Source: Cellulophaga sp. Hel_I_12 (GTDB taxonomy: Bacteria; Bacteroidota; Bacteroidia; Flavobacteriales; Flavobacteriaceae). From it: DNA of 64,000 nt. Position 1 is the first letter of the stretch, and each line of letters starts with the position of its first letter. The stretch is from positions 1,677,501 to 1,741,500 of the forward strand of contig NZ_JUHB01000001.1 of the NCBI RefSeq assembly GCF_000799565.1. The letters are read 5' to 3'. The notes beneath the pieces are model-generated. The model saw only the letters and a program-made list of their open reading frames with translations, had not been told where the DNA came from and ran no database searches. The position numbers and the translations under genes were made by a program. Below are positions 1 through 64,000 of the stretch, one piece after another.

Positions 1-1430
<1,430 letters not shown>

Positions 1431-1573
1431 TGTCACTAGTCCTTTATTCTAATTTATTAAAAAATACTTCAGTATAAATACTGAAGCATCTCTATCGTAC
1501 TTTACTCTAATTTATTTTTTGTGTTTCTTTGTGTTTACTATATCCCTGAAGATAATAGTAAATCACTTTGTCC

Positions 1574-1589
1574 CAATATGTCAATGAAC
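1574..1589 (-). promoter_or_regulatory. rRNA leader element before 23S
   Basis: The minus strand reads GTTCATTGACATATTG about 140 nt upstream of 23S. The same 16-mer occurs in the same orientation upstream of 16S at 3804-3819. Duplicate placement ahead of both large rRNAs suggests a role in rRNA antitermination or processing. The function is inferred; the repeat itself is seen directly. Confidence 0.6.
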
Positions 1590-1676
1590 ATCGCGAGTCG
1601 CGATAGACAATTATACCATCTATACGCTCACATGCAATACGCCAGAGATAAATTAATATCTCCGGGCATTGCCCGG

Positions 1677-1750
1677 TGGAGAATATCGGAGTCGAACCGA
1701 TGACCTCCTGCGTGCAAGGCAGGCGCTCTAGCCAGCTGAGCTAATCCCCC
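1677..1750 (-). tRNA. tRNA-Ala (anticodon TGC)
   Basis: The complement folds as a 74-nt cloverleaf with a 7-bp acceptor stem, including the G3-T70 pair that identifies alanine tRNAs. The anticodon is TGC, in CTTGCACG, and the T arm is GGTTCGACTCC. The discriminator base is A and CCA is not encoded. It lies in the 16S-23S spacer downstream of tRNA-Ile, the usual arrangement. Confidence 0.97.
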
Positions 1751-1848
1751 AATTACTAGTCGTTAGTAATTAGTAGTTAGTAGTTAGTACAACTACCACT
1801 CAACTTCTAGAATTTCCTTTCAATAATTTTTACTCTAAGAACGTTTAT

Positions 1849-1918
1849 TCGCCATATGCTTTACGCTATATGCAATACGCTGTTTTAGCCTATCGCTTAA
1901 AGCTTACTGCCTAAAGCA
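1849..1918 (-). repeat. GCNNTAR heptamer array in the rRNA spacer
   Basis: Read on the minus strand, this spacer between the two tRNAs is a chain of 7-nt units of the form GCNNTAN (for example GCTTTAG, GCAGTAA, GCTTTAA, GCGATAG), with a break in the middle. The same unit forms arrays at 22319-22347, 51473-51535 and 51611-51716. It carries no gene. Confidence 0.6.
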
Positions 1919-1937
1919 TCGAGCTTTGCTCGATTTG

Positions 1938-2011
1938 TAGTCTCAGGCAGACTCGAACTGCCGACCTCTACATTATCAGTGTAGCGCTCTAACCAGCTGA
2001 GCTATGAGACT
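1938..2011 (-). tRNA. tRNA-Ile (anticodon GAT)
   Basis: The complement is a 74-nt cloverleaf. The acceptor stem AGTCTCA pairs fully with TGAGACT, and the anticodon is GAT in CTGATAA. The T arm is GGCAGTTCGAGTCTGCC and the discriminator is A, without encoded CCA. It sits between 16S and tRNA-Ala, as in most rRNA operons with two spacer tRNAs. Confidence 0.97.
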
Positions 2012-2150
2012 CTCACTCTTGAACCCTTTAACAGATCCTCTCAATAACTTATATAACATACTAATAAGACAGCGATAAAATTAAAGTAAACAATAACTCA
2101 AAAATACAAGGGCTAGATTCTTCTAGAATTCATCTATAGGATGCTTTTCT

Positions 2151-3674
<1,524 letters not shown>

Positions 3675-3803
3675 GTTTTGTAAATATTATTCACATCACT
3701 AAAAATAAATTATCCGAACCTAACCCTTATGTATTCTTTAAGCTATTTTGTTAAATTCAATTCTTTATCCAATTATCGTTTCCAATAATTGAACGCTGTC
3801 TTA

Positions 3804-3819
3804 CAATATGTCAATGAAC
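3804..3819 (-). promoter_or_regulatory. rRNA leader element before 16S
   Basis: This is the second copy of the minus-strand 16-mer GTTCATTGACATATTG, about 130 nt upstream of the 16S 5' end, matching 1574-1589 before 23S. A role in antitermination or RNase III-type processing is inferred from position only. Confidence 0.6.
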
Positions 3820-3897
3820 CTTTTTATCTCTCTTTTAAGACCCTAAAAGTCTTATCACCTACATCCCTTTCATTCTCTCTGTCTCCGTAAGCGGGTG

Positions 3898-3928
3898 CAA
3901 ATATACACCCTCTTTTTAATCCCGCAAA
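3898..3928 (-). promoter_or_regulatory. rRNA operon promoter, Bacteroidota type
   Basis: The minus strand has TTTG at 3928-3925, a 19-nt spacer, then TATATTTG at 3905-3898. This matches the known Bacteroidota consensus TTTG-N19-TAnnTTTG. Transcription would start near 3891, giving a leader of roughly 215 nt ahead of 16S. The leader has a small AAGAC/GTCTT hairpin near 3837-3853. Confidence 0.75.
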
Positions 3929-4102
3929 TGTTTTTTTAATTCTTTTTTGAAATAATTACTACAATCAAAACAAAACCCTTAGAAACAACACGTTACAAGC
4001 AATGAAAAAATAAAAAAAATTGTGTTTGTTTAATTTTGCCTTCTTTTATAGACGAAAACCCTCTTTAACAAAAATAGAATTCGGTAACAATACATCGTAT
4101 TT

Positions 4103-6097
4103 CTAAGAAAAGAAATTCCAAACTACACCAAAACGCACTATAAAGTCACGATAGGGATACTCCGGAGCTGAATAATAATTAGGTTCAGAAAAAGAAGAAT
4201 TAAAATGCTCGGCCTTTAAATAAATCCGCGTTTGCTGCACTTTTGCGTTTACAAAGAAGTCTAGCATAGGAAAGCCTCCTAATTTTTGATCATTTTGAAT
4301 ATAAAACTCTCCAAGCAAGGGGCTGTATGCATTCATGGTATAGGATGTAAAATATTTAAAGCTTACCCCTGTTTGCAGAAACATCGCTTTTTTAAATATC
4401 TCTTTAGAAAAATACAAGGTATTTCTAGTTGTAAATTCAGGAATGTTCAGGATGTTGTTTGATTGAGATACAGTTTGGTACATTAAGGTATTTTGCAATG
4501 CAAAAGACTTGTACTTAAATTCTTTTTGATATTTTACTTTTAGATAATTGATACTACTCGTTTCTTGGAAAGGTTTAATATACTTGTTTTCACTCTCGCC
4601 CGCTAACAGCTCTTGTAAAGGATCTACAGCAAAGTAAGGCTGATTATCCAATCTTGTGAATTTAGCAGTTGCTTGTCCAAAAAGTTTTGAATTCAAGTTA
4701 AACTCGATGCTATTTGTTTTTACCTTCTCAAAAGTCTCTGAAGTATTCCAATTATAGTTTTCATAATCACTCTGATACAGTAGAAAATTAAAATCAGGCA
4801 TTTTGGTAGACGAAAAAATAGCTGCCGAAAGTCCTAATTTATCATTTAATTGATACCCTGCGGATGCATTAAACAAACTACCACTTAGGGTACCCGATAG
4901 ATTGTATGACATATTCCCTCTTAATTGAAAACCCCCTATCTTTTTTTCATAATCGGCTCCTAGCGCAATGTCTTCGCCCTTTAATTGATTTGGTATGCGC
5001 TGGGTATCTGTTATTAGCAAACTATTGAAGTAATAATTATAATTATAAATATTGATTGACCCTTTTAACCTACCTAAAATGCTATTGTAAAATTCAGCAT
5101 TTAACTCATTATATAAGGTTTTGAGATGTGCTTTATCCGCTATTTCAGAAGTACTAAAGGCATCACCAAAAAAATTATTTGGTGTTGTTTGATTAAATTG
5201 ATAAAATTTTGTTTCGTAATTGAACAAATGTCCAATAGAGAGGGAGGTTTTTTCAATGCTGCTTGAATCTTTTTCTTTTCGTAGGAGCTTATATTGATGC
5301 TGAAAAAAATAGCGTTTCCCTAGAATTTTATTCGTCGCATCGGTTAAATTAACATCTAATCTTGAACGATCCTGAAAATCAGCATCCCCAGATTCAAATT
5401 GCGTTTTATCGGACAATCCACCGTTTTCTTGATCTACCAAGTCTTGTGCCGCAATATGCATTCTTAATGAATACCTGTTATTTAGTGTTTCATAATTTGC
5501 TGTGGTTACAAAATTACCCGATTCCGATTGAGACCATCTGTACTTTCCTAAAGATCTAAATCCTTTATAAGCTATAGAATAATTGAAGCGCTTGGACAGG
5601 TTAAACGTGAGTAAAATATCTAGAAGCTGACCTTCGGTCATTGTGGTTTTAAACATAGCTTCGGTCATAGGCGTTGGAACATCGTAATAATTGACAGCCT
5701 CAAGTTCCAAATAATTAAAATGCCTTGCCGTGGCTCCTATTTTCGGGTAAAAGAAACTACTTTCAAAATTTAAACCCAAACTAGTGTAGGGCCTACCCAT
5801 ATTGGAGAAAGGCAGCAGTTCAAAATCGTCTTTTCTAAGGTAGTTGTATGTATACTCTTTTTGTAGGGTTAAGGTGGTATCGATATGCGTAGTATCTCTT
5901 TTAAAAGAAATAATTTTATAGCTAGTTATAGGCATCTTATCGCTCTCAAGAACCTTATTAACCTCTTGGCTTTCCGAAAAATCTTTATTCATTACACCCA
6001 AAGAATCTGCGCTTTGTGACTTCGAAATCTGATCTTCTTGTCCAAAAAAGAAATTAATACTTAGAAAAACAACTATTAGAATTATATATTTCATCAA
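4103..6097 (-). CDS. Putative outer-membrane porin (flavobacterial putative-porin family)
   Basis: This 664-residue protein starts with a signal peptide (hydrophobic residues 3-18, cleavage before QEDQ). After a charged linker, the rest consists of short amphipathic stretches rich in aromatic residues, and it ends in VWNFFS with a C-terminal Phe-rich strand. This fits a large beta-barrel of the putative porin group common in Bacteroidota. No TonB plug or CarboxypepD-like domain is visible, so passive transport is more likely than TonB-driven uptake. The substrate is unknown. It is transcribed alone, away from the rRNA operon's 5' side, and divergently from the next gene. Confidence 0.75.
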   Translation of the reverse strand: MMKYIILIVVFLSINFFFGQEDQISKSQSADSLGVMNKDFSESQEVNKVLESDKMPITSYKIISFKRDTTHIDTTLTLQKEYTYNYLRKDDFELLPFSNMGRPYTSLGLNFESSFFYPKIGATARHFNYLELEAVNYYDVPTPMTEAMFKTTMTEGQLLDILLTFNLSKRFNYSIAYKGFRSLGKYRWSQSESGNFVTTANYETLNNRYSLRMHIAAQDLVDQENGGLSDKTQFESGDADFQDRSRLDVNLTDATNKILGKRYFFQHQYKLLRKEKDSSSIEKTSLSIGHLFNYETKFYQFNQTTPNNFFGDAFSTSEIADKAHLKTLYNELNAEFYNSILGRLKGSINIYNYNYYFNSLLITDTQRIPNQLKGEDIALGADYEKKIGGFQLRGNMSYNLSGTLSGSLFNASAGYQLNDKLGLSAAIFSSTKMPDFNFLLYQSDYENYNWNTSETFEKVKTNSIEFNLNSKLFGQATAKFTRLDNQPYFAVDPLQELLAGESENKYIKPFQETSSINYLKVKYQKEFKYKSFALQNTLMYQTVSQSNNILNIPEFTTRNTLYFSKEIFKKAMFLQTGVSFKYFTSYTMNAYSPLLGEFYIQNDQKLGGFPMLDFFVNAKVQQTRIYLKAEHFNSSFSEPNYYSAPEYPYRDFIVRFGVVWNFFS

Positions 6098-6113
6098 TTA
6101 CTACTTACAAAAA

Positions 6114-6121
6114 CAAAGGTA
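6114..6121 (-). promoter_or_regulatory. Probable -7 box for the porin gene
   Basis: The minus strand reads TACCTTTG, a match to TAnnTTTG, just upstream of the porin start. A TTTTG lies 16 nt further upstream, a shorter spacing than the usual 19-20. Confidence 0.4.
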
Positions 6122-6273
6122 ATTTTTTTGTCCTTAACAAAAAGTGAAAGTTTAACTAATTGAAATGGATAATGACCTCTTAAAGTAAATGCTACTGGCT
6201 TACCCTAAAACCTACAGCACAAAAAAGGTGTTTTTTATTTTTTTTTCAGGATATTTACAAAAAAAACTAAACT

Positions 6274-9200
6274 ATGTTAAGAAAATTACTTCTAGTATGT
6301 TTCTTAGTTTCTTCATGGTCACAAGCGCAATTTAATGAAGATGCGCCTTGGATGATAGGAATTGAGAAATCTAAGAATATAACATCAAAAAACGCTAGCT
6401 TAAGTTTAGACGAGCTTTCGAAAGCATTTAATGAATACTGGATTGATAAAGATTATACCACAAAAGGAAGCGGATACAAACCCTTTAAAAGATGGGAGAA
6501 TTACTGGTCGTACCAAGTGAATTCGGAGGGCATCATACCATCTTCTCGAGAATTATGGCAAACCTGGAAAAATAAATCTCAAAGCACTGCTAGAGTAAAT
6601 CCAGTAAGTAATTGGACATCACTTACCACATCAAAACACGGTATATTTCCTGGAAGACTCCCTGGACAAGGAAGAGTAAATGCTGTCGCTGTTGACCCTA
6701 ACAATGCCAATATTTGGTATGCTGGCGCTCCCGCTGGTGGTATCTGGAAGTCTGTAGATGCTGGAACCTCTTGGGTTAATTTATTCGACAATTTTTTACA
6801 AATAGGGGTCTCTGGAATCGCTATTGACCCGAACAACTCGAACATTATCTATATCGCTACGGGTGATGATGATGCCGCAGATTCCTATAGTATCGGCGTT
6901 TACAAATCATTTGACGGAGGAGCCACATGGAATGAAACAGGACTCAACCCCTCTAATACCTCTATTAACTTTTTAGCGAATGAGATCGTCATCGACCCTA
7001 ACAACTCTAATATCCTTTGGCTAGGAACCAACAATGGATTAATGAAATCTACCGATGCTGGCGTTACCTGGGAGGTAAAGCAAGCTGGAAATATAAAAGA
7101 TTTTAAGTTAAAGCCCAATGACAGCAATACCATTTATGCCGTTTCATCCAGAAACTATTTCAAGTCTGTTGACGGCAATACCTTTACTGAAATTACCAGC
7201 ACGCTACCCTCTGCTTCTGGACGTCTTGTTTTAGGTACTTCAGCAGCTAATCCCGAAGTTGTGTACATCCTAAGCGCAGACGTAAGCACAAATGATTATG
7301 CTTTTCAAGGATTATATAAATCTGTTGATAGCGGTGTAACTTTTGTTAAAACAGCAAGTACCGCCGAAATATTAGAATCTAATCAGGCTTGGTTTGATTT
7401 AGCTTTAGAGGTGTCACCAGTTAATGCTGATGAACTTTATGTAGGTTGTTTAAACATTTGGAAAAGCACCAATGGAGGAAATACATTTTCCAGAAAAAAT
7501 AGCTGGTTTACCAACAATGAGGCGTATACCCATGCTGATATACATACCATTAAATTTTTTGGTACCAAATTATTTACGGGGACTGACGGTGGGTTCTATG
7601 TTTCTGAAGACGGTGCCACTAGTTTTACCGACAAAACAGCAAATATGGGGATAAGTCAGTTTTACAGAATATCTGTTACTGAAAAAAATTCGAATAAAAT
7701 TATTGGTGGACTCCAAGATAATGGAGGACAAGTATTTGGTAGTAGTCAGTGGAACAATTATCATGGCGGTGATGGTATGGATAATGTTATCGATCCAAAT
7801 AATGACAATCTCCTCTACGGTTTTACCCAAAATGGAGGATCCTTAAATATTTCTACTAATTCTGGCCAGACCATAGGACAAATTGGACCACCAAAAAAAG
7901 CAGATGGCACAAACATTTCTGGCAATTGGATTACACCGCTCGCCATTAGCAATACGGGTGCTGTATATGCCGGTTATGATGCGGTTTATAAATTAGTGGG
8001 CAGTGCTTGGGAGAAAATATCCGGACCTATTGGTTTCGGAAATATAACCGACCTTGAAATAGACCCAAATAATGCCGAAACCCTTTATGTTATTCAAGGC
8101 AGTAGCATTTATAAAAGTATTGATGAGGGAGTCACCTTTAATTTAGTGACTAGGTTAGAGACTCAAATATCAGATTTAGCAATAAATAGAACTGATGGCG
8201 CAATACTATATGTTACAACCTCTAATAGAGTGGGCATATCTCAAAGCAATCAACCAAGCCCTGCGAGCAGGGGTGTTTTTAAAATAACAACTCGTGATGG
8301 TGTTACTACCTCAGAAAATATTACCTATAATTTACCGCCTGATCAAGCTTTTTTCTCAATTGCACATCAAGGAAGACATATTGATAATCCTATTTTTGTG
8401 GGAACAAGTTTAGGGGTGTATCGATTAGACGATACAGAAACCGAGTGGGAAGATTATTTTACTAATTTGCCTAGTGTCGCCGTTGGAGATATTGAAATAA
8501 GCTTAGGAGATGCCATGATTACTGCTGCGACCTACGGAAGAGGTATTTGGCAGTCGCCAATACCTCTTAAAACACCTAATGACGATGTTGAAATATTGTC
8601 TGCGACACCTGAAAACAATAGCGTTATTTGTGGTGAAATATCTCCGGAAATAAGCGTAAAAAATGCAGGTATCAATACCATTACGGTTATTACCATCACT
8701 TATGCTATAAACGACAACACTCCGGAAGTTTTTACTTGGAATGGAAGTTTGGCAAGCAACCAAACTCAAGCTATAACACTACCCAATTTAGTATCTAATA
8801 TATACGGAGAGGCTACGCTAAATATTGAGGTAGCTGTTGACAACGACACTTTTAGTGATAATAACAGCATTAGCAAAGAATTTTTTAGTAACAGATTCGG
8901 AAACGGAGGTGATATTAATACTTTTGATACACCAGAAAATACAATGATTGCTTACACTGAAAATAGCAATCAAATTGTGTGGGAAAAAGGCATTCCTAGT
9001 GGTACGCTATTAAATAAAGCAAGTTCTGGTCAAGAAGTATATGCCACCAATTTAGATGGCAATCACCAAGATAAAGTAAAAGCTATACTTTTAAGTAAGT
9101 GCTATGAACTGTCATCTATTATTGCTCCTGTACTTAAGTTTAATATGGCTTACGATTTGGAAGAAAATTGGGATGTTGTGTATGTTGAATATTCCGTTGA

Positions 9201-10539
9201 TTCTGGAACTTCGTGGAGTGTTTTGGGCACTATCAATAGCCAACCTAATTGGTATACGAGCAATAGAACCAATGCCATTTCTGGGATCGATAATGATTGT
9301 CAAAACTGCCCAGGGGCACAATGGACTGGTACTTCAACAGAATTAGCGACCTATGCTTATGATTTTAATGCCAATGCTCTGCTGGGAGAAACAAATTTAA
9401 CCAATGAATCTAATATCATATTTAGAATTATTTTCGAAGCGGACGATGCTGTCAACCAAGAAGGCGTAGTGATTGATGATTTCCAGGTAGAAGGCTTTCA
9501 AGACGACGACGATGATGATAATGATGGTGTTTTAGACATAGACGATAACTGCCCAAGTACCAGCAACTCAAATCAATTGGATAGCGATAATGACGGTATT
9601 GGCGATGTCTGTGATCCTGATGATGATAATGATGGTGTCTTAGATACTGAAGATAATTGCCCTTTAGTTGCGAATGCTGACCAAGCAGATGCTGACCAAG
9701 ATGGTATTGGCGATATTTGTGATACAGATGCCGATAATGATGGCGTTCCAAACGATATAGATCAATGTCCTTCAACAACTGCAAATGCTGTTGTAAATAT
9801 TGATGGATGTGAAATATTCTCTTTACCTGCAACTAATTTCAGAATCAAAACCGTGGGTGAATCGTGTATTTCTAGCAATAATGGCCGTGTCACTATTGAT
9901 GCAAATGAAGCTTTAAACTATTTGGCTGTTTTAACAGGAAACGCCATTAACGCAAACGCTAGTTTTACCTCAAACACCAGCTTTGAAAATCTTCCGGCAG
10001 GAAATTATACACTTTGTATTACGGTTGAAAATGAACCTGATTACGAAAATTGTGTTGCTATTTCGATCACCGAACCCGAAGCATTGAGGGTTGGCTCTAG
10101 AATAAGCTCGCTGAACAAAGAAGTTGTTTTAAACCTTGAAGGAGGTAAAATGTACATTATCAACTTAAACGGAATAGAATATAGAACCAGTGATAATGAA
10201 ATAACCCTGCCCCTATTAAATATAGAAAACAAATTAACCATCAAAACCGATGTGGAATGCCAAGGGATTTACGAGGAAAATATTATTCTCGGAACCCAGG
10301 TGTACATTTATCCAAATCCGATTGAAGGAGGGGAACTCACCATACTCGTAGGCGATTCTAGTCAAGATTCGGCGACCATAAGTTTATTTAGCATCAATGG
10401 CACGCAACAATTCTCTAAAAAATATCCTGTGCAAAACGGTAAAGCTTTCTTTAATGTAGACAACTTACCGCAAGGAATATATTTACTCAATGTAAAATCT
10501 GGCGGACAACTCTCTTCCTATAAAATAATAAGAAAATAA
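6274..10539 (+). CDS. Type IX-secreted multidomain propeller protein (sortilin/BNR-like, TSP3 repeats)
   Basis: This 1421-residue protein has a signal peptide (residues 1-18, ending SQAQ). Residues about 110-770 hold repeated blades with DPNN...IYYAG and KSxDGGxTW motifs, as in sortilin/BNR-type beta-propellers. A CARDB-like beta domain follows at about 770-870 and a jelly-roll-like module at about 890-1065. A run of calcium-binding thrombospondin type 3 repeats (DNDGVxDxxDNCP) covers about 1070-1175. The last 75 residues (YPNPIEGG ... [11 protein letters not shown] ... YKIIRK) are a type A C-terminal sorting domain of the type IX secretion system. It should therefore be exported and anchored or released at the cell surface. 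No catalytic site is recognisable; adhesion or ligand binding is inferred. The next gene begins one base after its stop. Confidence 0.88.
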
Positions 10540-10540
10540 T

Positions 10541-11245
10541 ATGAAAACCTTATATAACACATTACTACTACTAATTTTTATACTAATCACCTCTTGTGGT
10601 GGCTCAGGAGGTGACGACCCCAATGAGGCCACTCCTGTACCAAACCCATCAGTGGCTACCTTATTATTCCCTGAAGACAAGAAAGAGTGTACAGAAGGGA
10701 TCGTTGTAAATGAAACCCAAAGTACTGTGAATTTTCAATGGACGGCCTCTGAAAATACCGATAGTTATGAGGTTAAACTTACCAACTTAAATACCAATAC
10801 TTCTTCAACAAGCACCTCAAATACCAACGAAAAAACAATTAGCTTGCAAAGAGGCACACCTTATGAATGGTTTGTAATATCAAAAGCCAGTGGCACTAAC
10901 GAAACTGCTACGAGCGCCAAATTTCGTTTTTATAACCAAGGTGCTGGTGTAGAAAATTACGCTCCTTTTCCGGCAGAAGCCATAAATCCTAAACGGGGAA
11001 GCACTATAGAAACAGGAACGACAGTTACCTTGCAGTGGTCCGGAGCAGACGTTGATAATGATATTGAAAGTTACGAGGTGTTCTTTGGAACAGAAACCGA
11101 GCCTACTACCTCTTTGGGAACGCTCACTACCAATACAGTTAATGCAACTATTTCTAGTAATCTCGTGTATTATTGGCAGGTAGTCACTACTGATCAAAAG
11201 CAAAATAAATCAAGATCTGAAGTTTTTCAATTTAAGGTTCAATAA
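10541..11245 (+). CDS. Lipoprotein with two fibronectin type III-like repeats
   Basis: This 234-residue protein has a lipoprotein signal (LILITSC, lipidation Cys at about residue 19) followed by a Gly/Asp linker (GGSGGDDPNE). Two beta-rich repeats follow, at about 45-105 and 140-234. Each has the W-x-x-S/D...Y-x-V pattern of fibronectin type III folds. It begins one base after the stop of the large secreted propeller gene, so the two are probably translationally coupled and act together at the surface. A rho-independent terminator follows. The binding partner is unknown. Confidence 0.75.
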   Translation: MKTLYNTLLLLIFILITSCGGSGGDDPNEATPVPNPSVATLLFPEDKKECTEGIVVNETQSTVNFQWTASENTDSYEVKLTNLNTNTSSTSTSNTNEKTISLQRGTPYEWFVISKASGTNETATSAKFRFYNQGAGVENYAPFPAEAINPKRGSTIETGTTVTLQWSGADVDNDIESYEVFFGTETEPTTSLGTLTTNTVNATISSNLVYYWQVVTTDQKQNKSRSEVFQFKVQ

Positions 11246-11283
11246 CTATTTTTTAGATACTATACGCGAAGCTAAGTTTTTTT

Positions 11284-11313
11284 AAAAAGACAACTGAAAA
11301 GTTGTCTTTTTTT
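11284..11313 (+). terminator. Rho-independent terminator
   Basis: An 11-bp stem AAAAGACAACT / AGTTGTCTTTT with a GAAA loop is followed by a T run. It closes the two-gene unit for the secreted propeller and its lipoprotein partner. Confidence 0.85.
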
Positions 11314-11826
11314 ATGCATTGAACATCCCATTGCGCTGTATTTGAATGCCATTTAGTACTAACGAAATCCCTTAAGAGTAGGGCTTAGAGGATACTTCAA
11401 TTGCCATTAGGGAAAAGCAACAACCCTATTGATCAGATCCCTAATTAGAGTTCAGCCCATTAAATCTCAGCTGTTCCATGTTCAAGCTTCTAACCCATAT
11501 ACTGCTTTTCTTGTAGCCTTATATGCCCACATAATGTACTTAAAGCTCAAATTGCTAATAGCTCAGCCATTTATTCTACTGTACCTAAGCAATTTAATCC
11601 ACTTAATAATTTCATGAGGCATTTACGAGTTTAATTAGCTACGTTAAGATTATATACATTTTCAACCTTAGCGCTATCACATTTTAGTTAAGGTATAACT
11701 GCGCCAAGGGATAGTACTGTGCTAGTATAATACTCTTCATTGTAAAAGCCAATAGTACTCACATCTGCATCCAATTTTCAACATACTTTATAGTTCAAGA
11801 AGTTTTTATGACCTAAACCTTATATA
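11314..11826. other. Intergenic stretch without recognisable gene
   Basis: About 510 bp lie between two facing terminators. The only open frame of note is 62 codons near 11429-11617. It has no signal peptide, no family features and no plausible promoter, so it is not called. No tRNA, repeat or regulatory fold was recognised. Confidence 0.5.
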
Positions 11827-11830
11827 AAAA

Positions 11831-11857
11831 AAAAACCACTCCAAAGGAGTGGTTTTT
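11831..11857 (-). terminator. Rho-independent terminator of the susC/susD operon
   Basis: The stem AAAAACCACTCC / GGAGTGGTTTTT has an AAA loop. The A tract on the plus strand gives the T run on the minus strand, 30 bp beyond the SusD stop. Confidence 0.85.
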
Positions 11858-11886
11858 AAATAGTTAAAATCTTTAACTAACTAATA

Positions 11887-13398
11887 CTAGTTTTGATCGC
11901 TAATGTTTGGGTTACCAATTATTTCTAATTGAGGAATCTCAAAAGTTAAACGCTCATCAGTATGGTTAAAAGACTGACCAGCAAAATCTAACCAGTTAGC
12001 ACCTCTTGTTCTCGTTTCACGTCTTCTCTTCATAATAAAATACGATTGACCTTCACCCCAAAGCTCTAAACGAGCTTGTAATGCAGCTTCATTCGCTAAA
12101 GATCCATCAGGCAATGCATCGATATAAGACGTGTCATCCAATCTTAAATTTAATAATGCTTTTAAGCTTGTACGTGAACCTGCGAAATTTCCATTTTCTG
12201 CAGCAGCCTCGGCATGCAATAAATAAAACTCAGCAACTCTCATGTAGTGAGAATCAGAATCGATATTCGATTGAGGACCAGAGAAATTTCTGAATCCTTG
12301 AACTTCAGCACCTTTGTAATAAAATTTACCAGCTGGTCTTAAAGTTGAAGACCATTGAAATCTTCTAATATCATCTGCTCTAAAGTTACTATGTAAGGTT
12401 GCATCCATCCCTTTAGGGTTACCAACCGCCGCATAGCTGTAGCTATACTGGTCCATAAAGCCCCACCAAGAAAATAAAGAAGCTAGACCTTGACCTGCTG
12501 CGGTAATGTCTATTCCCCACATAATACCTCCAATACTGTTGATATCGTTAAAACCACCTACAGCACCAGACTCTCCTGGAAATAAAGCAACTTCATCCGC
12601 TGTCATAATTGGGTATCCTGCATCAACTACTTTTTTAGCATATATCTCAGTTTGCTCCCAGTTGTTTAAAGCACCGTATGTTTTGGCGATTAAACCTCTT
12701 ACAACATCTTGGTTGATTTCAATTTTATCTTCTCTCTGAAATCCTTCTAACAAAATTTCAGCATCCAATAAATCATCAAGTGCAACATCAAATACCGCTT
12801 GTAAACTGCTTTTAGGCTGCTCAAGATCATTGGCACTCATATATATTGGTAAAACAGGCTTTGATAAGTCAGTAATATCATTGGCAAATACATGAGCTAA
12901 AAAGAAGTACGCATACCCTCTAAGCGCTTTCGCCTGACCAAGTGTATGTCTTCCATTTTCTGTCGCTGGAACAACATCATTACCACCTGCACCATCGATC
13001 ACCAAGTTTGATAAATTAATAACTCTATACAAAAACCTCCATGGTCTGTAGTTGTTATTATTATCTGGATCTACAGTAGCCGTTAGTTCAGAAATATCCC
13101 TTTGACGGCTATAACTCTTTCCTAAATGAGCCATATCAGCCGATAAAATATCTAAGTTCATGTACTGCGAAGTAACACCAAAATCTTCTTGGGCAGTAGT
13201 ACCACCACTACCTCTACGGTACAAGTTTTCATAAATACCTAACAAGGTAGCCTTAGCCACCGCAGGGTTTACTGTAGCGGCTTCAGTTACTTGTTCTTGT
13301 GATAATGTTGATGTTGGGAATACTTCTACGAAGTCTTCACTACATGAAATAAACGAGAGTAAAACCCCCACATATGCAATTTTTTTTATTGTTTTCAT
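11887..13398 (-). CDS. SusD/RagB family outer-membrane nutrient-binding lipoprotein
   Basis: This 503-residue protein has a lipoprotein signal (SFISCSEDF, Cys about residue 19). The body is typical of SusD/RagB: an N-terminal helical TPR-like region (the RVINLSNLVIDG segment near residue 130), then a long ligand-binding part ending with the RLTFEIPQLEIIGNP motif. It lies 5 bp downstream of the SusC gene and shares its terminator. SusD proteins form a lid on the SusC channel and capture oligosaccharides or peptides. No glycoside hydrolase, sulfatase, peptidase or regulator is adjacent, so the substrate cannot be guessed. Confidence 0.93.
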   Translation of the reverse strand: MKTIKKIAYVGVLLSFISCSEDFVEVFPTSTLSQEQVTEAATVNPAVAKATLLGIYENLYRRGSGGTTAQEDFGVTSQYMNLDILSADMAHLGKSYSRQRDISELTATVDPDNNNNYRPWRFLYRVINLSNLVIDGAGGNDVVPATENGRHTLGQAKALRGYAYFFLAHVFANDITDLSKPVLPIYMSANDLEQPKSSLQAVFDVALDDLLDAEILLEGFQREDKIEINQDVVRGLIAKTYGALNNWEQTEIYAKKVVDAGYPIMTADEVALFPGESGAVGGFNDINSIGGIMWGIDITAAGQGLASLFSWWGFMDQYSYSYAAVGNPKGMDATLHSNFRADDIRRFQWSSTLRPAGKFYYKGAEVQGFRNFSGPQSNIDSDSHYMRVAEFYLLHAEAAAENGNFAGSRTSLKALLNLRLDDTSYIDALPDGSLANEAALQARLELWGEGQSYFIMKRRRETRTRGANWLDFAGQSFNHTDERLTFEIPQLEIIGNPNISDQN

Positions 13399-13403
13399 AA
13401 TTA

Positions 13404-16400
13404 TTATAAGTTTAAGTTAATACCTAATACAACAGTAGATAAAGGATTGTAAGAATAAATACTTGATCCACCTGTTATTGATGTTGATGGGTTAAAACCA
13501 TCTCTTTTTGATAATAACCAAAGGTTATCACCAGTTAAAAAGAAATCTAAATTTTTAAGACCAATTTTTGTCACTACATCTTTCGGCAATGCATAGCCAA
13601 AGCGAACATTGTTTAGTGCTATAAAGTCAGCTTTTTCTAAAAATCTAGTTGAAAGCGCATTTTGTTGAATTTGCCCTCCTGCATCCTGTCTTGGGATATT
13701 TGTAATATCTCCAGGAGCTCTCCAACGATTTCTGATATCTGTGCTGAAGTTGTTTGTACCTGCAAAATCGTTATCCATTAAGTTAGCATAAGCAGCATCA
13801 TAAGCCCAACCTCCTATTTGGTAGTTAAACAAAGTACTTACTGAAAAATTACCAATCACAGCATTTAATCTAAACGCACCACTAACATCAGGAATAGAAG
13901 TTTTATTCACAAATTTATCGGTAGCTTCAGCATATACTTCTGTAATATCTGTAACTATGTTTGCACCAGGGGTATCGTTAATGTATTGAGATAAAGATGT
14001 AATTACTACGTCTCCAGCTCCAAATTCACCATTACCATCGATGTCATCAAAACTACGCTCCCATTGAGCAGAACCGTTATCAGGATTAACACCAGCATAT
14101 ACAGGCATGTAACGATCGTATAAAGAACGACCTATTTCATAGGCAAAACTTCCGTTTAAAGATAATAATTGCTGTTCTCCAGTGGCTGGATCAATAGGTA
14201 GTGCTTTAAATTCGTTATCTAGCATGGCACCATTGACACCAAAATTTAATCTAAACTTATCATTCTGAATAAGTTTAAAATTTAAATCGAATTCAACACC
14301 TTGATTCATCAATTCACCATCGTTTACGGTAATCGAAGCATATCCTACAGAAGGACCAGCTTGTCTATCAAAGAACAAATCTGTTGTATTTTTTTGATAG
14401 AATTCAACCGTACCTTCTACGAAATTACCCAATTCAAATTCTGCACCAACATTAAATTGGTTTGAACTTTCCCAAGTAAGGTCAGGGTTACCTTTAAAAG
14501 CAAAGGCTAAAGAAATGTTGTCATTTAAGTTGTTCACAGAGTATCTGTTATAGCCTGGGTAAAAACCAATTCCTCCAGAATTACCTAACACACCATAACT
14601 ACCTTTAAGTTTTAAGAAATTAACAAACTTTGAACTAGACAAGAAAGTTTCGCTACTCAAGATCCAAGCAGCACCTACAGAGTAAAAATTACCCCATTTG
14701 TTGTTTACGAATCTTGACGATGCATCTCTGTTGAAGGTTGCGTTTAAAAAGTATTTGTTTTTAAAGTCCATTGTAGCATTGGCAATGTAACTCTCTGTGG
14801 TTTCAAAATCGGTAAAACCGTCACTTGGTTGATTTACAACACCGTTGGCAATGTCAATTCCGAAAGGAGTTACCAAGTTAGTACGTTCTGCTTCTAAATA
14901 ATTAAACTCATAAGAAGTTGCAACGTGAGAAACAAAGGCGTTAAGTTTAAAGTCTTCAAAAGTCTTGTTATACCTAAGACCTGTTCTGATGGTATAGTTC
15001 TTCGTTTCAGATCTAGATCTATTGATTCTACCATTATTACCCTGAGCTGGGCTATAAAATGGTTCATTTAAATCTATATCATCACTCATAAAGTACTGAT
15101 ACGCAAAGTTATTTTCAAAAGTTAAACCTTCATATAAGGTAGCTTTGAAATCGTTATTAAAGTTCACTGAATTATCTTTAGATCTACTAATGTTGATCTG
15201 AGAATCCGCAACTCCATTGGTAGCAAAACCAAAACCACGACCGTCTTCTATACCATAATCATATAAAAAACCACCATATATAGGATCTGGTATTTTAGCA
15301 CCAGCTGCATCTCTTCTAAATAAAGGATAAATGGTTGGTAAGTTATCTACCCACCAAAACTGTGAAGAAGAAGATTCACCCGTACCATTATTATTTGTTT
15401 CACTTTGCGTGTAGTTCAAAGAGGTATTCATGGTAATGAATTCTCCAAATTGATTGATACCCGCAACACGCGCATTTAATCTTTGGTAATCTGTATTCGA
15501 AGCATATCCTACATCATCAATAAAACCAAATGAAGTATAAATAGACGAATTTTCAAAAGAATTCGATGCAGAAACATTCGCTTCTAATCTGTTAGAGCTT
15601 TGGAAGGCAAAATCGCCCCATTGTTCTGGATTATATCTTCTAGTTACTCCCGGTCTAACCGTAGCGGTAGCTGGATCAATTAATTCAGAAACGCCTATAG
15701 CACCAGAATCAGAAGTATTCCACATGTTGTAAATTGGCGAAATATCAGATACATCGGCGTTTGTAGGGCTTTCAAATAAGTTATTATTTGCATAAGCAAT
15801 AGCCGCTGCATTATCGCCAGGATTGGCTATCAAACCTCTTTGATAAACACCTTCCCAAGCAATTCCAATATATTCTTCAGGAGATCTAATGGTTTCATAT
15901 CTGCCAAGACCTTGAAAGTTAGTACCCGTTTTCACAGAAACATTTAATTGGTCTTCAGCACCCTTACCACCTCTTTTAGTAGTAATTACAATTACACCAT
16001 TAGCACCTCTTGCACCATATAATGATGTTGCAGAAGCATCTTTAAGTACCGTAACCGATGCAATATCGTTAGGGTTCACATCATTTAAACTACCTTCGAA
16101 AGGTGCATCATCAACAATATACAATGGAGCATTACTTCCATTTACAGAACCAAAACCTCTGATTCGAATCGTTGAAACACTTCCTGGTTGTCCAGATGTG
16201 TTAAATACATTTACACCAGCAGCTTCACCTGCTAATGCCTGAGAAACGTTGGTGAAAGACTTATTAGAAATATTTTCACCAGCAACAACCTTAGCAGATC
16301 CTGCAAACGTTGTTTTAGATACATTACCAAAACCCGTAACAATTACTTCTTCTAAGGCTTGGGCATCTTCTTGAAGCGCCACATTAATGGTGTTCGAAGC

Positions 16401-16658
16401 ACCAACCACCTTTTCTGTAGTTTTTTGTCCAATATAACTAAACCTAAGTTTAGCTCCTACTTGGGCATTGATAGTATAGTTACCATCAAAATCTGTTTGT
16501 GTACCTGTAGTTGTTCCTGCAATAACAACAGAAACACCAGGCAATGGCAATCCAGATTGATCAGTAACATTCCCTTTAATAGTCTTTTCTTGAGCAAAGG
16601 AAAAACTCATCAATAACGCCAGCAAAGGCGTTAAAATCCATGTTAATTTTGATTTCAT
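13404..16658 (-). CDS. SusC/RagA family TonB-linked outer-membrane transporter
   Basis: This 1084-residue protein has a signal peptide, then a CarboxypepD_reg-like domain at about 25-95 (KGNVTDQSGLPLPGVSV). The plug domain follows at about 105-230 and includes the SusC signature (ITTKRGGKG). A long beta-barrel completes the protein and ends in an aromatic-alternating strand (VVLGINLNL). It imports the ligand captured by SusD across the outer membrane using TonB energy. It is the first gene of a two-gene operon, and more than 300 bp of AT-rich sequence separate it from rnhB on the other strand. Length is normal for the family. Confidence 0.95.
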   Translation of the reverse strand: MKSKLTWILTPLLALLMSFSFAQEKTIKGNVTDQSGLPLPGVSVVIAGTTTGTQTDFDGNYTINAQVGAKLRFSYIGQKTTEKVVGASNTINVALQEDAQALEEVIVTGFGNVSKTTFAGSAKVVAGENISNKSFTNVSQALAGEAAGVNVFNTSGQPGSVSTIRIRGFGSVNGSNAPLYIVDDAPFEGSLNDVNPNDIASVTVLKDASATSLYGARGANGVIVITTKRGGKGAEDQLNVSVKTGTNFQGLGRYETIRSPEEYIGIAWEGVYQRGLIANPGDNAAAIAYANNNLFESPTNADVSDISPIYNMWNTSDSGAIGVSELIDPATATVRPGVTRRYNPEQWGDFAFQSSNRLEANVSASNSFENSSIYTSFGFIDDVGYASNTDYQRLNARVAGINQFGEFITMNTSLNYTQSETNNNGTGESSSSQFWWVDNLPTIYPLFRRDAAGAKIPDPIYGGFLYDYGIEDGRGFGFATNGVADSQINISRSKDNSVNFNNDFKATLYEGLTFENNFAYQYFMSDDIDLNEPFYSPAQGNNGRINRSRSETKNYTIRTGLRYNKTFEDFKLNAFVSHVATSYEFNYLEAERTNLVTPFGIDIANGVVNQPSDGFTDFETTESYIANATMDFKNKYFLNATFNRDASSRFVNNKWGNFYSVGAAWILSSETFLSSSKFVNFLKLKGSYGVLGNSGGIGFYPGYNRYSVNNLNDNISLAFAFKGNPDLTWESSNQFNVGAEFELGNFVEGTVEFYQKNTTDLFFDRQAGPSVGYASITVNDGELMNQGVEFDLNFKLIQNDKFRLNFGVNGAMLDNEFKALPIDPATGEQQLLSLNGSFAYEIGRSLYDRYMPVYAGVNPDNGSAQWERSFDDIDGNGEFGAGDVVITSLSQYINDTPGANIVTDITEVYAEATDKFVNKTSIPDVSGAFRLNAVIGNFSVSTLFNYQIGGWAYDAAYANLMDNDFAGTNNFSTDIRNRWRAPGDITNIPRQDAGGQIQQNALSTRFLEKADFIALNNVRFGYALPKDVVTKIGLKNLDFFLTGDNLWLLSKRDGFNPSTSITGGSSIYSYNPLSTVVLGINLNL

Positions 16659-16956
16659 TTAAGTATTTTTTGAATTAGTCAGCTACAAAAATGATAAAAT
16701 TAAGTTAATAAACCAAAAAAATAAAGGGCTGGTATCGCTTATTTGTTAAAAAACAGCTCTAAATTGTGAAAAAATTAAGATTTACAGCCATCCAAAGTAT
16801 TAACAGCAAATAGTTTAACACTTAAAAGTATATTACTCAATAAAAAAGTGAAAATTTATACGAAATCTTACAAATATCCCCGATTGTTTGCCAAGTCTTG
16901 AAAAAAAACTAGCGCTTTAACCCTCGTGTTTTTTATCATTTATTCAGCTAAGTTGT

Positions 16957-16964
16957 TAAATTTG
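16957..16964 (+). promoter_or_regulatory. Probable -7 box for rnhB
   Basis: TAAATTTG matches TAnnTTTG 28 bp before the rnhB start. No good upstream TTTG box at the right spacing was found. Confidence 0.35.
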
Positions 16965-16992
16965 AAAATAAATATAAATTAGTAAGCGTACT

Positions 16993-17607
16993 ATGCTCAA
17001 AAAAACATTTTTCAATGCTACCGAAATAGGCACAGACGAAGCCGGACGTGGATGCCTCGCTGGACCGGTAACTGCCGCTGCAATAGTATTACCCGAAAAT
17101 TTTGAGTATACCTTAATTAATGATTCTAAACTACTTTCACATCATAAGAGAGTTTTTTTAAAACCAATACTGGAAGCTTCGGCTTTAAATTTTGGCGTAG
17201 CACATATATGGAATGAGGAAATAGACAAGATGAATATATTGAATGCATCGATACTCGCCATGCATAAGGCTATTGATCAATTAAAAACAAGTTCAAAATT
17301 TATTATTGTCGATGGCAATAGGTTTAAACCCTATAAAGATTTTATTCATGAATGTATTATAAAAGGAGACAGCAAATTCTTGCGCATTGCCGCTGCATCT
17401 ATTTTAGCAAAAACCCATAGAGATGAAGTCATGAATCATCTGCATGTAGAATTCCCTATGTATAACTGGAAACAAAATAAAGGATACCCCACTAAAGAAC
17501 ATAGAGATGCTATACGGAAATACGGTATTACTAAATACCACAGAAAGAGCTTTAGACTAGTACCAGAACAATTAACGCTTAACCTAACAGATTTGAAGCC
17601 TAAATAG
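16993..17607 (+). CDS. rnhB: Ribonuclease HII
   Basis: This 204-residue protein hydrolyses the RNA strand of RNA-DNA hybrids and nicks at misincorporated ribonucleotides in the cytoplasm. The catalytic acids are visible: Asp15 and Glu16 in GTDEAGRG, Asp107 in IIVDGNRF, and Asp144 in [10 protein letters not shown]. The TKYHRKSF motif near the C terminus is also typical. Length is standard. The next gene starts about 70 bp downstream on the same strand. Confidence 0.96.
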
Positions 17608-17680
17608 GTAATTATTTATAAATTTGCTAAACGCTTTTTTAGTACCTATTCACATTCAAAAAAAAATAACGACTTCGCTA

Positions 17681-20134
17681 ATGAAAAATATATATCTAGT
17701 TTTCCTTATTGTTCTATGTATAACGTGCAAAAAAAAGGAAGCTAAAACAGATTCATTACTGCACTACATTCCCAACAATGCGGCACTAGTTATTAAAATA
17801 AACGATTTTGAGGTTTTAAAAAGCGATTTAAAAAATAATAATTTTTTAAAAAATTTACAAAAAACTGAACATTACCCTAAACTGATCAGTAAAATAAAAC
17901 CATTAGAAAGTCTTGACATCAAAAACAAGGCTATTGTATCTTTTGTAGAAGTCGGAAAAGAAAAATTCGAATTTTTACTCCAAACAAAATCCGATTCACT
18001 TCAGCTAGACCTCTCCACCATAAAAAACAAAAGCATAGAAGAGATTGGGTATGAAAACGCGACTTATACTAAAATCACCATAGATAGCACTAGCGTATTT
18101 AACTATACCAGAGCTTCAAACACCTTTACAAGCTCTTCACAACTACTCATAGAAAATTTAATTCGCTCCAAAGAAACCTCAAAAATTGAGGAAGGATTAG
18201 CTCAACTATTTGCTGCCTCTAGCAAAACTAAAGCAGCCGTTGTTTTTATACACACAAAATATGCTAATGGTATTTTAAATAGGTATCTAAACGAAAAAAA
18301 ATCTGTGGTATTTTCAGATTTTTCGGAGTGGATTTCTCTGGATATCAACCTAGACCAAACACAACTTAATTTTAGCGGTATCAGTACCGCAAAAGCACCT
18401 ACAAAATTTGTGAGTTTGTTTCAACAAATTGAACCGACTACAAACGCTACGCCAAGCTATGCGCCCTTAAATGCAAAGGCCATTCTTTCATTTACATTTG
18501 AGAACTTTGCTGACTTTTATAAAAATCAACAAGGCTTTTTAGAAACACTTTCTAAAAAGGATACCGTTTTTAATTCGGTTCATGAATTAGGCCTGGTGTA
18601 CTTCGCTCAAAATAAAGTTGTTATACTTCAAAATTATGGTGCAGAAAACATTCTAAAATATCTGGAAGAAAAATCGAAAGAAACAGTCACATACCAAGGT
18701 AATGATATGGTGGCCTTAACCGATACAAATGTACTGAGCAGCTTTTCTTCGTTAATTTCAGGTTTTGAAACTAATTATTACACGATACTAGAAAATACAT
18801 TTATCTTTTCTGAAGATATAGAATCACTTCAAAACTGCATCAGCAGTTTTAAAAATGAAGCTACTTTTGATAAATCTGAAACGTACAACAGCGTTAAAAA
18901 TAGCATTGCAGACGAATCTAATATGTTATTGGTTGTTTCCCCTGAAGGGGTGGACAACTTTATGAAAGACCATTTTAAAAATGACATATTAAAGGACTTA
19001 AAGAATTTAGATCTCAAAGAACATACCCTAGTAGCGCAACTCGTGGCAGATCAAGGTTTTTATCATACGAGTCTTAGCTTTAAAAAGATAGCTTCAAAAA
19101 CGGAGCTCAACATGACTGCGCCGCTATTTACAGTACGCTTGGATAGCGACATTGCCAATCAGGCTCAATTTGTTCGCAATCACCAAACGAATAAAAAAGA
19201 GATCGTGGTTCAAGATCAAGACAACTACCTCTACCTCATCGGGACTGACGGTAAGGTATTATGGAAAAAAGAGCTTGATGGTAAAATTTTAGGAAAGATA
19301 GCACAAGTAGATCTTTACAGAAATGGGCGCTTACAGTTAGCCTTTGCCACTGCAAATACTGTAACGATTTTAGATCGAAACGGTGACTTGGTTAAAGACT
19401 TTAATACCACGATAACAGGTGGTCCCATAAGCAGTTTTTCAGTTTTTGATTACGATAATACTAGAAATTATCGTTTTTTAATTGTTCAAGATCGAAAAAT
19501 AACCATGCTAGACAATAGGGCTAAAAGAGTAGATGGCTTTAATTTTAAAGAAGCTAGCTCTAGAATAACGCAAGCGCCTAAACATTTTAGAATGAATACC
19601 AAAGATTATATTGTTTTTCCTGAAGAAAATGGCACCCTACGAATACTAAGTAGAACTGGTACCGATAGAATTTTAGTGAAGCAAAAAATAAACTTTTCAC
19701 AAAATGAAATCTTTAACTACAACAATAAATTTTCTACAACAGACACCAAAGGCAACCTTTATCAAATAGACGAAAAAGGCACGATAACCCAAACAAATCT
19801 CAACCTCAATAAAGATCACGGATTACAAACTACCAGCACGGTATTAGCCACTATGAATGAAAACACCTTAAGCATAAAAGGCAAATCGGTTGAACTTGAA
19901 CTTGGTGTGTACACAAAACCACAAATTTTTTATAGTGCCAATAAAATATATGTTAGTGTTACCGATATTCAAAATCAAAAGATTTATTTATTTGACAGTA
20001 AAGCAGAAGCCATAGCGAACTTTCCTATATATGGCACATCAGTCATAGATTTAGCCGATATGGATAATGATAAAAAGCTAGAATTGGTAGCAAAAGACTT
20101 AGAAAACTCATTAATTGTGTATAGGATAAACTAA
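17681..20134 (+). CDS. Large lipoprotein with C-terminal propeller-like repeats, linked to rnhB
   Basis: The 817-residue product is called from the ATG at 17681, not the in-frame ATG at 17624, because this start places a lipoprotein signal (LIVLCITCKKKE) at the N terminus. Residues about 30-480 contain repeated alpha/beta stretches resembling DUF3352-type periplasmic domains. Residues about 500-817 have repeats such as YLIGTDGKVLWKKEL and TILDRNGDLVKDF, which look like PQQ/WD-type beta-propeller blades. The protein should face the periplasm or surface. The function is not recognised. Confidence 0.7.
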   Translation: MKNIYLVFLIVLCITCKKKEAKTDSLLHYIPNNAALVIKINDFEVLKSDLKNNNFLKNLQKTEHYPKLISKIKPLESLDIKNKAIVSFVEVGKEKFEFLLQTKSDSLQLDLSTIKNKSIEEIGYENATYTKITIDSTSVFNYTRASNTFTSSSQLLIENLIRSKETSKIEEGLAQLFAASSKTKAAVVFIHTKYANGILNRYLNEKKSVVFSDFSEWISLDINLDQTQLNFSGISTAKAPTKFVSLFQQIEPTTNATPSYAPLNAKAILSFTFENFADFYKNQQGFLETLSKKDTVFNSVHELGLVYFAQNKVVILQNYGAENILKYLEEKSKETVTYQGNDMVALTDTNVLSSFSSLISGFETNYYTILENTFIFSEDIESLQNCISSFKNEATFDKSETYNSVKNSIADESNMLLVVSPEGVDNFMKDHFKNDILKDLKNLDLKEHTLVAQLVADQGFYHTSLSFKKIASKTELNMTAPLFTVRLDSDIANQAQFVRNHQTNKKEIVVQDQDNYLYLIGTDGKVLWKKELDGKILGKIAQVDLYRNGRLQLAFATANTVTILDRNGDLVKDFNTTITGGPISSFSVFDYDNTRNYRFLIVQDRKITMLDNRAKRVDGFNFKEASSRITQAPKHFRMNTKDYIVFPEENGTLRILSRTGTDRILVKQKINFSQNEIFNYNNKFSTTDTKGNLYQIDEKGTITQTNLNLNKDHGLQTTSTVLATMNENTLSIKGKSVELELGVYTKPQIFYSANKIYVSVTDIQNQKIYLFDSKAEAIANFPIYGTSVIDLADMDNDKKLELVAKDLENSLIVYRIN

Positions 20135-20182
20135 GGATTATTCCATTTACACAAGAAAAGATTCTTTCCATACATATGAAAA

Positions 20183-20190
20183 TATTTTTG
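20183..20190 (+). promoter_or_regulatory. Probable -7 box
   Basis: TATTTTTG matches TAnnTTTG about 50 bp upstream of the exported protein starting at 20238. A short inverted repeat AGTGT/ACACT lies between them near 20211-20225. Confidence 0.35.
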
Positions 20191-20237
20191 TGGTCATAAG
20201 GTTTATTTTAGTGTCATAAACACTAATTCCATACCAC

Positions 20238-20933
20238 ATGAAAACTCAAACTATGCTAAGCCTCCTGCTTATTTTAGCCGTAAATTTTGCATCAGGGCAA
20301 GTACATTGCAGTAAATATTATCCCTTCGAGGAAGGCACAAGTTTTCAATATTCAATGTTCGATAAAAAGGGCAAACCCGATGGCACTTCGAACTACAAAG
20401 TAAATAGTGTCATAAATTCAGGTGGTGAGACTATAGCAGAAATGTCTGTAATTCTTCTCGATAAAAAAGGCAATGAAATTGTAACGTCTAATTACACTAT
20501 AATATGCACTGATTCAGGAGTCAAAATAGATTTCCAATCTTTAATGCCAAGTCAAATGCTAGAGCAGTATAAAGAAATGGATGTTCAGGTAGATTTATCA
20601 GGCACTGATATTGAATTGCCTAATGATTTATCTGTTGGACAAGAACTACAAGAAGCTAATGTTACCATGAATGTTAAGATGGCAGGAATGAATATGAAAA
20701 CTATGGTTAACATGATGAATAGAAAAGTAGAAAAAATAGAAACCATTACAACTCCTGCAGGATCATTTGAATGTTTTGTGATTTATAGTGAAAATGAATC
20801 GCAAATCATGGGTATAAAAAAAACTTTTCCTTCACGTTTATGGTTAGCCGAAGGGGTTGGTATGGTAAAACAAGAAAGCTATCAAAAAGATGGGGATCTT
20901 ATAAGTGCTACAGAACTCACTAAATTTAAGTAA
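20238..20933 (+). CDS. Exported protein of unknown function (DUF3108/TapB-like)
   Basis: This 231-residue protein has a signal peptide (LLLILAVNFASGQ). The mature part is a beta-rich domain that begins YYPFEEGTSFQYSMFDKKGKP and ends with a WLAEGVGMVKQES strand. This layout resembles DUF3108/TapB-like periplasmic proteins that form lipocalin-like barrels. The family call is made by eye and is tentative. No operon partner is evident. It has no visible catalytic motif. Confidence 0.6.
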   Translation: MKTQTMLSLLLILAVNFASGQVHCSKYYPFEEGTSFQYSMFDKKGKPDGTSNYKVNSVINSGGETIAEMSVILLDKKGNEIVTSNYTIICTDSGVKIDFQSLMPSQMLEQYKEMDVQVDLSGTDIELPNDLSVGQELQEANVTMNVKMAGMNMKTMVNMMNRKVEKIETITTPAGSFECFVIYSENESQIMGIKKTFPSRLWLAEGVGMVKQESYQKDGDLISATELTKFK

Positions 20934-21031
20934 TCCCCTAAGTTAAATAGTCTAAAAATAAACCTATAATTGTATTTTTTAATGTAAAAATATTTAAAAA
21001 AATAATTAAATTTAGTCACTAAAAATCAAGG

Positions 21032-21553
21032 ATGCACTACTTTAATTTACTGTTCCATAAAGTACCTTTAATTTTACTGCTCATTAGCTGCCATACCAAA
21101 AGCAATCAAAATAATTCAGCTGATGTGCCCACTTCAAAAGAAAAAATAGCACTTAAATATGCTTTAAATGAAAATACCATTACCGTCAATGGAACAACTT
21201 TTAATGTCGTAAGCGATCCTTGTGTTACTCAAATTAATGATGACCATAGTTTAATGACTTTTAAAGCCAGCAATGATGACTTGGAGTATTCCTTGACTGT
21301 GGTTCTAGGAGTTTATAGCGATTCATTTAATAATGGAAATTACAGTACTAATTTAGGTGATACAGAGGAAGATTTTATGGTCATTACTTTTAAAACCGAA
21401 GATGGCACCTTCACAAATACTCAGAATAGTTTTGTAGCGTTTTCGAAAAACGGAAATGATGGAATCATCGTTGCAAACGATATTAGTCTTTCGGATACGT
21501 ACGAAGCATTACCCAATATAGATGTAAGTTTTCATATACGTTGCACTTTATAG
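21032..21553 (+). CDS. Small lipoprotein of unknown function
   Basis: This 173-residue protein has a lipoprotein signal (LILLLISCHTKSNQ) followed by a low-complexity linker and a single compact beta-rich domain. Its last residues include a Cys (HIRCTL). It is not assigned to any family. It converges on lipB, and only 8 bp separate the two stop codons, so a shared or absent terminator is likely. Confidence 0.65.
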   Translation: MHYFNLLFHKVPLILLLISCHTKSNQNNSADVPTSKEKIALKYALNENTITVNGTTFNVVSDPCVTQINDDHSLMTFKASNDDLEYSLTVVLGVYSDSFNNGNYSTNLGDTEEDFMVITFKTEDGTFTNTQNSFVAFSKNGNDGIIVANDISLSDTYEALPNIDVSFHIRCTL

Positions 21554-21561
21554 CTTTTAGC

Positions 21562-22260
21562 TTATATGAATTGAGCCTCAAAAAGATTTGCAAAATGTTT
21601 TAAAAGCTTCTCTTTCACCTCTTCAACATCTACTACTTTTTTACCTAATTCTACATTTAAAGAAGTAACTGCTTTACCTTTTATGCCACAAGGGATCATC
21701 AAATCAAAAAACCCTAAATCAGCATTTACATTTAAAGCAAACCCGTGCATGGTTACCCAACGGCTGGCCCGTACACCCATAGCGCAAATTTTACGAGCAA
21801 ATGGTGTGCCTACATCCAACCAAACGCCAGTTTCTCCTTCTGAACGTTCGGTTTTTAGTCCATATTCAGCTAAGGTAAGTATCACAACCTCCTCTAAAAA
21901 GCGTAAATATTTATGAATATCAGTAAAAAAATTATCCAAGTCTAAAATAGGATAGCCCACAATTTGCCCTGGTCCGTGATAGGTAATATCGCCTCCCCTA
22001 TTAATTTTATAAAAAGTAGCTCCCTTTTCAGCTAATTGCACTTCGTCAACCAGCAGGTTAGTGATGTCACCACTTTTTCCTAAAGTATATACATGAGGAT
22101 GTTCTACAAATAGGAAATAATTAGCCGTTTCAAGGGCCAATTCCTCTCTTCTATTTTTGATTTTTGCATCAATAATAGTTTTAAAAAGCTGCTCTTGATA
22201 ATCCCAAGTTTCTTTATAATCTTTTAAACCTAAATCTTTAAGTATAACTTCTTTACTCAT
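21562..22260 (-). CDS. lipB: Octanoyl-[acyl-carrier-protein]:protein N-octanoyltransferase
   Basis: This 232-residue enzyme moves octanoate from ACP to the lipoyl domains of 2-oxoacid dehydrogenases and GcvH, the first step of de novo lipoate synthesis. The motif RGGDITYHGPGQIVGYPI is present. The catalytic pair is Cys191 (IPCGI) and Lys157 (ARKICAMG), 34 residues apart as in E. coli (Cys169 and Lys135). No lipA is adjacent. Confidence 0.96.
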   Translation of the reverse strand: MSKEVILKDLGLKDYKETWDYQEQLFKTIIDAKIKNRREELALETANYFLFVEHPHVYTLGKSGDITNLLVDEVQLAEKGATFYKINRGGDITYHGPGQIVGYPILDLDNFFTDIHKYLRFLEEVVILTLAEYGLKTERSEGETGVWLDVGTPFARKICAMGVRASRWVTMHGFALNVNADLGFFDLMIPCGIKGKAVTSLNVELGKKVVDVEEVKEKLLKHFANLFEAQFI

Positions 22261-22318
22261 CCCTGCAAAGATAAATAAAAATCAACTGTCAAAAGTAAAC
22301 AATAGCAGTTGGCAGAAA

Positions 22319-22347
22319 GGCTTTAGGCATTAAGCTGTAGGCATTAT
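22319..22347 (+). repeat. Short GCNNTAR heptamer array
   Basis: Four in-phase 7-nt units GCTTTAG, GCATTAA, GCTGTAG and GCATTAT lie in the gap between lipB and the small YqaE-like gene. They belong to the same family as the longer arrays near 51.5 kb. Confidence 0.6.
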
Positions 22348-22471
22348 GCCTTATAAATTAAAGGTTTTAGATTTAAATCTATAAATAATAAGTATAAAAT
22401 ATATCGGTAAAAATTATTAAAAAAATTGCGCTGCCAACTGCTACCGAGCACTGCTTACTAAAGAATAACTA

Positions 22472-22630
22472 TTATTTATCGGGATTATTTAAAATTACCA
22501 AAGCAGCAATTACGCCTGGTACCCAACCACATAGCGTTAGTAAAAAAACAATGATTATAGAACCGCAACCTTTCCCGATGACCGCTAGTGGGGGAAATAA
22601 AATAGCTAAAATAACTCTCCAAATACTCAT
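22472..22630 (-). CDS. YqaE/Pmp3 family small membrane protein
   Basis: This is a 52-residue protein from ATG to TAA, starting MSIWRVILAILFPPLAV. It has two hydrophobic segments (about residues 4-18 and 25-46) joined by GKGCGS. The pattern LAILFPPLAV...LLTLCGWVPGVIAALVI is the signature of the YqaE/Pmp3/PMP3 family. These are stress-related small membrane proteins of unclear biochemical role, thought to influence membrane potential. The short length is normal for the family. Confidence 0.9.
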   Translation of the reverse strand: MSIWRVILAILFPPLAVIGKGCGSIIIVFLLTLCGWVPGVIAALVILNNPDK

Positions 22631-22758
22631 TTAGTTTGATTTTGATTGATGAATGTGACCATTTGACGTAAAATTACGGTAAATGTTACACAGCACATTT
22701 AAAACTGGTGTTTAAAAATTTTTACTTTTTTCAGACAAATGATTTCGCGCATTGTACC

Positions 22759-22766
22759 TATATTTG
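22759..22766 (+). promoter_or_regulatory. -7 box for lysS
   Basis: TATATTTG is an exact TAnnTTTG match 20 bp upstream of the lysS ATG, leaving a very short leader. A T-rich stretch lies at the expected upstream box, but TTTG itself is not clear. Confidence 0.55.
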
Positions 22767-22786
22767 CAGCCTTAATAAAGTAAAAA

Positions 22787-24478
22787 ATGCAACTTTCAGA
22801 ACAAGAAGTCATCCGAAGAGAAAAACTTACCAAATTACGTGAAATTGGTATTAATCCTTATCCAGCAGCTTTATACCCTGTTGACACTACCTCTAAAACT
22901 ATAAAAAATGCCTATCAAGAAGGTAAAAAGGTAGTTGTTGCAGGTAGATTAATGCGAAAAAAAATTCAAGGAAAAGCTTCTTTTGCAGAATTACAAGATA
23001 GCGAAGGTCGTGTTCAATTGTATTTTAACAGAGATGAAATTTGTCCAGAAGACGACCATTCTAAATACAACGATGTTTTTAAAAAACTACTTGATTTAGG
23101 GGATATTATTGGCGTTGAAGGTGAATTGTTTACGACACAGGTAGGCGAAAAAACGGTGCTTGTAAAAAACTTTACGATATTATGTAAAGCCTTACGACCA
23201 CTACCTTTACCTAAAGTTGATCCAGACGGAAAAGTACACGACGAGTTTAATGATCCCGAATTACGCTACCGGCAACGTTATGTAGATTTAATTGTAAATC
23301 CACAGGTAAAAGAAACCTTCATTAAAAGAACAAAAATAACCAATAGTATTCGTCAGTTTTTTAATGATAGAGAATATCTAGAAGTTGAAACTCCTATTCT
23401 GCAACCCATTCCTGGAGGGGCAGCAGCTCGCCCATTTTTAACACACCACAATGCTTTAAACATCCCATTGTATTTGCGTATTGCCAATGAATTATACTTA
23501 AAACGTTTAATTGTGGGTGGTTTTGATGGCGTCTATGAATTCTCTAAAGATTTTAGAAATGAAGGAATGGACAGAACACATAATCCAGAATTTACGGTTA
23601 TGGAATTATATGTTGCCTACAAAGACTACCATTGGATGATGGATATGACCGAACAACTTCTTGAAAAAGTAGCCATAGATGCCAATGGAAAATCTCAGGT
23701 TCAAGTTGGCAAGAACATGATAGAATTTAAAGCACCCTATCCTAGAATTCCAATTTTAGCCGCCATAAAAGAGCATACTGGCTATGATGTTGCTGGCAAA
23801 ACAGATATTGAACTCAGAGAGATTGCGAAAAAATTAGGCTTAGAAGTTGACGACACTATGGGTGTAGGGAAACTTATTGATGAAATATTTGGTGAAAAGT
23901 GTGAGCACTTTTATGTGCAACCCACATTTATTACCGATTATCCAAAAGAAATGAGCCCCCTAACCAAAGAACATAGAGATAACCCTGAATTAACAGAACG
24001 TTTTGAGTTGATGGTCAATGGAAAAGAATTGGCGAATTGCTATTCTGAGCTTAATGACCCTATTGATCAAAGAGAACGATTTGAAGAGCAACTGCGCTTG
24101 TCTGCAAAAGGGGATGATGAAGCCATGTTTATTGATCAAGATTTTATCAGGGCTTTAGAATACGGTATGCCACCAACAAGTGGCATTGGTATTGGTATTG
24201 ATCGTTTAGTGATGTTGATGACAAATAATTCTTCTATACAAGAAGTTTTATTCTTCCCACAGATGCGACCAGAGAAAAAGCAGGTTGAATTATCTGAAAA
24301 TGAAAAAGTTATTTTTGACATCTTAAAGAAAGAAAAAGAAATGTCATTAAATGCCCTCAAAGAAGCTTCTGGCTTAAGCAATAAAGCATGGGACAAAAGC
24401 TTAAAAGCCATGAACAAAACTGGAGTTACTAAGGTAACAAAGACTGATAACGACTTAATAGTATCACTACAAGAATAA
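22787..24478 (+). CDS. lysS: Lysyl-tRNA synthetase, class II, with C-terminal extension
   Basis: The 563-residue enzyme charges tRNA-Lys. An N-terminal OB-fold (about 50-150) binds the anticodon. The class II core has motif 1 ([19 protein letters not shown], near 198-212), motif 2 ([15 protein letters not shown]) and motif 3 ([13 protein letters not shown]). About 65 residues after motif 3 form an extra helical, winged-helix-like tail ([13 protein letters not shown] ... [15 protein letters not shown]) that E. coli LysS lacks. A strong -7 promoter box precedes it and a terminator follows. Confidence 0.97.
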
Positions 24479-24492
24479 ACTTTTAAATAAAA

Positions 24493-24534
24493 ACACAAAA
24501 AGGAGAAAATACTTTTATTTTCTCCTTTTTGTGT
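24493..24534. terminator. Terminator hairpin after lysS
   Basis: An 18-bp near-perfect stem (ACACAAAAAGGAGAAAAT with its complement) has a T-rich right arm. It should stop lysS transcripts. The following 330 bp up to the metalloprotease gene are AT-rich and hold only promoter-like TATTTTTG/TTAATTTG matches. Confidence 0.8.
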
Positions 24535-24861
24535 ATAAAATACGTACCTGTACTATTTTAAAAAATCAACAAAGCCTCTGAGTAACAGAAGCTTTGACTG
24601 GACTAACTCAAATAAAAGAATACTTCTACGCTTTTTTTATTGATTTTCAAATATACCATTATAGACAGTTCATTTCATAAAATATTACTTATTTTTTTAA
24701 TTTTTAACATTTTATTTACATTAACTGCGTTAAAAGCTATTTTTATTTAACATTTTATTTTTGTGGTTGCATTTTTTAGGCACTCCATTAAGAAATACTT
24801 AACATTAATTTGATTTTTATTTTATTAATTTGAAATGAACTAATTAAACTATTCTACTAAA

Positions 24862-27339
24862 ATGATTAAAAATGTAATACAAAGATCTCTCTTTGTGGTA
24901 ATGTTGGTAGGTTGTTTTTCGACAACCGAAGCACAAATTTTCAAGAAGAAAAATAAAAAGCCTGAGGCAAAAACCGAAGCCCCAGCCGCAAAAAAAGGAG
25001 GAATTCTTCCTTATGATAAAGTGATCACTAAAGATGCCAAAACAGACAAAGGTTTGTTTGATGTTCACGAAATAGATAGTAAATATTTCTATGAAATTCC
25101 TGATTCTTTGTTCAACAAAGAAATGTTAATGGTTAGCCGTATTTCAAAAACAGCCACTGGTATTGGTTTTGGAGGTGGAAAAATAAACACTCAAGTATTA
25201 CGTTGGGAAAAAAAAGATAAAAAAGTGCTTTTACGTGTGGTTTCACATGATATTGTTGCTTCAGATTCATTGCCAGTGCATGAAGCCGTTGTAAATTCTA
25301 ATTTCGAACCCGTACTCTATGCTTTTGACATAAAAGCCTTTAAAAAAGACTCCATAAAGTCAGCTACTGTAATTGACGTTACTGATCTTTTTGAAAAAGA
25401 TGTAAATGCTTTAGGCATGCCAGATTTTTATAAAAAGCAGTATAAAGTTTCACGATTAGATGGTGACAGAAGTTATATTGAGTCTCTAAAAAGTTATCCT
25501 TTAAATATTGAAGCCAGACACGTAAAGACCTATGCTGCTGGTGATGCACCATCTAACGGAGATTTGGGGTCTATATCTATAGAAATCAACAATTCTATGA
25601 TACTTTTACCCGCAGAACCTATGAAAAGACGTTATTTTGATGAACGTGTAGGTTGGTTTGCTCGTGGTCAAGTAGATTACGGTTTAGAAGCTCAAGAAAG
25701 CAAAACTGTTCGATATTTAGATCGTTGGAGACTTGAAGTTAAAGACGAAGATGTAGAAAAATTTAAGAGAGGTGAACTGGTTGAGCCTAAAAAGCAGATT
25801 ATTTATTATGTTGATAGAGCAACTCCAAAAGAATGGGTACCTTTTATAAAGCAAGGTATCGAAGATTGGCAAATTGCGTTCGAAGCGGCAGGTTTTAAAA
25901 ATGCAATTATTGCAAAAGAGCCCCCTACTGCAGCAGAAGATCCAGAATGGTCTCCTGAAGACGTGCGTTATTCTGTGGTTCGTTATTTAGCTTCTCCAAT
26001 CCCTAATGCCAACGGACCTCACGTTAGTGATCCAAGAACTGGTGAAATTTTAGAATCAGACATTAACTGGTATCATAATGTAATGACCCTATTGCGTAAC
26101 TGGTTTTTTGTACAAACTGCTGCCATTAATGAAGATGCCAGAGGTGTTGCCTTTAAAACAGAAGTTATGGGACGTTTAATTCGTTTTGTTTCTTCGCACG
26201 AAGTTGGTCATACCTTAGGTTTACCGCATAACATGGGTAGTAGTGTTGCCTATCCCGTAGATTCTTTACGTTCTGCTTCCTTTACTAAAAAATATGGTAC
26301 AGCCCCATCAATTATGGATTACGCACGTTTTAATTATGTTGCGCAACCAGGTGATGAAGGTGTTGCTTTAATGCCAGAAATTGGTATTTATGATAAATAT
26401 TCAATTAGCTGGGGATACCGTCCTATTTTTGATAAAACGGCAGAAGACGAAAAGGCCGTTTTAGATAGCTGGATTTTAAAACATGCTGGAGACCCATTAT
26501 ATCGTTTTGGACGTCAACAAGGAGAAGTTATTGACCCAAGTTCACAAACAGAAGATCTAGGTGATGATGCTGTTAAAGCAAGCATGTACGGTATCGCTAA
26601 CTTAAAGCGTATTGTTCCAAACATAAGCACATGGATTGCTGAAGATGGTAAAAATTATGATGATTTAGGAACGCTTTACGAGCAAGTATTAGGGCAATAC
26701 AATCGCTACATGGGTCATGTATCGAATAACATTGGTGGTGTTTATGAAATATATAAGGCCTTTGGACAAGATGGAGCCGTGTATACACCAGTTGCTAAGG
26801 AACGTCAAAAAAATAGTTTAGACTTTGTTCAAAAACAATTATTTGAAACTCCAGAATGGTTATTAGATCAAGATATCTTTAATAAAATTGAAGCTTCAGG
26901 TTCTGTAGAACGCTTGCGTTCTATTCAAGTAAGAACCTTGGATAATATTTTGAACCTAGGTAAAATGTCTCGTATGATCGAAAATGAAACGGTACATGGC
27001 AAAGATGCTTATGCTTTAACTGAGATGATGAAAGATCTTAGAACTGGTATTTGGGCTGAGCTTTCAAGAGGATCTAAAATAGACACCTACCGTAGAAATC
27101 TACAAAAAGGACATATTGATAGATTAGGTTATTTGATGACTGCTGAAAACCAAAGCTCTAGAAGAGGTTCTAGCGCTATTAATACTAGCCAATCTGATAT
27201 TAGATCAGTAGCTAGAGCAGAATTAAATACCTTAAGAGCCGCGGTTAGAAGTGCCATTTCAAGAACCTCTGATAGCATGAGTAAATATCACTTACAGGAT
27301 GCTGTTGAACGTATTGATATGATTTTAGACCCTAAATAA
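24862..27339 (+). CDS. Secreted zinc metalloprotease (DUF5117/DUF4953 family)
   Basis: This 825-residue protein has a signal peptide (residues 1-22, ending STTEAQ). A Lys/Glu/Ala-rich linker follows. The DUF5117-type region spans about 90-270. The catalytic region has the metzincin zinc site HEVGHTLGLPH starting at residue 446 (HExxHxxGxxH), followed by a Met-turn-like SIMDYARFNYV. The C-terminal DUF4953-like helical part completes it. It should cleave proteins in the periplasm or outside the cell; the substrate is unknown. It is transcribed alone, with long non-coding flanks on both sides. Confidence 0.9.
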   Translation: MIKNVIQRSLFVVMLVGCFSTTEAQIFKKKNKKPEAKTEAPAAKKGGILPYDKVITKDAKTDKGLFDVHEIDSKYFYEIPDSLFNKEMLMVSRISKTATGIGFGGGKINTQVLRWEKKDKKVLLRVVSHDIVASDSLPVHEAVVNSNFEPVLYAFDIKAFKKDSIKSATVIDVTDLFEKDVNALGMPDFYKKQYKVSRLDGDRSYIESLKSYPLNIEARHVKTYAAGDAPSNGDLGSISIEINNSMILLPAEPMKRRYFDERVGWFARGQVDYGLEAQESKTVRYLDRWRLEVKDEDVEKFKRGELVEPKKQIIYYVDRATPKEWVPFIKQGIEDWQIAFEAAGFKNAIIAKEPPTAAEDPEWSPEDVRYSVVRYLASPIPNANGPHVSDPRTGEILESDINWYHNVMTLLRNWFFVQTAAINEDARGVAFKTEVMGRLIRFVSSHEVGHTLGLPHNMGSSVAYPVDSLRSASFTKKYGTAPSIMDYARFNYVAQPGDEGVALMPEIGIYDKYSISWGYRPIFDKTAEDEKAVLDSWILKHAGDPLYRFGRQQGEVIDPSSQTEDLGDDAVKASMYGIANLKRIVPNISTWIAEDGKNYDDLGTLYEQVLGQYNRYMGHVSNNIGGVYEIYKAFGQDGAVYTPVAKERQKNSLDFVQKQLFETPEWLLDQDIFNKIEASGSVERLRSIQVRTLDNILNLGKMSRMIENETVHGKDAYALTEMMKDLRTGIWAELSRGSKIDTYRRNLQKGHIDRLGYLMTAENQSSRRGSSAINTSQSDIRSVARAELNTLRAAVRSAISRTSDSMSKYHLQDAVERIDMILDPK

Positions 27340-27358
27340 ACTCATAAAAATTTAAGTT

Positions 27359-27467
27359 AAAGATCAATTTTTATAGCTTTAGACTACTGGCGTTAAGTTT
27401 TTTTTAAAAATCACTTAACCGTTTACCCGCAGTACTCTTCAACTAAGCTATAGAAATTGGTCTTTTT
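27359..27467 (+). repeat. Long imperfect inverted repeat after the metalloprotease gene
   Basis: The left arm at 27359-27382 (AAAGATCAATTTTTATAGCTT...) pairs with the right arm at about 27444-27466 over roughly 23 positions with few mismatches. A second inner pairing (TTAAGT/ACTTAA) lies between. The right arm ends in CTTTTTTCTTTT. It could act as a terminator or a 3' mRNA-stabilising hairpin. Confidence 0.6.
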
Positions 27468-27857
27468 TCTTTTCATCTTCTGAGCAAATGGCCTTATGGC
27501 ATACTTTTGGGCAAAGAGTTAAACCCCAGAAATCATGTCACATACCACTAAATGCCTACTATTACTATCCTTATTTTAAATTTCTTGTTTAGTGTTCCTT
27601 GGTACGGATACTTAAAACAACACAGAACAAGAGCTTAGCACTACACCCCTAAAACAATTAAACTTACTAGTGTTTCATTGGTAGAATATTTTGTATAAAC
27701 AAGCTATTTCCCTAGCTTTTATCGGTACCCCTTGACTCTTGGCGCTAAAGCATAGTACACCACAATAAATGAATGATTCAGCTACAAAAAGAATTCATTT
27801 CACAACAATTAGGAGAAACGCCTATTTCTTTTCATTAACTTTAGCATCCCAAATTAC
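27468..27857. other. Intergenic stretch without recognisable gene
   Basis: About 390 bp follow the long inverted repeat. No open frame has a start, signal peptide or family features, and no RNA gene or repeat was recognised. Confidence 0.45.
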
Positions 27858-28061
27858 TTGAATATGAAACCTAAATTTAAAAGTTTACTTTACTTATGTT
27901 CCTTTGCTGTATGCGCTATCTTTTATCATCAGATGGAAGAAACTCCTGCACATGAAGAAGTTGCCACTACTAAATTCGCAGCTAATGAAGGCTTAGAAAA
28001 TAAAACAAGTGACGTTAGTCCTTTAGAATACAAAAAAAATACCTACGAAAACCTAAACTAA
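27858..28061 (+). CDS. Small exported or membrane-anchored protein, unknown
   Basis: This 67-residue protein has a basic N terminus (MNMKPKFK) and one hydrophobic segment (SLLYLCSFAVCAIFY). An acidic, polar tail with the sequence PLEYKKNTYENLN follows. A strong terminator 29 bp past the stop supports a real transcription unit. No family was recognised. Confidence 0.55.
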   Translation: MNMKPKFKSLLYLCSFAVCAIFYHQMEETPAHEEVATTKFAANEGLENKTSDVSPLEYKKNTYENLN

Positions 28062-28089
28062 AGCTCAAGCAGCTCTTAGATTATCATAA

Positions 28090-28124
28090 ATCAGCAAACA
28101 TACCGTGTTTGCTGATTTTTTTTT
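28090..28124 (+). terminator. Rho-independent terminator
   Basis: An 11-bp perfect stem ATCAGCAAACA / TGTTTGCTGAT with a 5-nt loop is followed by nine or more T. It ends the unit of the 67-residue protein. Confidence 0.9.
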
Positions 28125-28220
28125 AAGGATAGTGTTAAAAAACTACTAATACCAACAAGCTAACTTAAACCTTTTGCACCTAAGCTAGTCCTAAAGGTAT
28201 AATCTTAAAAAATAAAAATT

Positions 28221-28649
28221 ATGAAAAAATTAGTTTTAATCCTGACTGCCTTAATAAGTTTAAACGGATTCGCACAAAGAAGGGGCGGAGAAAAATTGAG
28301 TCCTGAACAAATGGCTACCCTAAGTACAAAAAAGATGACATTAGCTTTAGATCTGAACGAAAGTCAGCAAGCTAAAGTATATGAATTAAACTTAGAAAAT
28401 GCATCCAAAAGGCTGTCAAAACAAACTGAACTAAAAGCATTAAGAGCCAGTGACGACCGTAAAAAACCCACAAAAGACGAGCAATTCGCCATGCAATCAG
28501 CAATGCTCGATCATCAAATAGCTCAAAAAGCCAAAATGGAAGCTATTTTAAATAAAGATCAGTTTACTAAATGGGAAAAAATGCAGCAACAGCAAAAAAG
28601 AAAAATGATAAAAAAAGAGGGGCCTAGAAAAGGAAGAAATCAAAGATAG
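28221..28649 (+). CDS. Exported Spy/CpxP- or DUF4890-like helical protein
   Basis: This 142-residue protein has a signal peptide (LILTALISLNGFAQ). The mature part is almost entirely charged helix. It contains LSPEQMATLSTKKMTLALDL and LNESQQAKVYELN, followed by a Lys/Arg-rich tail (KKEGPRKGRNQR). The two-helix layout with ExQ-type motifs resembles Spy/CpxP (LTxxQ) and flavobacterial DUF4890 proteins, which bind unfolded proteins or metals in the periplasm. The role is inferred from the fold only. Confidence 0.65.
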   Translation: MKKLVLILTALISLNGFAQRRGGEKLSPEQMATLSTKKMTLALDLNESQQAKVYELNLENASKRLSKQTELKALRASDDRKKPTKDEQFAMQSAMLDHQIAQKAKMEAILNKDQFTKWEKMQQQQKRKMIKKEGPRKGRNQR

Positions 28650-28671
28650 TCCAAAGCTGTTTTATCTAAAT

Positions 28672-28705
28672 AAAAAAAGAGAAGCCAATAGCTTCTCTTT
28701 TTTTT
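28672..28705. terminator. Bidirectional terminator
   Basis: The stem AAAAAAAGAGAAGC / GCTTCTCTTTTTTTT has a CAATA loop. It lies between two converging genes (the Spy-like protein and hemL) and has the A and T tracts needed to work both ways. Confidence 0.9.
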
Positions 28706-28719
28706 ATACCTATGTTTCA

Positions 28720-30009
28720 TTATTTAAGTGAGGGCGCAATTGTTGCTAATGCCTTAATCGTCGCGTCAATATCCTCATAAGAAAGGGCATCGTTTAAGAA
28801 ATAACTTTCGAAAGCACTTGGTGGTAAATACACTCCGTTTTGCAACATTCCGTGAAAATATTTTTTAAAAGTTTCGTTATTTCCTTTTGCGGATGAAGCA
28901 AAATCGACTACTGGAGTCGCTGTAAAATGAACAGAAATCATACTTCCAAATCTATTTATTTGATGCTCTATGCCGTGCTCTTTTAATACTTTTTCTAAAC
29001 CTTTATGTAAATAGGCAGTTTTATCTGCTAGACTTCTAAAAACATCTGGGTTGTTGTTCAATTCGGTTAACATCGCTAAGCCAGCACTCATAGCTAAGGG
29101 GTTTCCACTAAGTGTTCCTGCTTGGTATACTGGACCCTCAGGCGCTAAATAACCCATAATCTCGTTCCTGGCAGCGAAAGCACCAACAGGCAAACCACCA
29201 CCAATAACCTTCCCGAACGTAACAATATCCGCAGCGATACCCAACACTTCTTGCGCACCACCTTTTCCCAAGCGAAAACCAGTCATTACCTCATCAAATA
29301 TTAATAAAATATGCTCTTGGGTACATAATTCTCTTAATCCTTTAATAAAAGCTTCATCGGGAACAATACAACCCATATTTCCCGCCACTGGCTCAATAAT
29401 TACAGCTGCTATTTCTCGCTTATTAGCAGCTACCAAGGCTTGAACACTTTCTAAATCGTTATAATTGGCTAACAAGGTATCTTTTGCTGTTCCTTGAGTA
29501 ACACCAGGACTGTTGGGTGAACCAAAGGTCACTGCTCCACTACCGGCTTGAATTAAAAAAGAATCTGAATGGCCATGATAACAACCAGAAAACTTAATGA
29601 TTTTATCTTTTCCTGTAAAACCCCGCGCCAACCTTACGGCACTCATACAAGCTTCTGTACCACTATTTACAAATCTAATTTTATCGATATTAGGCACCAT
29701 AGAAACAGCTAGTTTCGCTAATTGTGTTTCTATTTCGGTGGGCATTCCAAACGAAGTACCTTTTTTTGCTTTTTCGATCACCGCATTTATCACAGGCTCG
29801 TAAGCATGACCCAAAATTAAGGGGCCCCAAGAAGAGATATAATCAATTAAACGGTTGTCATCCACATCTGTCAAATAGGCTCCCTTCGCTTCTTTCACAA
29901 AAATAGGCGTTCCACCTACAGCCTTGAAGGCTCTTACAGGTGAATTTACACCTCCTGGAATATAGTTTTGTGCTTCATTAAAAAGTTGACTACTTCTTTG
30001 GTATTGCAT
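28720..30009 (-). CDS. hemL: Glutamate-1-semialdehyde 2,1-aminomutase
   Basis: The 429-residue PLP enzyme converts glutamate-1-semialdehyde to 5-aminolevulinate in the C5 haem pathway. The PLP lysine is Lys267 in [13 protein letters not shown], close to Lys265 in E. coli. The [10 protein letters not shown] (cofactor-binding Asp) and [15 protein letters not shown] motifs are present, and the length is standard. It is last in a minus-strand run with the glucosaminidase gene, 5 bp apart. No other haem genes are adjacent. Confidence 0.97.
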
Positions 30010-30014
30010 TCTTT

Positions 30015-30845
30015 TTATTTTTTTACAGATTTAATAGTCAATTTTTGTCCAACACTAAGGCTACTGCTTTTTAAATTATTTGCTTCCATAATGTCATCTA
30101 CCGAGACAAAATAGGTTCTAGAGATAGAATATAAGGTATCGCCTTTTACCACGGTATGCGAATTAAGCTCATATTGTTTGGGTTCTCTTTTAACAACATA
30201 ACCTTCATTTACAACATTATCATCGTATTTATGGAGGTCGTAACGTTCTATAAAAGAAATTAATTTACTCGGATATTTATAATCTGTCGCATAGCCAGCC
30301 TTTTTTAATCCGTGCGCCCATCCACGATAATCATTGGTATCTAAATCAAATAAAAAAGCGTATCGCGCTCTACTGGTTAAAAAAAGACTGTGATCTCTAA
30401 AAGAATACATCGGGTGATTGTATTTTCTAAAACATTCTCCCTTCTCATCGTCATCATGAAAATCGTACTCGCCTTCCCAGCCTTTATGACATTTAATTCC
30501 GAAATGATTATTGGTTTTTTTAACCAATGCACTTTTACCAAAGCCACTTTCTAAAATACCTTGCGCTAGCGTAATGCTCGCTGGTATACCGTAGGCTTTC
30601 ATTTCAAATTGAGCTATTTCTGCAAAGGTGTCAATATAGTCCTCTACTGAATTGATGGGAAATTCAATAAATTTTCCTGAATCCTCGGGGAGTAGATAAA
30701 CAGATTTGCTTTCGTTTACCGGGGAAGTCATCGTTGGGGTTTCACTCACCGAATTTGGTTTTTTACTGTAGGAAACCGTACGTTTTTTAGCTTTACAAGA
30801 GGCAAAAAAAACAAGTAAAATAAGTACTATAATTTTTTTCATCAT
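30015..30845 (-). CDS. Glucosaminidase-domain lipoprotein with LysM
   Basis: This 276-residue protein has a lipoprotein signal ([12 protein letters not shown]). A glucosaminidase domain (about 80-210) carries the FlgJ-like pattern [15 protein letters not shown] with the likely catalytic Glu, then [10 protein letters not shown] LysM domain at about 225-272 ([19 protein letters not shown]) should bind peptidoglycan. It likely cuts N-acetylglucosaminyl bonds in the cell wall, for remodelling or division. It overlaps the upstream deaminase-like gene by 4 bp (ATGA) and is followed by hemL. Confidence 0.9.
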
Positions 30846-31768
30846 ACCATCAATAAGGGTAAATTTTTCTTTTCTAGTTTTAAATTCATGCCTAAAACAC
30901 CCTGTAAACCTCCAGAATGAATGGCTAGAATTTTGGTGTTGGGTTTAAAATAATCATTTTGTATTAAATCTACTAACCCAAACATCATTTTTCCAGTATA
31001 AACGGGATCCAGAGGTATGGTAGTTTCTCGTTTAAAATTATTCATAAAATGAATTAGCGTTTCATCGACTTTTCCATAGCCACCAAAATGATAATCCGTT
31101 ATCAAATCCCAATTGTTCTGCACTGCAAATTTACGAATATCTTTCTTTAGAAAATCACCTTTCAGGGCAGGAAAACCAATAACTTTTTGATGGTCCTTCG
31201 CTGAATTACTAATCCCCGCTATAGTTCCACCTGTGCCTACGCAGCTACAAATAACATCAAAAAAAGCATCTTTTTTAGTTAAAATTTCTTCACAGCCTTT
31301 TACCGCTAATTCATTTGTGCCACCCTCAGGAAGGCTATAAAAATCTCCAAATTCTTCTTTTAATTCATTTTGTACTTTCTCTGTATGCTTTTCGCGATAC
31401 CAGGATCTCGAAACAAATTTAAAAGCCATACCCTGATCATGCGCAAATTTTAAAGTGGGATTCTCTTGCCACTTGTCTATTAATTCTTCACCACGTACTA
31501 CACCAATCGTTTTTAAATTAGCCATCTTACCTGCATAGGCAGTAGCGGCAATATGATTGCTATAAGCACCACCAAAGGTAATTAAATTAGCACATCCTAA
31601 TCGCTTTGCTTCTACTAAATTATATTTGAGTTTTCGATATTTGTTCCCCGAAATAAAGGGGTGTATTTCATCTTCTCGCTTGATAAAGAGCGAAATATTT
31701 TTCTTTGTTAAAAGAGGAAGAATTACTTTTTGGTTACTACTTTCCACTAGACATCTTTGAAGGCTCAA
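30842..31768 (-). CDS. PLP-dependent ACC deaminase/D-cysteine desulfhydrase family protein
   Basis: This 308-residue fold-type II PLP enzyme has its PLP lysine in SGNKYRKLKY (about residue 43), then TFGGAYSNHI and the phosphate-binding loop CVGTGGTIAG. The family includes 1-aminocyclopropane-1-carboxylate deaminase and D-cysteine desulfhydrase; which substrate is used cannot be read from sequence. Both ends overlap neighbours by 4 bp, so it is co-translated with the glucosaminidase and the HEHIH membrane protein. The functional link to cell-wall genes is unclear. Confidence 0.85.
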   Translation of the reverse strand: MSLQRCLVESSNQKVILPLLTKKNISLFIKREDEIHPFISGNKYRKLKYNLVEAKRLGCANLITFGGAYSNHIAATAYAGKMANLKTIGVVRGEELIDKWQENPTLKFAHDQGMAFKFVSRSWYREKHTEKVQNELKEEFGDFYSLPEGGTNELAVKGCEEILTKKDAFFDVICSCVGTGGTIAGISNSAKDHQKVIGFPALKGDFLKKDIRKFAVQNNWDLITDYHFGGYGKVDETLIHFMNNFKRETTIPLDPVYTGKMMFGLVDLIQNDYFKPNTKILAIHSGGLQGVLGMNLKLEKKNLPLLMV

Positions 31769-32088
31769 AGATATTTAATAAAGCTGAAAGGTTTTCGTTG
31801 TGAAGCATAATTTAAATGAACTTCATTGGCATAAGCCTCGCGCTCAAAACTAATATTTTGATAGGCTTTATAGGTGTCTAAATACCAAAGAGATCGCAAC
31901 AACCACTCTAGTACATACAACACATAAAAAAAAACCAATAACAACTCTTTTTGCTGCTTGAGGTGTATGTGCTCGTGATGAATTAAAACCGCATCTTTTT
32001 TTAAGGTGCTATTTTTTAGAATTAAAAAAGGCCATAAACTGAGACCAACATAATTCTTATAAAAAAAATACCGCGATACTATTATCAT
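31765..32088 (-). CDS. Small membrane protein with HHEHIH motif, unknown
   Basis: This 107-residue protein is called from the ATG at 32088; an in-frame TTG at 32112 is less likely. It has a hydrophobic N terminus, then LIHHEHIHLKQQKE followed by a membrane segment (LLLVFFYVLYVLEWLL) and FEREAYANE. The HExxH-like motif followed by Glu in a membrane context recalls M48/M56-type peptidases stripped to a minimal core. Enzymatic activity is unproven. It is the first gene of the operon with the deaminase, glucosaminidase and hemL. Confidence 0.7.
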   Translation of the reverse strand: MIIVSRYFFYKNYVGLSLWPFLILKNSTLKKDAVLIHHEHIHLKQQKELLLVFFYVLYVLEWLLRSLWYLDTYKAYQNISFEREAYANEVHLNYASQRKPFSFIKYL

Positions 32089-32196
32089 TTTAAAAATTTG
32101 CGTTCCTAACAAATAAACCCACTAGAGCAATGCTAAGCTAATTAATTAGTTTTATGACACACAATGTCGTTGAATGACCTTAAAAAAATATGCTAA

Positions 32197-32418
<222 letters not shown>

Positions 32419-32490
32419 ACTGGCTTATTCGGCATGATTTTTGATTCTATTTTAATAGTATCAATACGAACCCAATTAAAAACAAATGTT

Positions 32491-33084
32491 ATGAAAATAG
32501 TTCAACTTTTAGCCCTTCCCATAGTGGCGCTTTTACTACTTAGCTCTTGTTCTTCTGTACGAGTTGTAGCGGATTATGATGCAAAAACAAATTTTAAAGA
32601 ATATAAAACCTATGCTTTTTATAAAACAGGTATCGATAGAGCGCAAATATCTGATTTAGATAAGAAGAGAATTCTATATGCTATCGAATCAGAAATGGCG
32701 ACCAGAGGTTTTTCAAAATCAGAAAATCCAGATATTTTGGTGAGCATTTTTACCAAAGAAAGTGAACAAGTCGATGTTTTCAACAACAACTTCGGTTGGG
32801 GTTGGGGCGGCATGGGCTGGGGAGGTTTTGGCTGGGGAGGCTGGGGCATGAATCCTTGGATGTGGGGCGGCGGTCTTGGTGGCTGGGGCGGAAACCACGT
32901 TAGTACTCGAACAGAAGGCTCTTTATATATTGACCTCATCGATACCAAAGACAAACAATTGGTTTGGCAAGGAAAAGGCGTAGGCACGCTTAGCAACACC
33001 AAAAATATAGAAAAGAAAGAAGAACAAATTAAGAAATTTGTTTCTGAAATTCTTGAAGCCTATCCACCGATAGTAGCCAACTAA
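32491..33084 (+). CDS. DUF4136 lipoprotein with Gly/Trp-rich insert
   Basis: The 197-residue product is called from the ATG at 32491, which starts a clean lipoprotein signal (LLLLSSCSS). The in-frame ATG at 32434 would add 19 unrelated residues. The DUF4136 fold is recognisable by ADYDAKTNFKEYKTYAF at the N terminus of the mature protein and GTLSNTKNIEKKEEQI at its end. Residues about 110-150 are a Gly/Trp/Met low-complexity stretch (GWGWGGMGWGG) interrupting the domain. It is an outer-membrane or periplasmic lipoprotein of unknown function. Confidence 0.88.
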   Translation: MKIVQLLALPIVALLLLSSCSSVRVVADYDAKTNFKEYKTYAFYKTGIDRAQISDLDKKRILYAIESEMATRGFSKSENPDILVSIFTKESEQVDVFNNNFGWGWGGMGWGGFGWGGWGMNPWMWGGGLGGWGGNHVSTRTEGSLYIDLIDTKDKQLVWQGKGVGTLSNTKNIEKKEEQIKKFVSEILEAYPPIVAN

Positions 33085-33094
33085 AATAGCCTAA

Positions 33095-33120
33095 AAATCC
33101 GCTTGTAAGCGGATTTTTTT
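33095..33120 (+). terminator. Rho-independent terminator
   Basis: The stem AAATCCGCTT / AAGCGGATTT with a GT loop is followed by a T run, 11 bp past the DUF4136 gene stop. Confidence 0.9.
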
Positions 33121-33212
33121 ATGTCCTAAAAAACCAAAAGGTATCAAAACATTCTTAAAGTACCGGTTATTTTGAACTCATTTTGTATCTTTAAATCCGA
33201 AAAAAAAGAACT

Positions 33213-34970
33213 ATGTCTTTCCAAAGCAACCCTATACTTGATAAGCTTCCAGAGCATTTAAAACAGTTTATAAAACCACAAGAGTATAGCGATTACACCG
33301 CCGTAAACCAGGCTGTTTGGCGTTATGTGATGCGTAAAAATGTGGATTATTTAAGTAAAGTGGCTCATAAGTCGTATTTAGAGGGACTTAAAAAAACAGG
33401 GATTTCCATCGATCATATTCCTAATATGTATGGGATGAACCGTATTTTACAGGAAATTGGTTGGGCAGCGGTTGCCGTAGACGGCTTTATTCCGCCTTCT
33501 GCTTTTATGGAATTTCAAGCCTACAATGTACTTGTTATTGCTTCGGATATTCGGCAGTTAGAACATATTGAATATACCCCTGCACCTGATATTATTCATG
33601 AAGGTGCCGGACATGCCCCGATAATTGCTAACCCTGAATATGCAGAATATTTAAGACGATTTGGAGAAATTGGTTGCAAAGCAATTTCTAGTGCTAAAGA
33701 TTATGAGTTGTACGAAGCCGTTAGGCATCTTTCTATTATCAAAGAAGCACATGGCACGCCATTAGATAAAATTGAAAAAGCAGAAAAGCATATTGAATAT
33801 TTACAAGAAAATATGGGCGAACCAAGTGAAATCGCCTTAATTCGAAACTTACATTGGTGGACTGTTGAGTATGGCTTGATTGGAACTCTAGAAGATCCAA
33901 AAATTTACGGTGCAGGCCTGCTATCCTCGATCGGAGAAAGTGCTTGGTGTATGACAGAAAAGGTAAAAAAAATACCCTATTCTATTGAAGCGGCTCACAC
34001 CTCTTTTGATATCACAAAACCACAACCACAATTATTTGTAACCCCCGATTTTGCTTATTTAAGCCAGGTTTTAGAAGAATTTGCCAATACCATGGCACTA
34101 CGAAAAGGAGGTTTATCAGGTATTCAAAAGCTCATTAACTCTAAGGAATTAGGCACTATTGAATTAAGCACTGGCCTACAAATTTCAGGAAATTTTGAAA
34201 GTGTTATTGAATTTGACCATAAGCCCATTTACTTTGAAACCAAAGGAAAAACAGCCCTATCCTATCGAGAAAGAGAACTAGTAGGTCACAGCACTAAACA
34301 CCATGTTCATGGTTTTGGCGCCCCCATTGGAAAATTAAAAGGGATCAATATTGCCATAGAAGACATGAGCCCCAGAGATTTAAAAGCCTATAATATTTTT
34401 GAAGGACAAACCATTACCCTAGATTTCGAAGGAGGCATAAAGGTTCAAGGAGAAATCATTACAGGAACACGTAATTTACAAGGTGAAATAATCCTTATCA
34501 CTTTTGACAATTGTACGGTAAGGCATCATGCCACGGTACTGTTTAAGCCTGAATATGGACTATATCATATGGCCGTGGGTGAACGTATCGTTTCTGCCTT
34601 TAATGGCCCCGCTGATGTGTCTAGTTTTGATTTAATAACGCATAAGGTAACAGACACCACCATTAAGCCTATCAAAGACGCTGCAAGCGAACAACTTGAA
34701 CAGTATTACCAACACATTAGAGATTTTCGCGAAGGACGAAACGTGACCATATCAAGAAACAAGGTTTTTCAAGAGCTAAAGCATGCCTATCCAAATGATT
34801 GGTTACTTTCTATTGAATTGTATGAATTGGCGAAGCAAAGTAATGATGCTGAATTCTCGGAAGCCATCCTTAAACATTTAGAGGAGGTGAAACTAAATAA
34901 TCCAAAACTGGGGCATTTAATTGATGACGGGTTAGCCCTTGTAGACCAAAGTTTAGTTGCGACGGTGTAA
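33213..34970 (+). CDS. Biopterin-type aromatic amino acid hydroxylase with long C-terminal extension
   Basis: This 585-residue protein has the hydroxylase core at about 25-330. The non-haem iron ligands are visible: His129 and His134 in PDIIHEGAGHAP, and Glu219 in HWWTVEYGL. This is the same arrangement as phenylalanine 4-monooxygenase (HExxH plus Glu). The family hydroxylates phenylalanine, tyrosine or tryptophan using tetrahydropterin and O2. Bacterial PhhA proteins are usually 260-300 residues; here about 250 extra residues follow, with beta-rich sequence (GFGAPIGKLKGI ... ITLDFEGGIKVQGEIITG) and a helical end. The exact amino acid substrate is not determined. Confidence 0.88.
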   Translation: MSFQSNPILDKLPEHLKQFIKPQEYSDYTAVNQAVWRYVMRKNVDYLSKVAHKSYLEGLKKTGISIDHIPNMYGMNRILQEIGWAAVAVDGFIPPSAFMEFQAYNVLVIASDIRQLEHIEYTPAPDIIHEGAGHAPIIANPEYAEYLRRFGEIGCKAISSAKDYELYEAVRHLSIIKEAHGTPLDKIEKAEKHIEYLQENMGEPSEIALIRNLHWWTVEYGLIGTLEDPKIYGAGLLSSIGESAWCMTEKVKKIPYSIEAAHTSFDITKPQPQLFVTPDFAYLSQVLEEFANTMALRKGGLSGIQKLINSKELGTIELSTGLQISGNFESVIEFDHKPIYFETKGKTALSYRERELVGHSTKHHVHGFGAPIGKLKGINIAIEDMSPRDLKAYNIFEGQTITLDFEGGIKVQGEIITGTRNLQGEIILITFDNCTVRHHATVLFKPEYGLYHMAVGERIVSAFNGPADVSSFDLITHKVTDTTIKPIKDAASEQLEQYYQHIRDFREGRNVTISRNKVFQELKHAYPNDWLLSIELYELAKQSNDAEFSEAILKHLEEVKLNNPKLGHLIDDGLALVDQSLVATV

Positions 34971-34977
34971 TCTGGTT

Positions 34978-35589
34978 TTATCCCTTTAGTAAAGCAGGAA
35001 AATTCTCTTTGACGATTTCACCATCGTACTCCAATGACCAGCCCATGGCCGAAGTCAATATATAGAATTTAGAAAGCTCACTTAACAAGCGATTTTCGGC
35101 ATTGGTTTTTAAAGTTGATTTTTCTATTTTCTGCAATAAAGAGGAACGAATATTTCTTTTAATTTTATTGTAATCCTCAGCATCAAACTGGTTTAAGAAA
35201 TCGGCTGAAACGTCATAATATTCGAAATCAGGATTCAGTTTTATTTCGGGCTCCGGAATACTATTTATTTTTAAAGTTTTGGTCGCTTCATCTATGGTGA
35301 AGTCTATTTTACGTAAATCATAGGCTACCGTAACTTCAGCATTAACCACTACTAGGGCTTTTTTTTCTGCGGTAATCAAGGGTCCGAAAAGGGCTTTAGA
35401 ATCTTTATAGGTATACACTTCTGAAAAATGACCTTCAGTGACAATGAGTTTAGATACATTGTTAATTTGCTCTTGAATCAGCATCGAGTTTTCTTTTAAA
35501 ATCGATTTCTGATCCGTAGTTTCTGTACAAGACCTAAAAATAAAAACGATGGCTAAAGTAACTATGGCACCAAATAAAACTTTTTTCAT
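34978..35589 (-). CDS. DUF4230 domain protein
   Basis: This 203-residue protein has one N-terminal hydrophobic segment (VLFGAIVTLAIVFIFRSC), either a membrane anchor or a signal with a possible lipid-modified Cys. The DUF4230 domain covers most of the rest (VTEGHFSEVYTYKD ... VVNAEVTVAYDLRKIDFTID). It converges on the hydroxylase gene with 7 bp between stops. The function of DUF4230 is unknown. Confidence 0.85.
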   Translation of the reverse strand: MKKVLFGAIVTLAIVFIFRSCTETTDQKSILKENSMLIQEQINNVSKLIVTEGHFSEVYTYKDSKALFGPLITAEKKALVVVNAEVTVAYDLRKIDFTIDEATKTLKINSIPEPEIKLNPDFEYYDVSADFLNQFDAEDYNKIKRNIRSSLLQKIEKSTLKTNAENRLLSELSKFYILTSAMGWSLEYDGEIVKENFPALLKG

Positions 35590-35652
35590 ACAAAAACCTG
35601 ATTTTCAAAATCAAAATGTTTGTCAAAAGTATTGCTTTTTTAATCTAATTTC

Positions 35653-36303
35653 TTAAATAAGATTTGTTCTTTTCGCCTTTTGTACGGCTTCTAATTTTGA
35701 ATGTACCTGAAGTTTTGTGTATAAATTTTCTATATGCTTCCGAACTGTACTAGGCGACACAAACAAATTTTCTGCAATTTTGGTATAACTAAGCCCCTTA
35801 CTTAATTGCACCAAGACCTCGCTTTCTCTAGGAGTCAGCCCTACTTGTTCTTCCTCTGTTTTAGCCTCAAATGACATGGGATTTCGCAATAGTTTCAAGG
35901 TTTTCATGGCAATAGCTGGAGTCATGGCTGCACCATCGTTTAGGGTGTCTACAATACCCTGGTATAATTGGTCTGGCGGCACATCTTTTAATAAATACCC
36001 ATCAGCTCCTGCTTTAATAGCATTGAATATGTTTTCATCAGTATCAAAAACTGTTAGCATGACAATTTTTAGCTGTGGATACTTATTTTTTATTTTTTCA
36101 GTGGCTTCCACTCCGTTTAAATTTGGCATTTCGATATCCATTAAAATAAGATCTAAACGAGGGTCAATTTCAAGTTTTTCTAAACATTGCAAACCGTCTA
36201 TAGCCTTCCATTTAATACACACATCCTTAAAAAAAGCTAGTTTATCCTCCACTGCTTTCATTAAAAATGAATTATCATCTACTATTGCTATTCTAATTTT
36301 CAT
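35653..36303 (-). CDS. LuxR/NarL-type response regulator
   Basis: This 216-residue two-domain regulator has a receiver domain with the acidic pair Asp9-Asp10 and phospho-acceptor Asp56 (LILMDIEMP). The conserved Lys follows in YLLKDVPP. The C-terminal HTH (LTPRESEVLVQLSKGLSYTKIA ... STVRKHIENLYTKL) is of the LuxR type. It overlaps the histidine kinase gene by 11 bp, so the two form a cognate pair. Targets are unknown. Confidence 0.95.
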   Translation of the reverse strand: MKIRIAIVDDNSFLMKAVEDKLAFFKDVCIKWKAIDGLQCLEKLEIDPRLDLILMDIEMPNLNGVEATEKIKNKYPQLKIVMLTVFDTDENIFNAIKAGADGYLLKDVPPDQLYQGIVDTLNDGAAMTPAIAMKTLKLLRNPMSFEAKTEEEQVGLTPRESEVLVQLSKGLSYTKIAENLFVSPSTVRKHIENLYTKLQVHSKLEAVQKAKRTNLI

Positions 36304-38275
36304 TGGAAACTTTTATAGGTATTTTGAAAAGTAACAGCGTACCCTTATCTGTTTTAGATCTTATTTCTAAGTCACTCTTCAGGTCTACTAGTCTTCGTTT
36401 TATATTTAAAATTCCGTTTCCTAATGGTACCTGCTTAAGATCAAAACCAATACCGTTATCTTTTATTTCTACATGAAAAAAATTCATCGATTTATGAATA
36501 TAAATCTTAATTATTTTGTCTTGCTTTTTTGAATTCAAAAAGGCATATTTTAGTGCATTATGTATCCCTTCTTGTATGATGCGATACAGATGAATACCTT
36601 CTTCTGCTGATAAGGTATAATTCGCTTCTATATCAGAATCTACCACAAAATCGAATACTATTTCTTCAGATGCTTGGTCCGCTGTAGTGATAAATTGTGA
36701 AATCCTAGTTTGTAAATCTTCAAAAGTGATGCTTTCTTTATTCATGGCCCAAATGGTATCTCTAAGCTCATTTATGGTGGTTTTAGCAAACAAAGCTAAT
36801 TCTTCCAATTTAGCTTTTACTTTTGATTCCGCATCTTTTAACCCATAGGCTAAGGTGCCTAGAGACGAGGTCATAAAGGTGAGCTGACTCCCGATATTAT
36901 CATGTAAATCCCTGGAAATTCTCAAGCGTTGTTCTTGCAGTTGGTTTTGAGTTTCTATGTGTAATAGGGCAGTTTTTAACTCATTCTCTTTTTGCAATTG
37001 TTGATTTTTTAAGCCTTGTTTTCCATAAAATAAATACCCAATTAATCCCATTAAAAAGCTAAGGGCAATGGCAGCATACAACAAATTGTTCTTTAGTTGT
37101 AGTGCCAACTCACTTTTATCGATTTGCAAGCGCTGTTGAATAATTTCTTTTTCCTTTTTTTCTGCTTGGTATTTTGATTCTAAGGCTAGCATAGTCTTTG
37201 CTTTTTCGAGCTGATATACTTCCTCCTTTTTTAAAACATACTCCTGTAAGCTTTGGTATGCCAAGACATGTTCTCCTTTTAAACTGTAGACTTCTGATAG
37301 TAATTTCAATCCATTTACTTCAAACTCTTTAAACTGATTTTCTTTAGCCTTTTTAAGTGCCCATTGTAATTCGGTTATGGCAACAGAATACCGGTGAAAG
37401 TGTAGTTGATTTTTGGCATAACCAATTCTCGTGTTTGTTAATTCATAGTCATTTTCGTCAGATTCGAAGAGCTGAATTGCAGTTCTGTAGGTCTTTTCAG
37501 CATGGATAGCGTCACCCAAACTATCTTGTGCCACGGCAATATTATTCAACATGTAAGGCACATACCGATGATATCCCAATTTTTTATAGCCAGCCATTGC
37601 ATTTTCGGCATATAAAATTGCTTCATCAAACTTTTTTAGTCGCAATAACACAGCACCAATATTACCCGTCGTTACCGTAATGCCAAATAGATTATCGCTT
37701 TTTTTGTAGCTCGCTAAAGCCTGTTGGTAGTAGTCTAATACTTTTTGATATTCGCCCTGTTTTTTATATACAATACCAATATTACTGAGTACCATTGGTG
37801 CTAAATCAGAATCTTTGGTTTGGTTTTCGTAAATTTTTAATGCTTGAAAATAATACTGAAGGGCGGTATCAAAATTTGCTATTTCATCATGTATAATTCC
37901 CAAATTATTATAGGTATTGGCAAGGGCTATACTATCACCCAGCAAGCTATTTATAGCTATACTTTTTTGGTGATAATAACGCGCACTATCGTAAACGGCT
38001 AAGGCCTGAAATGCGCTTGCCATACTATGATATACCGATGCTTTTAAACGCTTATCTTCTACCTTTTCAACTTCAACGAGTGCTTTTTTTGCATACCATA
38101 GTGCACTATCTACTTGAATGTTTCTGTAGTGCCATGAAATTTCATTTAAGGTACCTATAAGCGCTTTTTCTTTTTGGGTTTTTGAAATTAGCAGCAAACT
38201 ATCAAGTTCTGCTTGTTGCGCATTGATTTTTACTAAAGAAAATAAAACTAAAAAGAGAAATAATATTCTATGCAT
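36293..38275 (-). CDS. TPR-containing sensor histidine kinase
   Basis: This 660-residue protein has a signal peptide and about seven tetratricopeptide repeats (residues about 40-350, such as ANTYNNLGIIHDEIANFDTALQYYFQAL). A coiled stretch and one membrane segment follow at about 398-420. A HisKA_3 dimerisation domain has RISRDLHDNIGSQ with phospho-accepting His458, and a HATPase_c domain (IQEGIHNALKYA, DNGIGFD, GNGILNIKRR) ends the protein. The periplasmic TPR array probably senses a protein partner. It is paired with the LuxR regulator downstream. Confidence 0.94.
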   Translation of the reverse strand: MHRILFLFLVLFSLVKINAQQAELDSLLLISKTQKEKALIGTLNEISWHYRNIQVDSALWYAKKALVEVEKVEDKRLKASVYHSMASAFQALAVYDSARYYHQKSIAINSLLGDSIALANTYNNLGIIHDEIANFDTALQYYFQALKIYENQTKDSDLAPMVLSNIGIVYKKQGEYQKVLDYYQQALASYKKSDNLFGITVTTGNIGAVLLRLKKFDEAILYAENAMAGYKKLGYHRYVPYMLNNIAVAQDSLGDAIHAEKTYRTAIQLFESDENDYELTNTRIGYAKNQLHFHRYSVAITELQWALKKAKENQFKEFEVNGLKLLSEVYSLKGEHVLAYQSLQEYVLKKEEVYQLEKAKTMLALESKYQAEKKEKEIIQQRLQIDKSELALQLKNNLLYAAIALSFLMGLIGYLFYGKQGLKNQQLQKENELKTALLHIETQNQLQEQRLRISRDLHDNIGSQLTFMTSSLGTLAYGLKDAESKVKAKLEELALFAKTTINELRDTIWAMNKESITFEDLQTRISQFITTADQASEEIVFDFVVDSDIEANYTLSAEEGIHLYRIIQEGIHNALKYAFLNSKKQDKIIKIYIHKSMNFFHVEIKDNGIGFDLKQVPLGNGILNIKRRLVDLKSDLEIRSKTDKGTLLLFKIPIKVSNEN

Positions 38276-38309
38276 ATCAAGGGGGACAATTATGATAAAT
38301 GTATTTAAA

Positions 38310-38540
38310 TTATTCCATATTTTGTACCATCAAAACTTCTTTTAGGTTGTACCTCAGGAAATTATAGCTATGTAGTAGCTTCTCTCTATTTGTTATTTGA
38401 ACTCGTTGTGTTTCCATACGCTCTAAATACAGCTGTAGGGCAGCTCGATGAGATCTTAAGTTTTTCTGGCGATCCTTTTTAAAATAGATGATTAGGATTA
38501 ATGAAATACAACAACTGAGTAATAGAATTAAAACCGCCAT
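38310..38540 (-). CDS. Small membrane protein upstream of the histidine kinase
   Basis: This 76-residue protein has one N-terminal membrane segment (VLILLLSCCISLILIIYF) and a basic helical tail likely to be a coiled coil (HRAALQLYLERMETQRVQITNREKL cut to its core here). It ends 34 bp before the kinase start on the same strand, so it may be co-transcribed and could modulate the kinase. It has no recognised family. Confidence 0.55.
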   Translation of the reverse strand: MAVLILLLSCCISLILIIYFKKDRQKNLRSHRAALQLYLERMETQRVQITNREKLLHSYNFLRYNLKEVLMVQNME

Positions 38541-38686
38541 AACCTACCTCCCTTCTTAAAATTTAAAAAATTTTTCTATAGCTAAAATGCCAAAGTGTTT
38601 AGTTCCCTAAGGCACTTCGGCATAAGATAAACCATCACATGATGTGCTAAAAAAACAATTGTTTTACGAGGTCGTAACCTGCTACT

Positions 38687-39739
38687 TTATTTGTTCAAAA
38701 TTTCACTTACATGATGCGATAACATTTTTTTTCCTGCTAAGTACATGCCCTCAGCATACTTTAATCCATCTGGCTCAAGCCATTTGGTTGTTTCACTATA
38801 ATTATTTCCTCGAATAGAAACTACAGGATTCATTAAAGTCGCTGTAGCACGCGTTCTTGATGAATAGGCCAGTACTTTTTCTTTTTCTAAAGCACCATCG
38901 ATTTCTAAATCAGATTTCATAGCTCCCAAATATTGCGCCTCTGGGCTACCACCAATAGATAATTTACCTCTTGTAAAATTTACATGACTTGACAAACCTA
39001 CAGATTGTCTAGACTTATCGAACATGGCTGTAATACCCTTACCCGTTTTTTCATCGGATACTGCATAGGCATCTGCTAAACGATAATTCACAAATAGTTT
39101 CACTTTGGCTTGATCACCAATATTCCAATCGGTACCTAATTCGGAGAAAACAAACACCAAAGAAACATCTGCAATTAAAGCATCACCCAATTCTTTCGAT
39201 AAATTTTGAGGTGTCTTATCAAAACCTGCCATTTTAGACGAAAAAGCGTTTCTTTCTTTATAAAAATAAGAATAATTTGTAGGTACGACAGCTATGATGC
39301 CTGTCATATCAGTTTCAAATAATTTTGGCCCAGTAGCTTTTTCCCAACCTTTAAACACTTCTGTTTTTTCAGCTTCGTCGATGGTGATTATTTCAAATCC
39401 GTTGTTTTTAAAATCCGTCAAAAATTCAGCATATAACTTATCTGCTGTTTCTTGAATAGCATCGCCATTTAAAGTGGCTAAACCCACTGCTGCTTTTGCT
39501 TTTGCCGCATTTGTAATGGTTCTCCCAAAACCTGTAGCTTTTCGTTCGTCAACCGCTTCTTTATAAATTTCAAAATTTATAGTAAAGCTCGATATAAAAA
39601 TTTTTTTTGATCCATCGCCTACTTTATTTGATTTATAACCCTCGCTTTTGGGTTTAAATTCGCCTAATTCTTGTGCATTAAGTGATGTACATGCAAGAAG
39701 AAAAACGGAAAGAACTAAAAGTTTAAAATTTGTTTCCAT
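38687..39739 (-). CDS. Exported protein of unknown function
   Basis: The 350-residue product is called from the ATG at 39739, which gives a good signal peptide (LLVLSVFLLACTSLNAQ). An upstream in-frame start at 39769 would place ten extra residues before it. The mature protein has a mixed alpha/beta character with a long region (KIFISSFTINFEIYKE, TDMTGIIAVVPTNYSYFYKE) and a conserved-looking C terminus (WLEPDGLKYAEGMYLAGKKML). No family was recognised. It is flanked by the two-component system and the GSCFA gene. Confidence 0.7.
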   Translation of the reverse strand: METNFKLLVLSVFLLACTSLNAQELGEFKPKSEGYKSNKVGDGSKKIFISSFTINFEIYKEAVDERKATGFGRTITNAAKAKAAVGLATLNGDAIQETADKLYAEFLTDFKNNGFEIITIDEAEKTEVFKGWEKATGPKLFETDMTGIIAVVPTNYSYFYKERNAFSSKMAGFDKTPQNLSKELGDALIADVSLVFVFSELGTDWNIGDQAKVKLFVNYRLADAYAVSDEKTGKGITAMFDKSRQSVGLSSHVNFTRGKLSIGGSPEAQYLGAMKSDLEIDGALEKEKVLAYSSRTRATATLMNPVVSIRGNNYSETTKWLEPDGLKYAEGMYLAGKKMLSHHVSEILNK

Positions 39740-39819
39740 AAGGTTGAAGTTTAAAATTGATTTCATCAAAATTCAACAAAAATGAAACACAAGAACATAG
39801 GGCAATTGCCTTATATTGG

Positions 39820-40821
39820 TTAGAATTCTAAAAAGGGAAGTTTTTTTTGAAGCGATTGCATCTTAGTTTCTAATTTTTTTAAAAACTGTTGATGCGCCTC
39901 TGAATCTGGATGAAAAGATTTGTGTTGCCATCCTTTTTGAATGCTGTCTATCTCCACCATAGTGGCTTGAGCCGCCTCGGAAATCCAAACATAGGTGAAT
40001 TTTTCCCAGATATACTGTATGGCTAAGCTATTAGGATGTACCATATCTTCGGCGTAAAAACGATAATCCCGAAGTTCGTCCATCATAATTTCGTAACTGG
40101 GGAATAAGAGCCCCCTACCCCCCAAAGGGGGAACTTCACTTAGACTCCGCTCAGCGACCGCATTCAGTAAAAGTGGGGAGTTTAAAATTTTATGTAAAGC
40201 TGTCATTAAATGTGCCTTGCTTAGTTGGTTTTCTGTGAAACCGTCTTTTAAGTGGCGGACTGGAGATATGGTAAATATAAACTGTATGTTATCATTGATG
40301 GTCTTAATAATAGCTATGGTATTTGTCAAGCTTTTCTCGATATCTTCTACCGACAATAGTTTTTTGGAAAACTCCTTTTGTGGAACTTTATGGCAATTGG
40401 CAACTATGGTATTCGATAACTTAGTTTCATATACCCAAGCCGTTCCTAAAGTAATGACAATGTGTGTTGCTTTTTTAAGTTGACCTAAGGTCTTTTCTAA
40501 ACCTTGATTTAGATGTAAAAGCAACTGCTCTTTGGAGCTTGAGGATAGATCAGAATGCGCCTCAAAACAATGCCAACGCTCATTTAAAAAGAAAATATCT
40601 TCTTCTGTATACTTTTGTTGTTTAACCGCTCTTGAAATTAAATTTTCTATCGCTACAGGATGAAACAAAATCCCAAAGGGATTCTGAACCGATTGAAACT
40701 TAAAATAATGAAGTTTATCCCCTATATGCTCCACAAAACAAGAACCCAACAACAACAATTGACTGTTATAATCAATTTGATGATGTGCTTTCGCTAATGG
40801 TATTTGTGTTTGGAGTTTCAA
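39820..40821 (-). CDS. GSCFA domain protein with in-frame repeat insertion
   Basis: This 333-residue protein is named for its domain, which has the motif LLLGSCFVEHIG near residue 25. ITLGTAWVY, FIFTISPVRHLKDG and FPSYEIMMDELRDYRFYAEDMVHP follow. GSCFA proteins are SGNH-hydrolase-like. Residues about 217-238 (ERSLSEVPPLGGRGLL) come from a dispersed DNA repeat inserted in frame between the KAHLMTALH helix and the FPSYE motif. The protein is intact despite the insertion. The substrate is unknown. Confidence 0.88.
   Translation of the reverse strand: MKLQTQIPLAKAHHQIDYNSQLLLLGSCFVEHIGDKLHYFKFQSVQNPFGILFHPVAIENLISRAVKQQKYTEEDIFFLNERWHCFEAHSDLSSSSKEQLLLHLNQGLEKTLGQLKKATHIVITLGTAWVYETKLSNTIVANCHKVPQKEFSKKLLSVEDIEKSLTNTIAIIKTINDNIQFIFTISPVRHLKDGFTENQLSKAHLMTALHKILNSPLLLNAVAERSLSEVPPLGGRGLLFPSYEIMMDELRDYRFYAEDMVHPNSLAIQYIWEKFTYVWISEAAQATMVEIDSIQKGWQHKSFHPDSEAHQQFLKKLETKMQSLQKKLPFLEF
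40109..40158. repeat. Dispersed G/C-run palindrome plus CTTCGACT-type motif inside the GSCFA gene
   Basis: The block has the palindrome CCCCC...CCCCCAAAGGGGGAACTT at 40109-40136, directly followed by CTTAGACTCCGCTCAG at about 40137-40153. Both elements recur together at 47013-47100, and the palindrome recurs at 53564-53589. Here the pair lies in coding sequence and keeps the frame. Confidence 0.8.
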
Positions 40822-40862
40822 AGTTTAGTTTCTAGTTTTTGGTTTAAGGTTTTTTTGAATTT

Positions 40863-40891
40863 GAACTCTTGCACTGAGCCTAGTCGAAGTG
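40863..40891. repeat. Dispersed CTTCGACTACGCTCAG-type element
   Basis: This copy, between GSCFA and alaS, reads on the minus strand CACTTCGACTAGGCTCAGTG. It is followed at about 40891-40937 by short direct repeats of GTACTTGTACTT. Related copies are at 47075-47100, 51567-51595 and 56031-56056. Confidence 0.75.
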
Positions 40892-40939
40892 TGTACTTGT
40901 ACTTATACCCATAATTGACCTTGTACTTGTACTTGAGTT

Positions 40940-43555
40940 TTATCTCAAATAATCTTTCGCCTTCTGTATAGCTTCTTCAATTCCATCCGCATTTTTACCC
41001 CCAGCGGTTGCAAAAAACGCTTGGCCACCGCCACCACCTTGAATGTATTTGCCTAGTTCTTTAACCACCGTTACGGCGTTTAAGTTCCTAGCAGCTACTA
41101 ATTCTTTTGATATGTAGCAAGACAATACCACTTTACCCTCATTTTCAGCAGCCAATACTAAAAACAAATTGTCTTTATTTTGGCCCATTTCAAAGGATAC
41201 ATCTTTGATACCCGCAGCGTCTACATCTACTTTTTTAGCTAGAAAATCAATTCCGTTTAGGCTTTGTATTTCCGTTTGCAAATCGCCTTTTAGGTTTTTG
41301 GCTTTATCTTTTTGTAAGCTTTCAATTTCTTTTTTAAGTTTTGAGTTTTCCTCTTGTAAACTGGTAATTGTTTTAACAGGATTGCTCGCATTACTCAATA
41401 AGGCCTTAACTTCCGATAAAATTCTATTATTTTCAAAGTAGAATTCTTTGGCCGCATTGGCCGTAATCGCTTCAATTCTGCGAATCCCTGAAGCCACTGC
41501 GCCCTCAGAGGTAATCTTAAAATGCCAGATATCCCCTGTGTTTTTTACATGGGTACCCCCACAAAGTTCTATTGATTTCCCAAAACGGATGGTACGTACC
41601 GCATCCCCATATTTTTCGCCAAATAATGCCATGGCGCCTGCATCAATAGCCTGTTGCATGGGTACAGCTCTATTTTCTTGTAAGGGTAAATTGCCATCAA
41701 TGCGCGCATTTACGAAATTTTCAACGTCGATCAATTGTTCAGCCGTGACCTTAGAAAAGTGTGAAAAATCGAAACGCAAATATTTTGAATGTACTGCTGA
41801 ACCTTTTTGTTCTACATGGGTACCTAAAATTTCACGCAAGGCTTGGTGTAATAAATGCGTAGCCGTATGGTTCGCTTCCGTGCTTTGACGTTGTTTTTCA
41901 TCGACCACGGCTTTAAAGGTTTCTGTTACATTATCCGGTAAATTTTCGCTAAAATGAATAATCTCGTTATTCTCTTTTTTGGTATCTGTAATATAAATAA
42001 TAGTTCCGTTGCTGGCTTCTAAATAACCTTTATCGCCTACTTGTCCGCCGCCTTCAGGATAAAATGGTGTTACATTAAATACCAACTGAAACTGCTCTCC
42101 GTCTTTCTTAGAAGTCACTTTGCGGTATTTCACCAATTTTACATTAGTTTGTAATAGGTCGTAGCCCACAAATTCTTGCTCCATATCTTTTGAAAGTACG
42201 GTCCAATCTTCTTTTGATATTTCGGAAGCCGAACGCGAACGGTTTTTTTGCTCTTGCATCGCCTTATCAAATCCTTTTTCATCAAGAGAAAAACCTCTTT
42301 CTTGTAAAATTAAGGCTGTTAAATCTATAGGAAAACCATAGGTGTCATATAATTCAAAGGCTTTTCTGCCGTCTATTTCCTTAGATTTAGAAGAAGCTAT
42401 CATGGTGTCTAACAATACTAGGCCTTGATCTAAGGTTTTTAAGAACGAATTTTCTTCTTCTTTAATCACATTTTCAATCAGTCCTTTTTGGCTTTTTAGT
42501 TCTGGGAACGATTTGCCCATCGTATCGCTCAAGGTTTTTACCAAGCGATACATAAAAGGTTCTTTGGTATCTAAAAACGTAAATCCGTAGCGAATAGCGC
42601 GACGCAAAATTCTGCGAATTACATAACCAGCTCCTGTATTACTGGGCAATTGCCCGTCTGCAATAGAAAAAGAGACTGCACGAATATGATCGGCAATAAC
42701 GCGAATTGCAATATCGGTCTCCTCTGACTTACCGTAAGAACTGTTGGTGATGGTTTCTATTTCTCTGATGATAGGGGTAAAAACATCGGTATCGTAGTTC
42801 GATTTTACGCCTTGCATCACCATACATAAACGTTCAAAACCCATACCTGTATCGACGTGTTTTGCGGGCAACACTTCTAATTGTCCGTTTGCTTTACGGT
42901 TGTACTGCATGAACACTAAGTTCCATATTTCTACGACTTGCGGGTGGTCATTATTCACTAATGACGCCCCTGAGACTTTGGCTTTTTCTTCGTCAGAACG
43001 TATATCCACATGAATTTCTGAGCACGGACCACATGGCCCTTGATCGCCCATTTCCCAAAAATTATCTTTTTTATTGCCGAATAAAATTTGTGATTCAGGA
43101 ACAATTTTTTTCCATAATTCTAATGCTTCAGCATCTTGGCCTAATTGATCAGCATCATTACTACCCTCAAAAACAGTGACATACAAACTATTTTTATCAA
43201 TTTTACACACTTCGGTCAAGAACTCCCAGGCCCATGCTATGGCTTCTACTTTAAAATAATCCCCAAAACTCCAGTTCCCCAACATTTCGAACATGGTATG
43301 GTGATAGGTATCTTTACCTACCTCCTCCAGATCGTTATGTTTACCGCTAACGCGCAAGCATTTTTGAGTATCCGCAACTCTAAGGTGTTTAGGTTCTGTA
43401 TTCCCTAAAAAGAACTCTTTAAACTGGTTCATCCCTGAATTGGTGAACAGCAAGGTAGGATCATCTTTGATGACCATAGGGGCCGAAGCCACTATTTTGT
43501 GATTTTTATCTTTAAAAAATTCTAAATATTTTGAGCGTATTTCTTGAGAGTTCAT
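40940..43555 (-). CDS. alaS: Alanyl-tRNA synthetase
   Basis: The 871-residue class II synthetase charges tRNA-Ala. The aminoacylation core is N-terminal ([34 protein letters not shown]). The editing domain has HTATHLLH (about residue 565) and CGGTH, whose Cys/His residues bind zinc. The C-terminal DHHA1-type domain ends with [18 protein letters not shown]. Full length for the family. It stands alone on the minus strand, divergent from the M23 peptidase gene. Confidence 0.98.
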
Positions 43556-43696
43556 GGGTATTTTTTTAATTCTCTTTACAGTTCTTTTTGTTAGGGTACT
43601 GTAACAATTTTAATTATTTTTAGTCTAATTAGTAATTCTGTTTCACAACAAAACATAAGCTTTTGATAAAATGAACAGAATCTGCAAAACAATTTT

Positions 43697-43704
43697 TATA
43701 TTTG
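43697..43704 (+). promoter_or_regulatory. -7 box for the M23 peptidase/MerR unit
   Basis: TATATTTG matches TAnnTTTG 47 bp before the start of the peptidase gene. The nearest TTTTG (43661-43665) is too far for the standard spacing. Confidence 0.5.
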
Positions 43705-43750
43705 TTTGTAAGCTAATTATAAGAGCACAAAAATAGGATAAATTCCATTT

Positions 43751-44728
43751 ATGTCGAAAGTAAAATATTATTACGATCCAGATACTTTATCGTATCGCAA
43801 AATTGAAGCTAAAAAATCTAGAAGATACAGGAATATAAGTCTGTTTTTACTAGGGTCATTTTTATTTGGTTTGTTGGGCTTAACTGTGTTATTAAACACT
43901 AGTTTTATAAATACGCCTAAGGAATTATCGCTACAACGCGAAGCTAAAAATTACGAACTACAGTTTGAGCTTTTGAATAAAAAAATGGAGCAAGTAGAGG
44001 AGGTTTTAGCCAATATTGAAGATCGCGATAACAATATTTACCGGCTGTATTTTGAGGCTAATCCTATACCTGATGAACAAAGAAAAGCTGGTTTTGGTGG
44101 TGTAAATCGGTATCAATCATTAGAAGGGTTTAATAACTCTGATATGATTATTGCGACTAAAAAACGTATGGACATCATTCAAAAACAAATGGTGATTCAA
44201 TCAAAGTCTTTAGATGAAATTACGACACTTGCTGCTGAAAAAGAAAAACTTTTAGTGGCTATCCCTGCCATACAACCTATTAGTAATGAAGATCTTACAC
44301 GTATGGCTTCGGGTTACGGCTGGCGTTCAGATCCCTTTACTAAGGCTAGAAAAATGCATTTTGGAATGGATTTTACGGCGCCTAAGGGCACGCCTATTTA
44401 TGCCACAGGCGATGGTATTGTAACTAGAGCTGATAGTAATTCTGCGGGCTACGGAAATCATATTCGAATAGACCACGGTTTTGGGTATGTTAGTCTGTAT
44501 GCGCACTTAAGTAAATACAATGTTACCTCTGGGCGTCGTGTGAAACGCGGCGATTTAATAGGTTTTGTAGGTAGCACCGGTCGCTCTGAAGCACCGCATT
44601 TGCACTATGAAATATTTAAAGGGGGCGATCGAATTAACCCTATTAATTTTTACTACGGTAGTTTATCGGCCGAAGAATTTGAAGCCATGTTGAAAACAGC
44701 TTCGCAAGAAAACCAATCACTAGATTAA
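43751..44728 (+). CDS. M23 (LytM-type) peptidoglycan endopeptidase, membrane-anchored
   Basis: This 325-residue protein has a cytoplasmic basic start, one membrane segment at about 29-50 and a coiled-coil region at about 60-170. A C-terminal LytM domain carries the zinc ligands His203 and Asp207 (HFGMD) and His285, with the second catalytic His283 (HLHYE) and His252 nearby. It should cut peptide cross-links in peptidoglycan during growth or division. Its stop codon overlaps the MerR start (TAATG), so the two are coupled. Confidence 0.94.
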   Translation: MSKVKYYYDPDTLSYRKIEAKKSRRYRNISLFLLGSFLFGLLGLTVLLNTSFINTPKELSLQREAKNYELQFELLNKKMEQVEEVLANIEDRDNNIYRLYFEANPIPDEQRKAGFGGVNRYQSLEGFNNSDMIIATKKRMDIIQKQMVIQSKSLDEITTLAAEKEKLLVAIPAIQPISNEDLTRMASGYGWRSDPFTKARKMHFGMDFTAPKGTPIYATGDGIVTRADSNSAGYGNHIRIDHGFGYVSLYAHLSKYNVTSGRRVKRGDLIGFVGSTGRSEAPHLHYEIFKGGDRINPINFYYGSLSAEEFEAMLKTASQENQSLD

Positions 44729-45057
44729 TGCATATAGAACTTCCTGAGAAAAGATATTACGGTATTGGCGAATTGGCCAAAGCATTTAACGTAAATACCT
44801 CTTTGATACGATTTTGGGAGAAAGAATTTGATGTTTTACAACCTAAAAAAAATGCCAAAGGCAATCGTAAATTTACGCCTGAGGATGTAAAAAATTTACA
44901 ACTCATTTTTCACTTGGTTAAAGAACGTGGATTTACGCTGGAAGGTGCAAAAATGCATTTAAAGGAAAATAAATTACAAACCCTCTCTAATTTAGCTATG
45001 ATTCAAAAGCTAGAAAGTGTGAAAGCAGAACTGATTAAAATAAAAAATCAATTATAA
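44728..45057 (+). CDS. MerR-family transcriptional regulator
   Basis: This 109-residue protein has a MerR HTH (YYGIGELAKAFNVNTSLIRFWEKEF) and the wing (KGNRKFTPEDVKNLQLI), followed by a short dimerisation helix. No effector domain or Cys metal site follows, as in the small flavobacterial MerR group. Translation is coupled to the M23 peptidase, and lemA begins 21 bp after its stop, so all three may share a transcript. Confidence 0.92.
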   Translation: MHIELPEKRYYGIGELAKAFNVNTSLIRFWEKEFDVLQPKKNAKGNRKFTPEDVKNLQLIFHLVKERGFTLEGAKMHLKENKLQTLSNLAMIQKLESVKAELIKIKNQL

Positions 45058-45078
45058 AACGAACCAAAACTAAAAATC

Positions 45079-45678
45079 ATGAAAAAAGGAATCATCGCTA
45101 TCATCGTAGTTATTGCTCTTGCAGCAATCATCGGCATGTGGTATGTAAATACAAACAATCTATTGGTTGACATGAAAGGCCAAGCGACCAAACAATGGGC
45201 GAATGTAGAAAGTTCGTATCAAAGAAGAAGTGATTTAATTGGCAATTTGGTAAAAACAGTGCAAGGCGCTGCTGATTTTGAAAGAGGTACCTTAACCGAT
45301 GTTATCGAAGCTCGTGCTAAAGCCACATCAACCTCTATAGACGCCAATAATTTAACCCCAGAAAAAATGGCTGCCTTTCAAGACGCCCAAAGCGGACTAA
45401 CAGGAGCTTTAAGTAAATTAATGGTGGTGGTTGAACGCTACCCTGAACTCAAGGCGAACCAAAACTTTTTAGACTTACAATCGCAGTTAGAAGGTACTGA
45501 AAACAGAATTAATGTAGAACGCAACAGGTTTAATGAATTGGCCGGTGATTACAATATTAAAATAGCCCAAATACCGACGAACTTTATTGCAGGTATCGCC
45601 AATTTTGAGCCTATGTCCTTGTTTTCTTCAAATGCAGGTGCTGAAGATGCACCCGATGTAAATTTTGATTTTGAATAG
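45079..45678 (+). CDS. lemA: LemA family protein
   Basis: This 199-residue protein has one N-terminal membrane segment (GIIAIIVVIALAAIIGMWYV) and the LemA four-helix region (NLLVDMKGQATKQWANVESSYQRRSDLIGNLVKTV shown in part). LemA proteins are membrane-anchored and of unknown molecular role, and they commonly sit with TPM-domain proteins, as here. Two hairpins separate it from the next gene. Confidence 0.93.
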   Translation: MKKGIIAIIVVIALAAIIGMWYVNTNNLLVDMKGQATKQWANVESSYQRRSDLIGNLVKTVQGAADFERGTLTDVIEARAKATSTSIDANNLTPEKMAAFQDAQSGLTGALSKLMVVVERYPELKANQNFLDLQSQLEGTENRINVERNRFNELAGDYNIKIAQIPTNFIAGIANFEPMSLFSSNAGAEDAPDVNFDFE

Positions 45679-45686
45679 CCTCACCC

Positions 45687-45729
45687 AGCAATGACGAAAA
45701 GTCATTGCTGACCTCTCCCTAGGAGAGGT
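45687..45729. repeat. Two adjacent hairpins between lemA and the first TPM gene
   Basis: AGCAATGAC/GTCATTGCT (45687-45709, loop GAAAA) is followed at once by ACCTCTCC/GGAGAGGT (45711-45729). Neither has a T run, so they are probably mRNA-processing or dispersed palindromic elements, not terminators. Confidence 0.55.
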
Positions 45730-45792
45730 ATTAAAAATAAGGTTATGAAACCAATGTAAAGCATTGGACTAATAGTTATAGTACATAAAAAT

Positions 45793-46230
45793 ATGTCTAA
45801 AGTAGAAGATTTTTTAAGCGCCGAAGAAGAGCAAGAAATTGTTACTGCGATTATTGACGCTGAAAAAAATACTTCAGGTGAAATAAGAGTTCATATTGAA
45901 AAACATAGCCGTGTAGCTCATTTTGAACGTGCACAAGAGCTGTTTCATCTCTTAAAGATGGACAACACCAAAGAAGAAAATGGCGTGCTTATTTACGTAG
46001 CTGTAACAGATAAAAAATTTGTGATCTACGGCGATAAAGGAATCGACAAAGTGGTTCCTAAAGATTTTTGGATCACTACGAAAGACATTATTCAAGAACA
46101 CTTTAAAAAGGGCGCCTTTAAAAACGGAATCGTAGCAGGTGTTTTAAAAGCTGGTCAAGAATTAGAAAAGCATTTTCCTTGGCACGCTAACGATACAAAC
46201 GAACTATCAAATGAAGTATCTAAAGGCTAG
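45793..46230 (+). CDS. TPM domain protein (cytosolic type)
   Basis: This 145-residue protein is almost all one TPM domain (SAEEEQEIVTAIIDAEKNTSGEIRVHIE ... GVLIYVAVTDKKFVIYGDKGID, given in parts). No signal peptide or membrane segment is visible, unlike the next gene. It overlaps the next gene by 20 bp in another frame. It is part of the lemA-TPM-TPM cluster typical of Bacteroidota. Confidence 0.88.
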   Translation: MSKVEDFLSAEEEQEIVTAIIDAEKNTSGEIRVHIEKHSRVAHFERAQELFHLLKMDNTKEENGVLIYVAVTDKKFVIYGDKGIDKVVPKDFWITTKDIIQEHFKKGAFKNGIVAGVLKAGQELEKHFPWHANDTNELSNEVSKG

Positions 46231-47008
46231 CCTATTCTTTTTATTTTTAAGTATCACAAGACTTGGGATTTGTCAGTTTCAAATACCCGACAAACCTACA
46301 GTGCAACAGGGGGTTTATGATTATATAAGTTTACTTTCTGAAGCTCAAGAAAACAATTTAGTTCAAAAACTAAAGCGCTATGCGGATAGCACCTCCACAC
46401 AAATAGTTGTCGCTATTATCAGCAGTACTCAAGGTGAAGAAATTAATTTTTTAGGCGCACAGTGGGGTCAAAAATGGGGCATAGGACAAAGTGCTGAGGA
46501 TAATGGTATTTTAATCCTCTTAGCCAGAGAAGATCGAAAAATAGCTATCAATACAGGCTATGGCGTTGAAGGCTCTTTAACCGATGCCATGAGCAAACGT
46601 ATCATAGAGCAAATCATTATTCCTGAATTTAAGGCTGGTGACTATTACAGCGGACTAGACCGCGGTGCTGATGCTATTTTTGCTGTTTTAAATGGCGAAT
46701 TTAAAGAAGATCGAGACTTTAGCAACAATAGCTTCCCTTTTAAAAGCTTGTTCCCTGTTATCATATTTATCATCATCATCATAATTCTCTCTAATAAAAG
46801 CCGAAAAAACGGTGGTGGCAACCGAGGCAATAAAACTGGCGGCTTTGATATTTGGGATGCCATCATCCTGAGTAATATGGGTCGTGGTGGCCGCAGTTCT
46901 GGCGGTGGAAGCTTCGGAAGTGGCGGAAGCTTTGGCGGCGGCGGCGGATTTGGTGGTGGCTTTGGCGGCGGCGGCTTCGGCGGCGGCGGCGCTTCAGGAG
47001 GCTGGTAA
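46211..47008 (+). CDS. TPM domain membrane protein with Gly-rich tail (YgcG-like)
   Basis: This 265-residue protein has a signal peptide (LFFLFLSITRLGICQ). A TPM domain (about 25-160) contains the typical QIVVAIISSTQGE and NGILILLAREDRKIAINTGYG. One membrane segment follows (VIIFIIIIIILS), then a Gly-Ser-Phe-rich C terminus ending GGASGGW. This is the YgcG/TPM architecture. Its start overlaps the previous TPM gene by 20 bp. The last bases before the stop border a dispersed repeat. Confidence 0.9.
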   Translation: MKYLKASLFFLFLSITRLGICQFQIPDKPTVQQGVYDYISLLSEAQENNLVQKLKRYADSTSTQIVVAIISSTQGEEINFLGAQWGQKWGIGQSAEDNGILILLAREDRKIAINTGYGVEGSLTDAMSKRIIEQIIIPEFKAGDYYSGLDRGADAIFAVLNGEFKEDRDFSNNSFPFKSLFPVIIFIIIIIILSNKSRKNGGGNRGNKTGGFDIWDAIILSNMGRGGRSSGGGSFGSGGSFGGGGGFGGGFGGGGFGGGGASGGW

Positions 47009-47012
47009 AGGT

Positions 47013-47100
47013 AGCCCCCTAACCCCCAAAGGGGGAACTTCATAAGTTGGAGGAAAATCCTTGATGATTTTTTGAACTCTTGTACTGAGCGTGGCCAAGT
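47013..47100. repeat. Composite dispersed repeat (G/C-run palindrome and CTGAGCGT-type motif)
   Basis: 47013-47040 holds CCCCCTAACCCCCAAAGGGGG followed by AACTT. 47075-47100 holds TTGTACTGAGCGTGGCCAAG, related to the CTTCGACTACGCTCAG family read on the other strand. The whole sits between the stops of the YgcG-like gene and the receptor gene. Confidence 0.75.
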
Positions 47101-47117
47101 GGATTTAGGGGCTCATC

Positions 47118-49862
47118 TTAATTATACCTCATCCTTCTTCCGTCATTGGGTCTTTTACCACCAAACTGATCAAATTTATAGCTAAAACTCAGCATATAAT
47201 ATTGTTGTAAAACGGTACCTTGAAAATCTTGAATAAAATCTTCCCCAGAGGTTCTACGTGTATTTATATTTTGGTTTAACAAATCATAGGCCAATACTTT
47301 TACGGTCGCATTTTTGTCCATAAACTGATACCCCAAACTCATATTCCAAAAAATAGCATCTTTATCAAAACCAGGACCTACATTGCCATTGTAGTTATAG
47401 GCAATATCATTACCAAAAATTAAATTTTTAGGCCAGTAGGTTGTCATTCTTAAGTTTAAATTATGCGAAACAAAATTGATGTTATCTATATTCTCTAAGT
47501 TATAGGTGGTATTATCAAAAGTCACGCTGTATTCTGGTTCTATCTCCACCATTTCCCTAAAATTGAGGGTGGTCGATATTCTTGGACTAACGGTGATGTT
47601 TTCAGATACCAAGCGCTCACCATTGGTAAATCCTACACGCTTTGCGTAATTAAAATTTGGTCTAAAATTAAACTTAATCGAATACGCACTGTCTTTTTTA
47701 ATTTCTTTAGAGTACCCTAGGCCTGCATAAGCACTCGAGTTACCATCCACATTAATAAAGGTCGTATTTCTTAGAAAATTTTCATCAGTAAGGGTGACAG
47801 AAGACACGCGATTCTCCTCCACATTCATACCCATATAGAAAAATAAACCTGTACGGTCTTTCCAATTGTAGTCATTATAATTTACACTGATACGGTGGTT
47901 CACCGCAGGCGCTAAATTGGGATTACCCGTAATAATATTTAAAGGATTCGTTACATTAGGAATAGGTTGCAGTTGGTTAACGGAAGGAATATCTAAATTT
48001 GAATTATACCCTAATCGCAGTCTTTTGGTTCTGTTGATCCTGTAGCTTACACTAGCATTAAATAAAAAGTTCGTATAATCTTTAGTAAACGAGGTGTTTT
48101 GTAGAAAATCATTGTTTTTTAGATCTGTAGCTACAAACTCTGCACCCACTCTTAAACGAAGCTTCTCCCCATCACTTCTCAAATCAACAGAGGGTCGCTG
48201 CTGTACATTCGAAAACCTAAAGTCTGAGCTTAAGCTCTGATTAAAATTAGAATATTCATCTGTAAGACCATCAAAATCAAAAACTGATCTTAGGTTATTT
48301 TGTTCATTATTCTGGTATTCATAGCCCATATCTACAAAAATATTTTTGACGATAGGTTGGCGGTACCTTACACTCAGCTCGTAATTATCTGTTTTGTTAT
48401 TGGTGGTGGTTTCTTGATTCAAGAGCTCTTCGCTGGGGTTGCTACCAAAAACCTGACGGGTCGAGTTTAAATTCGCTAAATTTTCATTGATATTATTGGT
48501 ATTTCTAAAAGACAACCGCACATACTTACCTACAGTATCTAATCTTTTAAAAATAGTAAGTTCGTTTCTAAAGTTTCGTTGTTGGCCATCGTTCAGCGTG
48601 CGTCTTTCGTTGCTATTGATCAATTCACCATCTTCATTGGTAGATGTTGTATTCGAAAAATTAGACGAATTTGTTCTGTTAATTCCCAAGGAAGGTTCTA
48701 ATTCTATACGCAGGGTTTTATCGATATCAAACTCCAAATCTGCACTGCCTTCATTAGAGTTGGTGCTGCCCCTAAAGCTCGATTCTGTGTCTGTAAAAAA
48801 ACGACGGTCTGGTAAAATATTTTCTCGTGACGTTTTTTCATCATTGAAAGATTCACTGTCCGAATAAAAATAATTTCCACTTACTTCATACTTATCTTTT
48901 TCTTGATCTGCGTAACTTGTCCCTAAGGTAGAAGAGGTGGTAATCCCTTGCCCAAAGCCTGCGTTCCCATTAAAGGAAACTCCGCCTGAATTGCCGACCA
49001 TATCATAGATTTCATCAAACGAAAACCCCGCATTATTAATGTTATTGGTTCCTGCGATAATACTAACGCGTTGTTTGTTGTTAAAATAATTGAGCAATCC
49101 ATTGGCTTGGTATCTTTCATCCGTACCATAACCAGCCGCTAAGCGTCCTAAATAGCCCTTATTTTTATTTTCTTTTACGGTTAAATTAATGGTTTTTGTT
49201 TCCCCATCACCATCATCGCCTGTAAATTCTTGTTCTTTGGTTTTGGTATTGGTAATCTGAATTTTATCAATAATATCTTTCGGTAAACTTTTAGTGGCCA
49301 CAGTAGGGTCGGTACTAAAAAAAACTTGTCCGTTGACTAAAACCTGATCTACCTCTTTTCCGTCTACGGTAATTTTTCCATCGGTACCTACCTCCACCCC
49401 TGGGAGCTTTTTAAGCACATCTTCAACACTCGCATCGGGTCTTGTTTTAAAAGAGCTGGCATTAAACTCTACCGTATCTTGTTTGATCGTAATAGGGATA
49501 CGATCGGCGGAAACTTGTACGCCTTGTAATTCTTCGAACTGCGCCTCAAGGGCTACGGTTTGTAAATCGATAAGCTCTTGACGGGCTAGTTTAAGCTTTA
49601 AGGTTTTGTAACCATTAAAGGTAAAAAACAAGTTAAATTCTCTCTCTTTGGTTTTACCTTCCAATTCAAAAACACCATTTTGGTTGGTGATCGTATAGGT
49701 AATTAAGGTACTATCAGCAATAGTTTCTGCAAAAATCGTCGTCGCCTCCAAAACAACTTTGGTTTCGGCATCGATCACTTTACCTTTAATAATGAATTCT
49801 TGAGCGTGGGAAAAAGAAAATAAAAACACACTAAATGCTAGTGTTATTAGTGATTTTGGCAT
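47118..49862 (-). CDS. TonB-dependent-receptor-like outer-membrane beta-barrel protein
   Basis: This 914-residue protein has a signal peptide (FSVFLFSFSHAQ). A CarboxypepD_reg-like domain at about 22-105 (IIKGKVIDAETKVVLEATT) is followed by a plug at about 120-220 with LPGVEVGTDGKITVDGKEV. A long barrel of the OMP_b-brl_3 type completes it. No SusD partner is adjacent and the SusC motif is absent, so it is a stand-alone importer or peptide-type receptor. The ligand is unknown. Confidence 0.88.
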   Translation of the reverse strand: MPKSLITLAFSVFLFSFSHAQEFIIKGKVIDAETKVVLEATTIFAETIADSTLITYTITNQNGVFELEGKTKEREFNLFFTFNGYKTLKLKLARQELIDLQTVALEAQFEELQGVQVSADRIPITIKQDTVEFNASSFKTRPDASVEDVLKKLPGVEVGTDGKITVDGKEVDQVLVNGQVFFSTDPTVATKSLPKDIIDKIQITNTKTKEQEFTGDDGDGETKTINLTVKENKNKGYLGRLAAGYGTDERYQANGLLNYFNNKQRVSIIAGTNNINNAGFSFDEIYDMVGNSGGVSFNGNAGFGQGITTSSTLGTSYADQEKDKYEVSGNYFYSDSESFNDEKTSRENILPDRRFFTDTESSFRGSTNSNEGSADLEFDIDKTLRIELEPSLGINRTNSSNFSNTTSTNEDGELINSNERRTLNDGQQRNFRNELTIFKRLDTVGKYVRLSFRNTNNINENLANLNSTRQVFGSNPSEELLNQETTTNNKTDNYELSVRYRQPIVKNIFVDMGYEYQNNEQNNLRSVFDFDGLTDEYSNFNQSLSSDFRFSNVQQRPSVDLRSDGEKLRLRVGAEFVATDLKNNDFLQNTSFTKDYTNFLFNASVSYRINRTKRLRLGYNSNLDIPSVNQLQPIPNVTNPLNIITGNPNLAPAVNHRISVNYNDYNWKDRTGLFFYMGMNVEENRVSSVTLTDENFLRNTTFINVDGNSSAYAGLGYSKEIKKDSAYSIKFNFRPNFNYAKRVGFTNGERLVSENITVSPRISTTLNFREMVEIEPEYSVTFDNTTYNLENIDNINFVSHNLNLRMTTYWPKNLIFGNDIAYNYNGNVGPGFDKDAIFWNMSLGYQFMDKNATVKVLAYDLLNQNINTRRTSGEDFIQDFQGTVLQQYYMLSFSYKFDQFGGKRPNDGRRMRYN

Positions 49863-50093
49863 GCGAATTAGTTTGATTCTTGAATTGATGAACTTTCGGT
49901 TAGCGCCAAAAATATAGGAATCAAATTAAGACAACAACCATGTTAACATAACTTTATGGGTCTAGACTAGTGGTTTTTGGGTATGGGTCTTTATTCCCTA
50001 TAGAGCTAGCATGCCCTCGAGTGGTTTCGCCGTTCGTGATTTCATAATATCCACTTTAGGTTTTTATAAAAGCCTAGCCTAATATCTTGAGGG

Positions 50094-51401
50094 CTACTTT
50101 TTCCGCATAAAAATAGAAATAGGAACTCCTGTAAAATCGAAGTTTTCACGCAGCTTATTTTCTAAGAAACGCTTGTAGGGTTCTCGAACATACTGCGGTA
50201 AATTACAGAAGAATGCAAATTGCGGGTAGGGTGTTGGTAATTGCGTACAGAACTTAATCTTAACGTATTTACCTTTGTAGGCTGGCGGTGGATAGTTTTC
50301 TATCAAAGGCAGCATAATATCATTGAACTTTCGCGTTTGAATCTTGCGATTTCTATTTTCGTATACCTGCACAGCCGTTTCAATGGCTTTGAAAATACGT
50401 TGTTTGTTCAGTACCGAAATAAAAACAATGGGCACATCGGTAAAAGGCTCCATCGCCTCCTTGATTTTTTGTGTGTAATGTTTTATGGTATTGGTTTCTT
50501 TATCTTCTACCAAATCCCATTTATTCACTAAAATTACAACACCCTTATTGTTACGCTGTGCGAGCCAAAAAATATTTTGTACTTGCCCATCAAAACCACG
50601 GGTGGCATCCATAATGACAATACACACATCAGCATGTTCAATAGCACGTACCGAACGCATCACCGAGTAAAACTCCAAGTCTTCTTTCACCTTAGCTTTA
50701 CGTCGAATACCAGCCGTATCTACCAAATTAAATTCGAAACCAAAACGATTGTATTTGGTATCAATACTATCTCTGGTAGTACCTGCTACATCAGTAACAA
50801 TATAACGTTCCTCCCCTATCAATGCATTGATAAACGATGATTTTCCTGCATTTGGTCGTCCTACAACAGCAAATCTAGGCAGATCTTCATCGGTGTTTTT
50901 TTCTTTCTCAGGCAATACTTTTACCAAGGCATCCAATAAATCACCTGTTCCACTACCACTCGTACTTGCAATGGTATAGTAATCCCCTAATCCTAAAGCA
51001 TAAAATTCAACAGCATCTTCGGCTCTTTTGCCATTATCTACTTTATTTACGGCTAATAAAACTGGTTTTTTAACTTTACGAAGTAGGTTGGCCACATCTT
51101 CATCCATACCGGTGACTCCAGTTTCTACATCGACCATAAAAATGATGGCATCAGCTTCATCAATCGCTAATTCTACCTGCTTATCGATTTCTACTTCAAA
51201 AACATCATCGCTACCTTTTACGTAGCCTCCTGTGTCAATCACAGAAAATTCAACACCGTTCCAATCACTTTTTCCATAGTGACGATCACGGGTAACCCCA
51301 CTCACTGCGTCAACAATAGCCTCTCTACGTTGAATAAGTCGGTTAAAAAAAGTTGATTTCCCTACATTAGGTCTTCCTACAATGGCGACAATAGCACTCA
51401 T
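50094..51401 (-). CDS. der: Ribosome assembly GTPase Der (EngA)
   Basis: The 435-residue protein has two tandem GTPase domains. The first has GRPNVGKST and NKVD, the second has [17 protein letters not shown] and NKWD. A KH-like C-terminal domain follows. Der is essential for 50S subunit assembly. Full length and all G motifs are present. It lies upstream of a region of heptamer repeats. Confidence 0.97.
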
Positions 51402-51472
51402 ACTTCGTTAATTTGCTGCAAAAGTACTCTAAATATTTGATTATTATTCGTCGAATGCCAAAAGTCGAAGGT

Positions 51473-51535
51473 GAAAGGCTTTAGGCTATAAGCTTTAGGC
51501 GATAGACGATAGGCGATAGGCGATAGGCGATAGGC
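51473..51535 (+). repeat. GCNNTAR heptamer array
   Basis: Nine in-phase 7-mers (GCTTTAG, GCTATAA, GCTTTAG, GCGATAG, ACGATAG, then GCGATAG four times) form a tandem array with the first and last two positions of each unit conserved. It ends in GCAG. Confidence 0.9.
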
Positions 51536-51566
51536 AGAATAAAAAGTTGAAGCGCAAGTTCAAACG

Positions 51567-51595
51567 CACACTTCGGCTACGCTCAGTGCAAGAGT
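51567..51595. repeat. Dispersed CTTCGGCTACGCTCAG-type element
   Basis: CACACTTCGGCTACGCTCAG followed by TGCAAGAGT sits between the two heptamer arrays. It matches the copies at 40863-40891, 47075-47100 and 56031-56056. Confidence 0.75.
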
Positions 51596-51610
51596 ACGAG
51601 GTCAAAGGCA

Positions 51611-51716
51611 ATGGGATGTAGGATGTAGGCTGTAGGCTATAAGCTGTAAGCTGTAGGCGCTAAGCGGTAAGCGGTAAGCGGTAAGCGATAAGCGATAGGC
51701 GATAGGCGATAGGCGG
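51611..51716 (+). repeat. Long GCNNTAR heptamer array
   Basis: About fifteen consecutive 7-nt units stay in phase: GATGTAG twice, GCTGTAG, GCTATAA, GCTGTAA, GCTGTAG, GCGCTAA, GCGGTAA three times, GCGATAA, GCGATAG three times. Positions 1-2 and 5-6 are fixed as GC and TA, and positions 3-4 vary. This is non-coding. Confidence 0.9.
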
Positions 51717-51763
51717 CAAGCAAACTTAAAAAAAGGACTGGAATTTAACGAAATGCAAAAAAA

Positions 51764-52303
51764 ATGAATACCTTTTGCTTCTTAAAAATGTTGAAATTGA
51801 AATCCGTACCAAACACCATCGCTTTAAGACCTCGTTTTCAAATAACCTTAACAGCTGCCAACGAAACTGTTTTAGCTGCTTTTGAAGACACTCCCACAGC
51901 GCCATTCTTGATCAATAGAATGGATGACCATGTTTTTATAAAATTTAATCAAGAAGCCAATCATTTCTGGTCACCACAATTGCATTTAGAGATTGTTGCT
52001 GATGAAGACTCCCAAAAAAGCAAAATTTATGGCTTGTTTGGCCCTAACCCTACCTTATGGACTTTTTTTATGTTTCTGCATTTTGGTGTAGCCACTATTT
52101 TTATCGCCTTGGGAATTTGGACCTCTTCTAGTATGGCACTTGATAAACCCTACGGAATTCAATTGGGGCTCATGGTCTTTATGGTGGTCCTTTGGTTTGG
52201 GCTCTATGTGTTTGGTAGGGCGGGAAGAAGTAAAGGAAAACCCCAAATGCATGAACTTCATGATTTTATGATGGCAAAAATAAGCCCCTATAAAGCCTCC
52301 TAA
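51764..52303 (+). CDS. Small membrane protein, unknown
   Basis: This 179-residue protein has two membrane segments at about residues 95-125 and 132-150 (LWTFFMFLHFGVATIFIALG; LGLMVFMVVLWFGLYVFG). An N-terminal soluble part of about 85 residues precedes them and a short cytosolic tail follows. The start could instead be the ATG at 51788. No family was recognised. The heptamer repeats end about 45 bp upstream. Confidence 0.6.
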   Translation: MNTFCFLKMLKLKSVPNTIALRPRFQITLTAANETVLAAFEDTPTAPFLINRMDDHVFIKFNQEANHFWSPQLHLEIVADEDSQKSKIYGLFGPNPTLWTFFMFLHFGVATIFIALGIWTSSSMALDKPYGIQLGLMVFMVVLWFGLYVFGRAGRSKGKPQMHELHDFMMAKISPYKAS

Positions 52304-52526
52304 GACGAAATGTAATTGCTTTACGGGTGCTGATTGGGTATTGGGTTCCGCTATTTTGATTTTTCTACCCGCTTAAAACTACTCCCTAGCTTTTTTTAGG
52401 CCCTACACGAGCGTTCCTACACCCTTTAAAAAAGACTATATGTAAAAATGGAAGCTGCTATGTTCCGTTCAAACCCAGTATTTGACCACTTGTCATAATT
52501 TGGTTTCTAAACACCCTTAAAGAATA

Positions 52527-52534
52527 TACATTTG
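52527..52534 (+). promoter_or_regulatory. Probable -7 box for the TraB/GumN gene
   Basis: TACATTTG matches TAnnTTTG 33 bp before the start codon. TTTG at 52499-52502 lies 24 nt upstream, longer than the usual spacing. Confidence 0.4.
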
Positions 52535-52566
52535 AAGTAATCAACAACAATTAAAACATATAAACC

Positions 52567-53424
52567 ATGAAAAAGATTAAAAACGCAATCCTAGCCCTAG
52601 TCACTATTTTAAGTGTAGCCCCTTCAGCCATCGCTCAAAACAGCTTATTATACAAAGTAGAAGGAGAAAACATTGCAACCTCGTATGTATTTGGTACAGT
52701 GCACATGATGCCTAAAGAAGATTTTCTTTTAGAAGAAAAAGTAAAAACTGCATTTTCTGAAAGTGATTTTATTGTTATGGAGTTAGATATGGATGACGCC
52801 AGCATGCAAACCGAAATGATGAAATATGCGATGCTTAGCGGCGATGACTCGCTACAAAACCATATGACAGCTGAAGAGTATAAAATTTTAGACGAATATT
52901 TTACGGCTAAATTAGGCGTTGGCATGGCTGCTTTTAACAAAATGAAACCTTTTATTATTTCTTCCACGGCCATGATAGCACATTTAGGACAAGATATGGC
53001 CAGTTTTGAAAATACCTTTGTACAGATGGCAGGCGAGCAGAAAAAAGAAATAAAGGGACTTGAAACTGTGGCTTTTCAAATGTCTATGTTCGATGAACAA
53101 CCCTATGAAGAGCAAATAGACCAAGTGATTGAGATGCTACAAAAAGAAGGTGGTATTGGAGGATATTTCGATAAGATCATTGCAGCCTACAAAACACAAG
53201 ATATAGAGGTGTTGTATACCTCTTTAAACGAGTTTTTTGAAGAAGATCAAGCCTTTAAAGAAAAAATGCTAGATAAGCGTAACCAAAACTGGATTCCTCA
53301 AATAGCAGATTTATCAAAAGAAAAGACTGTTTTTTACGCCGTAGGCGCAGGCCATTTGGGCGGTGAAGAAGGTGTTATTCGTTTACTAAAAACGGCAGGC
53401 TATACCGTTACTCCAGTGGAGTAA
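52567..53424 (+). CDS. TraB/GumN family protein
   Basis: This 285-residue protein has a signal peptide (ALVTILSVAPSAIAQ). The TraB/GumN domain follows with the conserved GTVHMMP near residue 42 and GAGHLGGEEGVIRLL near the end. The family is structurally related to metal-dependent peptidases (Tiki/EreA group), with activity shown for few members. It is exported and stands alone with its own terminator. Confidence 0.9.
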   Translation: MKKIKNAILALVTILSVAPSAIAQNSLLYKVEGENIATSYVFGTVHMMPKEDFLLEEKVKTAFSESDFIVMELDMDDASMQTEMMKYAMLSGDDSLQNHMTAEEYKILDEYFTAKLGVGMAAFNKMKPFIISSTAMIAHLGQDMASFENTFVQMAGEQKKEIKGLETVAFQMSMFDEQPYEEQIDQVIEMLQKEGGIGGYFDKIIAAYKTQDIEVLYTSLNEFFEEDQAFKEKMLDKRNQNWIPQIADLSKEKTVFYAVGAGHLGGEEGVIRLLKTAGYTVTPVE

Positions 53425-53442
53425 TTCATCCAGACGACCACT

Positions 53443-53483
53443 AAAAAAAGCCCTAGAAAAATGTCTTTCTAGGGCTTTTTTTT
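53443..53483 (+). terminator. Rho-independent terminator
   Basis: The stem AAAAAGCCCTAGAAA / TTTCTAGGGCTTTTT has a short loop and is followed by T. It lies directly after the TraB/GumN gene. Confidence 0.9.
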
Positions 53484-53563
53484 AGTTAGAGCTTAAACTT
53501 TTTTCAACCCTATAGCCATAATGTTCTATTTTTCTACGCCAATACCCAAGCTCTGCGATACGT

Positions 53564-53589
53564 GTTCCCCCTTTGGGGGCTAGGGGGCT
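53564..53589. repeat. Dispersed G/C-run palindrome next to era
   Basis: GTTCCCCCTTTGGGGG followed by CTAGGGGGCT is the inverted-orientation copy of the palindrome at 40109-40136 and 47013-47040. It abuts the era stop codon at 53590. Confidence 0.75.
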
Positions 53590-54477
53590 TTACCCTTGGT
53601 TGTATCCAAAACGCTTTAACTGGTTAGCGTTACTTCGCCAATTTTTATTCACTTTTACATACAATTCTATATGCACTTGTTTGTCGAAAAACTTTTCTAG
53701 GTCTTTCCGGGCTTCTACCCCTACTCTTTTTAAGGCTGATCCTTTGTGACCTATGATGATCCCCTTTTGAGAATCACGTTCTACCATAATTACGGCACGC
53801 ATTCTAATGATCTTATCATCTTCAAAAAACTCTTCCGTATCGATTTCTACGGCATAGGGAATTTCTTTGCTGTACTGCTGTAGAATTTTTTCGCGAATCG
53901 TTTCGTTGACAAAAAATCGTTCTGGCTTATCCGTGAGCTGGTCTTTTGGATAAAAGGCAGGTGATTCTGGTAATAATTCTATAATGCGCTCAAAAACGCC
54001 TTTAATATTAAAATTCATTAAGGCAGATATTAAATGTATTTCTGCCGTTGGCAATTGCTCTTGCCAGTATTGTACTTGTTCTTCTATGATATTTTGCTCT
54101 GTAGTATCGATCTTATTCAATAACAACAAAACGGGAATTTTACTGTTTTGTAGTTTCTCAAAAAAGCGTTCGTCTTTCAAGGCTTTCTCCCCTATTTCGA
54201 CCATATAAATCAAAATATCCGCATCTTCAAAGGCCGATTTTACAAAATCCATCATCGACGATTGCAGTTCATAGGCTGGTTTAATTATCCCAGGCGTATC
54301 GGATAAAATCATTTGAAAATCATCCCCATTGACAATTCCTAAAATTCGGTGCCGTGTGGTCTGTGCTTTCGAGGTGATAATCGATAATTTTTCACCCACA
54401 AAGGCATTCATCAAAGTAGATTTACCAACGTTGGGATTGCCAATAATATTTACAAAACCTGCTTTATGCTTTATCAT
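53590..54477 (-). CDS. era: GTPase Era
   Basis: The 295-residue protein has a GTPase domain (GNPNVGKST, DTPGI, NKID) and a C-terminal KH domain with GHKGSALKRVG. Era binds 16S rRNA near its 3' end and helps 30S assembly. Length is standard. It overlaps the symporter gene by 14 bp, so both are on one transcript. A dispersed palindrome touches its stop codon. Confidence 0.97.
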   Translation of the reverse strand: MIKHKAGFVNIIGNPNVGKSTLMNAFVGEKLSIITSKAQTTRHRILGIVNGDDFQMILSDTPGIIKPAYELQSSMMDFVKSAFEDADILIYMVEIGEKALKDERFFEKLQNSKIPVLLLLNKIDTTEQNIIEEQVQYWQEQLPTAEIHLISALMNFNIKGVFERIIELLPESPAFYPKDQLTDKPERFFVNETIREKILQQYSKEIPYAVEIDTEEFFEDDKIIRMRAVIMVERDSQKGIIIGHKGSALKRVGVEARKDLEKFFDKQVHIELYVKVNKNWRSNANQLKRFGYNQG

Positions 54478-55846
54478 GTTTTACTTTTAAAAAATAGGCT
54501 TTCATGGCCTTATTAACTCTTGGTGCCAAATACAATACCGCTATCATATTCGGGATCACCATCAGGGCAAATGACAAATCAATTAAATTTATCACTAAAT
54601 CTACCGATGCTACCGCTGCAAAGGTAATACTACCCACGTAAATGAAATTATAAAACTTGCCAATTTTCGCATTCGTTATAAATGAAAGGCATTTGGTACC
54701 ATAATACGAATAGGTAAATAAGGTTGATAAGGCAAAAGCACTCACCACCACCATCAATAAAACACCACCATAGGGAATAGAACTTTTAAAGGCATTTAAG
54801 GTCATGGCAATGCCGTTGGTCTCGGTATCTAAATGCGCGCCACTGATAATAATAACAATGGCGGTCAGCGAACATACAATAATGGTATCAATAAATGGAC
54901 CTAACATGGCCACCAAGCCTTCTTGAATAGGTTCCTTGGTCTTAGATTGCCCGTGAAACATAGGTGCGGTACCCACGCCAGATTCATTTGAAAAAACAGC
55001 TCTACGGATGCCGATAATTATTAATCCCCATAAACCACCCGTCACCACCGTTTTAAGATTAAAAGCTTCTGAGAATATAAGGCCGAAAGAAGGTAAAATA
55101 TTCGATGCATTCGTGATCAAAATATACACGACAGCCAGCAAATACACCAAAACCATAAACGGAACAATGGCGGTCGCTACTTTCGCTATTTTTTGGAGTC
55201 CCCCGAAAATAACGAATGAGGTGATGATAGACAGCACAACACCTATGCCTAATCGCCAGTTGAACTCGCCCAAAACCATAATGGCTTCATCTGGTTGTAT
55301 CACGCTCATCAAGGTTTGCGTAAACTGATTGGTGGTAAATGCGGGAAGCACGCCAAACAAACCAGCGATACAAAAGAAAATAGCCAAAGGTTTTGCCTTT
55401 TTTCCCATACCTTGGGTAATATAATACATAGGTCCGCCTTGCAAGGCACCATCCGAATCTTCGCCACGGTACATGATAGACAAACTACAGGAATAAAATT
55501 TAATACACATCCCGATAATAGCGGTCACCCAAATCCAAAAAACAACGCCTGGCCCGCCTAAATAAATAGCTATGGCCACGCCTGCAATATTCCCCATCCC
55601 CACGGTAGCCGCTACCGCAGAAGAAAGTGCTTGTAAGTGACTTACTTCGCCTGGATCGTTTGGATCATCGTACTTACCCGCTGTAATGGCTAAAGCATGT
55701 TTAAAATACCGATAGGGTAATAATTTAGAATAAAAGACTAAAAAAAGCCCGCCACCGATGATTAAAAAAAGCATAACCCACTCGGTATAAGGGAGTACGC
55801 CAGATAAAAATTTATTGATAAGTTCCATGTATTGATCTAAAAACAA
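54464..55846 (-). CDS. Alanine/glycine:cation symporter (AGCS family)
   Basis: The 460-residue membrane protein has about 11 hydrophobic segments. The AGCS signature GMGNIAGVAIAIYLGGPG is in the first third. GAxxRRAVFSNESGVGTAPM, which is conserved in the middle of AGCS proteins, is also present as GIRRAVFSNESGVG. It imports alanine or glycine with sodium. It is the first gene of a unit with era. A promoter-like element for the tRNA lies on the other strand upstream. Confidence 0.93.
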   Translation of the reverse strand: MFLDQYMELINKFLSGVLPYTEWVMLFLIIGGGLFLVFYSKLLPYRYFKHALAITAGKYDDPNDPGEVSHLQALSSAVAATVGMGNIAGVAIAIYLGGPGVVFWIWVTAIIGMCIKFYSCSLSIMYRGEDSDGALQGGPMYYITQGMGKKAKPLAIFFCIAGLFGVLPAFTTNQFTQTLMSVIQPDEAIMVLGEFNWRLGIGVVLSIITSFVIFGGLQKIAKVATAIVPFMVLVYLLAVVYILITNASNILPSFGLIFSEAFNLKTVVTGGLWGLIIIGIRRAVFSNESGVGTAPMFHGQSKTKEPIQEGLVAMLGPFIDTIIVCSLTAIVIIISGAHLDTETNGIAMTLNAFKSSIPYGGVLLMVVVSAFALSTLFTYSYYGTKCLSFITNAKIGKFYNFIYVGSITFAAVASVDLVINLIDLSFALMVIPNMIAVLYLAPRVNKAMKAYFLKVKHDKA

Positions 55847-55907
55847 GTTTGAGCGGGGAATTTAAGGATTTTTAAATGGAACTGTTTAAAATATTTATCA
55901 AATTAAG

Positions 55908-55940
55908 TTTTGATAGTAATAAAAAAGCTTCGTATATTTG
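55908..55940 (+). promoter_or_regulatory. Promoter for the initiator tRNA
   Basis: TTTTG at 55908-55912, a 20-nt spacer, and TATATTTG at 55933-55940 match the Bacteroidota consensus very well. Transcription would start near 55947 and read the partial tRNA copy (56015-56031) before the intact tRNA at 56118. Confidence 0.7.
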
Positions 55941-56010
55941 CAGTCCGAAATAATTCAGTCAGCCTAATGAACTGAAAGCTTAAAAGCTAAGTTGGTTGTT
56001 TTGGAAACCC

Positions 56011-56031
56011 ATATCGCGGGATAGAGCAGTA
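56011..56031 (+). repeat. Duplicated 5' fragment of the initiator tRNA
   Basis: These 21 nt are identical to 56114-56134, which covers 4 nt of leader and the first 17 nt of the tRNA (CGCGGGATAGAGCAGTA). A dispersed CTTCGACTACGCTCAG element follows at once (56031-56056). The copy lacks the rest of a tRNA. Confidence 0.85.
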
Positions 56032-56117
56032 CCCTTCGACTACGCTCAGGATAAAGTACCTACTTTACACTGAAAAAGTCTTATCAAGATCGCTCTAAAC
56101 CAACAAATGGAATATAT

Positions 56118-56190
<73 letters not shown>

Positions 56191-56201
56191 CTAGTAAAGA
56201 C

Positions 56202-56232
56202 AAGCCTTTCAAGAAATTGAGAGGCTTTTTTT
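56202..56232 (+). terminator. Rho-independent terminator after the tRNA
   Basis: The stem AAGCCTTTCA / TGAGAGGCTT (one G-T wobble) is followed by a T run, 12 nt past the tRNA end. Just beyond is a direct repeat of GTACAGAATAA (about 56245-56268). Confidence 0.85.
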
Positions 56233-56440
56233 ATTCTACCTAGTACAGAATAAGTACAGAATAAAGTCAAACTCAGAAGTCAATAGTTTTTAATATTAAA
56301 TGTTTCTTTTTGTCTATAATCCATATGAATTACAAGGTCGAATAATAAATTTTACTAAGCTGCAACCCTATTCCTTCCTAAGGGAAGTTTATTATCATAC
56401 AATATAACCGCAATTTAAACTCGTAAAATATGCTAAATAG

Positions 56441-57091
56441 GTAGAATTAAAACTTTGGGAGGGTAATTCTAAACATCAAACAGAATGCTTGCAAATGACG
56501 AGACTCCTTTCTGTATATACAAAACAGAGCACGATGTTAAAAAACAAACTGCACGGAGAGGCTGTATTAGGGAATCTGAGTAAGGTGGTTGTAAATTCTT
56601 TAAAACGAAGTTTAAAGCACGTGAAAAAAGAACTAAAAACCTTAGAAGATAAATTACTTGAAATGGTAAAAGAGAATCATCAAGATGTTTTAACCCGCCT
56701 AAAAACTATACCAGGCATAGGGAACAAAACAGCTGTGATGTTAATTGTTTTAACCGATGGTTTTGATCGTTTTAAAAGTGGAAGTGAGTTATGTAGTTAT
56801 GCGGGTTTAACCCCTGTAATTAGAAAGAGTGGTAGTAGTGTAAACGGACGAAGTAGAATTAGTAAAATAGGTAATCAAAAGCTGCGTAATTTATTATTTA
56901 TGTGCAGTTTTAATGCTTGTAAATACAACAAAGCTTGTCGAGATATTTATCAGCGCATAGTGGCTAAAGGAAAGAGCAAAAAACTAGCTTTAATTGCGGT
57001 ATGTAATAAGGTCTTAAAACAAGCCTTTGCAATTGCTAAATCAGGATTGATATATGACGATACTTATAGAAGTATTCTAGTAAAAAATTAA
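56441..57091 (+). pseudogene. IS110-family transposase, 5'-truncated
   Basis: The open frame runs from just after a TAG at 56438 to the stop at 57091. The first plausible start is TTG at 56489. It encodes only the C-terminal part of an IS110/IS1111 transposase: a coiled helical region, then LKTIPGIGNKTAVMLIVLTDGF, SYAGLTPVIRKSGSS and KIGNQKLRNLLFMC, which is the Transposase_20 domain with its helix-hairpin-helix. The N-terminal DEDD RuvC-like catalytic domain is missing, so the element cannot move by itself. It lies next to the initiator tRNA. Confidence 0.9.
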
Positions 57092-57251
57092 TATCATTTT
57101 ACTTGTTTTTTACCACAGTACTTTGTTATGTGCATACTGGATTCAATAGTATTGCTTTTTTTGAAAATTGTCCATGCGTTAGTAATAAACATCCATTCCA
57201 TAGTCTTTTGTTTCGTCTCAAATTTGCACTGTAACAAATAAACAAGAAACG

Positions 57252-57971
57252 ATGAAAACTAAAGTTCCATTAAAATTAGCATTCCTAGTTTTTCTACTAG
57301 GATTTACAATTCAAACATTTTCAAAATCTAAAAACACAAACATTATGAACAGTACAAAAAAAGAAACTATCGGATTATTAGTAATTATGAAAGCAAAAAC
57401 AGGAAAAGAACAAGACGTCAAAAGCTTCTTACTTGGTGGATTAGCATTAGTAAATCAAGAACCTCAAACAGTATCTTGGTTTGCCTTTCAAATAGATAAT
57501 AATACTTTTGGTATTTATGATACTTTTGAAGTAGAAGAAGGAAGACAAGCACATTTAACAGGCGAAGTTGCGAAGGCATTATTAGCAAATGCAGGTGATT
57601 TATTAGAGAACTTTGATCCTAGCACAGATATTCAAGCAGTAGATGTATTAGCATCTAATCATAAATCCGGATTGCAAAACAAGGGTTTGCTTGTTATTAT
57701 GAAATCTAAAGAAGCAAAGACAACAGATGTTGAAAACTTCCTTAATGTCGGCAAACAATTAGTTGGTGACGAGCCAAAAACTTTATCTTGGTATGCTATA
57801 AAAATAGATGCTACTACATATGCAATCTTTGATACTTTTGCAGATGATTCTGGTAGAGATACACATTTAACAGGGAAAGTTGCAGCAGCACTTATGGAAA
57901 ATGCGCCTGTTCTTTTAGATGGTTTTGAAGCATCAGCAATTCAAAAAATAGACATCATAGCTTCGAAATAA
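57252..57971 (+). CDS. Exported protein with two tandem ABM-type domains
   Basis: This 239-residue protein has a signal-like N terminus (LAFLVFLLGFTIQTFSKS). Two very similar domains follow, at about 40-135 and 145-239. Each has LLVIMK, VxxFL, EPxTxSWxAxxID, YxIFDTF and HLTGxVAxALxxNA. These are dimeric alpha/beta barrel (antibiotic biosynthesis monooxygenase-like) domains, arisen by internal duplication. Such domains are usually cytosolic; here an export signal is present. The catalytic role is unknown. It has its own terminator and precedes an AraC regulator. Confidence 0.8.
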   Translation: MKTKVPLKLAFLVFLLGFTIQTFSKSKNTNIMNSTKKETIGLLVIMKAKTGKEQDVKSFLLGGLALVNQEPQTVSWFAFQIDNNTFGIYDTFEVEEGRQAHLTGEVAKALLANAGDLLENFDPSTDIQAVDVLASNHKSGLQNKGLLVIMKSKEAKTTDVENFLNVGKQLVGDEPKTLSWYAIKIDATTYAIFDTFADDSGRDTHLTGKVAAALMENAPVLLDGFEASAIQKIDIIASK

Positions 57972-57984
57972 TTGTTATCTTTAG

Positions 57985-58013
57985 AAAGGAGTGTAACAAA
58001 CACTCCTTTCTTT
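57985..58013 (+). terminator. Rho-independent terminator
   Basis: A 10-bp perfect stem AAAGGAGTGT / ACACTCCTTT with an AACAA loop is followed by CTTTT. It separates the ABM gene from the AraC gene. Confidence 0.88.
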
Positions 58014-58046
58014 TAATACGTAACATTAAAGAAGAAATAGACTCTT

Positions 58047-58910
58047 ATGGCTCAAATTATTATTGATAAGCAAAATGGTGAACTGGCATTTAGACTAGAA
58101 AGGTTTGAAAATCTTAATCAATTTGACCATTTACAGCGAAAAAATTATTATTCTATTATTTTACTAAAAGGAAACAATTACAAGTTAAAAGTAGATGTTT
58201 CTAATTATGAATTACAAGGCAACCAAATGATTTGCTTGTCACCTTATCAACCATTTATGATTTCTTCTGAAGAGTCTTGTTCAGGCTGGTTATTAAATTT
58301 TCACCCTGACTTTTTTTGCACATATCGACATCAAAATGAAATTGAAACAGAGGGCATTCTTTTTAACAACTTTCATGGATTACCACATTTTAAAATTTCT
58401 GAAGAAGCGTTGTTTTTTAACCTTATAGATCAAATTTCAAAAGAAATGGATAGAGATTCTATTGCTCAGCATGAGGTTCTTGTGGCTTTTTTAAAGGTGT
58501 TTTTAATAGAAGCTGTGAGACAAAAAAAACAATCCAATAAAGATATAGTGCCAAAATTTTCTGATGATCAATCTGAAATATTGCAAAATTTAGTAGATTC
58601 TATTGAGAAGAATTATTCTGAGTTACACTCTCCGAAAGATTATGCAGATGTTTTATGTGTTAGCACTAAAACATTGGCTGGAATTGTGAAAAAATATTTA
58701 CAGCAAACACCTAGTTCGTTAATTTCTAATAGAATTATTATAGAGGCTAAACGCGAACTATATTTAACCTCAAAACCTTTGAAACAAATCGCAGCTAATC
58801 TTGGGTATGACGATGAATTTTATTTTAGTAGGTTTTTCAAGAAGAAAGTAGGTGTTTCTCCCGATAATTATAGAAAGACAGTAGGTTTTGCTAAACTAGA
58901 AAAATTATGA
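58047..58910 (+). CDS. AraC-family transcriptional regulator
   Basis: This 287-residue protein has an N-terminal ligand-binding-like region (cupin type, about 1-160). A C-terminal HTH_18 domain follows, with both helix-turn-helix parts (DYADVLCVSTKTLAGIVKKY; QIAANLGYDDEFYFSRFFKK). The C-terminal motif (GVSPDNYRKT) is standard for AraC. It lies directly after the tandem ABM gene and may regulate it. It is the last ordinary gene before the cassette-like region. Confidence 0.92.
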   Translation: MAQIIIDKQNGELAFRLERFENLNQFDHLQRKNYYSIILLKGNNYKLKVDVSNYELQGNQMICLSPYQPFMISSEESCSGWLLNFHPDFFCTYRHQNEIETEGILFNNFHGLPHFKISEEALFFNLIDQISKEMDRDSIAQHEVLVAFLKVFLIEAVRQKKQSNKDIVPKFSDDQSEILQNLVDSIEKNYSELHSPKDYADVLCVSTKTLAGIVKKYLQQTPSSLISNRIIIEAKRELYLTSKPLKQIAANLGYDDEFYFSRFFKKKVGVSPDNYRKTVGFAKLEKL

Positions 58911-58932
58911 TTGTCAGTATGTCTTAAGTTGC

Positions 58933-58985
58933 ACATAACGTATGCAGATATGCGGCGTTTTAATGCCGTATATGTGCTGTTGTGT
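58933..58985. other. attC-like site A (array end)
   Basis: This 53-nt inverted repeat runs from ACATAAC (58933-58939) to GTTGTGT (58979-58985). The inner stem is ATATGCGGC / GCCGTATAT with one G-T wobble on the plus strand. The outer end TAAACACAAC (minus strand) differs in one base from TAAATACAAC at the start of site B, across the intervening segment. It would be the terminal attC of an array reading on the minus strand. Confidence 0.6.
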
Positions 58986-59108
58986 TTAGTATTTATTCAT
59001 TAGTAAATATACATTTTTTAAATACGATGTCAGTCAGCCGCCACATTAAAAGCGCTCCATATATCTTTTGCTTTTTTTATTATGTGCTTTATCAACCCAG
59101 ACTGATAA

Positions 59109-59423
59109 GGCATCGTCATCAAAAAACGGTCGCTATTATTTCCAAACTCCACTCACTCCAATTTTTATAATACCCTCAGGATCTGTAAATCACTTGACTA
59201 TGTCAAAAATTTCCAGTACCTTCATCAAACTGATATACGTTCCCAACGTTTTGATAGTGAAACTCTCAACGATGTCAATCGAATCAGTTTGAAACGAAAC
59301 TTTATTCAAAGTTCCATTCCTCAGTATTTTAAAAATTGTACTACTCTTAGCTTAATAGCGTCCGAAAAAGAGTATTTGGAACCCAAAAGGCTGATCTTAT
59401 TAAATACAACGTTTGGGCTATGA
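59109..59423 (+). other. Start-less open frame of 104 codons in cassette 1 (possible gene remnant)
   Basis: The plus frame has no stop between the TAA at 59106-59108 and the TGA at 59421-59423, which lies inside site B. It has no ATG-initiated plausible start in the first third. The composition looks protein-like (SLDYVKNFQYLHQTDIRSQR). The codon-aligned minus frame has three stops, so a real minus-strand gene is less likely. It may be a decayed fragment trapped in a cassette. No other gene is recognised in 58986-59403. Confidence 0.25.
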
Positions 59424-59600
59424 TTAGTGCGGGGCAGAAATCCGACGGATTTCCAACTAAGCACTAAGCAAAAGCAGTTTTTTTTGTTTTAATTTTTAGC
59501 TTTCAAAGCAAAATCAAACTGATTTTGCGCACTTTATAAATATACTCAAAGCACTGAACTAAACACCAAAGCCCGCATTAATTATAGCCGTTGTTGGGCA
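59404..59600. other. attC-like site B
   Basis: The 197-nt site starts ATACAAC and ends GTTGGGC. The arms GGCTATGATTAGTGCGGG (59415-59432) and CCCGCATTAATTATAGCC (about 59572-59589) pair at 16 of 18 positions, and the two exceptions are G-T wobbles on the plus strand. An inner AGCACTAAGC motif and GCGCACTTTATAAATATAC are shared with site D. Read on the minus strand, it begins 17 bp after the stop of the membrane protein gene. Confidence 0.7.
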
Positions 59601-59616
59601 CAGGTTTTTTATTTGT

Positions 59617-60177
59617 TTAGTGCAAATTCAATTGATTGTTCGCAGAGCGCTTAAATAGCATGCTCGATAAATAAAACAGAAAAGCAAAAAATCCGCTTAA
59701 TAAAAAAACTCCAGGCACACTTGGTGACCATGAAATTTCTGATGGTGGCCAAATAATTATTGCTATCATTGGTACCATCATTTGAACAACAGATGCAACT
59801 AATAAAGTTTTTGACATTCCTTTGGCCTTAAATCGAGAAATCAGAGCACCTACCAGACCTACCAAAAAAACTGCACCAAACAAAAGATTGGCATCTTGGT
59901 TTTCACTGCCTATAATTCCCACAGCACCGTTCACCCAGAATAGCAAAAAGGCACCCAAAAGTCCTATTACAAAAGCCATTTTATAGGTGGTTTTTTTTGA
60001 TTTTATCGAGACAATTTCATAGGCGATTCCTATTCCGATCAATACAATTCCCATTATTAAGAAATCGGTCAAGTCCCAGTTTATTTCATCAGTAAATCTC
60101 ATTGCAATAAACGGAATTAGTAAAGTGCAAATCACAAAGACAATCCAACCAATAAGTCTTTTAGTATCTAAAATCAT
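59617..60177 (-). CDS. Cassette-borne membrane protein, unknown
   Basis: This 186-residue protein has about six hydrophobic segments (for example GWIVFVICTLLIPFIAMRF, FLIMGIVLIGIGIAYEIV, LFGAVFLVGLVGALI). The family is not recognised. The gene fills most of the segment between sites B and C and is oriented toward site B, as a gene in an integron cassette is oriented toward its own attC. The 5' leader from site C is about 60 bp. Confidence 0.72.
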   Translation of the reverse strand: MILDTKRLIGWIVFVICTLLIPFIAMRFTDEINWDLTDFLIMGIVLIGIGIAYEIVSIKSKKTTYKMAFVIGLLGAFLLFWVNGAVGIIGSENQDANLLFGAVFLVGLVGALISRFKAKGMSKTLLVASVVQMMVPMIAIIIWPPSEISWSPSVPGVFLLSGFFAFLFYLSSMLFKRSANNQLNLH

Positions 60178-60236
60178 ATTCTAATTTAATGATTTTAACT
60201 CATTTTTCATAAACTTTCCATTTTCAGTTTACTTGT

Positions 60237-60435
60237 GCCCAACGGTTTTGTATAAGATTAGTGTGGGAGGTAGACAATGATTAAATTGTCAGCCGAGCCA
60301 CAAGCTTATACTTATTTTGTGTTTTTATCTTTGTCGGACTAAAAATAAATAAATAAGAATAAGCGACACAATAAAGAAACCAAAACTTTGGGTTAAACCA
60401 TAAAAACCCACATTAATTTTATACGGTGTTGGCTA
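60237..60435. other. attC-like site C
   Basis: The 199-nt site starts GCCCAAC (60237) and ends GTTGGCT (60434). The arms GTATAAGATTAGTGTGGG and CCCACATTAATTTTATAC pair at 16 of 18 positions with plus-strand G-T wobbles at the exceptions. Its GTGCCCAAC end is the exact complement of GTTGGGCAC at the end of site B, and its other end GTTGGCTAC is the exact complement of the start of site D. An inner GAGCCACAAGC motif resembles those of sites B and D. Confidence 0.72.
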
Positions 60436-60597
60436 CAGTTTTTTATTTCGTTCCGTTTTAAATTCTGTTAAATTTTCCTCAATCAATTTCTTTTCGGCAA
60501 TACGTTCTCCTTTCCAGAAAAACCTTTTTCCAATTTTCCTCAAATGTTTGTGCCATTCAGAATCGGTTGTCAATTGACCTTTTCGTTTATTTCCCAT
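60433..60597 (-). CDS. Small basic cassette protein, unknown
   Basis: This is a 54-residue protein from ATG to TAG, starting MGNKRKGQLTTDSEWHKHLR, highly basic with no hydrophobic segment. Its start overlaps the end of the DUF4288 gene by 11 bp, so the two are likely co-translated. Its stop codon TAG lies inside the core of site C (GTAGCCAACACC on the minus strand reads through the stop), so the coding region ends exactly at the site. The family is unknown. Confidence 0.6.
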   Translation of the reverse strand: MGNKRKGQLTTDSEWHKHLRKIGKRFFWKGERIAEKKLIEENLTEFKTERNKKL

Positions 60598-61003
60598 TTT
60601 CAGTCAATTTTTGTTTCGGTTTTATTAATTCCATAAGTTCCTTTTTTTTATAAGGCATTCTCATAGTCCTCCGATTACTAATAAATCCGTAATCATTCCA
60701 CATTAATTCTGCTCCATCTTCAATGTCCTCATAGATTGGAAGTAATTCTCCTATTCCGACAAAAATCGATTCCATTTCTTGTTGGTCAGAGTTAATGAAT
60801 TTATAATTTTTCTCTTTTCCTAGTTTTACGGCTTTGTCAAATGCTTTTTCGGGTGAGTCCGCTTTAATAAGATGATGATTCCCCCAAGTTGTTACTCTCC
60901 GTAAATCTTGTTTTTCATTTCGGATAACGGGTTCGTATTTTTCGATAATCTCAACGATATACCAATTTCCATTTTCGTTCGATATTTTTTCTTGGGTTTT
61001 CAT
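60587..61003 (-). CDS. DUF4288 domain protein
   Basis: This 138-residue protein matches DUF4288 by its start (NGNWYIVEIIEKYEP), its mid motif SPEKAFDKAVKLGKEKNY and the end part SIFVGIGELLPIYEDIEDGAELMW. It is cytosolic, with no signal or membrane part. Its start is only 13 bp from the edge of site D, leaving a very short leader, as is common for genes in integron cassettes. The function of DUF4288 is unknown, though it is often found in accessory regions. Confidence 0.75.
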   Translation of the reverse strand: MKTQEKISNENGNWYIVEIIEKYEPVIRNEKQDLRRVTTWGNHHLIKADSPEKAFDKAVKLGKEKNYKFINSDQQEMESIFVGIGELLPIYEDIEDGAELMWNDYGFISNRRTMRMPYKKKELMELIKPKQKLTENGK

Positions 61004-61015
61004 TTCTCAAATTGT

Positions 61016-61212
61016 AGCCAACGGTCTTGTGTATGAAACGTAGCGTATAAATAGACGCTAACTTTTCGGATTTAGCACGAGCTGAATTTTTTATTTTTAT
61101 GTTTAATTTTCTTTTATAAATATAACCAAATAAAAAATTTGGCGTACTTTGTAAATATACAAAAACCTCTCGGAAAGCCTATAATAGCTATGTTTTATAC
61201 ACGTTGTTGTAC
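61016..61212. other. attC-like site D
   Basis: The 197-nt site starts AGCCAAC (61016) and ends GTTGTAC (61212). The arms GTGTATGAAACGTAGC and the complement of GTGTATAAAACATAGC (right arm at about 61186-61202) pair at 14 of 16 positions, again with plus-strand G-T wobbles. The start GTAGCCAAC is the exact complement of the end of site C. Inner motifs AGCACGAGC and GCGTACTTTGTAAATATAC match site B. The minus-strand end predicts that the next cassette edge beyond 64000 begins GTGTACAAC. Confidence 0.72.
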
Positions 61213-61328
61213 ACTGGCTTTTTCTTTCCGCAAACTTGCTAGCGTTGGCAAAGACATACTCTTTTGCAATTTTGGGCTTGTGTATTGGCTGAAGCGAATT
61301 GTAAATGTGTATGGCTTTTAGAGTTGGC

Positions 61329-62936
61329 TTATTTCCCTCTGTTCAATCTCCTATTTGATAGTTTTTTCCAGATACTATGAGCTAATTCAATTTCAGAGTC
61401 AGAAAGTCCGTAATTTTCTTTCAGTATTTTTTGATTCGTTATTTTTAAAATTTCCGAAATGTCTTTCTTCTCTCTTATCATTTTATCAATAAGAGGAAGT
61501 AAGTCAGAGTTATTTTCATTGTAAGGTAACAGAATTCTTTCTACTTCATTTGGCATTAATTCTAAAACACCTCCTCCGTGACTTCTTCCACAAATTTCTG
61601 TAAATGCTAATGATAAAGAATTATAATAACTAGCTGTCAAAGCCTTTAATTCAAATTTAGGTTTTATTGTAACACGATGCATTGTGTCTGTTGTAAACGC
61701 TTTAGCTTCGTTTATAATTAATTTTGGGTACTTGTTGTTTCTACGTATAAAAAGAGCTTCAGAGATTCTTTGTGATGGTACAATTTGCCATTCCTCTCTT
61801 ATCCTGCATTTATATCCTTCATTAATTTTTTCGTCTTCTCCCCAATTAATGTAATCTCTTGCACCAATAGAACCATTTAAGTCTGCCATTTTTGGAAAAG
61901 ATAGAAAATGCGTTCTAGCTTCTTTATCTCTATTTCTATTCCAATCTTTAGTTGTGAAGATTGCACTAGGAACTTGTACGCTTCTACCAACTAATGGTTT
62001 TGCATATTTTTCTAGATTATAGAATTGTACTGTTGAGAGTGGAACTGTAAAAAATGGATTCGAACCTGTTGTAATTCCTACTTCTACTTTTGCAAATTTC
62101 CCTAATTGATTGAATTTTTTGTCAGACTGAAGTCTCTCTAGAAAGTCAATTTCCTTTTGCTCAAGAAAGTAAAAAGTCCACTTGTTTGATTTGAAATCAA
62201 TTTTCTTTTTAGGACTTTTTAATTTAGAAACATCTAAATTTTTAAGTTCTTCTGCATCTCTTAATTCTAGATGTTCAATTAAATGAGAATTAGAGTTATT
62301 TTTCTCGCAAAGTAATAAAACTACTTCTTGTTGAATATTAGGGAACACAAGTTTCTCAAAAGAAACAATGTTTATTTTGTTATAGAAATGTGCTAAAAAT
62401 TCTCTCAAAGGTTGAGCGTAAGAAACTTGAAGAATTTCCGCTGGCAAAACGAAACCAATTTTACCTTCTTCTTTTAAAAGTAGAGATGAACCAACAACGA
62501 ATGAAACCCAAGCGTTCGTTAATTTTGAATATTTTAAACTTGCCTTATTAAAAATATCTGCTGCATATTGTTGTTGTTCCTTATCGAAATATTGATATCT
62601 AATATATGGTGGATTTCCAATAATTAAATCAAATTTCCTCTCTGTATTAATACAATATTTATGAAAATCTTCATTAATTACAGACGATTTATTTAAACCA
62701 ATAGCTTCTGATTTTTCAGCTTCAACTTCATCAAATTCAATTGCAGTAACTGAATTGTATTCGTAGTTTTCTTTTTGAATTTCTTTTAAAAAAACACCAT
62801 CTCCACAACTTGGTTCTAAAATGTCTAATTCTTTATTTCCATTAAAAGCCCATTTTAAAATAAATGCTGCAATTGGTTCAGGTGTATAAAAACCACCTCT
62901 TAATTTTTCGTCTGATGCTTCTTTAATTAATTGCAT
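61329..62936 (-). CDS. N6-adenine DNA methyltransferase of a restriction-modification-like system
   Basis: This 535-residue class I methyltransferase has motif I (LDILEPSCGDGVFLKEI) and the catalytic motif IV NPPY in DLIIGNPPYIRYQYF, so it methylates adenine at N6. A large C-terminal specificity-like region follows, as in TaqI/Eco57I-type enzymes. No endonuclease domain is seen within it. Its start overlaps the XRE stop by one base (TAATG). A 117-bp gap separates it from site D. The recognition sequence cannot be read from sequence. Confidence 0.88.
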   Translation of the reverse strand: MQLIKEASDEKLRGGFYTPEPIAAFILKWAFNGNKELDILEPSCGDGVFLKEIQKENYEYNSVTAIEFDEVEAEKSEAIGLNKSSVINEDFHKYCINTERKFDLIIGNPPYIRYQYFDKEQQQYAADIFNKASLKYSKLTNAWVSFVVGSSLLLKEEGKIGFVLPAEILQVSYAQPLREFLAHFYNKINIVSFEKLVFPNIQQEVVLLLCEKNNSNSHLIEHLELRDAEELKNLDVSKLKSPKKKIDFKSNKWTFYFLEQKEIDFLERLQSDKKFNQLGKFAKVEVGITTGSNPFFTVPLSTVQFYNLEKYAKPLVGRSVQVPSAIFTTKDWNRNRDKEARTHFLSFPKMADLNGSIGARDYINWGEDEKINEGYKCRIREEWQIVPSQRISEALFIRRNNKYPKLIINEAKAFTTDTMHRVTIKPKFELKALTASYYNSLSLAFTEICGRSHGGGVLELMPNEVERILLPYNENNSDLLPLIDKMIREKKDISEILKITNQKILKENYGLSDSEIELAHSIWKKLSNRRLNRGK

Positions 62937-63253
62937 TATTTGTTGGCTTTATTTTTATTGTAATAATTGATTTTCTCTTCTGCAACTTTTAAAACTTTAG
63001 TTGCTAATTCCTCTTCTAAAATTGAATATGCAACTGTATCACTTAAATGAGCTACAGTTAATAAATCTTCATCAATGCTAAATAAAATTGAAATATCCTT
63101 TATGAATTGTTTCGATGGATTTCGATTATTCTTTTCAATCTTTCCAAGCATTGAAGTATCAATTTTTAAATGTTCTGCAACTTCTCGTAATGTTAGATGA
63201 TTTTCAGTGCGTAAATCTCTAATTGTTTCTCCGAATGATTTTTCTAATTGCAT
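62936..63253 (-). CDS. XRE-family regulator, probable R-M controller
   Basis: The 105-residue protein is called from the ATG at 63253; an in-frame TTG at 63286 would place coding sequence through the palindromic operator and is rejected. The HTH_3 domain (LTLREVAEHLKIDTSMLGKIEKNNRNP) covers residues about 15-65, and a short helical tail ends the protein. It is coupled to the methyltransferase by a 1-base overlap, which fits a controller of its expression. No restriction domain is present. Confidence 0.85.
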   Translation of the reverse strand: MQLEKSFGETIRDLRTENHLTLREVAEHLKIDTSMLGKIEKNNRNPSKQFIKDISILFSIDEDLLTVAHLSDTVAYSILEEELATKVLKVAEEKINYYNKNKANK

Positions 63254-63258
63254 AATAT

Positions 63259-63283
63259 TTTGGACAACTTCAGTCCAAATATA
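63259..63283 (-). promoter_or_regulatory. Palindromic operator and -7 box of the XRE-methyltransferase unit
   Basis: TTTGGAC, seven bases, GTCCAAA is a perfect inverted repeat at 63259-63279, ending 5 bp before the regulator ATG. On the minus strand TATATTTG (63283-63276), a TAnnTTTG match, overlaps its upstream half. The XRE protein probably binds here and controls its own operon. Confidence 0.7.
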
Positions 63284-63322
63284 CAAATGTCATTCGAACT
63301 AGCTATATTTTTTTTAGGTTTT

Positions 63323-64000
63323 TTATACAATATCAATTAAGAAGTCATTATTTACTTCATATAAGTTTAATGTCTTGCCAGAAAGACTGCTTTTTTGTAA
63401 AACAGGAATAACAGTTCGTCCCCAATGAAGCCAAGTTGGTGTATTACCTTGTCCTGCTACTCTAGAAGAATCGTGGCTTAATTTTAATGTGAATTTCCCA
63501 ATTGGTTTTCCGGAAATTGAAATGTCAAATACACCAAATGTTTCCTCGTATGTTGCACTATGAGGTTTTGTTTTTACCCAATTTAGTTTATTAAATACTT
63601 GATTTCTAAAATAAGTCTTTTGGTCAATTACTGTTGTTCCTAACTTAAATCGAGCTTGTGCTAGTTTTAAATTTCCAGTAATTGCAGTTCCTGCTGGTAC
63701 ATCTTGAGCATCACTATTGCTTAACTTTAATTTTTTCCAAACTAAATTCTTACTTGTTGTAACAGTTGTTACTGGAACTGTTGCTGCAATTGGAACTACT
63801 GTTGCAGATTTAGATTTTTTGCTTTTACTCGGAAATATACTAGAAGGTACTTTTGGAACACTTCTTTTAGGAACTTTTGATTTATTTACCTTTTTTCCAG
63901 TAGAAGTAGAATTCCCTTTTGAGTAATTTCTTTTTCTTGTTGCTTCGTCTGGTACAATTCCATCAAGAAAAAAATTATTAATGACTTTGTTGTCTATTTT
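63323..64000 (-). CDS. Third gene of the R-M-like cluster, 3' part (runs off the window)
   Basis: The minus frame is open from the window edge to the TAA at 63323-63325, giving at least 225 residues of the C terminus. The visible part has a Lys/Ser/Pro-rich low-complexity stretch (KVPKRSVPKVPSSIFPSKSK), then a beta-rich domain with HDSSRVAGQGNTPTWLHWGR and the end LNLYEVNNDFLIDIV. No family was recognised from this part. By position, next to a methyltransferase and a controller, it could be the restriction endonuclease, which is an inference. 69 bp separate it from the XRE gene. Confidence 0.6.
   Translation of the reverse strand, partial: KIDNKVINNFFLDGIVPDEATRKRNYSKGNSTSTGKKVNKSKVPKRSVPKVPSSIFPSKSKKSKSATVVPIAATVPVTTVTTSKNLVWKKLKLSNSDAQDVPAGTAITGNLKLAQARFKLGTTVIDQKTYFRNQVFNKLNWVKTKPHSATYEETFGVFDISISGKPIGKFTLKLSHDSSRVAGQGNTPTWLHWGRTVIPVLQKSSLSGKTLNLYEVNNDFLIDIV

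What the first reader, a model, noticed from the sequence alone, without database searches (positions are those of the whole stretch)
58933..64000. Integron-like gene cassette array in a flavobacterium, without a visible integrase
Four inverted-repeat sites (A-D) separate minus-strand genes. In the sequence, the end of each site is complementary to the facing end of the next site across the cassette: GTTGGGCAC (site B) with GTGCCCAAC (site C), GTTGGCTAC (site C) with GTAGCCAAC (site D), and nearly so for A with B. The two ends of any one site do not match each other. In known integrons the R' core at a cassette's start is the complement of the R'' core of its own attC, and cutting occurs at G^TT, which is this pattern. 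Genes are all oriented toward their proposed attC and sit within 0-120 bp of it. Sites of about 197 nt are longer than most described attC sites.
Basis: partly seen in the sequence, partly recalled or inferred. Interest (0 to 1): 0.87.

Follow-up and report, generated by a model that had tools for sequence, protein, structure and literature searches.

The report
Hidden integron type in Flavobacteria
The window holds the edge of a gene-collecting device that looks like an integron, with dozens of mostly single-gene modules in one chromosome, but its recombinase lacks the part thought essential in known integron enzymes, and the same kind of sites occurs in many Bacteroidota.

Summary
The four sites are real and the cassette reading holds. 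The window is the outer end of one of three arrays in this 4.03-Mb chromosome, about 98 sites. A tyrosine recombinase gene lies 6.9 kb past the window end; a homologue ends an array of about 84 kb elsewhere. After the integrase stop comes a conserved attI-like sequence (19 of 21 type-2 loci), then mostly single-gene cassettes. Facing cassette ends are complementary (72 of 75 neighbours, array 1); ends of one site are not. Duplicated cassettes, including the window's 833-bp one (four copies in three arrays), break at the AAC triplet.

It differs from canonical integrons in two linked ways. The integrase lacks about 42 residues where 16 of 16 canonical Bacteroidota IntI have their insertion. Its stems mostly lack the single-base bulges found in all 23 canonical sites examined and instead have two fixed G-T pairs that favour folding of the non-coding strand. 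A covariance model finds sites in 117 of 296 Bacteroidota genomes, beside 19 of 20 such integrases and none of 16 canonical IntI. Cassette movement is inferred from sequence, not observed. My searches listed no published description. I call it a new variant of integron.

The parts
58937..58981 (+). site A: short attC-like hairpin, 45 nt, of a gene-less cassette
   Evidence: found by the site scan only at a relaxed threshold
58939..59409 (.). cassette 0: site A plus about 430 bp without an intact gene
   Evidence: five further copies at C1:1743222, 1746278, 1747718, 3731211, 3731685; match ends lie at or within about 18 nt of the AAC triplets
59408..59595 (+). site B, attC-like, 188 nt; the gene it serves is on the minus strand
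59410..60242 (.). cassette 1 (833 bp): site B plus gene 59617-60177
   Evidence: three other copies, 99-100% identical, in two other arrays, same ends
59617..60177 (-). cassette 1 gene, 186-aa ORF, membrane-protein-like by reading, no Pfam family over its cut-off
60241..60430 (+). site C, attC-like, 190 nt
60587..61003 (-). cassette 2 gene, DUF4288 (PF14119)
61020..61208 (+). site D, attC-like, 189 nt
61329..62936 (-). cassette 3 gene: Eco57I-type adenine DNA methyltransferase
   Evidence: PF22837, PF07669
62936..63286 (-). cassette 3 gene: HTH protein, perhaps the controller of the restriction-modification genes (inference)
   Evidence: HTH_19, HTH_3
63323..64000 (-). cassette 3 gene, runs off the window: PLD-domain protein, perhaps the restriction nuclease (inference); the next site is at window coordinate 64907 (genome C1:1742407)

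Best explanation
This is a chromosomal integron-like gene-capture system of Bacteroidota. Shown by sequence: an intact tyrosine recombinase gene, an attI-like site within about 200 nt after its stop codon, and a tail of mostly single-gene cassettes, each made of one gene plus one attC-like hairpin, nearly all in one orientation. Inferred: the recombinase binds the hairpin folded from the non-coding strand, cuts in AAC (G^TT on the coding strand), and inserts excised circular cassettes next to attI; it can also excise and reshuffle them. In the free circle the two outer arms of about 14 nt pair. Strand choice is probably set by conserved G-T pairs (A-C mismatches on the other strand) rather than by the extrahelical bases of canonical sites, which fits an integrase without the IntI insertion. 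The confidence is for integrase-driven cassette movement; the single-strand step is less sure, and the duplex rival below overlaps with it.
For: Integrases; catalytic R in 39 of 39 aligned sequences, K, H, R, H and Y in 38 of 39 with one row gapped there. attI: 19 of 21 type-2 loci carry ATATAAYNAGTTR within 400 nt after the stop, background 1 match in 668,468 bases searched; of the 8 loci I had not looked at when writing the pattern, 7 have it. Cassette-end complementarity: 72 of 75. Unit boundaries: 21 duplicate pairs (18 own, 3 in L073): 38-40 of 40 identical inside the right end in 21, 35-40 inside the left end in 20, at most 23 of 40 outside the left end in 20, at most 24 outside the right end in 17. 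Gene orientation: longest ORF on the minus strand in 80 of 85 own cassettes with an ORF of 50 aa or more (3 of 88 have none); 49 of 51 in relatives (6 of 57 have none). Stem covariation: 202 cells with both sides changed against a mean of 53 in shuffles. Mismatch polarity, strand-symmetric scan: 196 G-T against 5 A-C (94 own sites), 170 against 8 (80 sites of relatives). Association: R1 sites beside 19 of 20 such integrases, 75 sites, all on the same side with the same end facing the integrase; 0 beside 16 canonical IntI; genome-level odds ratio 7.5 against 0.78 for canonical IntI.
Against: No excision or insertion event was observed; no reads were available. 49 of 117 genomes with sites had no integrase hit and 28 of 96 with the integrase had no site hit; the site search scored at most ten candidates per genome with strict filters, the integrase search used E <= 1e-60, and the genomes are related, so the p-value is only indicative. 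Three of the 296 genomes (G000, G125, G131) also gave sites to the model. In the first set of 20 relatives' loci, 14 had linked sites; three of the six others end within 200 nt of the integrase. One of the second 20 loci (L173) gave no R1 match, though the other scan saw two linked sites. Of 80 loci from named genomes 16 gave R1 matches, one of them (weak) outside Bacteroidota; many Bacteroidota loci there gave none. The attI-2 pattern as written is absent from two of 21 type-2 loci and, by eye, from five more distant loci shown. Array 3 has no such integrase beside it. Other tyrosine recombinases lie 7-32 kb from the arrays (C1:1755056, 1755367, 3761708, 4003412) and were not studied. Site A is unlike the rest. 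In relatives the stem pattern is less clean: in one set of 77 linked sites, 19 have an A-C and 11 no G-T.
Confidence: 0.86

Rival explanations
1. An ordinary integron of the IntI family whose attC sites are merely divergent or decayed (a CALIN).
For: Anatomy, polarity and cassette-end complementarity are those of integrons; canonical IntI arrays in the same phylum show a similar 11-nt complementarity. Trees place six short insert-less integrases next to IntI with SH-aLRT 93 and 89. Integrons in Bacteroidota are already on record (PMC8618304, passage).
Against: TIGR02249 integron-integrase scores are 193 and 200 bits, below the cut-off of 265, and the own genome has no match at E <= 1e-55. Spacing of the K and H motifs is 58-61 residues in 38 of 39 (one row gapped) and 100 in 16 of 16 IntI. 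IntI rows form one clade with support 100 without them. No bulge in 85 of 95 own stems, one to three in 23 of 23 canonical stems; G-T pairs in 93 of 95 against 0 of 23.
Confidence: 0.08
2. Site-specific cassette movement by a Xer-like recombinase on double-stranded DNA; the hairpins and G-T positions are only an asymmetric duplex recognition sequence. (Shares the cassette system with the best explanation; differs in the single-strand step.)
For: Closest solved relatives are XerA proteins; Xer enzymes act on double-stranded dif sites (recalled). The G-T positions could mark orientation in duplex DNA.
Against: Stem letters vary while pairing is kept (97% of cells paired, 0 of 500 shuffles reach the covariation score), and mismatches on one strand are nearly all G-T, which matters for a folded single strand.
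Confidence: 0.2
3. The sites are dispersed palindromic repeats (REP or MITE-like) and genes are shuffled by homologous recombination between them.
For: Sites are repeated and similar; some also lie scattered outside the arrays.
Against: Copies of one cassette stop at AAC while the flanking sites are mostly unlike each other; homologous exchange would end anywhere within a shared stem. One recombinase family tracks the sites; transposases were not tested for this.
Confidence: 0.03

Closest known systems
Sedentary chromosomal integrons (IntI, attI, attC; Vibrio cholerae type)
   Same: Integrase-attI-cassette order, mostly one gene per cassette, uniform orientation, ends at AAC/GTT, G after AAC, spacer of unequal sides between outer and inner arms, dozens of cassettes, unrelated cargo; folding of the non-coding strand is inferred here.
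   Different: Integrase lacks the residues of the IntI insertion and scores below the family cut-off; stems carry two fixed G-T pairs and few bulges; outer arms rarely fit GTTRRRY; genes of the long integrases point towards the array.
XerA / NF040815 'site-specific tyrosine recombinase/integron integrase'
   Same: Catalytic and core-binding domains; int-1 scores 235 bits against a cut-off of 220, int-2 213.
   Different: About 100 extra N-terminal residues, predicted as a folded domain, in the long type; sits beside a cassette array.
XerC/XerD with pdif modules (recalled)
   Same: Xer-like enzyme moving small gene modules.
   Different: pdif sites are short double-stranded sites without hairpins; here sites are hairpins of roughly 45-220 nt and an attI lies beside a dedicated integrase.

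Membership tests
Canonical integron | Integrase gene of the IntI family (over the TIGR02249 cut-off) | tested here: not met
   193 and 200 bits against 265; own genome no match at E <= 1e-55
Canonical integron | IntI-specific insertion in the catalytic domain | tested here: not met
   58-61 residues between the K and H motifs in 38 of 39 rows (1 row gapped) against 100 in 16 of 16 IntI; IntI4 aligns in two stretches around the gap; a paper passage calls the insertion essential (PMC8138268)
Canonical integron | attI beside the integrase gene, next to the first cassette | tested here: met
   19 of 21 type-2 loci; type-1 palindrome seen by eye in seven loci; attI function not tested
Canonical integron | attC sites whose R'' pairs with the R' at the start of the same cassette | tested here: met
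   72 of 75 neighbouring pairs
Canonical integron | Core consensus GTTRRRY / RYYYAAC (recalled) | tested here: not met
   7 and 5 of 98 sites, both in 0 of 98; weak criterion, since 9 and 7 of 23 canonical sites meet it
Canonical integron | Extrahelical bases in the attC stem | tested here: not met
   no bulge in 85 of 95 own sites; one to three in 23 of 23 canonical sites, from 9 of 16 IntI loci
Canonical integron | Cassettes of mostly one gene, same orientation | tested here: met
   80 of 85
Canonical integron | Cassettes move as units with ends in the core triplet | tested here: met
   inferred from 21 duplicate pairs and one cassette shared with a congener; no event observed
Canonical integron | Single-strand bottom-strand recombination by the integrase | not testable with these tools
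   only indirect: covariation and mismatch polarity
Canonical integron | Cassette promoter Pc | not tested
   no promoter analysis was made

The most novel reading that the evidence does not exclude
Bacteroidota carry a second kind of integron in which an integrase without the IntI insertion recombines folded single-stranded sites, and strand choice is written as G-T pairs rather than extrahelical bases. Either folded-site recombination came before the insertion in integron evolution, or integrons arose twice from Xer-like enzymes.
Probability: 0.6. Interest if true: 0.93.

Novelty: new variant of a known kind. Interest (0 to 1): 0.86.

Why it matters
A published hypothesis ties the rise of integrons to gain of the IntI insertion (PMC4792948, passages), and strand choice is attributed to extrahelical bases (PMC2727003, passages). 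Here the array, the polarity and the cassette units exist largely without either. That makes the origin of integrons directly testable with two enzymes and two site types from one phylum. [quoted passage not shown] I could not run IntegronFinder on this genome.

Tried and rejected
IntI-type explanation: rejected on insertion, stem features and neighbourhoods. Canonical GTTRRRY test kept only as weak evidence, because canonical controls meet it in 9 of 23. Extended end complementarity as a special feature: dropped after canonical arrays showed it too. The first mismatch count used a scan that favoured G-T pairs on the + strand; it was repeated with a symmetric scan, and only that is used. The first site scan was too strict (13 sites on +) and the second too loose (171 hits, 134 in a shuffle); one search replaced them. 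The N-terminal extension as the general substitute for the IntI insertion: rejected, because short integrases without it also sit beside arrays. The divergent zinc-finger ORF as a general partner: rejected, found in 12 of 82 loci besides the two own ones. Search for a relative in viral contigs: none. Tree: backbone unresolved; whether the insert-less integrases are one clade is neither shown nor rejected (p-AU 0.65). The PDB fold search listed mostly tyrosine recombinases in its 50 rows; the N-terminal domain was not searched separately. Rows dropped: L163 integrase (87-aa reading frame only) before the tree; L082 and L088 integrases left out of alignment A2 because of stops; 3 distant recombinase rows removed before the AU test and the spacing count; one of 71 sites left out of alignment A1 by hand; 4 of 72 cassette proteins could not be placed and 3 near-copies were left out before the 65-protein scan. 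Integrase coordinates in one helper file were one base low for 19 of 20 loci (used); this shifts no conclusion on side or strand and was corrected for translations.
Full report
THE OBSERVATION. The four sites are there. B, C and D run from an AAC at 59408, 60241 and 61020 to a GTT at 59595, 60430 and 61208, and fold as single-stranded DNA better than all or nearly all of 200 shuffles; A is a short hairpin at 58937-58981. In what follows 'left' and 'right' ends are on the + strand; the genes are on the minus strand, so the + strand is the non-coding ('bottom') strand. The right end of each site is complementary to the left end of the next one, across the gene.

THE WHOLE CHROMOSOME. The window is C1:1677501-1741500 of a single 4,031,126-base contig. 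Blastn of the region gave 60 matches, 59 on one strand and mostly clustered. A site finder run on fetched stretches gave 76 sites in an array that runs across the contig ends (4 in a shuffle, 0 in the last 23 kb of flank), and 98 sites in three arrays by a common filter. A covariance model finds 87 at E <= 0.01 in the whole chromosome. Array 1 reaches from about C1:4018389 through the contig ends to the attI-like site at about 70990, some 84 kb; array 2 contains the window part and ends near C1:1748190; array 3 is at C1:3710224-3732158. The cassette that spans the contig ends has matching ends (11 of 12), as expected if the contig closes to a circle there.

ONE RULE HOLDS ALONG THE ARRAY. Over 75 neighbouring site pairs of array 1 the facing cassette ends match at 10.5 of 12 positions on average, 9 or more in 72; the two ends of one site match at 6.4 of 12, the same as shuffled pairings. 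The match runs over about 14 positions. Position 11 is the exception: it matches in 1%; the right end has G there in 71 of 76 and the left end, by reading, T, so a G-T pair on the + strand and an A-C mismatch on the coding strand.

THE MOBILE UNIT. I cut the arrays at AAC and compared 88 own and 57 relatives' cassettes. 21 pairs (18 own, 3 in L073) are near-full-length copies. Inside the right end 38-40 of 40 bases agree in all 21; inside the left end 35-40 in 20 of 21 (29 in one); outside the left end at most 23 in 20 of 21 (39 in one); outside the right end at most 24 in 17 of 21 (32-40 in four). The window's own cassette 59410-60242 occurs four times (99-100% identical) in three arrays. So the unit is one site plus one gene with its ends at the AAC triplet. 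Of 88 own cassettes 85 have an ORF of 50 aa or more, and in 80 the longest is on the minus strand; in relatives 49 of 51, with 6 of 57 lacking one. Cargo is unrelated: 65 cassette proteins gave 31 Pfam families, each of the 25 shown in one member: methyltransferases, acetyltransferase, glyoxalase, an antitoxin, a cation transporter and unknowns. Cassette 3 of the window looks like a restriction-modification set.

THE INTEGRASES. Of 16 tyrosine-recombinase matches in the chromosome two lie at array ends: int-1 (C1:71034-72161, 375 aa) and int-2 (C1:1748404-1749582, 392 aa, 6.9 kb past the window), 34% identical and both with about 100 extra N-terminal residues that a model folds as a domain (mean pLDDT 84, pTM 0.52). 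Others lie 7-32 kb from the arrays (C1:1755056, 1755367, 3761708, 4003412) and were not studied. Both score best as XerA-like (235 and 213 bits, cut-off 220) and under the integron-integrase cut-off (193 and 200 against 265). Solved structures agree: XerA first, IntI4 matched in two stretches. In a joint alignment of 39 such integrases and 16 canonical IntI from the same phylum, 58-61 residues separate the K and H motifs in 38 of 39 (one row gapped) and 100 in 16 of 16; the catalytic residues are kept. IntI is one clade with support 100; the rest of the backbone is unresolved.

attI. Within about 200 nt after the integrase stop codon and just before the first cassette there is a conserved sequence. 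For int-2 relatives it is ATATAAYNAGTTR, in 19 of 21 loci, with one match in the 668,468 remaining bases searched; I wrote the pattern after seeing 13 of these loci (12 had it), and 7 of the 8 others have it. Five more distant loci shown (L199, L202, L203, L217, L224) do not have it as written. For int-1 relatives it is a palindrome followed by the GTT, seen by eye in own int-1 and six other loci.

RELATIVES. 124 of 199 genomes of the family have an integrase homologue at E <= 1e-40. Around 20 of them, chosen from the hits, 14 have sites with linked ends downstream of the integrase; three of the other six end within 200 nt of it. A model R1 was built from 70 short sites. In 296 genomes of the phylum, R1 sites occur in 117, the insert-less integrase in 96 (E <= 1e-60), both in 68 (odds ratio 7.5); canonical IntI occurs in 85 (84 over the cut-off) and shows no association with the sites (30 both; odds ratio 0.78). 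49 genomes have sites without an integrase hit and 28 the reverse. Near 20 insert-less integrases of other genomes R1 finds 75 sites at 19 loci, all on one side with the right end facing the integrase; near 16 canonical IntI it finds none. Among 80 loci from named genomes R1 gave 53 matches in 16 loci, near integrases of Seonamhaeicola, Winogradskyella, Algibacter, Algoriphagus, Rufibacter, Flavobacterium and other Bacteroidota, with one weak match (E 9e-4) outside that phylum; many Bacteroidota loci there gave none. In a congener with int-1 83% identical, 17 sites lie in 20 kb and one cassette (92% identical over 478 of 577 bp, ending at the cassette end) is shared with the window's genome; seven other cross-genome rows over 350 nt, to other loci, were not examined one by one. 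The platform is kept and most of the cargo differs.

THE STEM. Pairs covary strongly (97% of cells paired; 202 cells changed on both sides against 53 in shuffles), while one pair is G-U in 68 of 70 and another in 56 of 70. With a scan that treats both kinds of mismatch alike, the + strand shows 196 G-T and 5 A-C in 94 own sites and 170 and 8 in 80 sites of relatives, mostly at two fixed places. Own stems have no bulge in 85 of 95 and two G-T pairs in 82 of 95 (none in 2); 23 canonical sites from 9 of 16 IntI loci have one to three bulges each and no G-T. Over further loci the contrast holds but is less clean: 77, 76 and 50 sites with 56, 53 and 42 bulge-free, A-C in 19, 3 and 1, and no G-T in 11, 2 and 3.

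HOW IT PROBABLY WORKS. Shown: parts, polarity, units, and copies in several arrays and one congener. Inferred: the integrase binds the hairpin of the non-coding strand, cuts in AAC, and joins it to attI; pairing of the outer arms in the free circle explains why only ends of one cassette match; G-T pairs make the non-coding strand the better hairpin. In canonical integrons the extrahelical bases direct strand choice (PMC2727003, passages); that the IntI insertion reads them is recalled. Here both are largely missing together.

PRIOR ART. Eight full-text searches listed no paper that by title or abstract start describes such arrays in Flavobacteria; I read passages of seven papers. Integrons as such are on record for Bacteroidota (PMC8618304). 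Most subscription papers and all preprints are missing from that library, so an earlier description cannot be excluded. One survey built attC models for 11 taxa, none of them Bacteroidota in the passages seen (PMC8352920).

Noticed in passing
window 56118-57091: tRNA-Met followed by an IS110-family transposase ORF (200 aa, probably partial) at the outer border of array 2; some IS110-type elements target attC sites (recalled).
   Followed up: partly
window 58936-59410 and C1:1743222, 1746278, 1747718, 3731211, 3731685: A gene-less cassette of about 480 bp with a 45-nt site, six copies in two arrays; perhaps a parasite of the system.
   Followed up: partly
L016:12253-12642 and L019:13667-14074: A small zinc-finger-like ORF divergent from the integrase, in both own loci and in 12 of 82 relatives' loci, just upstream of the integrase where found.
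   Followed up: partly
L016:9719-10941: IS3-like transposase genes between attI-1 and the first cassette gene of array 1.
   Followed up: no
L158-L163, L165, L166, L177: Integrases without the N-terminal domain whose genes point away from the array, as in classic integrons, while the long ones point towards it; one short one (L167) also points towards it.
   Followed up: partly
C1:3710224-3732158 (L017, L018): Array 3 has no such integrase beside it; it holds one of the four copies of the window's 833-bp cassette.
   Followed up: partly
L178-L193: Canonical IntI integrases are over the cut-off in 84 of 296 Bacteroidota genomes, with linked canonical sites at 9 of 16 loci read, more than the survey passages I saw suggest.
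   Followed up: partly
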